Below are positions 1 to 64,000 of a stretch of 64,000 bases of DNA, piece after piece; position 1 is the first letter of the stretch; every line of letters begins with the position of its first letter. The stretch comes from Trichodelitschia bisporula. Lineage: Eukaryota; Ascomycota; Dothideomycetes; Phaeotrichales; Phaeotrichaceae. The notes under the pieces are model-generated. The model made no database searches. It was not told the origin of the DNA and worked only from the letters and a program-made list of their open reading frames with translations. A program made the position numbers and the translations under genes. The DNA lies in the NCBI GenBank assembly GCA_010356995.1, contig ML996688.1, positions 558,001-622,000 of the forward strand, given 5' to 3'.

Positions 1-2783
1 GGAATGGCGGAGAGGAGAGGAGAGAGCGATGAAGGGGATGAGAGGATGAGGCGTCGCGATGTGTGACCGGGCCGGGCGAAGCGAGCACTTTTAGTGAGAT
101 TGCTGGGTTTAGAGCCAACTAGCGCGTAGGGATTATTTTGACTAGCGCAAGAGGCTATAACCATTTGGGCCATGATTTTGAGGGTGGTGAGTTATGGATG
201 AGAGGGTGTTGCTGTGTGTTGCTATGAGGTCCTACGGTAGTTCTAGCTCTATGTAGGTAACTTCGTATGTGTGTGAGAGAGTGAGAGAGAGAGGGCCAGT
301 TAGGAGCCTCCCCTTGACCCCTTCGCCCCTTCCCTAACAATTCTGCCTAACCCCTCCAACCCACCCCCAAACCCACGGACCTTCCAGCATTTCAGCCAGT
401 CGTGAGTTCCTTTCTTGAGCACTCAAGTCATGGAAAGTCTGCGCGTGCTTGGTGCCTTCCTCCTCCTCCTCCTCCTCCTCCTTCCCTCCATCCCCCTTCT
501 TCCTTCCTCCCCTACTCATCCTTTCCCACCCCCCCGCTCCTTCCTCAAGCCTGACTTGTTATACCCCGGCCGTTATGATCCTGGCTTAACCGGGAGACAG
601 CGACCTGTTGACTCCTGCGCTACAGGCCTACGAAAAAACCGCCTAGGATCCTCGACCATCCCTGCCACTAACAAGCCGTCAAGAGCGATGAAAGGAAACG
701 GACCTTGGAGGGGGAGGAGGAGGGGAAGGCGCTTGGGCGATGCATCTGACGAACCAAACTGGTACCAAAGGTATCCAAACGTCAACAACTCTATCCAAAT
801 CCTTCCTTCCTCACGAACTACGTATGAGGGCATGTTATAACGAAAGATACATCTGTTGTGTAAAAGAGGAAGCAGAGTCCCCTTCACCTAAACAGAGCGC
901 ATCACCATTATCCCTCCATATACGCGTACTCCTACACATCTTCTTCTCTCCCTATCTCTTTTACATATCGTTATATATCCACCTCTCACGACTGTGAGAT
1001 ACCACCTACAAAACACCCCCTTCGGTGCTTGTCTCGACCAGCAGACGACAGGTTAAGGTTAGGGCGTGAGCAACTCCCGTCCGGGAACACTTCCTTGAGC
1101 ACTGTCTGGCGTCCGTGTGCATGAGAAGAATAGACGCCTCCTACTACTTGCTCTCTTTTGCTCCCCCACTAGAACTAACTCTCTCTCCTCGCGCTCAATT
1201 CACCACGCTTTTCATGCTTCCCGCTGCATCTCACTCAACGCTCTTCTCCACGCCGCAGTCACAGCTCCGGTTCCGCAGATCGTCAATACGTATCTGGACC
1301 ACTTCTAACCCATCTACCCATTCGCATATTTTGGTACCGGCAAGCGACCTCGCCTATACGCACCTATTGAGTCTCGAACGTAGGCGCCTCTCACCCTATC
1401 TTTGAATTTCCCTCCTACCCAACCCCTACACCATCACGCCTCTCGCTCCACGCTCGTCCCGATCCAGATCCCATACGCTCGGACCCCATACGCCTCCAGT
1501 CTTTTCCCCTAGCACGCGGGCAGCCTAAGCAGCCGCGGCGTACATAACAACCCGCCCTGACGCCCATCTACTCCCCCCTCCACTCAAAGATCATCGACAA
1601 AGAGAGCGAAAGCCTGTCCGCCTCAAAAGCCCCAAAAGCAACGGACCACCAGGGCAGCGCGAGACCCCCATTGTCGCGCCAAACTACCCCCCNNNNNNNN
1701 NNNNNNNNNNNNNNNNNNNNNNNNNNNNNNNNNNNNNNNNNNNNNNAACCACCATAACCACCCAAAGCGTCTCTTGAATCGACAGCCTTATCCCCCATAC
1801 CCGTCGCTCTTTTTTTCTCTTCACTGAGTGAGGAACCAAGTACACGAACCTTCTCCCCATCCAACAAACCCTCACCTCTCCCATCGTCGCTCATTCTCAA
1901 CACACCGTGTCCGCGTTGTCAAGAACCTACCCTCTTACTACCCCGTCAAAACTGCATCGCGTCGACGCGTATCGCACTTGTCATCCTCAAACATCTCGTA
2001 TCGCACGCAAAGCCGCGTCCTGAACACCTTTGTAATTGACATCACCGCCATCTGCATTCCGGATCTTCTCACCCGCAGCCTTGTTCAACCCGCACCGTTG
2101 TACCACGCCGCGCACAACCACAGCTTCGGGCCTCATAACTCAAGATCCAGTTGTACCGACGAAGAGAATTGTGCAACAACGCGCCCGTCGTCTATTCCGA
2201 GTCCAAAGGATAGGATCCGCCTTGTACGCACCTTTGAGCGTTGGTACGCTGAAAGATATCCCCGATGTACTCACACACTAAGACTTTCCAGAAGTATCTC
2301 TGAATTTACGCGCATCTCTGTTGTTGCACCCGTTCAACCTCTTGCGCCGCAGGAACCGCGGAAAACGATTTAGCGCACCTTTTCGTCGCAAGCCCCCGGT
2401 CTATTCAAGACATTGACGGCGTAGGTGTACCATCCGGCGCCATAGTTCACAAAACTCTATCTGGTCCCCGTTACCTGGCCTGCGTTTCCTCACATCCGCC
2501 TTCGTCGATTAATTCGGCTCCTGCTGCCTCTGGTTGCGACTGGAACCCCTCGACCCCTTCCTGTTTCAGCCTGGTTGAGTTCAACTCGGGCGCCCAGCGC
2601 AGCGAAAACCCGCAACCCTTCGGGTAGCGTCATTGTTGCCAGTCAAGGGCCTCGTGTCGCTTTGCATCGACTTCCTTGGGAAATTCCCGAGGTCACTCCA
2701 ATTCTTCCTGTTTTCGGCCGCCGGGCCCGTCCATAGAAAATACCGTCAAGGTGGCGGCCGCAGTAGCGCATCATCCGACCCAT
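1..2783. other. Intergenic and 5' leader region, no gene called
   Basis: No open frame here looks like a protein. The stretch has a (CTC)n microsatellite near 457-483, many C/T-rich tracts and an assembly gap. The last kilobase is probably promoter and 5' leader of the zinc-finger gene that follows. The longest open stretch (about 1828-2373, plus strand) has no recognisable domain and a composition typical of pyrimidine-rich leader, so I do not call it. Confidence 0.6.
1693..1746. other. Assembly gap (54 N)
   Basis: Fifty-four consecutive N. True length and content are unknown. Confidence 0.99.
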
Positions 2784-4254
2784 ATGCATCCTGGGTCGGA
2801 TTCAATGGGTGCAACTTCTGGCTTTTCAGCACGGAGACCAAATGCCCAGAGCCTACCGACTTTTGAACTGCCTCCCCCATCCCTTTCTTCGCATCAGCAT
2901 CAACAACAACAGCAGCACCAACATCAGCAAAAGTACCCCTACTCGAACGGGACCCAAGCTTCCGGCACGCTCGCCAGCGTAGGCAACCTCCTTACACCTC
3001 CCAGCACCATCGGCGGCGAGAGCTCCGCCGGTTCGACTGCATCTTCAGTCGCGCCGTACGCACAAAACGGTGGGTACTCAGCCGCGAGCTGGTCTCCCTC
3101 GACCGCGAACTCTGCGTCCTACGGCTTTCAGCAAGGCGGAGGTGCTGCGCAGCATTCGTATCAACCACAGCAGCAGTCCCATCGTGGAAGCGTTGGGTCG
3201 TTTTCACCCCTTCACCACCACAACGGCGGATTAGTGCGGGGGACGCATCCGGCGTCGCCAGCAACGACAGAAGGAAGCGGCATGCAGCCGGGAAGCTATG
3301 AAGTCAGTCTCCCGCCTTTCCCTACTTCTGGATCAGGCCCCATGTCCGCACCACCCACCCTCGCGACTATGGCGCCGCCGCAGCAGCAGCAACATCAGGG
3401 CTCACAGTCGCAACAGCAGAATATGATGTCGGCCCCATCTCCTGTCTCGTCAACCGGCCCACCGCATCCTTCGCCAATCCACGCCCAGGATCAGTTCCGT
3501 GCGCCATCCAACCAAAACTACTATTCATCACAACCTTCAAATAACCCACAGCAGTCTCCCTACCAATATTCCGCTGCGCCACCCCAACACTCTCCACTCT
3601 CAGCCGGCGGCCCGATGTCGCGCCCCCAAATGTCCCCAGCGTCAGCGTCGGGGCCGATCCCGCCGCTGTCCGCTCCCCCGGTACAATCACCACACTATGC
3701 CCCACGCCCCTACGGCCCTCCGTACCAGACTCACGGCCCTGTCTTGTCCAACCTACAGAATCCAAGCGGCGCTCCGGTCTTGATGGGCGGTCTCCCCCCC
3801 AGCATGATGCACGGATTTACCAGCGGACACGCTGCCGCTGGCCTACACATGTATGGCGGCGGCCCTCCAGGGACGGCCCCCGGTTCGCATACTCCGCAAT
3901 CGGGACCAGGCCACAACGATCGACCATTCAAATGCGACCAGTGTCCTCAGAGCTTCAACCGGAACCATGATCTGAAGCGCCACAAGCGGATACATCTTGC
4001 AGTGAAGCCATTCCCGTGTGGCCATTGCGACAAGAGCTTCTCGCGGAAAGATGCGCTTAAGGTCAGTTTTTTTTACTGTGCTGTTAAGCATATGCTGATG
4101 GTAATTGCAGCGCCATATCCTCGTGAAAGGGTGCGGCAAATCTCAGGCGTCGGGTGCAGACGCGGACAAGCGCGAAGGCTCGCAGTCCCCGGCAAATAAG
4201 TCAGCTTCGAAAGACACTCACGACGTGAAATCTGTGTCTGTAGGACACTCGTGA
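2784..4254 (+). CDS. C2H2 zinc-finger transcription factor
   Basis: Predicted nuclear DNA-binding regulator of about 473 aa. Exons 2784-4061 and 4111-4254; the 49-nt intron has a GTCAG donor, a TGCTGAT branch-like site and a GCAG acceptor. The first ~380 residues are low complexity, rich in Gln, Pro and Ser, as in many fungal activators. Two fingers lie near the C terminus. Finger 1 (about 382-404) is C-x2-C-x12-H-x3-H. Finger 2 starts FPCGHCDKSF and is finished only after splicing by RHILVKGC, giving a C-x2-C-x12-H-x5-C finger. Without splicing the second finger would be broken. The first in-frame ATG is at 2784; the frame is open further upstream without an ATG, so an upstream spliced exon is possible. 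It resembles a conserved filamentous-fungal family, but I cannot name the orthologue. Confidence 0.85.
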
Positions 4255-6318
4255 TTCTTCGCGAGAGGCATAATCCAGTTCATCTCGGCTCTTTTAATGA
4301 TCGCCATCTGACGAGTAAGCGACTCTCGATCGTTCTCCTCGCTTCTTCGATGACAGACAAAATCGCCAGCTGCCAAGCCTGACGTTTCATTGTATAACTA
4401 TGGTGTATGAAGTATAATGGCGGCCTTCCCTTGTAATCCGTCTGCTGTATTTTGTGTTTTTGGACTGTTTTATCTCGTCTGGCTGAGATCTCGGCTATCA
4501 TTTCCCTTGTACTTGGTGGTGTCGGGTGTGGCTGTTGGTCTGTCAAGTAAAGATACGGCTGGAGTTCTGGGCTGTATGGGGCGGGGCTGGGAGGGTTGGA
4601 TACGGGGCCCTTTTTTCATTTTAACTGCGGATACCTCCTTGTTATGATCGTCGGGTCTTTTCTTTTGGTTGCCTCTGCTGCCTTTTCCGTGCTCCTGCTT
4701 TTGCACGTTTCTTCTTGGTTGCTGCATTCATCACTGAATAGTGATGCGGGGGATATCCTACCTGGTGCCGCGGGTCAGCTTTTGTGTTTATGGAGAGGGA
4801 TGCGTTGCTCGGGCGGCCTTTCTCAACTTTTTTGCCGTGCGGGGGAGAGGCGACATGATCTGATATCTTGGAATTGTCGGCTGACGCGCAGATGGTGGAG
4901 AGGAATAGGTATTGACGAGAGATCAAGGTCTAAAATGGGATATATGTTTGAGACTTCTTTAGCCAAGCTCGGTTTACGTCTTCGAGTGCTTTGCCCCTGG
5001 TGTTGTGCCAAATGGCGAGCCTTTGCCCTAGATTACTTTTCCTGATAGAGGAGAAGGTTCGTCCAGAAGAATCACATGCTTATGCTGTTGCTATCTTTAT
5101 GTGAAATTCGTTGACCGTTATTATGGACTGGAAGGTTAACAAGCTCACACGAGGCTTCTTTAGCACGAGTTGGCTTTACTGCGTACGGTATGTCCTTAGC
5201 CGTGACGTGAACCTTGCAAGGGTGCCGTGCGTGCCTTCGGTGCCACTTCGCTGTCTTCAACGGATACCCGGTAAAAGTATTTTCCATCCCCGATCGCGTT
5301 CCAACCTCGACCCGAAGACGCTGCTCATTCCACATCCCTCGTTCCCTTTCCTTTCGAGTCATTGTCGTGGGATTGATGAAGTTGACGTGCAATTCTAATT
5401 TGAGCTGTTTCCGTAGACATCAACACTTACCGATTTACTGCCGTCCCATGTCCCATCCATCATCAGTCACGCCAATCCGACAAAACTGTTATGACGTCGC
5501 TTTCGTTCCTTCCCTTCCCTTATATTGGGACATTGAGACATGGAAAATGCAGAATACCACTGGAGAAATCAACGACTATCTAGTCGTGTAGGCTTTGTCA
5601 ATCATGAAAATGTGTCAGGAGTGCCGTTGCAGGGAACTGGAACTACATGTGGCTGCTGAACAACCCTTCGGATACCTTGATATGCTGTCCAGTCAGGACT
5701 AATTTATACAGCTCAACTTCCCTGTGCTGAGCACAGTAATGGAACACTCTTGTAGTCGCAGAGACCGAGAGCTCCTGTCCCATTATCGATGGTCGAATCG
5801 CATGTTTTCCTTATCCCCCTTTCTGCCTAGTCCGACCCCGGAATGCATACCGTCCGAAAGGGACAAATGTGACGGACCCGATGGCCGGTGAATCTTCCTT
5901 GCGCCAAAAGCCTCAACTCCTCGACTGCCTCTAGTCGTCCCGGGTTTGGTGAGCAACATACTCCGTTGCCAGGCAAAACTTGTTGTGTTTTCTACAAACC
6001 TGTAATTCCCCCGGCAACCGCAGAGCCTTAAGCCGGCGATTTTGCGCTGTCTTGAGCTTGTAGTTTCGCCTGCCACCGTCTTCTCCTTCCACTGAGCAAC
6101 TGACCCGCCCCTTCCCGTACTTCCACCACGCGCGCCTTTCTCCATGCTGCCACCGCCCTGGACTCTCGCTCATATCGCTCGCGTACAACTCATATTTCAG
6201 AAGTCGCATCAACAACTGACCGTTTGCTTGGCTCTACAATTCTGTCCTCCAATACCTATCCCTTCTGGTTGGCTTTACCGTACTCAGTGTCCGGTTATCA
6301 GTGCGCAAAATCCTCTCG
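4255..6318. other. Intergenic: 3' region of zinc-finger gene and upstream region of kinase gene
   Basis: About 2 kb with no supported gene. A 149-codon open stretch at 4596-5045 (plus) lacks an ATG at its start and any domain. The right part carries the promoter and 5' leader of the kinase, which contains its own intron. Confidence 0.55.
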
Positions 6319-6371
6319 GTAAGAATGAAACATTGCGCACATTATCGCGATCTACTAACATCATTGCCTAG
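6319..6371 (+). other. Intron in the 5' leader of the kinase gene
   Basis: A textbook intron signature: GTAAGA donor at 6319, CTACTAAC branch site near 6351-6358 and CCTAG acceptor ending at 6371 (53 nt). It lies 126 nt upstream of the proposed ATG, so it would be spliced from the leader. Confidence 0.65.
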
Positions 6372-6497
6372 GAGGGAGCTTGCGATCCCCAGGGTTTCAA
6401 CCCGCCTCAATTCAATCCGCACTCCACTCCAGGCCTACTTATTCCGGCACCTCGGCCGCCCGCTGCATCTTCACTTGCCTGGATCGAGGCCTGTACG

Positions 6498-9400
6498 ATG
6501 GACCAACCCTTGGTTTGCCAGCGTCCTCCGACACGTCGCCGCCCCTTGGAGGATGCCTCGTCGAGACTCAACGTACCGAATCACTCCGAGTTGGACAAGC
6601 CGCGTCAGATCATGATGTACCCTCGCCCAGAGCAGGTACCCGGAACAACTACCAGCCATAGAGCTCTCGAGGCGCCAATCTCCAATCGGTCGTCCCCTAT
6701 TCCGCAGGAACAACTGGACCCGAATTGTGATTCCTTCCTGTCGGATGCTTCGGGGTATTCACGAAACCGCAAAACTCACATTGGACCCTGGCAACTCGGA
6801 CCCACAGTTGGCAAAGGAGGTACCGCTCGGGTACGGAAGGTCAGGCATATGACGACTGGGCAGGAAGCTGTTGCAAAAATTGTGTCCAAGGAAATCGCAG
6901 AGAAGGTCAGAGCCATCAGCTTGATGAACCTTGTGAAGAGCTCCCGGAACGGCGATCCCGCCTTGATGACAGACTCGTACATCCCCGTTGGCTTAGAGCG
7001 TGAGATCGTCATCATGAAACTGCTCAACCATCGGAACATCGTGAAGCTCTACGATGTCTGGGAGAACCGCAACGAGTTGTAAGTTGACTAGTGTGAGTTT
7101 TCACGCCGAGGCTAATCGTAGAATCTAGGTATCTTGTCATGGAAAAGGTCGAAGGCGGCGAGCTCTTTGAATTCATTGCGCGTAGGAAGTGTCTGGATGA
7201 GGGCATTGCCGTATATCTTTACCGCCAGATCGTCGCTGCCCTTCTTTACCTCCATCGCATCCACATTCACCACCGTGATCTGAAGCCGGAGAACATTCTG
7301 ATTGATGTCAAAACACTGACCGTCAAGTTAGTGGATTTTGGCATGGCTGCTCTGCAACCTAAGGGTGGCTTGCTCACTACCCCCTGTGGCAGCCCTCATT
7401 ACGCGGCTCCTGAACTCCTAAATGGAACGCCTTATGATGGCAGCAAAGCTGATGTTTGGAGCAGCGGGGTCGTATTGTTCGTCATGCTCACCGGCAAGCC
7501 TCCTTTCAACTACCCCGACGATCCATTCGACCAGTTTTCCGAGCAAAAGAAACTCACCATCTTGTTTCGGAACATTCATAGGGCGGATTACAAGATGCCA
7601 GCCAACTTCAGCCCTGAACTCCAAGACCTTGTCCGGCGCATATTCATCGTGGAACCGCCGAATCGAATCTCCGTCAACCAGATATGGTTCCATCCATGGC
7701 TGCAGAAGTACAACAAGGCGCACAATATAGACGCGCACAAGGAGATCGATAGGTGGATCGGGCCGAAACCCAGAATCTCGAATTGGAAGGCGGTAACACG
7801 CAAGAACATCGATCGTGAGATCTTTAGAAATCTGAGGACGTTGTGGCATAGTGAAACGGAGAAGTCGCTCCTTGACTTGCTTTGTAGTCCAGAGTAAGTT
7901 CCACCTGGTGTCTTTGACCGAATGTTTACCAATATCTAGGCCTAACCAGCAAAAGTTCTTCTACAAGGCCCTCATGGGCCACAGGGAGGAGCACCTGGAA
8001 GACTTTCAACCCAATCCGACCGCCATTAACTACTCGTCCAGCGACCATCAGCACATGCTGCCTGCTCCTGTCAGCAATGCCTTATCTTCTGTCCAATCGG
8101 AGCTCATGCACTCGAAATCCGAATATTCGGTTGCCGGCAATGAACAGTTGTATTCCCGCCACAGCTTTTTCGATCTAACCCCATCTGAAATGAGCTACGA
8201 TCCGTACCGGGATGCTCATGAGGCTAAACCCAACTATCTCGAGGTCGCCATCAAGCGGTCTTTGTCTAAGGATGGCCGGAGGGTGAAGCCGGGTCATCGC
8301 TCGACTTTGACCAGGCTCGAAGCCACTCGGCTCGAGGCCGCACGCCAAAGCAGTCGGAAAAGCTCCCGGTCGTACTTCACTGGCACCAATTCTATGCGTA
8401 GCTCGCGTGCTGGTCGAGCATCACACGTATCGTCTCGTATGTCCCTTACCAGCTCCCAGGCAGCTGGTGCTTCCCATGCATTGGTCATTAGGCGCCAGTT
8501 AAGTCACCGTAAGCGTAACGTCAACTTCAGCCATTTGCGGCGAGGCGTCACGCCCGACGATGCCACGCCCGCACCCACGCCGAGCTCAGGTACTTCCGCT
8601 ATTCCAGGTCCCAACAAAGTGATGCCGAGTCATCCGCGAGCCATACCTGCTCACAGTCATCGGGTTGACAGCCCCACCCCTCCTCATGCGCCCACTGGTG
8701 GTGCTGTTCGATCTCTGAAGGAGAAGCTTAAAGGGACAACTTCTGCTCATCGCCCGACAAAGCCGAGGGAATTCGACTCGGACGCGCGCCAGGCGAGTGC
8801 CGAATTTGGAAAGGTGTGCGAAGAAGCCTTTTTCCAGTCTTCGTTTGGCTCGACCGCCACTTCGAATATCACGGAGCAGCGTACCGCTCGTACGGACACA
8901 CCGCCTTCTTCCTTGTTAAGAGACTCTGTGAACCTCTCCACAGGCGACCTTTCGTCCCGGGTCGACAAGGTGGTTCTCAGGAATCGCCCGCTTCCTCCAA
9001 CCCCCGACTACCCGAGGATCCAGGTCACGGGAGAGAAAGGCGGAACCGCGGATGGAAGGCGGTCGGTGTCCGCTCCCCAGGATCGGTCCTACCACAAAAC
9101 TGTCCCCGATCAAGACATGAACCACCTCCATATCATCCCTGAAGAAGGCCGGTTCGCGGATGACGAAAACAACACGGATTACTACAATTCGCCTGTGTAC
9201 CAGCGCTCACCCTACCGATCTGTGACTGATCCTCAGCCATATTCGCAGGTGTACCGGCCTGAGGCGACCATCCGCTGCGTAGGCGCATCGACTCCTTCTC
9301 CAGCTGGGTCTTTCGGAGCTCCATCTCCACTCGCAATCAGGAAGCAAAAGAGCAACATAGGGCAGGAGAGGTCGCCCACTCCTTCTGCGGATAAGCCTCA

Positions 9401-10316
9401 TCCTGTTTCCATGGTCTCGGATGCCAGCGATTGGCAGGATTGCAATAGCTCAGGTCCATCATCTGCCGTAGACCTTACACATCCAGGTACGTGACTTGCT
9501 GATACGTATTGCCTTTTACAGATTCGCTAATGTATATACAAGATGGTACCCGTAAGGGATACCCGAACCACACGTTTGAACTAAGCTCCGTTCAAAGACA
9601 GCGGTCCGTCCGAAAGGGAGCTCAGGCTAGAGGCGGCGAGGCGAAGAAAGGCTTCATGAATCTCTTCAAACGCAAGAAGCGTAAGTCACTCGAACCTCTC
9701 TAACTGCAAGCTAAATCACCCAAAACAGGCACGGATGCAGTGATCTCAGAGGTTCCCAGCTCGCCTCCTAGCATGGTACCTTCGAACAGCCAGGTTTTCG
9801 TCAAGCCGAAGGACAATACACACTGGAATGCATTGCAGCGCTGGCTTCGCATCAGGCCATTCACCGCCAGCACGATCATCGTTTCCAGCCGCGTCAACGC
9901 TCTCAACACCGTACGCATGTTCCTCGATGAAATCCGGGGCCCGCTCGGCATTCAGGGCATTTCTGCTGAAGGATGGACCGTGTGTGCCAACGTCCCGGAA
10001 GATAACGGTAATCCCTTCGCTGTGATGTGATTCGTGAGCTAACGCGAGGTGTCATACAGAGGCTTCGGCCAAGCCAGCCAGCTTCGCCATTGAAATTTTC
10101 GAGATGCAGCGGAACTATCGTCCTATCGGGGTGCAGCTCATCCGAATCACACAGATTCGCGGTGCTCAAAGCACTGTCAAAATCGTTGTGTCCAAATTAG
10201 GCGCCTTTCTCCGTAAATTCAACCTGATCCTGGATGACAAGGCCGAAGCGAGCCGATTGATCGCAGCCTTCAATGCGCCGCTTGAAGCCGTTCAAGAGAA
10301 GCTGAACCAGGCATAA
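6498..10316 (+). CDS. Gin4/Hsl1/Cdr2-like (NIM1-related) protein kinase with C-terminal KA1-type domain
   Basis: Serine/threonine kinase of the septin-associated, Wee1-regulating family that links morphogenesis to mitotic entry; expected at the cortex or septum. Six exons: 6498-7078, 7129-7893, 7940-9486, 9522-9680, 9729-10007, 10060-10316, giving about 1195 aa with a continuous frame. Kinase core at about residues 95-410: glycine loop GKGGTARV, VAIK-type lysine in AVAKIV, catalytic HRDLKPEN, DFG, GSPHYAAPE and DVWSSGV. The long middle is Ser/Pro/Arg rich. The C terminus (about 1015-1195, from NTHWNALQRWLRIRPF onward) looks like a membrane-binding KA1 domain. The fourth exon has two in-frame acceptors 21 nt apart (ending 9521 and 9542). 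Family assignment is strong; choosing among GIN4, HSL1 and KCC4 names is not, as filamentous fungi usually have one such kinase. Confidence 0.92.
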
Positions 10317-11026
10317 TACTCTCTTACCCTGTGACTCTCATACCCTGAGTATCAAGGATCAATCAGGGTTTCGGGATTAACGTGTCTATTCCATGGACAC
10401 TCATGTCTGCTCCTTCATATTCCTTCCAGAGTACGCGTTGACATGTAATGGTGTTGTTAGCGGCTGATTCCCCGAGATGTCAGTTCAGGCTTCACATGTT
10501 TGGATTGGTAGTGTGGTAATAGTCTTGTGGTCCATGGGTTCATGGCTTTATCTAGCCGTCTTACCACGATGAATAGCCTGGCTTGGGAGGTGGCGGGAGC
10601 TCAATATGTATGGGGGCTTGTAAGAGTAGTTGTGACACATGGTTGAATGGTAGGGTCAGATGTGGTTCAATTCGAATTCAACCGGGTGACTGGCGTGAGC
10701 TTCGTGGTCTACTCGCGTTTATGGGGGCAAGCAGCGATGGTTGAGAGTATGATGCAGTCCCGAGGAACAATTACTGAGATTAAGATGTCATCGACTAGTT
10801 ACCTTGAGTCGCAACTCGATGAAGCGCTGAAGTGTTCATTTGCTGAGTCTACTACACCTTACGTAGCCACACTCCAACCGACGACCGTCCCAAAAACTCC
10901 ATTTCCAGCGGCTTGACACAATAGGCTTTGTGGCTTCCGCTGCCCCAGCCCGATCGATTCATAACTTCGTCGGCATATACGCCACGCCTGGAGCCAAGAC
11001 AAGGAAATGCGAGTTTGCAGCTAGCT
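10317..11026. other. Intergenic between convergent kinase and UBC13 genes
   Basis: About 700 bp between two 3' ends. It should hold both polyadenylation regions. I see no coding frame, RNA gene or repeat. Confidence 0.6.
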
Positions 11027-11617
11027 TCACTTCGCGTACTGCGCTGTCCACTCCTGCGCGGTCTGGATGGCGGCATTTTGGTCCTGCTTCCACCGCTGGG
11101 CGACGTCATTCGCTAGAGGGTCATCTGGATTCGGGGCGCCCAGAAGAGCTTGAATGGAGAGGAGAATGGTCCGTATCTGTAGAGCCGGAGACCAGTTGCC
11201 TGAGTGGTCAGCCACGCACAGCGCCCAAAATTGTCACATACTCTTCAGCACATCCAAGCATATCCGGCCAAGGCGATCGATGTTGGGATGGTAAATCTTG
11301 GTGAGAAACCGGACCTTGGGCGGCGTCATCGGGTAGTCGTCAGGCAGGAAGAGCTCAAGCTTGAAGGTGCCACCTGATCCGTCAGTGTCAAGTGCGGAGG
11401 TACCGGAAAGCTCAGCTTACCTTCGTACGGAGACTGCGAAGGGCCATCGATCTTAACGTCGAAGTACCTCAGGTTGTCTTCATGGGGAACTGCACTGATG
11501 CCCGGGACACTGGTCAAGTTTAGTCGGGCGTATCTGGCAACTGATGAGCGGGGTGGTTCCTTACGGCTCAGCCATCAGACGCTCCGTCTCCTTGATGATG
11601 CGCTTGGGAAGAGCCAT
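11027..11617 (-). CDS. UBC13: Ubiquitin-conjugating enzyme E2, Ubc13 type
   Basis: E2 that, with an Mms2-type partner, builds Lys63-linked ubiquitin chains in DNA damage tolerance. Exons (minus): 11617-11565, 11509-11421, 11373-11242, 11199-11027; introns of 55, 47 and 42 nt; product 148 aa, the usual family length. The protein starts [14 protein letters not shown]. The catalytic region reads [16 protein letters not shown], with the active-site Cys in RICLDVL, and the tail contains [19 protein letters not shown]. Every intron preserves frame and the assembled protein matches Ubc13 throughout. It is divergent from MTC5, with 664 bp between start codons. Confidence 0.96.
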
Positions 11618-12281
11618 GATGCTCAGAGAGCCCCGCTGCGGGGAGGATTTCGGGCCGGGAAGAGAAGGTTGGTTGCTGGCGGTGGGGTTTGAAGTGTTGA
11701 CAAGGACCAGAGCGGGTCGGAAAGCGGCGTGTGGGGTAGGTACAGCGCGGGCACAAGCTGGATGACAACGAATAGGTCAAGGTTCAAACGCGAGATCAAA
11801 TCTAAGGTAGGTGGGGAGGTTGAAAGGGGAGGTGAAGAGAGAAGGGGGGGTTTTCGGGGTTATTTGGAAAGCCTGATTGACGGCGAGCAGGGCGAATGTT
11901 CAGGTCTGCCCCGCGCCACCACGAACTGGCCGAGTAGATTCTTGGCGGGTCTCAGGCATAGATCATCGGACGCGCTATGCGTGGGGGTAGAGTACAGTAC
12001 ATACGGGTAGAGTAGAAGTCGTCGACACTGCATACGCATACTGGTACGGCATTTTATTGTACATCCCCCCACCTCTCATCAATCTGTTCGATAGTCCGAA
12101 GAAGAGCTGAAAGCTCCATTTTGGCAACCCTACGGCCTTCCCATCCCATTGTTCTTCTGATACGTTCATGATCCCTACCGTACACTGTACACGCGTCATA
12201 TTACGATGACCTCAACTCCGCAGCTCCAAACTGCGCTAGCCATAGCTCTTCTGCCTCCTCGCCGGTGCGCATTCTGCAACC
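11618..12281. promoter_or_regulatory. Divergent promoter region UBC13 / MTC5
   Basis: The two start codons face away from each other across 664 bp, so both promoters and leaders must lie here. No specific factor site is claimed. Confidence 0.55.
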
Positions 12282-15200
12282 ATGGTTAGCGTTCGCGACG
12301 AAGGTCAAGGCGAGGAGCCGCGCAGTGCTTTCCAGAGCTCAACTTTCGATCGCGATGTGCAGATACGCGTCAACGAGGCAGTCGGCTCGGCTTCCATCTC
12401 CCCTGCTGGGAGGGATGTTGTCCTCGCTTCGTAAGCTGTGATCTACCTAGGTCTGGCAGCCGCTAACTCGAGTGGTCATTCAGTCGCGAAGGCCTGCACA
12501 TCATCGACCTCGACTCTCCGTATTCCCTCCCAAGACACTTGATTCATCGCTCTCCGTGGGAGGTTGCCGATGTTCAATGGTCACCGTTCGGCTCGCGAGA
12601 CTACTGGATTGCCAGCACATCCAACCAGAAAGCTCTCGTCTGGAATCTGGAGTTGAGCCCCACTTCGCCAATTGAACACACCCTTCACGCCCATAGCCGC
12701 GCTATCACCGATATCAACTTCTCCGCTCACGAGGCCGACGTCCTTGCAACATGCGCAGTGGACAGCTACATTCACTGCTGGGACTTGCGGCGGCCGGCAA
12801 AGCCTATTATGAGCTTTGCTGATTGGATCGCAGGTGCAACGCAAGTCAAGTGGAACCGTCAAGACCAGAACATACTGGCATCCTCTCATGACAAGTTCCT
12901 CAAGATTTGGGATAGGCGGAAAGGCGCATATCCATTGAGAGTTATACAAGCCCACACGACCAAGATATACGGATTGGATTGGAATAGGACGAGTGCTACT
13001 GAAATCATCACTTGCTCCTTGGACCGGACGATAAAATTCTGGAACTATTCGAAAGACTATGACCTCCCGGACAGGGTAATCAGGACGCCTTTCCCAGTAT
13101 GGAGAGCTCGCCATACACCTTTTGGTCGGGGCTTGCTTGCCATGCCGCAGCGTGGCGATTTCAATCTCCATTTGTACGATCAACACCTCAGGGAGGGAGA
13201 GGAGCTTAGTTCTGCAATCCAGCCGGTCCATTCATTCAAGGGCCACAGCGGCCAGGTCAAGGAGTTTCTCTGGCGGTCTCGCGGAGACATTGCTGGTGGA
13301 ACGGACAATCGGGAATTCCAGTTGATTTCTTGGGGTCGAGACAGGAATTTGCATCTCCACCGAATCGATCCCCAGCAGCTGCTTGCCGTGGGCTTCCAAA
13401 AGGGCGGCCCTGCGATGCAGAACGTTCGACTCACTCGTAAAGATGCAGTCTACAAGACCTTTCAACAGGCAACGCCTCGGCCAGTGAGGTCGAACTCTGG
13501 TCCCAAGGACCAGGGTACGCGTCCTCGCGGCCTTGGAGCGCTTGTCACCGCTGCTGGTATGAGCAAAGCGTCAGCCCTCATGGCGCCTGTCGGTACCGAG
13601 TGCGGCTTCATGACTCCTGCTGCCAGCATCTACGGTCGGAGACACCCGAGGACGACTATTAACCCAATCAAGTGGATGGAGGGCGTCAAAATGGGGAGTC
13701 GTCGCGCTGATACTCATGATTCTCTGACGCCCCGGCTTCCTTGGGATACGCCGGAGAGTCTCAGTGATGAGATGACCTTTGTTGCCAGGAAGTACGCTAA
13801 AATTACGTTCGAAAAGGCCGACGTGCACCGCAGATTGGCCACCGTTACTTTGCAAGGCCCCTGGGGGCTGGATGTGAAGCCCGCATTTCTTAGGATTCAC
13901 TTCGAGTTTCCCTCCGATTACCCTACTACGGCGTCTCCAGACTGCGCGCTGGAGCGTACGGCATCCGGCATATCTGACCAAACTATGAAGCGATTAGGTG
14001 AAGAAATCAAGTCCATTACAGACCACTACAAAGCTCGGGGTCTTGGATGTTTGGAGGCTGTCATTACTTATCTGCTAGGCGAACGTGGGCTGGAGGAAAG
14101 CATCTCTATCCCACTCGATGACGTAATTGACAATGGATATGCGCTACCCGCCGACGAGAGCTCCAGCGATGACGACGATGCCGTAGGTGGACCCGTTCAA
14201 GATTTGGAAACGAGCGCAGCAGATACTCTCAATCCCGGCGTGGCGCAGGCCAATGCGCCTATACCCAGGGTTTGCGGAGCTTGCTGGTCGACTGACGGTC
14301 GTCTTGTGTGCTTTTTCCCGCCAAAGCCTGAGCCTGAGCCGCTGTTCAGTTTGGATGCTCTGAGAAACAACGAACGTGGTAAGACTCAACGGCATTTTGA
14401 GGGGTTTGGTCGCATTGTTAGCGATTCTCCCATCGCCAGAGACCGAAAGCCGTCAGGTTCGGACGATGAGAACGGTGGCTCCTCAGGTGGCTCCTGGGGC
14501 ACTTCATCCCCCAGTTCTTCGGATGAATCTGAGGATATTAGCCACCTGCCTTCGAGGTTTGAGCCGCCGTCGGCCTGGAGAGCAGCCACCCTGCGATATC
14601 AAAAGACGTCGTCTCACTCCAGCAACGGGTACGGTAAGCCGGGAACAACACCCAAGCCGAAATCTGTCATCTCCATCCACGATTTCTCAGCCCTGCTTCC
14701 GGCAAAGCGGATGCTCGCTAGCGAATATCGGATATTCGGTGACGGCCCAGAAGTGTGCGCCCACAATGCCGAAGTGGCCAGCAACAATGGGCAGCAAGAC
14801 ATCGCAGCGGTATGGAAACTCTGTGAGCAAATTCTCTACGATGATGTGCCACTGGAGATCATGGAGCAGGCCTACCGCGACGAACCAATCCTCGTACTTG
14901 CGAAGCGCAACATGGTCAGGGTGCGGCGCAAGGAAAGCGGGCTTGACTTGCAGTTTGACGATCCGGGGTCAGTGTCAAATCCGAAGCTCAGGGGCCGCGT
15001 CAAATGGGGCCAACATCCGTTTGCCGGCTCATGGCTGATACCTGTACTGTGAGCGATCCACCTGAGTGTTGTTAGTGCTCTTCTAATGGTTCTAGGTTTG
15101 AGTACTTTGAAAGGGTAGCTGACACTCAGATGCTGGCTATGCTTTCGTGCATTTTCAGCGAGCCAGCTGTTCGCCAGGCTGTGTCCAATGCGCTAATCGG

Positions 15201-16608
15201 ACTTGAGCAGCAGGTGAGGAGCTAAATATTAAATCTGGATGCTGCTAATCAGGTAAAGGAACTGCCGATAGCCATGAAGGCCCCGGCGTTTTCGCTCGAT
15301 TACTTTCCATCGCAGGAAGTTGCATGGAGCCTGTTTGGTAACGCGCCATCCCGCACGAACTCTGGTGCGCGCAGATCGCCGAAGATGAATGATTTCTTCA
15401 ATGCTCCAGCCGGCACGTACGGGTCTGCAGGATCATCGAATGGACCATGGACCGGCGACTTGACTCCGAGTGGACCGACCACTCCCTTCTCGACTGGAAA
15501 TACACCGCCCGCTTATTTTCGCCGGGCGCGTAGCATGGGCAACAGCCTGTCCACATCACCGGAAACAGCCCAGCGCGCAGTTAAGAGATCTAACTCAAAC
15601 CTCTCCACCGCGTTCGCCTCGTTGAAACCTTACCTTATGGCCTCGTCTCCTCCTGTAGCCGAGAGATTTCGTGGCGAGGCTGACCTTTCGACTTCCGCGC
15701 CTACCACTGGAATCACCTGGGGAGTCAACACGTTTTACAACGACACCTCGAATTCGCCCAGCAAGCGCCGACGGTCGAGCAAACGGAGCAGCTTTGCCAT
15801 CTATGATAGTTCCTACGACTCCTCTATGTCGGATGAGAGCGACTCTTCGGGCGGGGAGTACGAAGGTCCTACGGTCCAGCCTGTTACAGACCACACCCGT
15901 TCACTTACGGTCAGGGTGACACTAAAGAACCAAGACCGCTTTGATCAGGAGGCACATGCAAGCATGCCCCTCTTGATTCCACCACGAGACCCGAAGTATC
16001 AAGCGTGCCGAGAAGTATACGCTGAGCAGTTGTGTGCCTGGGGTTTGGACACTCCCAGAGCGGAAGTTCTCAAATTCAGCGGGCTGACCCCGTATTGGCC
16101 ACCGGGAAGCGACGCCGATCACGATATTGCACAAACTCTTAACCGGCTAGAATTCTTGACCTCTGCGACCTTGAGTGCCCATCCGCCGTCCAAGACTTCA
16201 GGCACTGAGTCGAAGCTGACTAGCGTCGGCTCTACGTCGGCAACTCCGTCGCTCTATGAAAAAGATCCTTCTCCGCTACGAGACATGTACAGTCGAAGTT
16301 CTCTACAGATAGATCTCGGTCGTCCCAACGGATGGGAGCAAGGCATTGTGGACCCGCATCGCGATACGGGAAAGTGGCAGGTTTCGGAAAAATCGCGGGG
16401 AGTATGGTCTGGGCAGCGTGAAAAGGTCCGTAAAGCAGACGTGATTCCGGCAAACTGTCGAATATGCCTGGAGAGGATTGACGGCCACTACGCCATTTGC
16501 AGTAATGGCGTCCACATGCTGCACTGGAACTGCTATCACACATACGTCAACGCGAAAGGCGCGGACGATTTTGATGACGATGTGGTTTGCAACTGCCCCG
16601 CCGCATAG
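12282..16608 (+). CDS. MTC5: SEA (GATOR2-like) complex subunit, WDR59/Mtc5 type
   Basis: Subunit of the vacuole-associated SEA complex that controls TORC1 signalling to amino acids. Exons 12282-12430, 12484-15048, 15096-15213, 15253-16608; about 1395 aa, in the long range typical of filamentous fungi. Domains in order: N-terminal WD40 propeller (about 60-340; blades such as LATCAVDSYIHCWDLR and ILASSHDKFLKIWDRR), an RWD domain (about 470-590), a long Ser-rich linker, and a C-terminal RING-like zinc module (about 1345-1395) with CRICLERIDGHYAIC, H-x-x-HW-x-C and a final CNC. This WD40-RWD-RING order defines the WDR59/Mtc5 family. The second exon starts cleanly after a CTAAC branch site. The third intron is only 39 nt. 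The gene converges on TYW3, with stops 176 bp apart. Confidence 0.93.
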
Positions 16609-16784
16609 CATGGCTGCCTGAGAGGTGCGAGCCAACATATAGCAATCAGCGGAGGCATGATGTAGGGTTCTGTAAACATTCGACGCTTGTCCAGTGGATG
16701 AACATATCGTCGCGCCATTGGATGACAGTATTGTCATGGAACACCTATTTCTTCCAGCAGATCCCCATCGGCATCTTCGCAGAA

Positions 16785-17660
16785 CTAGTTTCGTTCCTCC
16801 TTCAGGGCCCGTTGCCGAGCCAGTCCCTCTTCCCGCTTTCTGCGGCGTCGTTCCTCCGGATCTTCCCATACCATAGCAGGGCTACCAGTCCCGCCGTACG
16901 AGGCAAGCAGCGCCGTGCGGAAGCGAGCGATTCTCTGTGCATTCACTCCGAACCTTTCCCGAGCGACGGTCACAAGGGTGTGCAAGTGGGCCTCTGACAC
17001 GATGCTGACTATGTCACCCCCGGCGGTTTGATAGCCAACAATGGCGTCAAGGGCTAGGCCAGTAGATCTGATAGCCACCATGGGCTCGCAGCCACCCTCG
17101 GGCGTTGAAGCGAGGCTTACAGCGCCGCTTTCGCGGAAGCCAGCCTGGAGGGCAGCAGACAGAACGAGCTGGGCATCTTTAAGGGAGGTGGCGAGCAGAT
17201 GAATGATCTAATGATCACATCAGCCAGGTTAGAAGCAAACCATAAGACAAACCATGGCCTCGAATTTAAAATGTACCAGCCTACAGTCCGGTCCGTACTC
17301 CGCATCATCCTCGTGCTGACTGCCCAGGCCGAAGAGATCGTGGAGCGTGGAAGCATTACTCGACAGCGGTTCGTGGCTCACGTAAAGCCAGTTGCCCCCA
17401 CCGCCCTTGCCCCCGGGACCGGCAACGGCCTGTGGCTCTAGTCCCTCAGACGGGCCCTTCTTTCGTCCTTCTAAGAACACACTGATGCGACCGGCGCAGC
17501 TGCTTGTGGTGACGAGGGTGGGTATGGCGTTTATCTCATCGACAAGGGCGCGGATCCCCTCGTCCACACTTCCTTTGGGCGAGAGATCGCTGTATTGATC
17601 ATCTGGAGTATCCAACTGCTGAACAATACGCAGCTTTTTGGCCTTGAAGCCGTTCGACAT
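16785..17660 (-). CDS. TYW3: tRNA wybutosine-synthesizing protein 3
   Basis: S-adenosylmethionine-dependent N4-methyltransferase step in wybutosine formation at position 37 of tRNA-Phe. Exons (minus) 17660-17253 and 17207-16785, joined in phase 0 by a 45-nt intron with an unusual GTTTGT donor; product about 276 aa, normal for the family. Visible TYW3 signatures: TSSCAGRISVFLEG (about 52-65), GGNWLYVSHEP, VHFKFEAM, then LKDAQLVLSAALQAGFRESG after the splice and PMVAIRSTGLALDAIVGY. The C terminus is a charged helix rich in Arg and Glu. Reading through the intron would lose the conserved HLLATSLKDAQ helix, which supports the splice. Confidence 0.93.
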
Positions 17661-20600
17661 AGTTAAAAGGTGCGTGTGGTTGAAAGTGCGTCTATGTAGC
17701 CGCTATGACGTCGAAGTTTTGACGTTGGTGGAAGCTGTCGCCAGCCGCGACAACCGCGCCTGCCCCGCCAGCGCACAGACGCGGGTAGCATCCGAGTTGC
17801 ACTGCGCAGCACAAAGCACGCCGAACCTCAGGCTTTGATTGTACTATCGATTTTCTCTCTTTTCAAATGAAAAGTCAGCCTCGTGGACATGCCAACGCAT
17901 TCCTGCACGGACATGGGGGCCACTCGGAAGGATTGCAACGGGGAATTTTGTTAGAGATCCCTTGCAAAGTCGGGCGGAGTCGCCATGAAGCCGCACATAC
18001 AGTGCTAGCAATTACCTCAACGTATCCCGAGCGAGGTCAAGGATCCAGGTGCGGTGATGCTCGGTATGTGGTAAGAAGAGTTACGAAGCGCCCGACCCCA
18101 GCCTTCCTCTGCCGGCGATGTGACTTTCAAGCACACCTCGTGGTCATGCCAATTCCCTCGGCCAGGTGCATCATGAGCGTGGCGGGCCGCCCGACGGCGA
18201 GACAGGAACTGCGGAAGCCACCAATGAAGATCGGGTGTCACCACACATCACCGAAACTATTATTTCCGTTTCCCACGGCAAGCGGAGGGGTCCAGCCGGG
18301 CTCGGAGCAGAATGCGAGATGGCGCGCAGGCTGGCCGCTCATACCAGTGGAGACACTTCCTATTTAGCGTACCACACAAACATTTGCTTTCGGCCGGCCG
18401 GATTCCTCCTGCTATTAATCATGTCACGGGCGAGTAGCATTGGGCAGCATTAGCTCTTCGAGTTTGGTGCGATCCCGATCGCTACGGGCGTGAAAGTGAG
18501 CAAGCAGACGCGGCAAACCACACGGGGCACCGAAGGGCTGAAAGCAAGAGGCATCCACAAGGATGTTGGCCGGCCGTCCACGTAACGGCACATTCTGGGT
18601 GGGATTCCTGACTCCTGGCTGGCTGCTGTGCCGCAGCTAGGAGGCGGACAACAGGGAGTGAATACGGCGAGGAGGAACAGCTGGCGATGGAGATAACGGG
18701 GGCCCATTGCATGGATCGAGGACGCCTCTAGGTGAAAACAAAGCACTTGATCACACTGGGGCTGAAATGGCGAGCATTGGAACGTCAAGCGAGCGCGAAC
18801 GGAAGTGGGGTACGTGATTCGGCAAGGACAGACAAGAGGGGACTTGTGTCAATGACGAAGCCGGAGGGAGGTTTGGGGAAGGGGAGTGATGGAATTGTGG
18901 GGAGAATGAGGAGAGCAGAAAGGCGTGCTCGTGGACTGGGCGAGCGCTTATCGGTGAGCGACGGGCGCGCTACGAAGGTGCAGCGCGGTGACGGGTTGGC
19001 CAGCTCGTCGAAGCGTGCGATGCCATTTGCGGGAGCGCGACGGGAAGAGCGGACGGCTCGTACCCTGCACGCAGATGATTTCAATCACATGATGATGAAG
19101 GCGTCCAATTAGACGAGCGGAACGACTTAAAAAGGACTGGTTCCTCGGGGCGAGCAAGCCCAGGTTCTGCAGCCGGGGCCAGCCGGCCGCCTTCCCAGAC
19201 CAAGAGAGTTGCGTCCATCGGCGCGGGCCTTGCGAGGGGGTAGAGCCGGGGGGGGTGGAGAAGAGTTGGTGCACGGGGAAAGGCGAGGGCAGCACACGGG
19301 CTTGCGGCCAGTACCGTACAGTAGCCGGTGCAGCGGAGGCGAAAAAGGGCACGCCACTAGCCGGGGTATAAGTGGTTGAGGGGGAGGATAGAGTACGACT
19401 TTCCACAGTATTTCCCCGGCGTACATCGTATAACCGGTACTCCAAGGATACATTACCGGTACATGTCCCATGAAGATGGGGGTAGAAGAATACAGACGGC
19501 TTACATTACCTTCCCCACCCCCCGCCAAGCCTTCAAGTAAGGCCGCTGCTGTGGCTCGGCGGGGCGGGGCGGGGCGGGCGGGCTTGCGGATGACGGAAGG
19601 CACGATGCGGGCAAGCCGGGGCCGTCGGGGGCGCTTTCTGCGCTTCCCGCTTCGTCAGTTGCCTTTTGTAAAGTTCGTACCATACGGTAGTGAAGTGGGG
19701 CGCACCCTCCCGTTCCTCTAACAACCCCCACAATCTCTCGTACCAAGATCAACCCCCCCCGCCCCCCCGCACCGTCCGCGCCTCTCCGCCTCGTTTCACT
19801 CACTACCGTACTACCACCACTACCAACCTTCTCCTCAACCGCGCACTACACCCGAAAACCGACAAGGCACCCAAGCGTAACTTCCGCTAGCGCCACTATC
19901 CCTTCACATCGCAGCGCCTTGGGCCAGCAGATGAAAGAAGTTGGGGTCGGCTTTTGAGTCTTGGGATGTGATCGTGGTGGAGAGGGGTGGGGGGACGAAA
20001 GATGTCCATCGCTGATGAGGATGCGTAGGGACTGCACCATGCGGTAGTGGTGATGGTAATGATGATAAACGATATCCAAGCCGTGATACAAAGGTAGGTT
20101 TAGCGGATTTTCTTGCCTTGAGCTCCTCAAGATATCCATCCGCCTTGTCCTTAATTTTGCTCACTTTATTTCTCTCCTCTTGTCTTCATCCTCTGGCGCC
20201 ATATCCCTCTTCAAACATTATTCGCCGTATCCTCCACCCCGAGCCATCTTCCCCGAGTTCAAAGTGTTCACACCGAGTCTGATCAACACTCAGACGTGTC
20301 ACACTCTGCCTCTTGGTTCATTTATCGCTTATGGTGACACGTCACCGCCATCCCGCCTCCCGCGCTGCCATGATAGACCGCCAGCACGCGTCGCACCTCG
20401 GTTTCCGCTCGGCGCACCGCCGCTCGCAGCCGCTTGCCGCCTCTCACTTTCTCCCCGCCTGCGTGACTCTCACTCAGGCGGCCCACCCACAGAGCACACC
20501 TACCCCCCCACCCCCTACCCCAGCATCATTTCCACACAACAACCCCCTCCCCTTCCCTCCCCGCTCCCCCGCGCCACCCCTCCCCCGCTCCGTGTGCCTG

Positions 20601-21768
20601 CGACGTCAGGCGCTCGCTCGCGATACGATAGGAACGGCCCGCCCTGCAGCCGGCGGACCGCGTGTTTCTTGTTCATTATTGACACCGGTGACTGGGTCCC
20701 CCAGGACCCTGCCTCCCGCACTACCCGCAGTTTCTGCTTGAGAGAGCGCGAATCATGCGCCTATTGGTCGCACTACACTGCATGCAGTTGGCGGGCTGCG
20801 GTTCGCAAGGCTATTTCCCGCGCATCGTCGTGGCCTGAAGCGCGCCCTTTCTCCGCTGCTGCGGCCGATGGCTTGCGTGGTTGACGGCTTGTGTCGGCTC
20901 CATGCTTCGTCCTTGCGCTTCCTCTCGTCACACTTGGTGTTTCCCTTGCATGGACAGGCGGCAAACGCGTTCCAGCCAAAGGAACTTCCCGCGCGGCGCA
21001 GCCCAATTACAATTTGCGGGACGCATCGCTCCGACGCTTGGATCAGGATCTGTTCTGTAAGCGGAAAGTGCTAGGACTGAAGAAAATCAGCAGCGTGGGA
21101 TTCATCTGGAATGTGGGTTGTCCGGGGGTGTCGGTAGGTATGGAGGAGGGCATGCCGGGGACGGACGCGCGACAAGCGTGGGGAGCAAATAAAAGATGTA
21201 ACAGGATACGCGGCCCCGGGCCGTCCCATTTGGGCTTGTACCACGAAGCATCTGCGGGGAAGGGGTGGGGGTCGATCGATCGTTGGTTGCAGTTGACTGC
21301 TTTGCGGGTGTGAAGGGTCTCGTATGGAGGGTTGGTGGAAGATGGGATGCTTTTGAGAGCTGCCCACCCAGTCTTACGGAGACAACTCCATTTTCTCCAC
21401 TCCCTTTTACCGCTTTGCAACCCCCTTCCACAGGCAGCTCATCGTCACGCCGCCTACCGTATTTCCTGCATCTGCATTCCGCGTGCCACACCAGTCGCCT
21501 TCACCCCCCCACAAATATCAGCCCAAGATCCCTCCCCCCCACACCCCAGAGATGCATGCGGAGCCAAGCCGGCCGCGCCGCGATTTGCAACGACGACGCA
21601 ATTGCTCGTTCCTGAGGAGCAGCCGAAGCGGCGCTAGATGCTAGCGTACCGTACGGAGAACAGGAACACGGGTCTTGCCTGCTCCGTTCCGTTGCGGCTA
21701 CAACAGCCTCGGCCCGTCGAGCGAAAGGCGGCAGGAACCGGAGGATCACCGTGGACCCAGCTGTTCCC

Positions 21769-21785
21769 GGGGGGGGGGGGGGGGG
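21769..21785. repeat. G17 homopolymer
   Basis: Seventeen consecutive G on the plus strand. Confidence 0.95.
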
Positions 21786-22555
21786 AGTGGTAACTGCACA
21801 GTTTACGGTAAAGTTTGTTGGCTTGTGGAGCCAGAGTGACGACGTCCGTGTGCGGGATCCTACACCACACAGTCCAACGACACTCTCAGCCCCTCCACCC
21901 GCCTTCGGCATCACAGAAACGTCGGTCAGCAGGTTACTCGCTCCCCGAACTGGAGCACACCCGGATGCCTTAGCGACGGCTTTTTTTCTTCTCTTTTTTA
22001 GGTGATCCTGCGGGCCGCCATCAAACGGTCCATCGCGCCGAACGGAGTGGATGAGCGAGCCTTCTTGTGCGCCCCGTGGCCCAAGCGGAGGGAAACGGCC
22101 GCCTCTAACATTTCCAACAGGATCAGACCCCAGCCAGCCCAGAGGCCAAGGGCCCTGCGCCGGGTAGTCCCTTTCCGCGGCCTTTTTTCTTTGGGCTTTG
22201 GCAGCAGCTCACTGGCTGGCTCGGTCCTCCCCTGGACGGATTCATGGGATTGAGGGGGAAAAGGACCGTTGCCACGGCCAATTAAAACTGTCAAATTTGC
22301 CTGTCACAACGCCGCCGCCCACGAGCTGGTCCCAAGGCGTGGACAATCCGCAGCAGGGGGTCCTCACGTGAGGTCCTCTTCTTCGGGTCTTTATTTACCC
22401 TATCTCTTTAGGGTATTCTCGTCTCTCTCTCACCGCAAGTAAGGCAAGAGTCACACCTTGAGGGTTCATGGTGTGAAAGTGTGAGATGAGATGAAGGACG
22501 ACACTTGTTGAGCCCTGCGGATGTGCATACGGGTGTGTATGTGCCCGTGTGTTGC

Positions 22556-22579
22556 GGGGGGGGGGGGGGGGGGGGGGGG
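22556..22579. repeat. G24 homopolymer
   Basis: Twenty-four consecutive G on the plus strand. Length may be uncertain because homopolymers are hard to assemble. Confidence 0.93.
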
Positions 22580-24797
22580 AGAGGGGCTTTAAGGATGAGA
22601 GGATAAAGGGGAGGGATGGGTACGAGGACTGTGAAGGGGTGTTGACGCCGAACATTGTGCTTCCCGACTCCCGCAGGACCACAACCCGCGGGCGGGTGAC
22701 TAGGGCCAGTCGGCGACCCGAGCAACGAACCCAAAGACGGCAATTATCCCTGAACCCCGGACGAGCTTGCCGCCCGCTCTGGGCGTCCCACCAGTCGTTT
22801 ATTCGAAATTTCGTGAGTGGGATTTATATTTCTCGCCCCGATGATTGCTATCGCATGCTCAAGCGTAGCGAAGCAGCTGAGCAGCTGTTGATTAAGGCGT
22901 TATCGCCGGGGGGGAAGGAGATATGGGCGGTTTGAAAAGGTGGAGAGAGGAGAGTGGAGGAGGCGGAGCCAGGCTAGTGGCCAACGGTTCAGCCATCCGT
23001 GAGTGGGGCCGGATGACTGCAGCACAGCCGTGCAGCCGTGCAGCGGGCAGCGGGCAGCGGGTTGGCGCGGGTCGCTGTGGACCGTCAGCCGTAAGCGACT
23101 GGGCCGACGCCCCCTCACATCGTCATGGATGGGGGGACCAGTGGCTTGGCTTGGCGACGAGCGCACCGCTGCCACCGGTTTTTTTCTCTCTTTCTCAACC
23201 TCGCGTGGCCGCGTGGGAGCCTGGCCATCTGCTGTCCGCGCCGCACTGCACGGTCCGCTTTCCCAATTTGTGCCCTTCCCCAAAAAGTTGCCTGCTTGGG
23301 CTGTTATATCTTTATTCCACCTATTCCACCTACAGTGCTCTTGGTACTGATGCAGAGCAGCGAACAAATCGAGCGGAGCATGAAGAACGCATAATAGCAT
23401 GGTGGCATGATGGAAACTCCATCAGAAAGAAAGCTAGAACTAGAGCATGGAAGAATGCGACTAGATAAGTCTCCGTCCCTCCCGTCGATCTTGACCGCCG
23501 TTTGCTTGATGGGCACATGAGGCCTGCTGCAGTCATAAACTCGTCGTACTTTGAGTTTATGAGAAACTAGGAGCTCGCACTGGTCAAACATTCTATGGTA
23601 CGCCTTTTTCTCAGTTGCTATGAGAATGGTTATGCTGCAGTATTGAGCTTGACTGTCGACTCGCATCAGCCCGCGAACGGAACATCGCGAGAGGGACGGG
23701 CCGATCAGGTGCGTGCCGACGGGCGAAACGGCGGGCGGGAGCATAGGGAAAGACTAGGGGGTGCATAGCGGCGGGAGTGGAGGCGGGTGTTTGATTGTTT
23801 GGGACCTTGGGGCGGCGGGCTCGCGGCGGTAAGCGTGCTAGGCCTGGGATAGCGGGTTTAGGCTTTTTTTCTGGCGTGGCGGGGGGGTGTGAGAAGCATG
23901 GTTACCGGTAGGGGTAGAGGAGGACGGGGAGCGGTAGACGTGGGTCGGTCAGACTACGAGGGTTTAGGTTACATTACACCCATGGAGAGGGGTATAACGA
24001 GAGACGAGAGCGAGGGGGGCGGGGCGGAAGGGAACAGATGACGGCGAGTGCCGGAGGTGTGCGCGCACCCCCTAGTGTTGGATTGACGAATGGCAATACC
24101 AGATCTCACGAGTCCGGGACCGCTGGGCCGACTGGCGGGCACGGCGGGGTGTGAGCTTTTGGGGAACAAGAGTGTGATGAGAGGCGGGAAGTGGAGGAGG
24201 AAAGAGGCGACAAGTGTGAAGAGTCGCGAGGGTTGGAGTAAGAGGCCCAATAGGCTACATAGACACAGGGATACTACGGTACATGGGAAGGTGACGACTT
24301 TGGTAAGCAGAGAGGGGTGTATGATTCACGGAGAAGCCAGAAGAATGAGTGACGAGAGAAGCGAGTCGAGGAGTGATGGTGGTGGACGTGTGGTATATAT
24401 ATTGATAAATGGTGATGGTGGTATAGGCGGGCGCACCGCTATTGAAGGGGAAAAGACGATCCTTGAGAGCAATGAGAAAGGAATGAGGGGCGGGAAGCGG
24501 CGAGGCGAGGCGAAGCGAGGCAAAAGCGTGTGTAAAGCAAAGATGTACCTACTGTAGCGCGCGTAGTAGCATGTGTGGGCAGCGTATCCGCGCAGCACCG
24601 GCAAGCCGTACATACCGTAACAAAAAAAGCTTAGTGCAGGCTATTCTTCGGGCGCTTCTAGCGGATATCCCGCCTTTAATCCTGCCCATCGCCCACGTTC
24701 TGGGACCTCGCGTCCCTTTCTGCTGGGTCCTCCCTCTCGATTTCCCTCCCGCACCTTGCGCCCGTTTGCCGTCCCTCCCGCCAAACCCAACCCAACC

Positions 24798-24833
24798 CAC
24801 CACCACCACCACCACCACCACCACCACCACCAC
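24798..24833. repeat. (CAC)n microsatellite
   Basis: Twelve CAC units in the upstream region of the Zn(II)2Cys6 gene. Confidence 0.95.
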
Positions 24834-25345
24834 ACAATAATCGCAACCCACAACCACAACCCATCCCCATAACCACCCACTACGACCTTCCCACGCTTCT
24901 CAACCGTCCCCCACACCACTCCGACAGGCTTTCTTTTCCTTCTCCTCTCCTCTCTCTATCTGTCCTTTCTATCTCTCTATCTCGGCGGATCTGTCTTTCC
25001 TTGCGACTACGACCTTTCCCGTGCAGCTATCCCCTCCCCATTCTCCTCCTTCTATTCAAACCATCCCCAAAACTTCTCCGCGACTACCAGTTACCCTTCT
25101 TACATCGCGTCAATTCACATCGCCCTCACGCTCTCTCCATCTTCATAGCGTCTCCCCAGCTGCCTCCAGCCTCATTTTCGGATCTTCCCCGTTTCTGTGC
25201 TACCATCACCATCGCCAGCGCGCCTTCCTCACCCTCAACCCCCACACACGCGCTCCCATCTTCGCCACATGAGCGACGCGCCTCTGCGCCCATCATAAGG
25301 AGGAAGACAACAGGTCGTTGAAAAAGGGAAAAAAGGGATAGACAG

Positions 25346-27053
25346 ATGTACCCTCACCGGCCAGGTGCTCAGGAGCAGGGCAACCCGCCGAACAACTGGT
25401 CGCAAGGTGCTCCGCCGCCAGCGCAGCAGCAACCCAGCCCGCAGCCTTCCAACGGCCCCCCTCCCAACGGCACCACTCCCCACGGTGTTGCTCCCCACAG
25501 TCCGTTGCCCAACGGCACACCGCCCAACCCGCCTTACTACCCTTCGCACTCAGGACCGGTAAGTCTTCGTGTTCATCACTACCGCATCCCACCGAAAACT
25601 GACTTCCACAGCCGCCTCCTACGTCGCTTCCATCTCTGAACGAGTACCGCGGGGATATGGCACTCCACCCACCTCACCCGCCGCAGTATCAGGTCTATCG
25701 GGGTCCGCCTAACGATCCACATTACCGTGCTCCTCCGCCACAACAGGCTCAGGGCTACGCGTATCCCCAGCCGCACGCTCCAGCGCCGAGGCAGCGGACG
25801 GCCATTGCGTGTCGCTACTGTCGGCGTCGCAAGGCAAGTCACTTAGCCAACCCAAACTCCTAACCGGTCACTAACATACGCAGATCCGGTGCTCGGGCTT
25901 CGACAGCTCCGAGGATGGCCGCTGTCAGAACTGCCAACGGTTCTCGCAAGAGTGCATCTTCACGCCTGTTTCTGCCCAGGCGCAGGCCTTCGTTCCTGCC
26001 CACGCCGTCTACGGCCGGAACGGAGGCGCCTCCCCGACGCAACTCTACGGCGCATATGGACAGCCGCTCCCGCCTGCCCAACCGCTTCCCTCGCCGCAGC
26101 CGGGACAACAGGACCCGTACGGTCCGCGGCCCCATGGGTATATGCTGCCGAGCCCTTACAATGGGCATCCGCCACCACCAAACGGTGCTCAGCAGCCTGC
26201 CGGGTATCCACCCACTTCATCTACATACCATCCCACTGGACCCGCACCCTCGCCCTACTCGCCGACGCTTCCACCTCCGCAGCGGGACGAGCGTAACGTT
26301 CACCCTAACGGCGGTAGTCCCGGAACCAGCCGCCGGAAGCGGGCCTCTAACGAACCGCACGAGCCGACCCTGCCGCCACCGAACCCTGCACCTGTCTCGA
26401 TGCTACCGCGCACCCTTGCTCCCGAGCTGAACCGTGACTACCGATACCTTGACCCAGCCTCATCTGCTGGGGTCGGCTCCCGCTATCCGGATCCCGCACC
26501 GGCTCCTTCCGTCAAGCACGAAGGCCCGTCCACCCTATCCTATTCGGACCCCCGGTCTGCCGGACCTTCGACGTCGTCGCCCGGGCCGTCAGGGCCATAT
26601 TACGCTCCCTTGGCTTCCAATGGTCCATACTACGGCCCCCCACTCGCGCCCCCGCCGCCACCCGCCGCACCGGCCTCGCCTCCTAATGGCCACCACACCG
26701 GCGCCGGCCCATCTGCGCCTCCTGCATCGGCCGCTGCCACTCCTGCGACACTAGCTCCGAGTCCAGTCAGTTTTTACGCGCAGTATCCCCTTACCATCCG
26801 GGCGGGTGAAACCCAGGCTTCGGCGCCAACTGCTGCGCGTGCGCACTCGCCAGCGAGCTCGCATTCGTCCAGCAGCACGGCGCGCAACCGGGTGTCGCAG
26901 GAGTCTTCGTCTTCGTCCTCGTCGCAACCACCAAACCAGAACGGTAACGGTACCACGCGGCCTGCCATGAGCATCAGCAGCATCGTCAGCTCTGATTCCG
27001 GTGCGAGCCGTAGCATGGCTGATCGTGACATGCTCAAACGCCTCGGAAACTGA
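25346..27053 (+). CDS. Zn(II)2Cys6 fungal-type transcription factor
   Basis: Predicted nuclear regulator of about 534 aa. Exons 25346-25558, 25612-25833 and 25884-27053. The binuclear zinc cluster spans the second splice: ACRYCRRRK | IRCSGFDSSEDGRCQNCQRF, followed by ECIF, giving the six Cys. The intron inside the cluster (25834-25883) starts GCAAGT after AAG, so it is a GC-AG intron; a CTAAC branch site and CGCAG acceptor are present and no GT donor fits the frame. The N terminus (about 1-130) is Pro/Gln rich; the C-terminal two thirds is Pro/Ser/Gly rich with a poly-Ser stretch and ends in a short charged motif (DRDMLKRLGN). No fungal-specific middle homology domain is seen. The ATG is preceded by a long pyrimidine-rich leader. 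Targets are unknown. Confidence 0.9.
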
Positions 27054-28720
27054 AGCTGGATCTTCAGCCTTTTTCTATCACTATTCAATTTCTAATGTCT
27101 GGGCGGTCATCTGAATTTGTCTGTTTGTTCACCGCGAGGAAGAGAATGGCGACGTTTCCTGCACCGCAATATCGGAAAAGTTACGAACCCTCCGGGGATG
27201 TTTTTATTTGATTCCCTTCGGCGTGCTTAGCAAAAAGTTAGGCAGCATGGTGTTGGCGGTCCTTGCCGCTGCGCTAGACTGTCCCGCCATCATTTTTAAC
27301 TTACGATTTTCCTTGAGTTTCCGGGTTGTAGTCTCTCAAAGAGTTTTCGGGCCTTGTGGCTCGTGCGGGTGGGTGGAGCAGGGAAGGGTTACCCTGTCGG
27401 GAGGATATCTGTTTTGTGTTTGCGATTCGGGTCGGTCGGCGGATGTTTGATATCTTTCTCACTGCATCATGCTCTGTTCCTCATTATTCATCGATGAGCC
27501 TGTTTCTTTTTCTAACAATCTAGGGCGGTTGTCTGAACTATTGTTTTTACTGGGCAAGGTTGAAGGTGGGGAAGGAGGACAAGTCTGCAATGCTGTGTAT
27601 GGGAATCTCATCACTGTGGTCGCCACCTTGCCGGGGCTGACCATGTCGGTCGTTAGGGGATCGACGGTTTTATCATCCACTGAAAGTCGCACGCGAACAA
27701 TGGCGTGGAACGCGGCTAATAAAGAATGTGATCAACTGTCCAATTTTGGGAACACGTGTGACTCCCGTCGTGCTTGTCGTATTCACAGTGATGCGCTTGG
27801 GCCGCTAGTCGGGCTGCAATTTTGGCGCACCTTCCAGACCGGTAGGCTTCACTGAAGCGACATCTATCACATGCACGCCTTTGGTGTACAACTTCCATAG
27901 GGCATAGACTGCTGGTTGATTTATTAAGCGGCCACTGTCCACATCCGTAAGCATGGCAATTCTATGTGGCTTCAAACGCTTGGTTCCAACCAGAAACTTC
28001 AAAAGTTGAGTGATGGATGGCATTCCGACAGGGTGATGCTGGGATTCTGCGCCCCAGAGGAACTTCAAGCACCACCAAGTTTATGAGCTGTTTAATACCA
28101 GCTCATATGGTCTCAGTTAGTATGATGGACCGCTTCTCAGAGATATGCCTCGCCTCTGCCTCTCATCGCTCAAATCCCGCAATCAGTCAGCGAAGCGCAG
28201 ATGTGACGGGGCATGGTTACCGGATCGTTATCTGTATTTCGAGATTTTATCAACAGTCGGTCTCGATAAGCCATAAGAAGGAAGACGTGCCGGTATTGTC
28301 CCAGCCTGTCGATTTTGTATCCCACCGTGCCCACGTGCACCCTAGCATTTTGCGGCGACGGCGTCCAGTTCTGAATGGAAAGTAAATGAAAGCGGAGGAT
28401 ATTTTTATTTCCTTACGCCATGACCCCAAAGACATGTTATCGACGCATGGTAGCTCGTGATTAAGGAGGCAAGAATGTCGCTTTGCACGTACAACATGTG
28501 AGCTGATAAATATTTATATAATCTATCCTACTGCCCTTGCGGCTCCCCAAGGTCCAGGCAGATAAACTTACAGGTACGCCCTCGATCAATCTGTGATACA
28601 TAAGCCCCGGCCCGCACACGCTTAAAACTCTAAGATAAACGCCTTACATGCGCAGCCTTAAATCCAGCCAACCAGAGAAGTAAACAATACGCACATTCTG
28701 GCCCCCACAAAGAAAGAAAA
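27054..28720. other. 3' flank of the Zn(II)2Cys6 gene and start of the gene-poor island
   Basis: The first few hundred bases are likely 3' untranslated. Composition becomes more AT-rich around 27.5-28.7 kb. The only protein-like stretch is the minus-strand relic listed separately. Confidence 0.5.
27805..28068 (-). pseudogene. Unrecognised protein-like fragment
   Basis: An 87-codon minus-strand frame without an ATG at its start (first in-frame ATG about 45 nt in). The sequence has mixed composition and looks more protein-like than the surrounding chance frames: it contains SITQLLKFLVGTKRLK, LTDVDSGRLINQPAVYALW and GVHVIDVASVKPTGLEG before its stop. A stop lies just upstream in the same frame and no splice site joining another exon was found. 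I do not recognise a family. It could be a decayed gene end, a transposon remnant or chance. Confidence 0.3.
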
Positions 28721-29503
28721 AAAGGTACACACTTGGCCTTCAAACGCCCAAGTCCAGCAAAAGAAGGGGAAACTTGCGAAAAGGCGGCCCATCAGCCCAT
28801 CAAAATCATACAGACTTTGCAGTTGAATAATATTCCCTACACATGCGTTGAACTAAATGCTGGAGGAAAACGAGCAGGCACACAACCCAAAAACATTGGA
28901 AACGGTTGCGCATATCCCAAGCCTAAAATCCATACGTTACATGTACGCGCCGCAGGCCAGCCAATCAGATGACCCTAATGCTTCAGGGAGCCCGCACAAG
29001 CTATCTTTGATCACATAAAATTTGAGAATCACACATCCAGGTTCGAGATAGCATCTTAACACCTCAACAATTATGAACCACTTGGTCTATTCGAGCCAAA
29101 CAAGTCACCTTTTATTGCCATCCATTGTAGTCCACAACGACAAAGCCTTACGCGAGGCAAGAAACTTGCTACATTCTGATATCTGATGCTGAGCTTTGAT
29201 CATGAGCCATCCACTTCCATGAGTAAATATAGACGTCTTATGCGTATTAGGATGGCGGGACCGGTGGCAAGTAGCAGCAGGATAGTGCGGCCATCAACGT
29301 ATGGGTGCACTATAGCTGACATAGTGAGCTGGTGAGCGAACTGCTAAACTTGAACTATTACGCACAACGCTCTTGAAATCCAAAACGCATATGTCACGCA
29401 CGAACCTTAATTCCACCAAATAAAACGGTGGATGCGGGCAATGTCAGTTAATCTAGGTAACCTTCCGTGCCTTCTCCCTCTTGTAAAACGCACTCAAACT
29501 ATA
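28721..29503. other. AT-rich non-coding stretch
   Basis: No open frame with protein character, RNA gene or repeat recognised. Confidence 0.5.
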
Positions 29504-29715
29504 TTACCTGTACGGCCCAGGTGCTCGCCCAGATACATACCGAGATACTCGTTGCGCAGGCCCTAACTATTATGGACCAATCAAAGAGCTAGAATTTAGC
29601 TCCGTAAAAATTTCTCTGTTTCTGCAACATATCCTAGCTCTTCGACTGGTCCATGATACGGGTACGTAGGCGACGAGTACCTAGAGCTAGGCCAGTACCT
29701 GGGCCGTACAAGGGA
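29504..29715. mobile_element. Foldback MITE, copy A
   Basis: A 212-bp element that is almost one long inverted repeat. The left end reads TTACCTGTACGGCCCAGG and the right end CCTGGGCCGTACAAGGGA. Each arm carries repeated GCCCAGGTAC-like units near the ends, and the centre is flanked by ATGGACCAATCAAAGAGCTAG and its near-complement. TA lies on the left and TG on the right, so a TA target duplication is likely, with one base changed. There is no coding capacity. Confidence 0.75.
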
Positions 29716-29813
29716 TGGCACCCATTGAAACTCGAATATGCTAATGCGCGAGCAGGCCAGCGTTATGAATGATCTCAGGGGAGAGTCCTCGTCAATGCGT
29801 ATATTTTTCACTA

Positions 29814-29939
29814 TCTCTTATACAGCCTGGGTACTGGCCCAGGTACACGCCCAGGTATTCTCCTCCACTTTTCCGCTGTTATGGACCAGTCAGAGAGCTG
29901 GGATTTGTTACAAAAATGGAGAAATCTTTGCAAAACTAT
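29814..29939. mobile_element. Foldback MITE, copy D (truncated)
   Basis: Left arm and start of the core of the same family (TCTCTTATACAGCCTGGGTAC, then two GCCCAGGTA units and ATGGACCAGTCAGAGAGCTG), preceded by TA. The right arm is missing and the sequence runs into a short (ATA)n tract at 29937-29960. It lies 98 bp from copy A. Confidence 0.6.
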
Positions 29940-29960
29940 AATAATAATAATAACAATAAT

Positions 29961-30339
29961 AGCTTGATTACGCCCAGGCTTGTTTTAGCTGGCCGTATGG
30001 TCGGGTCTCACCACTTTAGGAGTGGGTTTGACCAATTTCTTTGGTTCTACACGGCAAAAACCCTCCCTGGAAGGGTTGAGGAAAAGCCCTGGAAGTCATC
30101 CTTTGGAGAGGGGTATGTGAGCCCCACGCCTTTTACGTGTGTTTATCGTCTTTTCTTTGCACCATTATTGTGTGTCCCAAGCGAGAACTTGGCTGCACGC
30201 CGAGAAACTGAGAAACACTTCATATCCCAATTAAACCCCAAAAACGCCGAACGCCTACAGCAACGCAGATCCCGTGATTCTAGGTCATGTGATCGAAAGA
30301 GAGAAGGAGAGGAAGGAAATTGAGGAATGCCAGGTGGTG
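29961..30339. other. Non-coding stretch between MITE and LINE remnants
   Basis: No feature supported. Confidence 0.45.
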
Positions 30340-31340
30340 TCCGGAGGCCGCCAGGGGGGTGGGGCGGCTCCTCTTTGGGGCAGATCTGGTTCCTGGTAGC
30401 AAAGGTGGCGTTGAATCCGTTCTTCATGTGTGGGTAGACTGGTGTTGTTGCTAGTCCAAATATGTTGTCGTAGTATGTTGTGTTTGTGGTTGGGGAGAGG
30501 GCACCTCGGGGGGTTTGCTGCTGGGTTGGGGGACGGTGTTGACCCTGAGGACGGGGATTGGGTTCGGGCTGCGTGGTTTCGTGTGGTGAGGTCTGTGGCC
30601 TCCGTTGTATTGAGCTTTTCCAGCTCTTTTGGGGTTCCTGGGGGGTTCCGGTTGCGGGCCGTCAGCTTTGTGGTGGCTCGCTTTCATCCGGTTCCCTTCC
30701 AGTCTCGCTAGGAGATTGTGGATTTGTGAACAGTTCGTGGGGTGTGGGCGGCTTTGTTCCACATCTCGGGTTCCGATTGGCGGAATTCTCTAGCTAGCTT
30801 GAATTGGCCGATGAAGCCTCTGTTGATGATATAGTTTGTGACTGCCTCTAGACCTCTCCTAGTGTTGATCATTTTGTTGTAGTCAATCGTTCTTGCTTGC
30901 TCGTAGAGCTCATGACCATATGCTTGGATGTTTGTCGCCCAAATCCGCAGGGGCACCGGGGGGGAGTCAAATGTCGGGACTCCTACTCTGAAGAGGAAGT
31001 CTCGCAGTCCAATGCATTCAGTACGTAGTTGTGTTGCTACGGCGCTGTTGGCCTTCAGTAGTCTACCATGGAGGTTGGGGACGTATTCCTTTCAGGGGGT
31101 GTGCCAGGTTGGTGCCTGTTTGTATCCGTTGGTTCTCCACAGGGCTTCCCATTCTTGGTTCTCCCAGTCGCCGAAGATCGTTCTTGGCGCCTGGGAGGGG
31201 TCTGCCGCTGCCACGATTGCTTTCGCTTCCATGAGCGTTTTGTCTTCAGGGTATGTGGGTTCTGGGGGCAGCCCAGCATATATGATCATAACTTCATGCC
31301 TTTTCACAGTAATTAGTAAGAGTACCATGCTCAACCCTTA
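30340..31340 (-). mobile_element. Non-LTR retrotransposon (LINE), Tad-like 3' fragment
   Basis: Minus-strand frame with the end of an ORF2 of Tad type. Reading 5' to 3': a short RNase H-like tail (TLMEAKAIVAAADPSQAP), WEALWRTN, then LHGRLLKANSAVATQLRTECIGLRDFLFRVGVPTFDSP, split by one in-frame TGA after APTWHTP. Next is a zinc-knuckle region whose CPCGFGRQTSKHMV residues sit in a shifted frame. The tail is RTIDYNKMINTRRGLEAV and GFIGQFKLAREF, and the frame stops at 30708. The blocks QLRTxxIGL, CxCGxGxQTxKH and TRRGLxAV...GQF are typical of fungal Tad elements. The stretch 30340-30707 is probably its 3' untranslated region; that boundary is approximate. No 5' part is present, as expected of 5'-truncated insertion. 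Confidence 0.7.
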
Positions 31341-34300
31341 ACTTTTTTGAAGTAGTGACCGCTGGCCCTAGCGTATATGCATATTTCAAAAATGCTTTAG
31401 CAACCATTTGTAATGAAGCTTTTCCAAGTGTGCGGAACGGCGCGTGTAGTGATTATATTATCTGACAAAGGAATAACCAGACAGCTTGGGCAGAAAAGTA
31501 AAATGAAGGTTCTTTGACCCCAAAGACATGATTTGCTTGACGCGCATTTATTAACCCATACACATCCTAACTGTTTGCGTTTGTGAGTGTGGGATAGGTA
31601 TGTATCCAAGGGCTTGGCTCTTGCGTGCAATGACTCTTCCGAAAGTTAGATTTGCGCATGTCGGAGGACATTTATCATAGATAACACCATTTAGACAAGC
31701 AATGCGCCCGGCATTTTGACAGTTGACTCGATATCAAAGACTCTCTTTCTCCCTACACCATAAAGACATATATCCACATACCTCACCAACATTACCCACT
31801 GCTCCCGTACTGAGGAATTCGGCGCGCGTCCTGGGGTCTAAAGGGAGCACTTTGCACGTACCCCTACACAGCTTGATGCCGACCTCCTCTTAATTTCCAA
31901 CATATTGAACTCCCAGTTGCGATATCGGCAGGACGTGGGGGCCTTGGAATAAAGCATGGCTTATTAGAATTATCTCTATTAGACGACTAGTCTCACATTG
32001 AATGTGGCCGAGGTACCTATGAAAAAGGAATGCTCAATGTATTGCAAGCTTGGTGGAAGTAGGGGTCTTATAAAGCGCTACTGACTGGCTAACATTATTT
32101 TGCTGGTCAAAGTTCTAGACATCTGAGTGGCTCATGATGAGAGTATATATATGGTATGACAGCTTTGCCGTCTATAGGTGGAACAGTTGCCCGATCATTC
32201 CATTAACAGAATACCTCGACGAGTCTAGTCATGTGGCAATATAGTACTAGGGATAGTTTCTTTACCAACCTTAACCCTTGCTGTGGTTGTCAAAAGGAAA
32301 TATGACCGTTTCGTCTGCAATAGATTTGCGGGACAGCTATAGCCTTTTTTAACAGCCTTTCGTCCCCTATAAAGTCCACCTATGCTTTACGGTTATACAT
32401 TTAGTGTGTCAGGGGCGCACAAATCACTGGTTGCACAGCATTGGTTGTGGAATAACATTCATTGAAAGCTTGAAGAACTATGTAAAGGTTTCGCGTCAGA
32501 ATGTGGAGTGTGGGGGAGCTGGGGGTGCTAGCGCACAGGCCAGCGCCAAACCCTCACCCGGTAAGTCCAGCCGGGGCTGGAATTGCAGCATCCGGCATCA
32601 ATCTTACCGAGTCACGTGACCCATACAGGGCATGTGGCCATTTGACATGGGAGAGATGGTATCCTCCCATGACATAGTGGTCCTACAAGTGCTTTGCTTA
32701 CAACACGGCGTGAGGCTCCTTTGCTCGTCATAACAATCTAGAAGATGAAAAGATTACCGCCATGCGCCTATGCCGCAGGGGTGGATTACGACTTAGAGAT
32801 AAAAAGAGTAGAAATTTAAAAGAATCTCAGGACTACGCGCCTAACCAGTCTTACTCCGCAAGCTCTGTAGTAATTTCCAAAAGTCATGTTTCATACTCTC
32901 CCGTACTGGCTGGATTGAAAATCAGGCAAATCTTGAACAAGGTGCTATCATCCCTTGGTCAGCTTGGGTTCAAGCGCGAGTTCTGGCTGGGGCCCAGTAC
33001 GTAGTATCGTAATATTAAAAAAGCCTAATGCTAGCAGTAGGTGGTGGCTGCTACGTGTGATCAGAGTACAATAAAATGAAGTTAAAGTTACCGCACAGCC
33101 ATGTAGCAATGTTGTAAAAACCCGAGATACTTACGAAAGGGTATTGGCAAAAGTACCTACCCACTTTGGTTGAGGTACCTACCCCCCCTAAAATGTGGCT
33201 CGCTAATACCTTTATCCTATCTTTACCTTCGCCCCTTCAAAACGCCAAGCCCCATCAAACCCAAATCGTAAACTGCCAGTCGCGATGCACTCACGCCACG
33301 AAATCATGCAAAGATAAAATCAAGCTCGTTAGAATTGACTCAACGAGGCGATTGTTTTGGCACTGCTCTCGCCGCGATAGGCTATTTATATGAGTTATTA
33401 TTCAAGTTCAAAGCTTTTGCGGCTTAATGCAGCTGGATGCGGCTTAACTCGGTCTGTACCATAACCTATTAAAAGCTACAAACATCAAGGCTCCATAAAT
33501 CCTCTTCCTACAACGCCGATGCGATGATGGGGCGTTTTCCATAGGCCTAAATTTGAAAAATCTTTCAATTCTGCTAAAACGCTCTGCCCCCAATACATAT
33601 AGCTTTAGATCCCGGCCGGAAGGCCGGTCCTAAACCTTCATATCCCTATATATTCATGTTGAATAAAAGAAACCGTTCTCAGGACATGGGCCTCTAGTCT
33701 TATCTGGTAGCTAACTATCATGTAGACGTGGGCGTTGAAGAGCGGGGAGGACTTTAACAGGGTGTTTGGCTAAAAACCTCGACATGGGGAAAGGATCTCT
33801 AATCAAAGAATGCACCCCGGGCACGTCCGGGAGCATGCTTAGTTAGACGATAGTGCGTTATTTCTATATCTGGTACCAGTAAATATTTGGGCCTCATGAG
33901 GTCGCTGTTCGCTCCCTACTTCCTTTTTCTGAAGCTGTCACGTTGTGTTCAGGGCTTCCTGGCGTGCCTACGGTTGACTTCCGGCAGCGTATTCAGTGTT
34001 CGCATCCAGGTGCTCACGGGTAACGTCGGCGATGTAGTTTGCAGAAGGAGTAAAGCATGTGTGGTGAGCGCGGAATTAACCCAATATGCGCCCCAAAAGC
34101 AGGTGCTACACATCTCCTATCCCCGCCAGTCGGTGACCAGCATTTGAGAAGTGCGATCCAACCAGGTAATCGTGCCCTACAACTTCGCATCTACATGTAT
34201 AGCATAATAGCAAGTCTTGCTGCGCTTGCGTGGAGTACGACAAAAATTTAAACTACCGCTCGCCTTAAGCAAAGTTCATTGACCTATGAACCATTATCAT

Positions 34301-34892
34301 GCACTAATACTTGCGGTCGCACGAGTTTAAACTTGCCTCACGAAGACAGTAGGTTTAACCCTTCATCGAGCTCAACTCGCCCGTAAAAGGTATTTTATGC
34401 AGCTGTGCCTTAGTTTGGGCTTTTACGAGACGAACCGTGTGAGTTGCTCGTAATTTTAGAGGCACGCATCTGAATCATTTGAACAAGTGGGAAATATCTG
34501 CTCGGGTATTTCGCGGCTCGATGGTCGTATCAGAATTTCCCATGATCAGCCAGTAGTGCTAAGCTAAGAATTTGAGGTACAAGAATACTCAGAATAGTTG
34601 ATACAAAAAGAAGCTTTAATTCTGGTAATTGGTGATAGCTAAATTAACCGTATGAAAACCTGCACAATAGGGACGCCCCCATTCATAGTTTGTCCATTGT
34701 ACTGCTGACATCCCCGTTGGCGTCCTTCTAACTTCCGATATCTTTGGGGTATGGTATGGTTAATGGCGTTGTGTTTAAGGTCGGGATTTTGATGGGGTGA
34801 CTAGGCGGTGTATGGAAGGTGTGTATGCAAGGTTTTCGGGGTGTATGGAATGGTACCCCCAGCTTATCCTGATCGTTCAGGCTATGAATACG
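31341..34892. other. AT-rich gene-poor stretch
   Basis: About 3.5 kb with only short chance frames. A small hairpin-forming motif (CCGGCCGGAAGGCCGG) lies near 33614. No gene, RNA or identifiable element is supported. Confidence 0.5.
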
Positions 34893-34998
34893 AAGCGCAG
34901 GTACACGTAATTATGGACCAATTAAAGAGCTAGGATTTGTTGCAGAAACTGCAAATTTACAGAGCTAAATTCTAACTGTTTGGTTGGTCACACTAACT
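34893..34998. mobile_element. Foldback MITE, copy E (core fragment)
   Basis: Contains GCGCAGGTACACG, ATGGACCAATTAAAGAGCTAGG, TTGTTGCAGAAACT and GTTTGGTTGGTCA, matching the core of the family. Both terminal arms are gone, so ends are approximate. Confidence 0.55.
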
Positions 34999-35244
34999 GT
35001 ATGGCTTTAACGTTGCATTTGGTGCACTGCCTCTCATGCCATGTTTTTATCTACCCGAGAGATAACATTCGTGCAATGACGGCCAGGGTGAAAGGGGGGA
35101 GGCTTGCTTAGCGAGGTGCCAAGCCCCACCACCTCCTACCATCTCTACTCCTTCAGACTTAGATCCATGACAGATCGGAACACGGAGCGTACGACGGTGT
35201 GGCATGGAACCCGATGAGATGAAATATTTGAACGGTAGATATAG

Positions 35245-35252
35245 TGACGTCA
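35245..35252. promoter_or_regulatory. Palindromic TGACGTCA (CRE-like) octamer
   Basis: A perfect bZIP/CRE octamer in a gene-poor region with no adjacent gene, so function is doubtful. A second copy is at 40212-40219. Confidence 0.2.
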
Positions 35253-35349
35253 CGCAGTGCAGCAATGATGATGGGTGAACTCTCTGATGAGAGAGAAAAA
35301 GTGATTGTGGAGTTATAGAGCAAGCTATATAAGTGGAAGGGGATTTATA

Positions 35350-35870
35350 TGTGTAGAAGCGCCAAGACCCAGCGCGCTAAGCCTAATCGGGAAACCATGC
35401 CGCGGGCCGGCTCTTACAGGGAAGGTGCAAGGTCTAGACCGTTTAGCCTTGATGCCTGATACACCCACGACCTGGAGCTAGCTGACTGCCTGAAGCCCCT
35501 CGGTCTGACAGTAGAGAATGCTACGCGCGCAACCAAACGGCTCAAAGGCGCACGTAAGGGAAACATCACGAAACCCTTTCCATACTCTCTGGGCGCGTCA
35601 TGGGCGCCTTCCCATGTCACTATGTACTTAACTAAATACAAGATGACCACCAGGTACTCTAAGGCTTTTGAACCCAGACTCGCGCTCACTTCTTTTCCAT
35701 TTGCCGCGAGGGGCGTACGACGCCCCGGAGCCCTTGCGTACATAATCAGACGTATCTACACGAGCACCATCGTGCCTCCGGCGGGGATGCCATGGGTTAG
35801 CTAGGCGCGCTGCGCCCAGGGACGTGGGCCGTCTGTCGGTTAAACCCAAGGATATCAACCACTAATCTAT
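35350..35870. other. GC-rich patch with imperfect inverted ends, nature unknown
   Basis: About 500 bp clearly richer in GC than its flanks. The minus strand keeps a 109-codon frame (35414-35743) and an overlapping 76-codon frame in another register, neither with a known domain. Near its ends, CAGCGCGCTAAGCCTAA (from about 35370) and the complement of TTAGCTAGGCGCGCTG (ending about 35812) resemble each other, hinting at terminal inverted repeats of a non-autonomous element. No clean target duplication was seen. It could also be a captured gene fragment. Confidence 0.3.
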
Positions 35871-36103
35871 TTCTTTTGCTTTTGGTTAGCGCATCACGTG
35901 TTGCGAGTTTAAAATTAAAATTGGTAGGGTATCGGCGCTAACACTGGCCAAAGGGGTGGCGTGTAGCGTGAACTTCAGCGTTGGCATCTCATAACTTTTA
36001 AATTCTAAGCTTGCATACGCGATACACACACGAAAAGAAGATGGTTTAATCTTTTATTTATCATTGGCTTGAGCTATCAAGCACCCGCTCTGGTAGCGGT
36101 CTA

Positions 36104-36315
36104 TCCCTTGTACGGCCAAGTCAACTGCCCAGGTACACACCCCCAGCTACTTGCCCAGGCTGTCATTAAACAATTAAAGAGCTCTGATTAATTACAGAAA
36201 CTGAGAATCCTTTACAGAACTAGACTCTAGGTGTTTGACTGGTTAATAACAGCGATTTGTGCCTGGACAAGTACCTGGGCGTGTACCTGGGCCATTATGT
36301 GGGCCGTACAAGGGA
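36104..36315. mobile_element. Foldback MITE, copy B
   Basis: The best-preserved ends: TCCCTTGTACGGCC on the left and GGCCGTACAAGGGA on the right, a perfect 14-bp terminal inverted repeat, flanked by TA on both sides (36102-36103 and 36316-36317). Length is 212 bp, as copy A. Both arms carry spaced CCCAGGTAC / GTACCTGGGC units. Confidence 0.8.
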
Positions 36316-36317
36316 TA

Positions 36318-37317
36318 GAATCATAACCAAGGCGGAGTTAAAATTGGGTATAGATGCGGGTAGAAGAAGGGACTCCTATTGGCCATGCATTTCTGAAGGT
36401 TCTAAACCGTCCTTGGCCGCTCGTAGGAGGGTGACAAGTGTAGGAAAAATGGGGGCGCTTATGTAAAGTAATTCCTAAAGGCTTATAGTTAGTAGTAGGC
36501 TTGAGAATTAATTGGTACGTATGCTCCCAGGCTCTGTTATTTTACAGATCCGAAATCGTACAACGCCAAGTTCGCTCAAGATATGATGAACACTTTGGTC
36601 CGCGCATTAGGCGAAGGTGCTTCAAAACCCAGCCGAAAGGCTTTTTTCCACTTTGGTTTTCACTTCAGAGTCATTGTTCTTATGCTTCATGAATGGGCTT
36701 GTTTGCTAGCTAGCACATTTGGATGGACCGTGCGGCACCATAACGGGACGAACTGGGTATCCAGCGCGGTATCTTCTAAGGAAGCTCTTTTAGGCGTGCA
36801 ATAGTCCCATGATCTTTATCGTCTCTAGATGGACACCTGAGATTCACCCCACCCCAACCCCCTTCACGCCCCCCTCCCCCAGGAGGACTGCCAATCAAAA
36901 ATCATGTATACTGTGAAATTGCTTGACTAACACCTCCCATCTTGCAGTTGAAGATTATAGTCATACATTTAGTTCGATTTTCCCAAATAAACTGACAAAC
37001 CCCCTTATGCCGTCAACAGAATTCCGATGATAGCAGGAATCATCCTAACTCATCAATGTCGGAGTGCATTGCGAGTTGAATGTTTAACATTTTTGTAACT
37101 TTCTGAGGAGAAGGCTTAGCCGTAACCAGGGAAAATGCCAAGAAATCTGTCAACCTTTGCGATAAGACAGCTTTCTCGTTGTTCGCGACGAAAAATAAGC
37201 TGAGTTGCTCATCGCGGCAAGGTGATTCTGACAATCTAAAATGGCTAACCAGGTAGGAGTGTGTATTTACGCGGTAAAAAAAATACAACGTCACGCACGC
37301 ATGTATTTCCAGACCAT
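36318..37317. other. AT-rich non-coding stretch between MITE copies
   Basis: No credible gene. The longest open stretch (36583-36804, plus) is 73 codons without a domain. Confidence 0.45.
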
Positions 37318-37536
37318 CCCCTACACTGTCAGGTACTTGCCGGGGTAATTTCCCAGTTACTCGCCTAGGTACTCGCTATCATAGACCAATCAGAGAGCTA
37401 GAATTTTGCTCCGTATTAGTTCTGTATTAGTTCTGTATCAGTTCTGTAAAGAGTTCTTGATTCTGCAACAAACCCAAGCTCTTTTATTTGTCCATGATAA
37501 CGAGTACCTGGGCCAGTACCTGGGCCGTACAAGGGA
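37318..37536. mobile_element. Foldback MITE, copy C
   Basis: About 219 bp. The right end GGCCGTACAAGGGA is intact and followed by TA; the left end (about 37318) is degenerate. The centre has an 11-bp unit (TATTAGTTCTG) repeated three times, which explains the extra length. The core ATAGACCAATCAGAGAGCTAG and its partner TTTATTTGTCCATGATA are retained. Confidence 0.7.
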
Positions 37537-38445
37537 TAAGAAATTCTACTCCCTGATTGATCCGCCAACCAGGGTGAACCCCCGCTTTAAGACCCTTTTG
37601 TACCCCAGCTTGAACCTTAGCCGCTCAAGGGATACCTAGTACAAGATGAATGGATAGCCAGACAGTAGCAATTATTTCACACACACTTCCCTAATACTTA
37701 AGCTACACACCTGCCATGCACGCACCTCTAACCAGTCAGTCGGGCGACGTAAACTTCTCTTTCACGAGATACGCGCCCATTTAGGAAGCATTGCCACGCT
37801 CCAGTCCACATAAACTTTGTGGTTGAGTACCATTTCCTGTGGGTGCCTCCGGGCAACAAATAGTTGGACTACCCATCGGATGAAGGCGATTTAAATGAGC
37901 AATCTCTAACATTAATATACTCATGCCGCGCATTACCTTTCTGCTGCAAGCTTGAATTTGAAATTATGATGGGAACTCGCCATTAACTGTAAGGGAGAAT
38001 GTATGGTAGGGGGTTGTTCCGCAAGACAGTTCGGTCGCCGTTGAAAGCCATGCGTCCGAGAAGAATGCGAAACACATGCTTCCTAAATTGTATGCCAGAA
38101 AGGAGCTGACGAACTACCGTTCGTACGTCTCATGCGTCTCTCAAGGTGCGCTTTTACAGAGCGAGCAACGTCACTTCTTCGAATATTAGTGGACAGATGT
38201 ATCCAGTCATGTTTGTCCGATGGGGCATCGAGCCTTGGTTTGCACGCCCGGCACTCTCGGTTCCCGTTCCAGCGGCCTTGATACACCTTTCAACGCTACC
38301 AACGATCTCTTGATGCACTTTGAATTTCGCTTTTAGAAAGAATATATGATGACTATTGCCCCCCTTACACTTGCAACCTCTCAAAGGCATTACATCCTTC
38401 TAGACGGCCCGCTGCAGCCTTGATACACATGATGTGGAGTGCAGA
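37537..38445. other. Non-coding right edge of the gene-poor island
   Basis: No supported gene. It includes the 3' flank of the RGS gene, whose stop is at 38446. Confidence 0.45.
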
Positions 38446-39852
38446 TTAGTAGAAATTTCCCTGGGGTAAGGCGCAAAAGATGCCCGTGCCGAGTATGGAG
38501 ATTGCAGAGGCGAGCAGGAGGGCTTGCAAGAAGATGGTGTCTTGAATCTGGCGCAAAGCTGGCTCCTCGATCCACACCTCGCGGTCAAAGATCTTTCGTA
38601 CAATGTTACGTTGATCGTATTTGGCGACCCATGGCTCATCCTCGTAGCTGTTTGAGCACAAATTCTCCTGGGTGGCCCAGTCGTCATCATATTTAAAATC
38701 GTCCCCTGAAAACAACTCCCATGGACGAAGATGCCGGCGGTGCAGACCGTGTAGTACCTGTTAAGTTAGCAGAACCACCAAATTGTTTGAATCAACTGAC
38801 CACACACATCCCCTTCCATGCAGCAACGAGCGTACTTATTCCTACCATGAACGGAAGAAATGCCATGACGCGCCACTGTCGGCTGGCAGCACTCAATGTG
38901 ATGAGGACGCCCGTAAGCAGCCCGGCCGAGATGCAAGTTACACCGAGGCCGCGAGCAAATGTTACACGAGGCCTATTGCCATTACAGATAGCCCATCGCA
39001 CAAAATTCGGGTGCGTCTGTGAGCGGAGGCTCCACTCAACGGTCTCAACGACGACCCGAAATGCTGATGGGTGCGTAGTAACCTCAAGCGCGCGAAGGAG
39101 GGACGACCGTTCGCGGGACGAGAGATTCAGCTGGCGGGGCGCACCTTCTGCAACGTAAAGCGCAATGATGCGGGAGATCTCTTCCCGGTAAGGTTGGATG
39201 GTAACTGTGGTTCGAAGTCAGGTTCATACCGGCGTTTTGGAGGTGCCGCTTACAAGGCTGAACGCATCCGGCGTCCTCAAAAGCACCCTCCGCTTGACGT
39301 GAAGTCACCGAGTCTACTGCACTCGTAGGTGACGCGAGCCGTGCGAGATCCCGCACGCTTGTATCGGTCGCTTGGGCGTCACAGAAGGGATCGGAGGCGA
39401 CGTCAAGTCTTTGCGCCTTGAGGATTGCTGCAGCTTCGGTGGCCAGTGAGCCGTTCTTGTAGGCAGTTCTATGGGCGACTTCGGTCTGCTCGCGGGTCCA
39501 CTCCGGGGCTAACTTGCGCTCATTCTCGGTTAAGGCCTCAAACCTGCCGGCGAAGTCTTTGAACCAGAGGAAAAATTGTAGATTTTCGGCCGAATGCTCA
39601 ACGTACTTTGCGAAGTGCATAAAGTCTCGGGCCGTCATAGGCTAATGCAATTAGCTATTGGGCTACAGACCGATTGGCGACAAAAAATACAGGACAAGTT
39701 CCGCCTGCAATAATGCGGTCAAAGGACAGGGCCTCGGGAATGCCACGAGGCAAGATGGAGCGAAAACCAGTCGTGGGTCGTGATGCATCGGAAAGTGACG
39801 CCTTGGGGGATAGCACGCGCGCTGGGCGTCTGTAACTCAGTGAGTACGCCAT
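38446..39852 (-). CDS. RGS-domain membrane protein
   Basis: Regulator of heterotrimeric G-protein signalling of the fungal type with an N-terminal RGS box and C-terminal membrane segments. Exons (minus): 39852-39691, 39641-39254, 39204-38801, 38757-38446; introns 49, 49 and 43 nt; about 421 aa. RGS box about 35-245: IPEALSFDRIIAGGTCP, PMTARDFMHFAKYVEHSAENLQFFLWF, then after the second splice FTIQPYREEISRIIALYV and LEVTTHPSAFRVVVETVEWSL. Two hydrophobic helices follow (about 268-288 and 296-312), the conserved SNSYEDEPWVAKY and REVWIEEPALRQIQ, and a last hydrophobic helix near 398-415. Each junction restores the family sequence. The start at MAYSLSYRRP is likely but not certain. It is the nearest minus-strand neighbour of the peroxisomal trio; no functional link is evident. 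Confidence 0.88.
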
Positions 39853-40979
39853 ATTGAGCTGAGCAAAACAAATGGAATGAAGGCAGTACCGTAGTGTTGG
39901 ACATGGGGATCATGCCGAATAACTACCTCAAGCACATAGCTGCGGGAGAGGGCTTTCGTTCCACTAATTCGATATCTTGGGATCTGTAGAAGCCCGGGAC
40001 GGGACGACGATGCAGGCCCATGCATGCCGGCGGATGCATGCAAAGCGAGGATAAGCTAGTAAGGTGGAGAAGATGCTGACATGGGGTTTACCATTGCGGC
40101 GTACATGAGACAGAGGCAGCTGGGGGGGGGGGTTGGAAGGTCAACGGACTGAGAGCGATGTGGAGATATGGGGACTCTGATTGGGGAGGTAAAGTGAGGT
40201 TTGGCGATGCATGACGTCAATGACTTTGGCGTTTCGTTCGGCGGCGATGGGTCTGGACCGTAGTTTACGCTTTCTCGTACAGGGGCAAGAAGAATTGGGA
40301 TTGCGGTGTCCCTAGGACAATTCAAGATGAGGCTTTTAGTTCTACATCCGTAGGCCCCTACGGTAGGCGCAGGGGAGATGCTGCTGCCGATCTGCTGGGA
40401 GCGGGTTTGTTGGTGCAAGACGTCGCTCGATCGCAACCAACTTGCAGGCCTTTCAGCCACCATCTTGACTAAGTATGCATCACACACGAAAACATCGCAA
40501 TTACCGAGCGAATGGGTCGCATCGTTGAAATGCTCCCAGTGGCTGACAAGTCGATAGGGTAACTCTAGATAATGGAATTGTTTTGCCCTACCTTCATCTC
40601 CATTCGTTCTCTTTCTCTCTCTGCCGTCTCCAGCACTCCAGCCACACACGGAATGGACCATGAACGTGCAAGAAGTACTGTACGGTAGACTATGAAGGAG
40701 CCTACGGAGGAGCCTACGGAGGAGCCCACGGAGGAGCCTACGGAATAGACTACGGAGCAGACTAACTTCATGTATGCCATTGGCTTGAATGCGAGATATG
40801 CGCTAGAACTAGTGTCGCAGCTCCAAGAGGGGCCCACGAGGGGCTTGAGATCGGAATTCCTGCAGACTCGGCAAATGTTCATGGCGTCCGATCTCGTCGC
40901 TTGCATAGTGTAACGTCAAATTTTCTGACAGCTCACATCTAGCCATTCGGCCATTCAGTCTCTTCAAGCTCGCCTTTTG
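39853..40979. other. Intergenic between RGS gene and the dehydrogenase 3' end
   Basis: Upstream region of the RGS gene. It holds a G11 run (40122-40132), a TGACGTCA palindrome at 40212-40219 (360 bp upstream of the RGS ATG, on a site used by bZIP/CREB-type factors) and a short minisatellite. A 201-codon minus frame (40056-40661) has no domain and is not called. Confidence 0.5.
40696..40755. repeat. 12-bp minisatellite, five units
   Basis: Unit AGGAGCCTACGG in tandem: three exact copies, one with a single change (CCCACGG) and one diverged (AATAGACTACGG). Confidence 0.85.
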
Positions 40980-41981
40980 CTACAGCTTTCCCCATCCCAT
41001 CAGCCGCATAGGTCGTCCATCCGTGCCGCTGAGCGAACCCGCGTCTATGTTGATCGTCTGCCCCGATATGTATGATGCCTCGCGGGACATGAGAAACAGA
41101 GCCAGATACGCAACTTCCCACCTAACACTCTCGTTAGCCATCAATCAATACCCTAATTTTGCCTACAGAACTGGATCAAAGCTGATGACATACCCGGTTG
41201 CCTGCCGCCCAAACGGCACTCTTGCCGCTCGTCCTTTCCGGTGTCGCGAGGCATCTCGCCCCAAGGGGGTATCGACGTAGCCCTGGACATGTCCCTGATT
41301 AATAATACCTTTCGAGTCCTTCAATGACAAACTTACTGGAGCAATGACATTTGCTCTCACGCCCTGTGGCTCTCCCGCCCGTGCAACAGCTCGTACCAGA
41401 GCCATCTGTGCTGCCTTGGACGTCTCGTAGGCCGGATTCCCACTATTGGCCCGCAGTCCTGCCATGGATGACAGAATGACTATAGACGCGCCCGGATCCA
41501 GGGTTTGAAGGGAGCTCTGCGCAAAGAGCATATGGCTCCTCACATTGACCGCAAACTCATCATCCCATGATTCCCTCGTGATCTTGTGCAGCGGCAGGCC
41601 TCGTGATATACCAACGACGAGCACCAGTCCGTCCAGGCCTCCGAGCGTGGCTTTGGCATCGGCTACTGCCTTAGGTATGCCGCTGGCATCGCGCACGTCG
41701 AAGATGTATGGGTAGGCCTCGCCCCCTTCCGATCGAATTTGCTGAACAGTGGCCTCGGCAGCCTCGCGAATTACGTCGAGACAGACGACGGCTGCGCCTT
41801 CCCGCGCGAAAAGAGTCGCAATGGCACGGCCATTGCCAATTGGGGGATCCGCATCAACTATCTGGCGTTGGCCGGCGCCCACTATCAGAACCTTTCTCCC
41901 CACAAGTCGCTTGTTAGACTTCGCCTTGCCGATCGTCTCTGGAAAGACGGAAGATGCTGCGTCAAAATCACTTGGTGCCAT
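40980..41981 (-). CDS. Short-chain dehydrogenase/reductase
   Basis: NAD(P)-dependent oxidoreductase, about 291 aa. Exons (minus): 41981-41337, 41282-41194, 41121-40980; introns 54 and 72 nt. The Rossmann start is unusual for the family: VLIVGAGQRQ, a short insert, then PIGNGRAIATLFAREGA. The cofactor loop is thus longer than the classic TGxxxGIG. VCLDV follows the second strand. Catalytic residues: Ser in VILSSMAG and the YETSK pair (Tyr-x3-Lys). The second exon starts GYVDTPLGRDASRHRKGR, and the tail is WEVAYLALFLMSREASYISGQTINIDAGSLSGTDGRP. The last residues are GKL, a weak variant of a peroxisome signal. Divergent from the AhpD/CMD gene with 226 bp between start codons. Substrate unknown. 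Confidence 0.9.
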
Positions 41982-42207
41982 GATTCTGCGATCAATCGTG
42001 TAGGTTCTAGTCAATTGCGACTGGAAACGCAGTGGCTGAAGTTCGCTGCAAATATGAACATGCATGTCGAGACCTCGGCTCTGCTGTATACCCCTCACAG
42101 CTGCTTCCTCAACCACGGCGCCTGGGGCTCCGAGCATTTAATATTTACTGTCATCCAGACTCCTTATTAGAATCATTTCCCCCGCAATCCTAAGAGATTC
42201 CCCAAAC
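41982..42207. promoter_or_regulatory. Divergent promoter, dehydrogenase / decarboxylase-like genes
   Basis: 226 bp separate the two start codons, so both genes probably share this promoter and may be co-regulated. No specific operator is identified. Confidence 0.6.
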
Positions 42208-42832
42208 ATGAGGCTTCCGTACGTATCCAACCCGCCACAGTTCGCCAATGCCGAGCACCAAGCGTTCGTGGAGCGCCTTCTCAAGGCGCGCGGCCGCCAC
42301 AGCCTTTCCCCGCTCGACCTGACGCTACTGCACTCGCCGCCGCTCGCACGCGGCTTCATGCAATTCTTCACTGCAATCCGCGGCAAAACTACCCTTCCGG
42401 CCGACATTCTCGAGCTCGCCATGTGCCGCGTCGGTGCGCTCAACGGTGCAGCTTTCGAATGGATGCACCACATGCCCCTGCTTAAAAAGGCGGGTGTGAG
42501 CGACGAGGGCATTGAGACGGTCCGGACCGCAATCGTTCACCTCACCGGCAAGCCGGGTGAAAAGGGGTTGGACGCGCGGCTCTGGGCAGTGATGAACTAC
42601 GTTGACGTCATGACCAAGGACGTCCAGGTCCCCGACGCGACGTTCGATACGCTCAGACAGATACTCGACAGCAGGCAAATTGTTGAGCTGAGTGAGTACT
42701 ACCGCCTAAAGATGCCACCGACTCATGTATGCAGCCTTGACCATTGCGGGGTATAATGCCGTCTCGCGCTTCCTCATAGCCTTGAACGTTGCAGAAATGA
42801 GAAACACCAAGGTCGGCGATGCAAAGTTGTAG
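42208..42832 (+). CDS. Carboxymuconolactone decarboxylase / AhpD-like protein with peroxisomal AKL end
   Basis: About 193 aa, a common length for single-domain members. Exons 42208-42691 and 42735-42832, with a 43-nt intron (GTGAGT to GCAG). The core resembles the CMD family: ELAMCRVGALNGAAFEWMHHMPLLKKAGVSDEGIETV, an alpha-helical fold shared by protocatechuate-pathway decarboxylases and AhpD-type peroxidases. The CxxC redox pair of AhpD is not evident (one Cys in MCRVG), so a peroxidase role is unlikely. The second exon reads TIAGYNAVSRFLIALNVAEM, and the protein ends in AKL, a canonical C-terminal peroxisome signal. Without splicing the protein would end early and lose this signal. It converges on the acyl-CoA dehydrogenase gene. 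Confidence 0.9.
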
Positions 42833-42963
42833 ATATAAAATCGGACAGAACCAAACCTCTAATCGCACGCGGGAACAAAACGGCGTGACGTTAACGGCGT
42901 GACGTTCACGGGACATCTTGGTATACATACACCGGCCAAAACTCCATAATTTTCCAAAAGAAT

Positions 42964-44513
42964 TTACAACTTGGAGGTGCCAGCACTCACACGCCCAAGA
43001 TACAGAGGATCCACGCGCTCGAGACCGTACTTGCGCAGCAACTGGTCTGCCTTCACCCGCTGGGCTTCAAGCTTTTGCTGGACAATCTTGAAACGCTTAT
43101 TCTCATTCTTACCCAGCTGCTGCTGGTGTACCTCCTTCGGCCCGTCGACGATGTGAAGCGTGCGGCTGTTGGCGTACATCTTGGCGAGCGGCGTGTCCTG
43201 GCAGACACCAGCACCGCCGTAGGCTTGGATGGCGCGGTCGAGGGTGTGCAACGTCGCATCCGGCACCAGAATCTTGGCAATGGCAATCTCCTTGAGCGCC
43301 GATTTGGCGTCGCCGTTATCAATGGCCATGGCGGCATTGAGCACGACGAGACGGGCAGCGTCAATCTCAACGCGGGACTCAGCAACGCGCTGTATCATGA
43401 CACCGTGCGAAGACAGAAGGGCGCCAAAGGGCTTCTTGCGTTCGTCGTTGATGCGGGCGAGGAAGTAGTCGAGAGCCTTCTCGGCCTAGAAACGAACGTC
43501 AACATATGGCATTTCAGGAGATGCACCGAACTTACGACACCGACGGCGCGCATCGCGTGGTGGATGCGGCCCGGGCCGAGACGGCCTTGGATGATGTCAA
43601 AGCCGCTGCCGGGTTGCAGGACGATGTGGTCGAGCGGGACGCGCACGTTCTTGAAGGTAATGTGGCCATGGCCGTGCGGAGCATCGTCGTAGCCAAACAC
43701 GGAGAGCATGCGGTTGATGGTGATGCCTGGGGTGTCGGCGGGGACGAGAATGACGGACTGCTGCTTGTACTTGTTCGAGTTGTTGGGGTCAGACTTGCCC
43801 ATCACGAGGTAGACCTTGCACCGCGGATCGCCAGCACCGCTGCTCCACCATTTCTTTGTCCGTCAGCCAGAGTCTTCTAGTTACGCAGGGGCCGCACATA
43901 CTGAGCCGTTGAGCACCCACTCGTTGCCATCGCGGCGGATGTTGAGCTGAATGTTGGTCGCGTCGCTGGACGCCACTTCCGGCTCCGTCATCAGGAAGGC
44001 AGAGCGGATCTTGCCCTCGAGCAGCGGGTCGAGCCACTTGCGCTTCTGCGCCTCAGTGCCGTACTTGGCGAGCACCTCCATGTTGCCAGTGTCTGGGGCA
44101 GCGCAGTTGCAGGCCTCACTGGCCGTTTGGCTCTTGCCCAGGTACTCGGCCATGAGGCCGTACTCAAGGTTGCTGAAGCCAGCGCCTTCCTTGAAGTGGT
44201 TCCTCGGCAGGAACAAGTTCCACAAACCAAGCTTCTTCGCCTTGGCCTTGAGGTCCTCGAGGACGGGAGGGTGCGCGCTGAAGCGTTCCCCAGCTGTCTG
44301 GCCGAGCTGCTGGAAGAAGACGGTATCGGCAGGGAGACATTCTTCCTCGACAAACTTCTCAACCTAATTGCGAGTGTTAGATCTGCAGCTATCATAGGGT
44401 TTACAAGGCGTAAATCTCACCAGGTCGAGAGTCTTTGCAGCGCGGTCGCTGACAAACGGCCGCGCAATGGCGGGAATGCGCTGCGAGGCGGTGAGGTTCA
44501 GAGCCGGGGCCAT
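42964..44513 (-). CDS. Acyl-CoA dehydrogenase, ACAD10/11-like, with peroxisomal SKL end
   Basis: FAD-dependent enzyme that makes 2-enoyl-CoA from acyl-CoA; about 464 aa. Exons (minus): 44513-44421, 44363-43902, 43853-43536, 43485-42964; introns 57, 48 and 50 nt, all in phase 0. N-terminal helical domain with [13 protein letters not shown] and [12 protein letters not shown]; central [17 protein letters not shown] and [15 protein letters not shown] (FAD/substrate region); C-terminal [16 protein letters not shown] and [15 protein letters not shown], which are hallmarks of the ACAD10/11 branch. The protein ends GTSKL, so it should be imported into peroxisomes. Fungal peroxisomal members of this family may replace acyl-CoA oxidase for special substrates (inference). 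It is tail to tail with the CMD-like gene, 131 bp apart, and divergent from SLX4. Confidence 0.93.
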
Positions 44514-45606
44514 AGTGAGAGAATGAGACGAAAGAGAGGGGATGGGTAGTGTGGGGTGACAGGAGAAGCTGCGATCGGGGTTGTCTATGTACGGTAGCTT
44601 GGTGGGTCATGGCGGCTCATTTGCGGGGAGGTTTGCGGGGGCCGAGGTGAAGGTAGCGGGCCCACCCCAGACTCCTGGGAGAACGTCGACCGAGGCTGTT
44701 TTGGGGGGGATGTGCATCAGCAATGGAACGCCATTCCGTCAGGGGGGCAACTCCAAACATGCAGGCAATCAAGCAACAATCATCATGCCACTGGAAACAG
44801 GCATTGTATGTGTGTGATTATGAATTATAAACATCTGAAGTTAGGAAAAGGATGCCCGCTGCCCGAGGTGGCCTGATTGAGGGTTCTTTTTGAGGGCGGG
44901 GTTAGTACGGTATCGTAAGGTAAGTAGGTAGGCCTGAGCGGGATTCAGCTATCATTAGCCGCTGAAACTACGATGTACTGCAGTACTATGAATGTGCGTA
45001 GCAGACATTTTTTCGGCTCCTCAATGAGGATACTCTTGTAGTGGCTCCATTTAGACGGATGCCTTATATGTGCCGATAGCCGGGTATTGGCAAACATGAT
45101 TTAACTCGGATGAGATTCGAGCTCTATAACTAGACACGCTAGAGTACTAGTTGTCCTGTGGAACGTCCCGAACATGGATTCCTACCGAAAAGCCGAAAAT
45201 GATGGTTCGAGGCAATAATCTCAGACAAGTGCTATGATGAGACGTGCTCATGTCAAAGGCTGGCGCGGCTTGAAAAGTACTGTACCATGTACCAGTACCG
45301 TATGGCGGAAACCCGGCATCGCGCTGGTGTTTCGACAACCCCAATACCCCACCACCCCTTCCCCACCACGCCGACGTCGCCCTTGGCCCCAATTTTCGAA
45401 ACCCCCAGATCACGTGAACTCGCGACTCCAGAACCGCGCATTGTTGACAAACCCATAACCAAACACTCGCCAATCCTTACGGTCCCGCCCGATTCTGGAA
45501 TACCAGTACCGATATACAGCATACTTAGCACACATACGCGACGCTGAAAGCTATCTCCTTGCAAGCTTGGAGGCGCCTGCGCCGCGCTCCTTCCCCGAAG
45601 AAAGCC
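44514..45606. promoter_or_regulatory. Divergent region between acyl-CoA dehydrogenase and SLX4
   Basis: About 1.1 kb between start codons, holding both promoters. No gene or repeat is recognised inside. Confidence 0.5.
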
Positions 45607-47649
45607 ATGGAAGTCGTAATCCTCTCATCGTCTCCCCTCCCGCAACGCGACTTCGCCACGAATCGGAGCCCCCGTGCAAACACACCCGTCAACCTTTCAA
45701 CATCGCCACTGCCGTCACCTTCAGCGCTTTTTGCAGACACAAGTATGGAGACGCATCATAGTAGAGCCTTAACATCCCCAGGCACGACTACCGGACTCAC
45801 GGATTTCCAGCGCGCGACCGACTCTTTGAGCCCTGGTGGAGTTGAGAAGGATGGTGCATATTCTCCTTTCGGGAATGTGAGCGACAGTCGACCGCCGAAA
45901 GCTAGCATGCGTCAGACAGGAACTGGACACAGGCGCGCCTCGCCTATACTTGGTGCATCCGAGAAGCGCCCCGGTAGTCGAAGAACAAAGCTGGCGTCCC
46001 CATCGCCTGAGCAGGCTTGTCACTCTGTGGATTCAAACGCTCTGGTTGCTCCTGAGCTCGCATCTACAGTGGTCAGTGACAAGACCACCGGCCTGAAAAG
46101 GGCCAAAGCAGTTCCGGCAAAGATCAAATCTCAACCGAAGCCGCGGAAATCGACCAAATGTGCGGCGAAAAGAACAGAGACGGTCTCTGCTCATTTTGGT
46201 GCCAGTAAAATCAATTCGAAGACGGTAGAAACGACGCCAAAGGAGGATGTTCTCAGTTCATCGCCAGTCGAAGGGCGGCGAGCCTGCTTTTCCAACATCC
46301 TCGATGCCCTCACCTACGCTACCCCTGAACAGACTACGGACGCATCGGTGTCTGTGCCTGATGTCGTTCTGGGGAAGAGAAGGAAAATCGAGCTTATCGA
46401 TATGGACAACCATTCGGCTTCTGCTCTTGCTGTGCCCCGTGCACCCAAGGCAAAGCCACCAAAGAAGAAGCCACGTACGATCACTGCTCGGGTCATGGAG
46501 CAGTACGAGGCTGCAGAGAGTGCGGTAGAGTCCGAGCTCGCACCCGAGGATGGAGCGCAAATCGCCAAAGCCGTTACGTTCAACGCTCGCGCAAAGGGAC
46601 CGCCAAAGCCACGAAAGCCGAGGGCTACAAAGCCAGCCAAAACTGCGGCCAAGAAAAAGGGCACAAAGGCTGGGAAGGCAGCGGCCCCTGTGCAAGAACT
46701 CCTACCGCCGGAAACCGCAGCTCAGACAGCCAAGAGGCAGCACTTCGTGTTCGGCACTTCAAGCCAACTACGTGAGGACTCGCCTACCTACTTGATGGAC
46801 TTGCAGCGCGCCTTGAAAGAATCTGAAGTATTGCCCCCTGTGACGGAGGAAGAAGTCCAGGCTCCGCGTCTTTGGTCTGAAGCCGCCATAGGGACTCTCA
46901 TCGACGCCGATCCGAAGCCCATTTTGGTTGATGACCCGCCACCAAAGTCTCCCCAGAGAGAGGTTCCGAGACCGGTAGAAGTCTCCACCAAGCGCGAAAC
47001 TCGGCCACTCCCCGATACTGATAACTGGGTTGAGATAGATGTCATAATGCCAGCCCCGTCTCCGAAGCAAAAGCGTGCTGCTTCAAAGGCTAAAGTGGAT
47101 GGCCAATCTCCCGGCACTCCCAGACCTCGCGGCCGGCCTCGCAAGATACACTCACCGCATAGCCCACCGCTACTTGTCAAGTCCCCAAAGGAGCGGGACT
47201 GGTCGCTTGTCGATGAGGTTGAAGATTCCGAGCCTGACGGTGCTTTCACGCCCTCGCCGCCAAGGTCAAGGTCCCAGCAGGTTGCCCCTCTCCCAGACCT
47301 TGTCGTCACTTCACCTTCGAAAACGAGGCGGGCTTACATGGCATCCACATCGCATCGCGAGTGGCCGCGAATATCGGCAGCACTGTTTCCCCAGATCACT
47401 GCCACGGTCAAGGCCGCGCCGCCGACGGGAAACCACCTCGAGCCGAGTTGGAGGGAAAAGATGGCCTTGTATGATCCTATCGTGGTGGAAGAACTCACAT
47501 TGTGGTTGAACAAGCAGGGACTGAGGTATGCGCGTAAAGACGGAGGTGAGGAGGAGCTGCAGCCTTGGATGGTGCAGATTTGGTGCGAGGAGAAGGGTAT
47601 CTGCTGCTTCTTGCAGGAGAATATCAGCGATAGAAGATCGAGGTCCTGA
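45607..47649 (+). CDS. SLX4: Structure-specific endonuclease subunit SLX4
   Basis: Scaffold subunit that activates the Slx1 GIY-YIG nuclease in repair of branched DNA. Single exon, 680 aa from the ATG at 45607; the frame is open 48 nt further but without an ATG. The N terminus carries MEVVILSSSPLP, a motif common at the start of fungal Slx4 proteins. The middle is basic and disordered with AT-hook-like PRGRPRK and many SP/TP sites. The C terminus (about 614-672) is the conserved Slx1-binding domain: WREKMALYDPIVVEELTLWLN, QPWMVQIWCEEKGICCF. Convergent with the striatin gene. Assignment rests on the C-terminal domain. Confidence 0.9.
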   Translation: MEVVILSSSPLPQRDFATNRSPRANTPVNLSTSPLPSPSALFADTSMETHHSRALTSPGTTTGLTDFQRATDSLSPGGVEKDGAYSPFGNVSDSRPPKASMRQTGTGHRRASPILGASEKRPGSRRTKLASPSPEQACHSVDSNALVAPELASTVVSDKTTGLKRAKAVPAKIKSQPKPRKSTKCAAKRTETVSAHFGASKINSKTVETTPKEDVLSSSPVEGRRACFSNILDALTYATPEQTTDASVSVPDVVLGKRRKIELIDMDNHSASALAVPRAPKAKPPKKKPRTITARVMEQYEAAESAVESELAPEDGAQIAKAVTFNARAKGPPKPRKPRATKPAKTAAKKKGTKAGKAAAPVQELLPPETAAQTAKRQHFVFGTSSQLREDSPTYLMDLQRALKESEVLPPVTEEEVQAPRLWSEAAIGTLIDADPKPILVDDPPPKSPQREVPRPVEVSTKRETRPLPDTDNWVEIDVIMPAPSPKQKRAASKAKVDGQSPGTPRPRGRPRKIHSPHSPPLLVKSPKERDWSLVDEVEDSEPDGAFTPSPPRSRSQQVAPLPDLVVTSPSKTRRAYMASTSHREWPRISAALFPQITATVKAAPPTGNHLEPSWREKMALYDPIVVEELTLWLNKQGLRYARKDGGEEELQPWMVQIWCEEKGICCFLQENISDRRSRS

Positions 47650-48065
47650 TACTGTAGATACCCAGTATGGCTCTGGAGGACTTCCGAGGTATGTGATTGG
47701 ATATCACTGAACCACAAAAACACCAAGACACCGTTACTGTGCACTCACAAGTAGCACACTGGCGAGGGTTTCTCTAACCCTACCACGTTCTATGATACAG
47801 ACAGGGTATGAGACGATGCGGCTGCAGGCTAAAGGAAAGCAAAGAGGATATATAAAAAGAACAGAAGTCGCAATGAAATGAAGACAGCGATGGGAAGCAC
47901 CACCGGTTTTCGTACAACAATGGCAGACATTAAGCCCCCTAGATGAAGCCATGCACAGACACGCCCAGATGTACACCCACGAGTCTTTGCCCCTAGCGTC
48001 CCAGTCATGTCCCCGTTGCGTTGATGCGTCAAACCCCACCCAGAGACATTTGTAACCCGTTCGCC
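47650..48065. other. Intergenic between convergent SLX4 and striatin genes
   Basis: 416 bp of 3' flanks; no other feature seen. Confidence 0.55.
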
Positions 48066-50736
48066 TTACCGCGCAAAAACCTTGACGACCCCATCTCCGC
48101 CGGCACCGACAACCAAGCGCCCGTCCTGGCTCCAAACGACGCTGCACACACCTTCCCCACGCATTACACGGTGCGTCGTAACCTCCTGTATGCAAACCCG
48201 TTTCTCCAGATCCCAAAATCGGATACTGGCATCATGACCAGCAGAGACGGCCTCTCTGCCATTCTTGCTGAGAGAGAGTGACGAAACTGCGGAGCCATGC
48301 GCGACCATGCTATAGGTGCATTGGCCTGAAGCGTCAGAACAATGCAAGGCGGGGATCAGGGGGTGGAACTTACCGCTGTTGGCATCAAAGAACCGGATGT
48401 ACTTGTCTTCGTGACCGCTGATTATGACACCTTCAACACCACCGCTTGCCGATGACCCCGTGGCGGCGTGCACTACGTTGTCGTCCTCGGAGAGGCTGCG
48501 CCCGCCGTCCACGCCCATTGCACCCTCCAAGCCCATGGACGTCGCAACGACGGTATTTACGCCAGTTGCAGGGGTGCCATTGTATGTTTCACCACTCGCC
48601 ATACCAATCATTTCCTCACCCGTCCGCGTATCGAAGATGAGGATGCTCGAATCGTTGAAGCTGACAACGAAGGTTTCGCCTGACGGTGAAAGGGGACTGA
48701 TGCACGTGGGTGAAGCGAACCCAGCGCGTGGGATAGAATGGATGAGGGTGTAGTGGAAAGGCGTTGCTGTTGCGACGCTTGGCTGCGGCGACGACGGGAA
48801 GTTGGACCCGGAAGTCACAGAGTGTCTCCTGCTCCCTCCAACACCCCTTTTGGAACCTGTTTGCGGCGACGAGAGTTGTGGAGGCGCACTCACGGCCCAA
48901 AGCTTGATTGTTCCGTCGGCAGATCCCGAGGCTAGAAGGACGCGATCGGCGCCACCGTATTTGCTCGAATCGGCGCCGAACACTAAGCCGCACGATGCAG
49001 GTAAGACACAGACAGCCCAGACGGCATCCGTGTGTCCATCCAGGGTTGCCTTTGGATCGACACGCCCGCGCTCCCACACGCGAACAGTCGCGTCCTGGCC
49101 GCCGGAAAATATCCAACCATCACCGGACGCGCGCCCACCAGTGGAAAAGCCGGTTGGAGGGCACGCGGCTAGCGAAGTGACAACGCCTTCGTGGCCGCGG
49201 TGCGTGAAGTAGCTTTGAATGTCAAGGTCGCTACTCACGGCGTGCTGACCGAAATTTCCGTAGCTTGCGGGAATTATCCACCGCTTGATCATTCCGTCGT
49301 CCCCAGCGGTACATATCTCGGGTTCTGAGGGACTTCCACCGCCGGTGAAGATGACGGAGCGAACGACGTCCAGGTGGCCGCGGAGTGCGAATTTGACTTT
49401 GAATTCGTTTGGATTGGATTTTGATGCCGACAAAGGAGAATCCCTCACTTCGTGCTCTTGACTTCGTCTCCGTACCATGCTCGTCGACCCCGACCCTCTC
49501 CGTCGGTGCGAACCGGGCGCAGTCCGAGGTGGGGATCGCACAGGGATGCTGTTGGCACTGGGAAAGAGATCGGTGTCAGGTCTCCGGGGAGGCAGCGCTG
49601 GTTGATTGTGCTCGCTCATTGAGTTAGTCTCGTCAAAGATGAAACCTTCAGACGAGTCCGGATGCTGTTGTCGGTTGTTCAAACCATTCTCCCTAGCTAC
49701 TTCAAAGTTGCTGTATCCGTGCGCGATGTTGTTGCCTGACTCCTCTGCAGCGGAGAAGACGGAATGCGCCTGGGACTGGGAGGTTGGAAAGGGACTGGAG
49801 AGAAGCGTCTGGGCGTGTGGGTAATGCTGTTGACCAGCTTGTTCCCTGACCATGAGCTCGGCCTGGTGAGGTTGTTGGGCAGCTTGCGCTAGGTGCATCA
49901 CATTCGGCATCACACTCGGTGGGTCCGGAACGGGTGGAGGCTGGTGGTTGGGCATCATCTGGTGGTGAAGGTTGGTCTGTTGAGCCTTCTGACGCTGCAG
50001 GAAAGCTTCCTCCATAGTCATTGGGGGATCCTGACCGATGTAGTTGGAGTTCGCCAGCGATTGTAGATTCGACTGAGGCGGCGGAGGGTGCGAGGGCGGC
50101 AAGAGCAGATAGATAACCTCGTCGAAACACTTTGTGAGATACTTGCGGGACTTGTCGATTTGAACATCTCTTTCGGCGTCTGCTGCGCCTTCAAAATCCT
50201 GGACCTTGTTGGGCGCTGGAAAGGAGTTAGCGCTGCACTGAGCGCTGAGCGCCAACCAGCAAGACTCACGTTTGGATGCGCCGACACCAAGCTCAGGCTT
50301 GAAGGCTCCTTTACCCTTGACTTCTTTCTGCAGCTCATCCTCGGCGGTAGGCTTTCCTCCAGATGCAAGTGTCTGGCTCTTCTTGCGCTCGTCTCTAAGC
50401 GCCTTTTCAAGCATCTTGATGTGCTTCTCCAGAACCTCGTTTGACCTCTTCAGCTTGATGAACTCGCCCTCATTTTTAGCGATTTTGGCTTTCATCTCGG
50501 CGCGCTCAATGTCCCACGCGTTTCTGGCTCGCTCGTGGTTGTGCCACTCGATTTGGAGGAATCGCATTACACCTTGGGTCGCACGCGAAGTCAGCTTGTC
50601 CGGGTGGACAAATTTGGCGAAGAGCCCGACATCACATACCTTGCAGAGTGTACTCTGTGGCAACTGGGCCGCCATGGTCACCGCCGACCGCTCCCCCGTT
50701 GAGGCTGTTCATGGAGGGCGACTGCTGCCACGACAT
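48066..50736 (-). CDS. Striatin homologue (PRO11/StrA type), STRIPAK scaffold
   Basis: Scaffold of the STRIPAK phosphatase-kinase complex needed in filamentous fungi for hyphal fusion and fruiting. Exons (minus): 50736-50640, 50572-50270, 50215-48374, 48325-48066; about 833 aa. The true start is MSWQQSPSMNSLNGG, whose frame continues into EYTLQ and, after a 67-nt intron, GVMRFLQIEWHNHERARNAW; a nearby ATG at 50675 lies in the wrong frame for this. Residues about 28-100 form the caveolin-binding motif and coiled coil; the middle is Pro/Gln/His rich; about 405-833 is a WD40 propeller (FALRGHLDVVRSVIF, ILASGSADGTIKLW-type blades, AVSAGHDASIRFWDLE). The second (54 nt) and third (48 nt) introns are multiples of three without stops, so they are easily missed. 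A very long G tract lies upstream. Confidence 0.93.
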
Positions 50737-50963
50737 CGGGCAGCTGGCAAGGTTTCGAAGCGCAATGAGATGTATTAGGGTCGCAACAGAGCCCTCATTC
50801 GTTTCCGGCAGTTGTTGAAGTGCAGATGGAAGTAATAGCAGAGATGAGAAGGCTATTTGTGGGGGGTCCGAGAGGAGAGTTGGGGTTGGAAGGGTCTGGA
50901 GGTCGGGGATGCTGATGATTGTACTTCCGCGCTAAACGGGGGGAGTCGCGTCGGGGTTCGCGG

Positions 50964-51019
<56 letters not shown>

Positions 51020-51740
51020 GGACAGAAGGGCCTGAGGTTTTTTGGGGAAGGCAAATGGCTCTGTGTTTTGTGGGGAGATGTGTGTAGGTACTGTAAGAGA
51101 GTTAAGAGGGTTGAAGGTTTTGTTTGCGAGTATGTGAGTTGAAGGTGTAAAGACACGCGTGAAGCGACTTTTTGGGCGGTGGCTGTGGTTAGAGCTCTGA
51201 CTACTGCGTAGCCGACAGGCCTTTTGGTCTCTGCTGCTGCTTCTGGCTGCTCTTGCCCTTTCTTCCCTTGTCACCAGTCAAGCTGAGCAACAGGTCGAGC
51301 GGCCAAGCACATGACTTTCTAGCCAATCAGAGCCTACCCCAGCATGCCAAGCGCGCATCGAATATCGTAATGGCGAACAACCACCTCTTAGAAGCAACCT
51401 TCAAAGTCGCAAAACTCGCATTGCCGCGCGTCATGGCCTTTGCATTTATTTTCTGTCTGAAGGCTGACAGAGTATGCTGCATTCTGGTCGGGACACAAAT
51501 CATCATTTTCTGCACGGTGTAACCCGCTAAAACCACTGCATTTAAGCCTGCAAGTACCTACGTATCTCATAGGCACCTCTATCATATCCTCGTCACCAAA
51601 CCCATCCCTCGTAATCCCCATCTAGCATTGCATTCAAAGCACCAAAGTATCCCGCCCTAGGCCTGTCCTTCAAACAAGTGCGACTTGCTTGGAAATACAC
51701 ATCCACAAACGCCGCACACCGTGTCCCTTGTCCGCTTGGC
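50737..51740. other. Upstream region of striatin and 3' flank of UFD1
   Basis: About 1 kb with no gene. It holds the 54-G tract listed separately. No other element is recognised. Confidence 0.55.
50965..51018. repeat. G54 homopolymer
   Basis: Fifty-four uninterrupted G on the plus strand, 229-282 bp upstream of the striatin start codon, so poly-C on that gene's sense strand. It could form G-quadruplexes or be partly an assembly artefact; its true length is uncertain. Confidence 0.9.
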
Positions 51741-52912
51741 TCATCCCTTCTTCTTTCTCAGCGTTTGCCCTTGACCTTGGAAGTGCACTGGCTCCTTTGG
51801 CGCAGACTTCTCTCCCTTCGTCGGCGGTGGGATGAGTTCGTACCCGAAGAAGAGTTTGTTGGGAGCCAGCCGTAATGGCTGAGGTCCGTTCAGCTGCCTG
51901 ATCGCTGCCGCTTGTGGGTTTGTCGAAGCACCGGCGACCGGGGTAGACGGCTTAGGCGTCGGCGCTTTGCTACCCCTCTTGGACAATTTGTTACCCTGGG
52001 TGAGGAAGTTGGATGACACAGCTTTGGCGCCAGCTGCCGGTGCTGTGGAAGACGGCGCAATGGCAGCGTAGTTGATTGCCTGAGCCATGGTACCATGCGA
52101 GTGGAGCATCCCCGCCTGGCTCGACAGCCCTCCCGTCATACTTCTCGGAGTGCTAGTCCCGCTCGTCCTCTTGGGCTCTTCGTATCCGATAGGCGCAGCA
52201 AAATCGACGCTGAGATCGGTTTCAAGCGTGCATATTGCCTTCTTGTCTGTCTCAGGCTTGACCTCCAGCACCGCTATGCTATACACGTGGTCGTTGTACG
52301 AGAACGTGAACACGTCCCCAGTCGTCAGACAGGCGAACCCCCGAAAGGCGTTTTCGAGCACCGCTTTCGGATCACTGATCTCCAGGAAGTCGGGTGATTG
52401 AGGTTGAAGCTTAATGAAGGTCCCCAGAGGCAGGTCGGTGGATTTGACTTGGAGGAGGTCGCCGGGCTCGAGGGAGAGTGTCTGCATAAGCTGGACTGAC
52501 AGTTAGGATCAGAACAAAGTTTAGGAAGAAAGAGCATACCCAGTACGGAAGATAGATTTTGCCTTCCTCTGCAATAAACTCCAGCACGCCGGCATGAGTC
52601 TGCTTCCCCTTGCCGCCGTTGATCAGCTCGAAGAGCATAGGATAGGTGATGTGCAGGCGCGTGAGCTTGTCCAGGGCGCTTGGGGGCAGAAAGACCTTGC
52701 CTCCATGGTTTGCCTCCTCGCGGTCCGGCCCGGGCATCATAACCACGGGGTAGCAGCGAAAGAACTCGTCGAACCGGCGAGGCTGGCCACCTCGACGCCC
52801 CATCATGGCAGCCTGGTATAAAGCCATGGGATCGTCCTCATCATAGAAGCCAGGGCGAAACTGGATTGCAGTTAGCGGTAGATAAGTGTAAAGCCATGTC
52901 AAGATGTACCAT
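51741..52912 (-). CDS. UFD1: Ubiquitin fusion degradation protein 1
   Basis: Cofactor of Cdc48/p97 with Npl4, extracting ubiquitinated substrates in ER-associated degradation. Exons (minus): 52912-52910, 52860-52540, 52490-51741; introns 49 and 49 nt; about 357 aa. The Ufd1 N domain follows the first codon: RRFDEFFRCYPVVM, GGKVFLPPSALDKLTRLHITYPMLFEL, EEGKIYLPYW, then LMQTLSLEPGDLLQVKSTDLP and VLENAFRGFACLTTGDVF after the second splice. The C-terminal third has low-complexity linkers and the Cdc48/Npl4-binding region, ending in a basic tail. The first exon would code only for Met: ATG directly followed by a GTACAT donor, with a CTAACTGC branch and CCAG acceptor. This start is the least certain part. 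Divergent from LIN1. Confidence 0.92.
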
Positions 52913-53449
52913 TGTGTTCTTGGATGCGGGGCAGTGTAGGGTAAAGGTCAGAGGTCAATCCTACAACGGGGGATTCTTATGCGAAGCCTCTGGCCCTCTC
53001 AGCGGCGACGGCGGAGCTTTGAAGAACGAGGATATTGCAAGAAGATATGAGAAGGCGCTCAAGAGGAATATGGTGCTGCTGCCTTGAGGTACTTTGTGGA
53101 TGTTTTGGCGGGGACTAAGTATCTCATACACTCTAGGTGAATGATAGTTCGCGGTCACAGCACCCACGGACCGAGCGGGACCCCTGTGACAGCAGGCGGA
53201 CGGAATGCGGAGTATGACGTGCCGCTTATCGTGGCCCGTGCCCAATGCATGGCCTTGGCATCCACCACTTCACAAGCGGTCGTGCTTCAGCCTGGGTGCG
53301 GCCAACTAATAACAGCGAAAGTACCTCCTCGATCGCAGCTTCGAAGCCTTTCTCGGCAGCAGATTTTACTCGGTCAGCCAGGTTCAGCATTGGATTGCTA
53401 GCATACACCCTGCCGTATCCACATTCTCCGTACTTAGCGAGCTTCAAAT
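52913..53449. promoter_or_regulatory. Divergent promoter region UFD1 / LIN1
   Basis: 537 bp between start codons. Short open frames on both strands (for example minus 53226-53576, which overlaps the LIN1 start) have no recognised domain and are not called. Confidence 0.5.
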
Positions 53450-54802
53450 ATGTCTGGACGACCATCAAAATCAGCACCGCATCCGAAACGGGCGGGCGAT
53501 GTCTTTGCCCGCACACATCTTCAGGGAACAGACGAACCCTCTGCCAAAAAGACTCGCTTCGACTACCGCAATCCATCTACCCTTGCCCCCGATGCGCCCG
53601 AAGAAGATGAAATCCTTGAACTCGATGAAATTGGCAAGGGAGCTCAGCAAACGAAGCGCAACGCTGTCAATCTGGACGGCTACGACTCAGACAGTGACAA
53701 TGACAATTTCAACGCGCGCGCGGAGGCTAGATCCAAAGCACAGTCAGGTCAAACAAAGAGTCAGGATGAGAACGACATGTTCGCCGACAGCGATGAGGGC
53801 GCCGGCGAGGATGGTGACGGTGAACAGGACAGCACGAACAAAAAGAAACGGGCCGTGCGATTCCTGGACGTCGAACAGATTGAAGGACAGGTTGCGGACA
53901 GCAAAGCCGGCGGCCACGTATCTGCGGACTTCAACGTCGAATCGAAGCGAAACGTGCTCGACTCGGATAGCGAAAGCAGCGAGAGCGGTGGTGATGAGGA
54001 GAGAGACCGCACGGAAGATGATCCAGACGCCCGTGAGCTTGGAGCTGGTGCAAAAAGGAAACATGCTCCTAAGCTTGACGCATTTAATATGAGGGCGGAG
54101 GACGAGCAGGGCAAGTTCGACGAGAGTGGAAACTTTGTTCGAAAGGCAGTAGATCCTGACTCCATCCATGACTCCTGGTTGGAGGGAGTTTCCAAAAAGG
54201 ATATAAAGCGGGCACGAGAGGCGCAGCGGCAACGTGACGAAGAACGACGGAAGCGGGACGTAGCGAATGATGCCATTCTGACCTCCGAACTACTTGCCGA
54301 TTTGATCAACCGATTACAAAAGGGGGAGGCTGTTCTGGAAGCTCTGCAGCGCCTGGCAAAGGCCAAGCAACGGCCCAAGAACAAGCGCCAGAAGAACCGA
54401 CGCCAAAACTCAAACACCATGGAAATCGATTCATCGGGTGCACCAGACGACACCACCGAGACGCGACGCCGAGAAACCGTGGAAGCCATCACCGCTGCGG
54501 CAGATCTGCTCCTCACGCGTGGGCAAACAGACATTTACGATGCTGAAAGGGAGGTCTTGGTGCGCCAATACAAGCGAGAAACCGGCGATGATTGGATCGA
54601 CAAACCTACTATCGTCGGAGACGATCCGAGTACCAGGCAATGGGAGTACAGATGGGCAGACGCGCGAGATGGCGGGGAACGGCACGGCCCATATGACGCA
54701 CAGACGATGACCGCCTGGGCCGATGCAGGATATTTCGGGGAGGGCGTAGAGTTTCGAAGCGTCGGAGGTGACGAATGGACGAGGACAGCAGACTTCCTCT
54801 GA
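53450..54802 (+). CDS. LIN1: GYF-domain U5 snRNP protein, Lin1/CD2BP2 type
   Basis: Spliceosomal protein associated with the U5 snRNP (human CD2BP2/U5-52K). Single exon, 450 aa. The N terminus is basic, then very acidic with repeated DSDSD clusters (about 70-200) typical of this family. The conserved middle has AFNMRAEDEQGKFDESGNFV and SIHDSWLEGVSKKDIKRARE. The C terminus (about 395-450) is a GYF domain: WEYRWADARDGGERHGPYDAQTMTAWADAGYF, with the GPYD core and the two aromatic residues that bind Pro-rich ligands. Nuclear. Divergent from UFD1. Confidence 0.93.
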   Translation: MSGRPSKSAPHPKRAGDVFARTHLQGTDEPSAKKTRFDYRNPSTLAPDAPEEDEILELDEIGKGAQQTKRNAVNLDGYDSDSDNDNFNARAEARSKAQSGQTKSQDENDMFADSDEGAGEDGDGEQDSTNKKKRAVRFLDVEQIEGQVADSKAGGHVSADFNVESKRNVLDSDSESSESGGDEERDRTEDDPDARELGAGAKRKHAPKLDAFNMRAEDEQGKFDESGNFVRKAVDPDSIHDSWLEGVSKKDIKRAREAQRQRDEERRKRDVANDAILTSELLADLINRLQKGEAVLEALQRLAKAKQRPKNKRQKNRRQNSNTMEIDSSGAPDDTTETRRRETVEAITAAADLLLTRGQTDIYDAEREVLVRQYKRETGDDWIDKPTIVGDDPSTRQWEYRWADARDGGERHGPYDAQTMTAWADAGYFGEGVEFRSVGGDEWTRTADFL

Positions 54803-55189
54803 ATGATGGACAGGGCACTCGGCTCCTTATTGACCTCACTGGTTCCTTGTCCCTGGCCTGAGAGCCATGTGAAGTGCCTGTCCGCATGACGAAAGTCCAG
54901 GGTATGTGGGCCAGGGAAGGAAGCAAGTTTTGTTTGCCCTGTCCTTGTCGAAATAATGCCATTAAACCACTGCTTCACCAAACTACATCACTGATACCGT
55001 ATGCGGCAACCATCGGCTTCACTCCGCGTGATGAGGCCATCGACCAGTCAACGTTGAGTATTAAAAGCATTCTAACCACATATCATTTATAGAAGCAGCG
55101 ACGAACACACAGCGCAGCCAAATAGAGCCTCCCGACCTAAAACTCGCCGTACTTTCAATATGCTCTTGCCACCACAGTTCACATTCTCA
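54803..55189. other. 3' flank of LIN1
   Basis: No feature supported. Confidence 0.45.
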
Positions 55190-55454
55190 GCTGCTGCCCG
55201 CGGACCTGGTCGCGAAAATCACGCCCCTGCCTCTGCCCTCTGTCTCCGCCTTCAAGCTCCCGCTCTCGCAATCCGACGCTGCAACCCCCGCCGCCGCCCG
55301 CGCCTTCATCGCCTCCTTTATGGACTTCCCCGCTGGCGCGCCCTTCCTAACCAACCCCGACGGCCAGTCCGGCATCTTCATCTACGACTCACGGCAACCG
55401 CTCTCGGGCCTGCAGCCCTTCGGTTTCCAAATTAAACCGAGATCAAAGTCTTGA
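55190..55454 (+). pseudogene. Unrecognised GC-rich gene fragment
   Basis: A plus-strand frame of about 88 codons with gene-like composition: QLLPADLVAKITPLP, LPLSQSDAATPAAARAFIASFM, TNPDGQSGIFIYDSRQPLSG, ending KPRSKS and a stop at 55452-55454. It follows a CTCAG that could be an acceptor, but no upstream exon or ATG was found. A different frame over the same bases also starts with ATG (55160) but has poor composition. I do not recognise the family. Probably a duplicated or leftover exon. Confidence 0.35.
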
Positions 55455-56550
55455 ATGTTGCATTCATGAAAAGGCAGATGGCATGGAAGTAGTGCAGAAG
55501 GGGAAGGCTTCCAGAAATGTCACGTGCATTCAAATCGCCGGTCCGAGAAGCCTGACGACAGACGTCATCTCCAAACAGCACAAGATTTCTTGAACATGTT
55601 TGCGCACCGTACTTTCAAGCCCCAGCTCGGGAACTCTCACTCGCTCTGACTCGGTGCCATTGAGACCACGGATTCTCAACCCTGTGGCTGCTCCCGGATG
55701 TTACAAACCAGCGGCCAGTTTGCAGGCACGTGCAGCTCAGCCTTGCGGCACCAAATATGCCAGGACAGTACCCGGAGTTTGCCTATGATGTCCATTGTTT
55801 TTCTTCGAAGTTGTGTGGGAGCTTTTGCTTGCCTTGAATTTCCATGGTTCAAACTCATCTGGTACGGCCACGTCATGGCTTTCCATGGGGAGTAGTCGTT
55901 ACGGCATGTCCGTCGGAAAATTGGCCACTTCCCCCGCAGCAACGGCGGAACCAGCCATCTCTGCTGCGGAGCTAGGTCCCTTCTAAACTGAGTTGCTGCC
56001 TGCTTTACATACGTCTTGCTCTTGCTACTTGGTGGCACGCGCCTTCCCCCGTACATACGATGGTACGTCAGCTCTTGCTACTTGATGACACGCGCCTTCC
56101 CTAAACTATAAGAGCAGGTCTTACCTGCCCAACGTCGTCGATAGCTATTGCCGCTTCAGGTTTTTCACACCCTCCTGCCTCAACACCCCTTGCTACTACA
56201 ATTTCTCAAGAACCGGCTCCTGGGAGGCCGCTCACATAAAGGTATGCCCACGTTTCTCTTCCTCTTCTCTTCTTCGCTGGCAGGCATGTCATTGGTCGCA
56301 CTATCCGCTAACAAGAAAGTGCAGGTTCTTCTGCAGGACTTTTCAGTGTCACTTCCGACAGGCGCTCCATCGGTGTGGTCCAACATTCAACAATCCTTTC
56401 GAGCATGGTAAACGATGCTTCACCCTGGGCACCCATGGGACGTGAATACGCTCTCGTGGGGGAGAACATGCGCGGAGAGCACCTGGAGCTACGACTTCAC
56501 TTCCTGCAGACCCACAAAATCGATCCGGAATAGCAAGAACTCAAAGTTTT
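55455..56550. other. Non-coding stretch between relics
   Basis: A short near-duplicate motif (GTCAGCTCTTGCTACTTGATGACACGCGCC against TTGCTCTTGCTACTTGGTGGCACGCGCC in part) occurs near 56017-56098. No gene is supported. Confidence 0.4.
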
Positions 56551-57083
56551 ATGGAAAGCAACCGACCTGAAGCCGAAGTTCAAGAAACTGTTTTGCCCAG
56601 TATGCCAACATTGCACCACGTGCATGAAGAAGATAATGGAACCGCGAACAGTCAAAGCTTTGACGTTACCCCTCACCTTCGTGGATTTGACGACGACCGA
56701 CGTCTTGTGCCATTCAATACTCCAGCAGCACTGAAGGCTAAGTTCGCGGCAAAGGGTATCAAATGCCTGGACTTCTTCTTAGACGACGATGACAGCGCGC
56801 CGTATATTGAAGAGATAAGGATTTAACTAAACCCTCAATTATCGCATGCTGACTATGAATACTAGGTGCTGGACAAGCCCCTCACGTTTGTCGCGAAGAT
56901 TAATTAGGCTAGGGGCGAGGCGTTCTACGCCGAAGTTGGGATTAATGTAACTTTTTTCTTTCTCGTCAAGGGCGGCTTCGTACACGTGTACAACGACATT
57001 GACCGGGGCGGTCTGGTGGTGTGTCTGGGTCCCAACCCAGACTTTGACAAGCTAGCAGAGGTGATTGACGAAGTCATGATTTG
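56551..57083 (+). pseudogene. Decayed gene of unknown family
   Basis: Part 1 is an open frame (56551-56826) ending in ALKAKFAAKGIKCLDFFLDDD and APYIEEIRI. Part 2 (from about 56865) reads VLDKPLTFVAKIN, a TAG, then ARGEAFYAEVGINVTFFFL, VKGGFVHVYNDIDRGGLVVCLG and PNPDFDKLAEVIDEVMI with a stop at 57081-57083. A TGCTGAC branch-like site and an ACTAG acceptor between the parts suggest an old intron. The in-frame TAG fits CAG to TAG. I recognise no family. Confidence 0.4.
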
Positions 57084-57427
57084 AGTCGGCGGTGCGAAGG
57101 CGCCACTCTCCCTTCTTGGTGTTTCTCACCAGTCAGGTATGGTTTTATGGTTTAAAGTTTGTACTTGCCGTATTTTAGTGTGTTTTTGCTTGGACCTCCA
57201 AAGTTTGTACTTGTCGTGTTTCAGTGTATGTCCTCGCCTGTACTCCTATATGGCGTACATAAAAATATGCATGAATTCGAGACTCTATGACTTGCAGCTG
57301 GCGTAAAGAGAAGAGCAAAAATCAAGGCTGCGCCCGAGGCTGAGTGGCTGAACCCTAACCCACCCCGGCCCTTGCCCGAAAAGGGGCGTCCGGCGCCGGC
57401 CCATCAATCCGTTGCCTGAGCTCCGCG

Positions 57428-58235
57428 ATGATGCCAGTAACGCTCAACAGCTCCCTCGCCGTCGACACTCGTCACGCAGCAATGGCCGCCCCCTCTGGCA
57501 CCAACGCGGCCGAGAGCAGCCCGTCAAACGCCGGCAATTCCCTGACGGGCCAAAAGTCGCCGCCGCCGGCCAGCCCCGGCGAGATTCTCACGCGTCGTCT
57601 CGTACTCTTTTCGTTCTGGGCCGTGATTCTGTTTCTTGGCCTGCCGGTATGGTAGCGCACCACGACTATCTACCGCACGCCGCTGCCGCTGCAGGAGATG
57701 TAGGACTGGGCGGATGGTAAGGTGTGTATTTTGAGAAGTGGTTGCGGGTGGAGGGCTAATATGAGGATAGGTCTGCCGCCTTACCTTTCCGTTGCGCATC
57801 GCCGTCGAGGCGCCTTTGCTCCCTCTGCAGGAGGCCTAGTAGCTCCCTCTGCAGGAGGCCTAGTAGCTCCTTCGTACCACGCAGTACGCGCTCGATAATC
57901 TTAACGAGTTTTCAGCGTATTACTTGCCGCTGCTACTATCGACGCTCGACGTCTATTACTCGCCCAACCAGATTCCGTCGTCGTCGTCGACCGTATCGCC
58001 GCTCGCAACGTATATCGCGACGGAGCTACAGACCATTTTCAACGAGGAGCAGGCTAGCCTCGCGCACTTTATAGCGTCGACGCCGTGGCACTCGAGCCAG
58101 ACAAAGTCTATAACGTCCGAGCTCGCGGCCACGCTTACGCGCCGCAAGACGCGCTCGTAAAAGTACGCGCCGAAAATCAAGCTCGCCGCCCCAAAGAATG
58201 CATTGCAATGCAGCAGCTCGACGGACTGAAGGTAA
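57428..58235 (+). pseudogene. GPI transamidase subunit PIG-S/GPI17 pseudogene, 5' part only
   Basis: An intact gene would encode a membrane subunit of the ER GPI-anchor transamidase. The first exon (57428-57721) keeps a disordered N terminus and the single membrane helix LVLFSFWAVILFLGLPVW, followed by RTTTIYR, PLPLQEM and DWADGK. A 49-nt intron (57722-57770) leads to VCRLTFPLRIAVEAP and later LLRTTQYALDNLNEFSAYY, PNQIPSSSSTVSPLATYIATELQTIFNEEQASLAHF and TRRKTRS. The frame holds but is broken by TAG where W or Q is expected (57653, 57701, four near 57839-57867) and TAA at 58158; a 24-bp tandem duplication lies at 57818-57865. Homology fades after KYAP (about 58170), well short of a full 500-600 aa protein. 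All the stops fit CpA to TpA change, as from RIP. Confidence 0.8.
57818..57865 (+). repeat. 24-bp exact tandem duplication inside the PIG-S pseudogene
   Basis: The unit starting GCTCCCTCTGCAGG and ending CCTAGTA occurs twice, back to back and identical. Confidence 0.95.
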
Positions 58236-60513
58236 CATGTCACAGCGGCAGGCAAAACCCTGCAAGGGCACCTCTTCGGCGAACTTGACATGCGTTATCA
58301 GCCTTTCTGCAGGCCGGACAGACGTTGGGAGATAATCTGCTCGGACCGGACATCCGCCGCTTTGATACTGAAGAAGTGGCTTTCTGCGTCCGGCCAAAGG
58401 CTGCAAATTTTCAACGCGGAGGTTCTCAGACAAGGTTACATTCTCGCAGGAAGCTGCATCGGGTTCCTTTAGAGCGGTACTCTATGTAGGCACGCGTGGT
58501 GAATGCCCTCCCTGGTGGTCTCCGACGAGACTAGGCATCGGGCCGTCACCCTAACCTACACAGTATGTAGCTAGGCCTCAGGGAAGCACCATAGTAAACT
58601 CCCTTTGGGATAATTGATGTTAACAGATATATGAGCCTGGTGAGCAGATTGGAAATCGGCTCGAAAGATTTTAACCATGTGGCCCCAGATCAGGCGGTCC
58701 TCAGGACTGCCTTCTGCAGGAAACGTACAGGTTGAATATGTATGTACGTGCGTAGTGCGTCCATAGCCTGTAAAGGCTACATAAAATTTGCGCTTACTTT
58801 TTCCAATCATTTTAGCTAAGGTTTCAAGTCGAAGTTCACGGGGGAGGAGAAGGGGGACGACGATGCGGGGAGGGGGCGGTGCCGATCCTCTCGTTATTAG
58901 TGGAGAGTGGAGATGGGGGCTTTTGATAGCTGCTAATTCGTCTTGAACCTCCAATTCTCTCAAATGAAGCTTTGATAGCGGGCTTCCCCACCTGGCAATT
59001 AAGTGACGAACGCCCGCCATTTGTTTCATCCACTACGGATGTACATGACAGCCTCACAGCCTCGCGGCCAGAGAAGCATGAGTATACGGTACCCGTCCGC
59101 CCCCGCCTCGCCTCTTTCCCCCTCCCTTCCTTCTCCCTTTCCTATGAAGACACAGGCATAGGATTGGGGGGAGCCGTATGGGCAATGCAATTAATGCCAC
59201 AGCTGAGACCGAGTGAGACGCACCGCCTCCCGAGCGCCCCCCCCCCGAACGGCCGGACACCGACAATTCGCGGCATGGCGGGCCAAAAATCCACGCTTGG
59301 CCCCGTCACCCGCACTGGCGCCTGGCAAGGTGGGCCAGAAGATGCTCGGCTGCCCAGTGGGCGAGCTCGGAGGGCTCGTGGGCTTGCCTCCGCCCGCAGC
59401 GCCGCTTTGCAGTTTGCAGTCCAAGAAATTTCCCCCATCCCTCGAGGTTTTTTTTTGTGTGTGCCTTGCTCATCTCGTCTTCTTCGGGGGGGCTTCGAAG
59501 GGAAACAAAAAAAGACGATGCCGTTTAGAACTATCCTTCTTTAAGTGCTGCTATACGGGCTTGGAGCAACAACCCCTTCAACAAATCCGAATACTCGGTC
59601 AGCTTCATCGCTTATTACTGGCCCTTTCTTCTCTCCCTCTCTTATTGTAGAACCCCATCATCATATCTCACATCTCCACCCTCTCCAAATCTCGGTTGCC
59701 TCTCTGCGAACACCTTGGAACGAACTTGTCTCGAGGAGTCTTTGACCCTCATCTCTTCCCTCCCTTCCTCCCTCTCTCTCTCTTTCTCTCTCTCTCTCTC
59801 GGCCTGCCTCTCTCGCACCGCGCGTACACGCTTTTGCCCCCCTGCACAATCGAGCGGGAGGGGAACAACCCGCAGTCTTAAAATCGCATCCCATTCCCAT
59901 CCTGTCGCATCTCGGGTTGCGCTCCACTAGGAGGCCGCAGTTCCTAGCTCAAGTAGCAGCATCCTTTATTTGGCCGGAGCCGTCGAAAGCCTCTCCCTTT
60001 TCCTCGGCCTACCATCCGTCCACTCATGTTGAACGGTTGATGTACAGTTACCAGCTGCACCTCCTCCCATCTGACGCCCTCAATACCCTTATTGAACTGT
60101 CCCCCCCCTCTCAAGTGCGCCGCGTCCACACACACACACACCCCCGCTCGCTCGTCGTCCCAGCACCGCAGTCCTTGGCGCAGCGTGACACGCATACTTC
60201 CCAGCTTGACTTTGAACGCTGGTTCCCTCACAACCTGCCATCTGCTCAACCTCCTTCTTTTGTCTGATTTCCACTCGCAATATCCCCTCCTTTCTCCCCC
60301 CCCCCACACACCACCCATCTTTCTCCTCCTACCATCACGCCTTCATCTTAGTGTTTCTCACCACACATCCTCTGCATATCTTTGCGAATGCCGACCGCGG
60401 CTTCGCGTCCCTAAGCACGCCAGCGACGCCAACGGCTGAAGGAGGAGAAAAAAAAAGACGCACAAAACAAACACCTGCCCCGACGGCAAGCGTATTCATT
60501 TGTCCTTTGAAGG
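58236..60513. other. Intergenic and long leader of the PIN4-like gene
   Basis: No supported gene. A 152-codon minus frame (58571-59029) has no recognised domain. From about 59.6 kb the plus strand is strongly pyrimidine rich with CT and CA repeats, typical of a promoter and long 5' leader for the gene at 60514. Confidence 0.55.
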
Positions 60514-62403
60514 ATGAACAGTCATAGCGATATGTATTACGAGAATCCCTCGCAGCGCTCTCCTGGATCGCATCGCCATCCATCTCAAGTGCTGCATCGT
60601 CAGCCGTCGCGCCAGTTCGACACGTATGGCGGCTTGGGTTCCGTACTCTACGCCCCAGATGACCACGCTTCACAGCAAAGTTACGGCCCGCGCTACCCGG
60701 ATAGAGTCGGCGCCGCGACGTTGAATTCCGGTTATTCAGCTTATGATCCGTGGAACTCGTATGGAACTGCTCATGGGAATTCACTTGCAGGCATCGGTGC
60801 AACTACCCGTGTCAAGTCGCTCTCCACAAGGGGACGAGCAGGCCTACCTTCGGTGCGCCCACTTCATCTCGTTTTCATGTCTTCTTGTACTGACTCCATC
60901 TTCTAGAGCTGGATGGAAGCCAATCCTCTGTCCTCCATGGGACCGATTCCTGGCTTTGGAGGCAACTCTATGGGCCACGCAGCCATGCGTGGCGACCAGA
61001 TGGGATCTGATGGCGACGAAGAGCTCATACCTACTGCGATCGTCATAAAAAATATCCCGTTTGCGGTAAAGAAGGAGCAGCTGGTACAACTGATGACTGA
61101 AATGGGCCTCCCGCTGCCGTACGCCTTCAACTACCACTTCGACAATGGCATATTCAGAGGATTGGCATTTGCCAACTTTACAACGGCAGAGGAGACGGCT
61201 GTCGTCATCAACGCTCTCAACCATTACGAGCTGTTGGGTAGGAAACTACGTGTTGAGTATAAGAAGATGCTACCTCAGGCGGAAAGAGACCGCATTGAAC
61301 GCGAGAAAAGAGAGCGCAGAGGCCAACTGGAAGAGCAGCACCAACCGAGCACTCAGATTCAGAAGCATCCTTCCATTGGCCAACTGTCCAACTTTCCTCC
61401 GCCCTCTCCGTCGCCATTGTCATCAAGGAATGCAAAACTGGGTAGGTTTTCTGACGACAGATGGCGTGGTAAGCTGACGGGTGACCTAGAAGTCGACCTC
61501 AACGACCCGCAGGTACTGATGTTCTACAATCAACTTCTTCTCTTCAAAGAAGACGCAGCACGTGATACCATGACCCTGCCCTCGACATTGTCGCCTGCAG
61601 AGCGGCGTATCGTTCACACCTTGGCGCATTACATGTGTCTAGCCCATGTCTCAAAGGGCACAGGTGACCAACGAGCGGTGCACATTTTCCGTGTCCATGA
61701 CGGCCCCAACAACATGAGCCCTCCCGTTCCGCAGATGCCGACGAGTCATCCTTCGGACACCCACCGGCGCGCTTTGAACCGTGCAGCCACGACCGATTTC
61801 AGCGACTTCAGAGGCGAAGGATTTTACGGCACGCTCGGCCGACAGCCATCAGGCTTGCTTGGCTTCCCTGATTCGCCGGGTGGCCTAACCTCGGCGCACA
61901 ATCTCCGTGCCGCAAAGTCGTACGCCGACCTGAGATCGTACACTCCCTCGCCTGTTCCATCAACCGCAAGCTTCCCCGCGACCTTGAGCACCAATTTTGC
62001 GCGGTTTGCCGATTATGGTCACGGGACCACTGGATCGTCCAATCCGAATTTGACCTCGACCACGTCCTCCATGGCTGGTCGGGAAGAGAGCCTGCTCGTT
62101 AATGGTCTTGGAAACATGAGCATAGGCGGCGGCTTTGGTCAAGGCGGCAGTCCACGAAGCTTGCGTAGCGCCTGGGAGCGTGAAACTCCTGGCCCCATCG
62201 GCGGCCATCGCTCCTTCAGCACTGCGACCTACGACGAGCAAAATCGGGAGCGGGGTCAGGGCCTTCCTTCCCGCCAGCCGCGCGGCCCTATTCCGGAACG
62301 GGGAACCGGTTTCACGAGCCGTGCGAGGCAGAATGGCGGCCACAGCGGTCGCGGAAGCGACGAAATCTCATCTCAATCAGGAGTCGAAATCTGTGTCGAG
62401 TAG
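60514..62403 (+). CDS. RRM plus R3H domain RNA-binding protein, Pin4/Cip type
   Basis: RNA-binding regulator related to yeast Pin4 and fission yeast Cip1/Cip2, linked there to cell cycle and stress responses. Exons 60514-60852 and 60907-62403, joined in phase 0 by a 54-nt intron; about 611 aa. N terminus Ser/Gln/Tyr rich with SWMEANPLSSMGPIPGFGG after the splice. RRM at about 152-236: TAIVIKNIPFAVKKEQLVQLM (RNP2-like IKNIPF) and FRGLAFANF (RNP1). A basic helix follows (AERDRIEREKRERRGQ). R3H domain at about 305-375: DLNDPQVLMFYNQLLLFK, LSPAERRIVHTLAHYMCLAHVS. The rest is Ser/Gly rich. A further small 3' exon replacing the last ~15 residues cannot be ruled out. Confidence 0.9.
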
Positions 62404-63714
62404 AACTAGCCACCACCCCACCTTGGAGAGGGCTGGCAGGAAACGAATACACGAGCGGTCCGTTCGGACATCGGATGCCCCTCATGACGAATACGAAGAA
62501 TGATGCCACGACAGTAGAGGTTCTGCGTGGGTGAGCGCTCGCGCTCGCCCCCCCACCATCGCATATCTGATCTGGGTATATCACACAAAAGCATTTGACG
62601 GGGAATGGGATAGCGTTGGTGGTTTTATCTCTTTGTTAATGACTTGCATTGTATTACTGGAACTTTGTTTTCTCATTTAAGCTTCGAAGCTGGCTTTTCG
62701 AGTACCCTTTGTTCTTTGCTCAGCTTCTCGGCCAACCATGACCAGCATACCTGCGACATCAACTTTATGACCCCACGATGAGATGCCTGCACGAAGGAGC
62801 GATATCGATATGAATCAGCTACGCTTCACGAAGACGACCAGTGGGCAACCACACCCTCAACCCAACACCTACGCCCGTCACGAATCGAGTCCGCCGACAA
62901 CTTTTGTGTCATTGCTCATACAGGCATCACTTGTTCATCACATGGTCAAACTCTCACCTGGACGGAGTTTGGCTTTCCTCTGCTTAGGCTGGCGTCCCTG
63001 TTTTGCATGAGGTATTATCATTGTATCCTCTTCACTCTCCATTCATTTCGCAGCCAGTACGCTCCTCATGTTCCGAGCAGCCCTATGTTTGGATTTGGGA
63101 AGGTTTGTTGACGGAGGAGAAACGGGGCTATTTCTATTCGATTATGATTTGGATGCACCTACGCATCAAACCAGTTGTAATTCCACCCTTCTGACCTCCA
63201 GGGATGTGCGATTTTGCGCTCGGTCTGTTCGTTATCAATTCGCAGCGATCGTTGTTAGCTAGTAGGAGATTATAATACTCATTGCCGTCGGTTTCGCGGG
63301 TGCATGTTCTCCACCTGGACGTGAAGCACGGGGGTTTGACTTGGTTGCGCGCATTCAAAGGGATATTTGTTTGATACAACATCCCATAACCGTGATCCGC
63401 CCCCACCCCGAGTCCACCCGAAAACACCGAATCCCCGAAATGGCAAACGCAAAACATCAGAGTAAACCATGGACCATCGCGAGCACTTGCCTATCCATCC
63501 TCAGCACGTTTCTCGAGAAAGAAAAACCCAACCCCGCAAAGCGTCCAACCCTGTCCACTATGCCCCCCCCCCCCCCCAGATAAACCCCGTGAACATGAAC
63601 CTCGAACACGTAACACAACATCGCAACGCACATAGCCGAGCCCGAGCAACAAAACCTCTGCAGTCACAGGGATTCCAATATTTAACAGAGAACCGTGGCA
63701 GGCCTCCCTGTCGC
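62404..63714. other. Intergenic between convergent PIN4-like and H2A.Z genes
   Basis: About 1.3 kb of 3' flanks with a C15 run at 63563-63577. Only short chance frames are present. Confidence 0.55.
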
Positions 63715-64000
63715 TCAAGTCTCCAGCGTCTTCTTGCCCTTCTTTTCGACCTTGAGCAGCAGCGCGCGGTTGATGTGGGGCAGGACACCACCGAAGGCGA
63801 TGGTTGCACGGATGAGCGTGTCCAGTTCCTCATCGCCGCGAATGGCGAGCTGCAGGTGGCGGGGAGTGATGCGCTTGACCTTCAAATCCTTGGCTGCGTT
63901 GCCGGCCAGCTCGAGAACTTCTGCGGTGAGGTATTCGAGGACGGCGGTGAGGTAGATGGCTGCCTTGGCCCCAATGCGAGTCTTCTGACGCGTTATGTTG
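63715..64000 (-). CDS. HTZ1: Histone H2A variant H2A.Z (3' part; runs off the window)
   Basis: Minus-strand frame open from the window edge to a stop at 63717-63715, giving the last 94 aa. It reads [76 protein letters not shown]. The RGDEELD in the acidic patch and the [11 protein letters not shown] loop separate H2A.Z from canonical H2A (which has NDEELN and ...VLPNIHQNLLPKK). Core histone fold helices 2 and 3 and the docking domain are all present. H2A.Z marks promoters and boundaries. The 5' exons lie outside the window. Confidence 0.95.

Follow-up and report, generated by a model that had tools for sequence, protein, structure and literature searches.

Do three adjacent fungal enzyme genes serve a single peroxisomal pathway? 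The question is raised by a compact block within a 64,000-nt stretch of DNA (the window), in which genes for an SDR, a CMD-domain protein and a relative of the acyl-CoA dehydrogenases ACAD10 and ACAD11 (here called the ACAD) lie side by side. An initial annotation had proposed that they form one peroxisomal pathway combining acyl-CoA dehydrogenation with a ring or beta-keto acid step.

Gene structures and C-terminal peroxisome signals

Gene models were built by enumerating GT-AG introns and choosing among them by splice-site form and family fit, and the stop codons of all three genes were verified in the sequence. The SDR gene (41981-40980, minus strand) comprises three exons, with introns at 41336-41283 and 41193-41122, and encodes 291 amino acids that end in LMGWGKL. 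The gene for the CMD protein, a putative AhpD-fold protein (42208-42832, plus strand), has one intron (42692-42734) and encodes 193 amino acids ending in KVGDAKL. The ACAD gene (44513-42964, minus strand) has four exons, separated by introns at 44420-44364, 43901-43854 and 43535-43486, and encodes 464 amino acids ending in SAGTSKL. Exactly 226 bp (41982-42207) separate the start codons of the divergent SDR and CMD genes, which makes this stretch a candidate shared promoter, and the convergent CMD and ACAD genes stop exactly 131 bp apart (42833-42963). The annotated block, its strands and both spacings were thus reproduced to the base. The flanking genes are housekeeping-like (Slx4, striatin and UFD1-type) in a non-exhaustive scan of ten window frames.

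The annotated families were likewise recovered. Pfam finds adh_short/adh_short_C2 domains in the SDR and Acyl-CoA_dh domains in the ACAD, whose nearest solved relative is ACAD11, and the CMD domain (PF02627) is detected at 34.6 bits against a cut-off of 23. A compact block that includes oxidoreductases might also be part of a secondary-metabolite cluster and not serve catabolism. We consider this highly improbable, given the character of the flanks and the lack of any synthase-type domain in the same non-exhaustive ten-frame scan.

Two of the proteins carry the canonical C-terminal peroxisome signals (PTS1) that had been noted, SKL on the ACAD and AKL on the CMD protein. The SKL terminates a long open exon. 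The AKL end hinges on the choice of intron and results from one of three options, the same one that restores the family-conserved Y168-N169-R173 stretch, and it is directly preceded by an acidic residue. The GKL tripeptide claimed for the SDR is present, at the end of an exon that runs on from the conserved SYISGQTINIDAG stretch, but it is a weak signal and not a canonical PTS1; it falls outside both the canonical and the relaxed formulas quoted in the consulted portion of PMC12316961 and fits only a wider plant formula. Because the scripts used to model the SDR and ACAD genes retained only models ending in GKL or SKL, they provide no test of these two ends. The SDR may also be imported into the peroxisome.

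Taking 11 proteins and frames of the window as the compositional background, the chance of a canonical [AS][KR][IML] end is 0.003, and that of two neighbours both carrying one is about 9e-6. Such an end is missing from all eight other frames examined in the window, several of which are not full gene models. The earlier argument that adjacent PTS1 ends are unlikely to arise by chance therefore stands on composition but weakens at the scale of a genome. True PTS1 frequencies exceed the composition-based expectation and a genome holds about 10^4 gene pairs, so that one such pair per genome is unsurprising. PTS1-like ends are absent from all usable bacterial relatives (62 CMD, 40 ACAD and 78 SDR proteins), and the fungal signals sit on C-termini that exceed the bacterial median length.

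Subgroup and likely reaction of the ACAD

Among solved proteins, the ACAD is closest to ACAD11 entries and to 4hr3, a putative acyl-CoA dehydrogenase, with scores of 381-388 bits; the match to ACAD11 reaches 388 bits, versus 139 bits for SCAD. Four residues tied to the ACAD10/11-LvaC group and linked to 4-phosphoacyl-CoA (R626, H634, R637 and D753; PMC12440821) align with R276, H284 and R287, which form an Arg-His-Arg helix, and with D405, the catalytic Asp, in the fungal protein. Both motifs are kept in every one of the 40 usable bacterial ACADs among 43 collected. The alignments argue strongly for membership of the ACAD10/11-LvaC class, and this subgroup together with its four residues makes it probable that the enzyme is a redox-neutral phosphate eliminase and not a classical dehydrogenase. 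Ordinary acyl-CoA dehydrogenation was dropped as a candidate because the ACAD carries the diagnostic residues of this class; the dehydrogenation step proposed at the outset is probably wrong, with elimination of phosphate from a 4-phosphoacyl-CoA being likelier. ACAD10 and ACAD11 do not require an added electron acceptor, and ACAD11 feeds peroxisomal beta-oxidation (both PMC11342911). An acceptor-free reaction would explain how an ‘acyl-CoA dehydrogenase’ could work inside a peroxisome.

The fungal enzyme thus shares its subgroup, catalytic Asp and Arg-His-Arg helix with ACAD10/ACAD11 and with LvaC, enzymes of 4-hydroxy acid and levulinic acid catabolism. However, unlike the eukaryotic ACAD10/11 fusions, it lacks an N-terminal kinase domain, and Pfam detects only ACAD domains. 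In standing alone it resembles LvaC. It differs from LvaC in that a search of the window revealed no kinase gene; the best match of one bacterial APH query there has an E value of 0.15.

The SDR-CMD pair and its bacterial counterparts

The SDR has the features of a classical member of its family, with a Gly-rich motif (GNGRA at position 49) that carries an insert (VGAGQRQIVDADPPIGNGRA), SSMAG at 171 and YETSK at 185 (Y185 and K189). Asp69 stands after strand 2 and, by general rules, presumably confers a preference for NAD. Bacterial relatives reach 62% identity across most of the length of the protein.

The CMD protein retains R28, R58, E69, E84, H88, Y168, N169 and R173. An AhpD fold is predicted on a bacterial homologue, and a PDB sequence search with the fungal protein yielded the AhpD-like entries 2o4d, 2ijc, 7xw1 and 2gmy. 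Armadillo-repeat proteins topped that search and were taken as repeat artefacts. The fold would suit an AhpD-type peroxidase that protects peroxisomes and has merely incidental neighbours, but the CxxC redox pair is absent and residues 79-88 read NGAAFEWMHH. We dropped the peroxidase candidate on this ground and give it very little credence.

The match to PF02627 might instead indicate a gamma-carboxymuconolactone decarboxylase of the beta-ketoadipate pathway, and hence an aromatic-degradation cluster; a TctC-type receptor at a related bacterial locus (L093, described below) would suit the uptake of organic acids. Against this, the sole NCBIfam match is to the YciW-related NF053654 at 42 bits, compared with a cut-off of 310. 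No dioxygenase, cycloisomerase or lactonase domain occurs in the ten window frames scanned, a non-exhaustive set, and the PcaC-like step of R. toruloides appears without a PTS1 in a table row of PMC7873862. An aromatic cluster is accordingly most unlikely, and PcaC was dropped for want of an equivalog-level match.

An initial contig scan with the CMD query gave no match, and a class-wide search found matches in only 2 of 274 genomes, for which reason family-wide searches were adopted. With ACAD and CMD queries, no stray fungal contigs were found among the viral contigs scanned. A contig scan with the SDR alignment retained 80 of 268 relatives.

Bacterial SDR and CMD genes recur together. An SDR lies within 3 kb of the CMD gene in 34 of 67 CMD loci, versus 2 of 39 controls, and a CMD gene lies within 2.5 kb of the SDR in 36 of 80 SDR loci, where it may differ in subfamily from the fungal CMD. 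Among the 44 closest-SDR loci that have no nearby CMD, 29 are titled Bradyrhizobium. The pairs occur in alpha-, beta- and actinobacterial loci, some accompanied by a TctC-type receptor, and a limited literature search found no published description of them. Most (34 of the 36 SDR-centred pairs) are encoded on one strand without PTS1, in contrast to the divergent fungal pair with AKL on its CMD member. Divergent bacterial examples do exist, in two Mycobacterium loci (L069 and L074, with 198 and 113 bp between matches) and on a plasmid (L004). We regard it as fairly probable that the SDR and the CMD protein form a functional pair.

The ACAD has recurrent bacterial neighbours as well. Of 40 ACAD-centred bacterial loci, 31 have an APH-type kinase no more than 5 kb away and 18 have an SDR no more than 3 kb away; among 39 control windows the corresponding numbers are 0 and 2. 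These SDRs form another clade than the fungal SDR, in a tree that does not contain LvaD. ACADs of any type are not commoner near CMD genes (5 of 67) than in controls (2 of 39). The full trio occurs in two of the 67 CMD-centred loci (L093 and L114), in none of the 80 SDR-centred loci and in none of the 40 ACAD-centred loci (2 of 42 when the two already collected are added).

The block may consist of two unrelated units: an SDR and a CMD gene that are divergently paired for a function of their own, and an ACAD10/11-type gene that lies beside them by chance. The adjacent PTS1 ends would then be among the small number of such pairs that chance produces in a genome. This is a serious contender, if short of an even bet. 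An ACAD10/11-type gene is found in none of the 80 SDR loci (best ACAD match 117 bits, 28% identity), 64 of the 67 CMD loci contain none at a distance of up to 5 kb, no CMD gene lies within 6 kb of the 40 ACADs, and convergent ACAD and CMD genes need no common control. The composition-based rarity of two adjacent canonical ends counts against chance, as do the two trio loci. One of these, L093, has an operon-like order on one strand (ACAD, SDR, APH kinase, CMD and two further SDRs), in which the kinase match stops 84 bp before the CMD match; its flank encodes a Succ_CoA_lig/ATP-grasp ligase and a TctC receptor by Pfam scan. An ACAD10/11-type gene occurs at three CMD loci, L093, L114 and L156, and each of them also carries an APH kinase.

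A candidate peroxisomal route and its precedents

A single peroxisomal pathway, as first envisaged, is plausible but unproven: the canonical PTS1 signals of the ACAD and the CMD protein and the recurrent bacterial SDR-CMD pair favour it, and the scarcity of the trio does not. That the block serves to break down hydroxy or keto acids as CoA esters in the peroxisome is a reading to which we give a little under even chances, and a shared pathway for all three proteins is somewhat more tentative still. The SDR could serve as an NAD-linked alcohol/ketone oxidoreductase, functionally paired in the bacterial manner with the CMD protein. The latter might be an AhpD-fold acid-base enzyme that uses Glu/His in place of redox cysteines to carry out a decarboxylation, isomerisation or lactone step. 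The ACAD would depend on a 4-hydroxyacyl-CoA kinase from another locus. All three proteins may act in one peroxisomal route, with a substituted 4-hydroxy or 4-oxo acid as its substrate.

The most specific version, which we offer as an unlikely yet concrete possibility, is a fungal peroxisomal entry route for such acids. The bacterial-type SDR-CMD pair would prepare the substrate in a step that has no equivalent in the Lva and ACAD11 routes as described, and the kinase-free ACAD11-type enzyme, supplied by a kinase from another locus, would pass the product to beta-oxidation. L093 would be its prokaryotic counterpart, and at least the fungal SDR would be of bacterial origin. Such a route would give testable functions to two orphan kinds of protein, namely fungal peroxisomal CMD-domain proteins and kinase-free ACAD10/11-type enzymes.

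Each part has known relatives, and the three-part combination appears to be a new variation on them. The trio is unmentioned in the main text on the Histoplasma peroxisome proteome, in two papers on yeast peroxisomes, and in the portions consulted of work on A. oryzae with levulinic acid, Fusarium ACADs and A. nidulans on suberin. The lvaABCDE operon of Pseudomonas putida joins an SDR (LvaD) with an LvaC-type ACAD (PMC6692424), as the fungal block does. However, the operon also has a kinase, LvaB and a CoA ligase, and as described in passages of the same paper it contains no CMD protein.

For the CMD protein, the closest parallel by description is yeast Pxp2, which bears a PTS1 and a putative CMD domain (PMC10906886). 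According to PMC7217942, which cites earlier work, its deletion causes growth defects on oleate and ethanol and its molecular function is unknown. Unlike the fungal CMD protein as described here, Pxp2 also carries a mitochondrial signal.

Gene models and peroxisomal signals

The three enzyme genes were recovered in our gene models where the initial annotation had placed them: an SDR-family oxidoreductase (SDR) at 41981-40980 (minus strand; three exons, 291 aa), a CMD-domain (PF02627, AhpD-fold) protein at 42208-42832 (plus strand; two exons, 193 aa) and a member of the acyl-CoA dehydrogenase family (ACAD) at 44513-42964 (minus strand; four exons, 464 aa). The gaps of 226 bp and 131 bp that had been claimed are both exact. 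The introns of all three genes were picked from several GT-AG options. Introns in the window are short, and the neighbours of the trio are Slx4, striatin, UFD1-type, GYF and RRM+R3H genes; by both features the window resembles chromosomal DNA of a filamentous fungus.

Among the C-terminal peroxisome signals (PTS1) proposed for these proteins, SKL (ACAD) and AKL (CMD) are canonical, whereas GKL (SDR) is not, fitting only the wider plant formula and neither the canonical nor the relaxed formulas set out in PMC12316961. SKL closes a long open ACAD exon; AKL requires one of three intron options, namely that restoring a family-conserved CMD stretch. The scripts for the SDR and ACAD models retained only candidates ending in GKL and SKL, and thus leave those two ends untested. 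By composition, a canonical end has a probability of 0.003, and two neighbouring ones about 9e-6. The pattern [SAC][KRH][LM] ends none of the bacterial homologues that could be used: 62 for the CMD protein (from 67 loci), 40 of 43 ACADs and 78 SDRs (L007-L084, without the two weakest SDR loci). The fungal termini extend beyond the bacterial medians by 34 residues (ACAD), 10 (SDR) and 7 (CMD, with residue 190 reached by 10 of the 62 bacterial proteins). Because SKL and AKL sit on extended tails, a functional signal is favoured in the ACAD and, less strongly, in the CMD protein.

Classes of the ACAD and the CMD protein

Assignment of the ACAD to the ACAD10/11-like family stands, whereas its reading as an ordinary acyl-CoA dehydrogenase is probably wrong. 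Among solved structures it scores highest against three ACAD11 sequences and the putative acyl-CoA dehydrogenase 4hr3 (381-388 bits), with SCAD the next class (139 bits). On alignment, R276, H284, R287 and D405 correspond to residues linked to ACAD10/11-LvaC (R626, H634, R637 and D753 in PMC12440821, for which our count and the paper's differ by a constant offset of one). The motifs R.GPGR.HH.MR and DGPDE are present in all 40 usable bacterial homologues. ACAD10/11 enzymes are described in PMC11342911 as phosphorylating 4-hydroxyacyl-CoA and then eliminating the phosphate, with no added electron acceptor needed for the ACAD step. Unlike them, the fungal ACAD has no kinase domain, and a single bacterial kinase query found no kinase in the window (best E 0.15). 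A mutant of the yeast R. toruloides in an ACAD11-like gene, reported not to grow on ricinoleic acid (PMC5922974), indicates that ACAD11-like enzymes can matter in fungi.

For the CMD protein, E69, E84 and H88 are invariant over 62 homologues and present in the fungal sequence, which has no CxxC pair; together these features suggest that it is probably an acid-base enzyme rather than a peroxidase. The predicted structure of a bacterial homologue (from locus L093), not of the fungal protein itself, is an AhpD fold (18 rows, pLDDT 94) nearest to 2gmy, 7xw1 and 2ijc. Identity as PcaC was rejected by an NCBIfam search. CMD domains do occur on fungal PTS1 proteins, an example being yeast Pxp2 (PMC10906886), whose function is given as unknown in PMC7217942.

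Bacterial relatives and their neighbourhoods

In an 81-row tree, the fungal SDR falls within a clade of close bacterial relatives (86/93, under the starred class) and apart from SDRs adjoining bacterial ACADs (100/100), on a long branch marked unsure. Horizontal transfer of the SDR is a fair guess from this tree, which holds no other fungal relatives.

Loci centred on close bacterial SDRs were sampled for 80 of 268 relatives (best-segment identity 34 to 66%, the latter a partial match). A CMD-family gene lies within 2.5 kb in 36 of the 80, at 0.104 hits per kb near the SDR versus 0.0029 far from it. The CMD gene is on the same strand upstream in 16 and downstream in 18; the remaining two, both Mycobacterium, are divergent. 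On plasmids of C. metallidurans CH34 and Variovorax PDNC026, SDR, receptor-like and CMD genes are consecutive, and a Mycolicibacterium madagascariense plasmid carries divergent CMD and SDR genes. The 44 loci with no nearby CMD include 29 titled Bradyrhizobium and a number of short contigs. In Bradyrhizobium and its kin, close relatives of the SDR (L007, L014) adjoin DUF1993 and OYE-type flavin oxidoreductase genes, those of L007 standing in the CMD gene's stead and named by likeness to Pfam-named genes of L014; the partners of this SDR clade are thus not all of one kind. ACAD10/11-type genes occur at none of the 80 loci, although 14 give an ACAD match of some sort (117 bits or less, 25 to 29% identity).

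The CMD-centred sample (n=67) comprises all 24 places from one search, 39 of 68 (mostly best-scoring) from another and four more. In 34 of these loci an SDR of any kind (at least 50 bits) is no more than 3 kb away, versus 2 of 39 control windows, which were hand-picked on contigs of CMD-bearing genomes rather than randomly drawn. Within 5 kb, ACAD10/11-type genes (at least 250 bits) occur in 3/67 versus 0/39, and ACADs of any type in 5/67 versus 2/39. Locus L098 is a further CoA-linked setting for the same CMD subfamily, with genes resembling CoA-transferase, ACAD and enoyl-CoA hydratase; it also contains an APH-kinase match.

ACAD matches at E<=1e-100 occur at 77 places in 75 of 249 genomes from the family of G010 (Roseomonas sp. 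KE0001), and 40 places, with those of G010 and genome G485 outside them, were sampled. An APH-family kinase lies within 5 kb in 31/40 (controls 0/39) and an SDR within 3 kb in 18/40 (controls 2/39); these counts are lower bounds, since some windows are truncated at contig ends, and are not independent events, since the genomes are related. No CMD gene lies within 6 kb in the 40 loci, nor in the 39 controls. Compact sets of ACAD10/11-type, SDR and APH kinase genes (L202-L218), frequent within this one bacterial family, are candidate 4-hydroxy/4-oxo acid operons.

All three genes occur together in two CMD-centred loci, which offer the best, if thin, support for linking them. L093, in G010 (which also carries L065), encodes on one strand a CoA ligase (Succ_CoA_lig + ATP-grasp), ACAD (54% identity), SDR, APH kinase, CMD protein, two SDRs and a TctC receptor, with 84 bp between the kinase and CMD matches and a zinc-type alcohol dehydrogenase after the ligase on the opposite strand. 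L114 (G485) has ligase-like, alcohol dehydrogenase-like (by likeness), ACAD (53%), SDR, APH kinase and SMP-30-type genes, and SDR and CMD on the opposite strand. A third locus, L156, carries CMD, AMP-binding ligase, ACAD and kinase genes and no SDR match. These layouts indicate that a CMD protein can belong to or adjoin a 4-hydroxy-acid set.

Candidate route and genomic setting

Beyond the families, residues and C-terminal signals shown above, we infer the most likely route and order of reactions. A hydroxy or keto acid, as its CoA ester, would be processed inside the peroxisome. The SDR would interconvert alcohol and ketone using NAD, the CMD protein might perform a decarboxylation, isomerisation or lactone step, a kinase whose gene lies elsewhere would phosphorylate the 4-hydroxyl, and the ACAD would eliminate the phosphate to give an enoyl-CoA for beta-oxidation. 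Import of the SDR and a single pathway for all three proteins are guesses, each at about even odds or lower. We recognised no description of the trio or the SDR-CMD pair in searches of an open-licence library, which does not establish absence from print.

The adjoining region 28001-38000 has a GC content of 45-50% (mostly 52-60% elsewhere) and few long frames, with TpA/ApT near 1.0 at 32001-38000 and inverted repeats of 43-47 nt at 29811, 36100 and 36272-36277; it is perhaps a decayed, mutated repeat region. An open frame at 39084-39641 (minus strand) appears RGS-domain-like, as judged by eye only.
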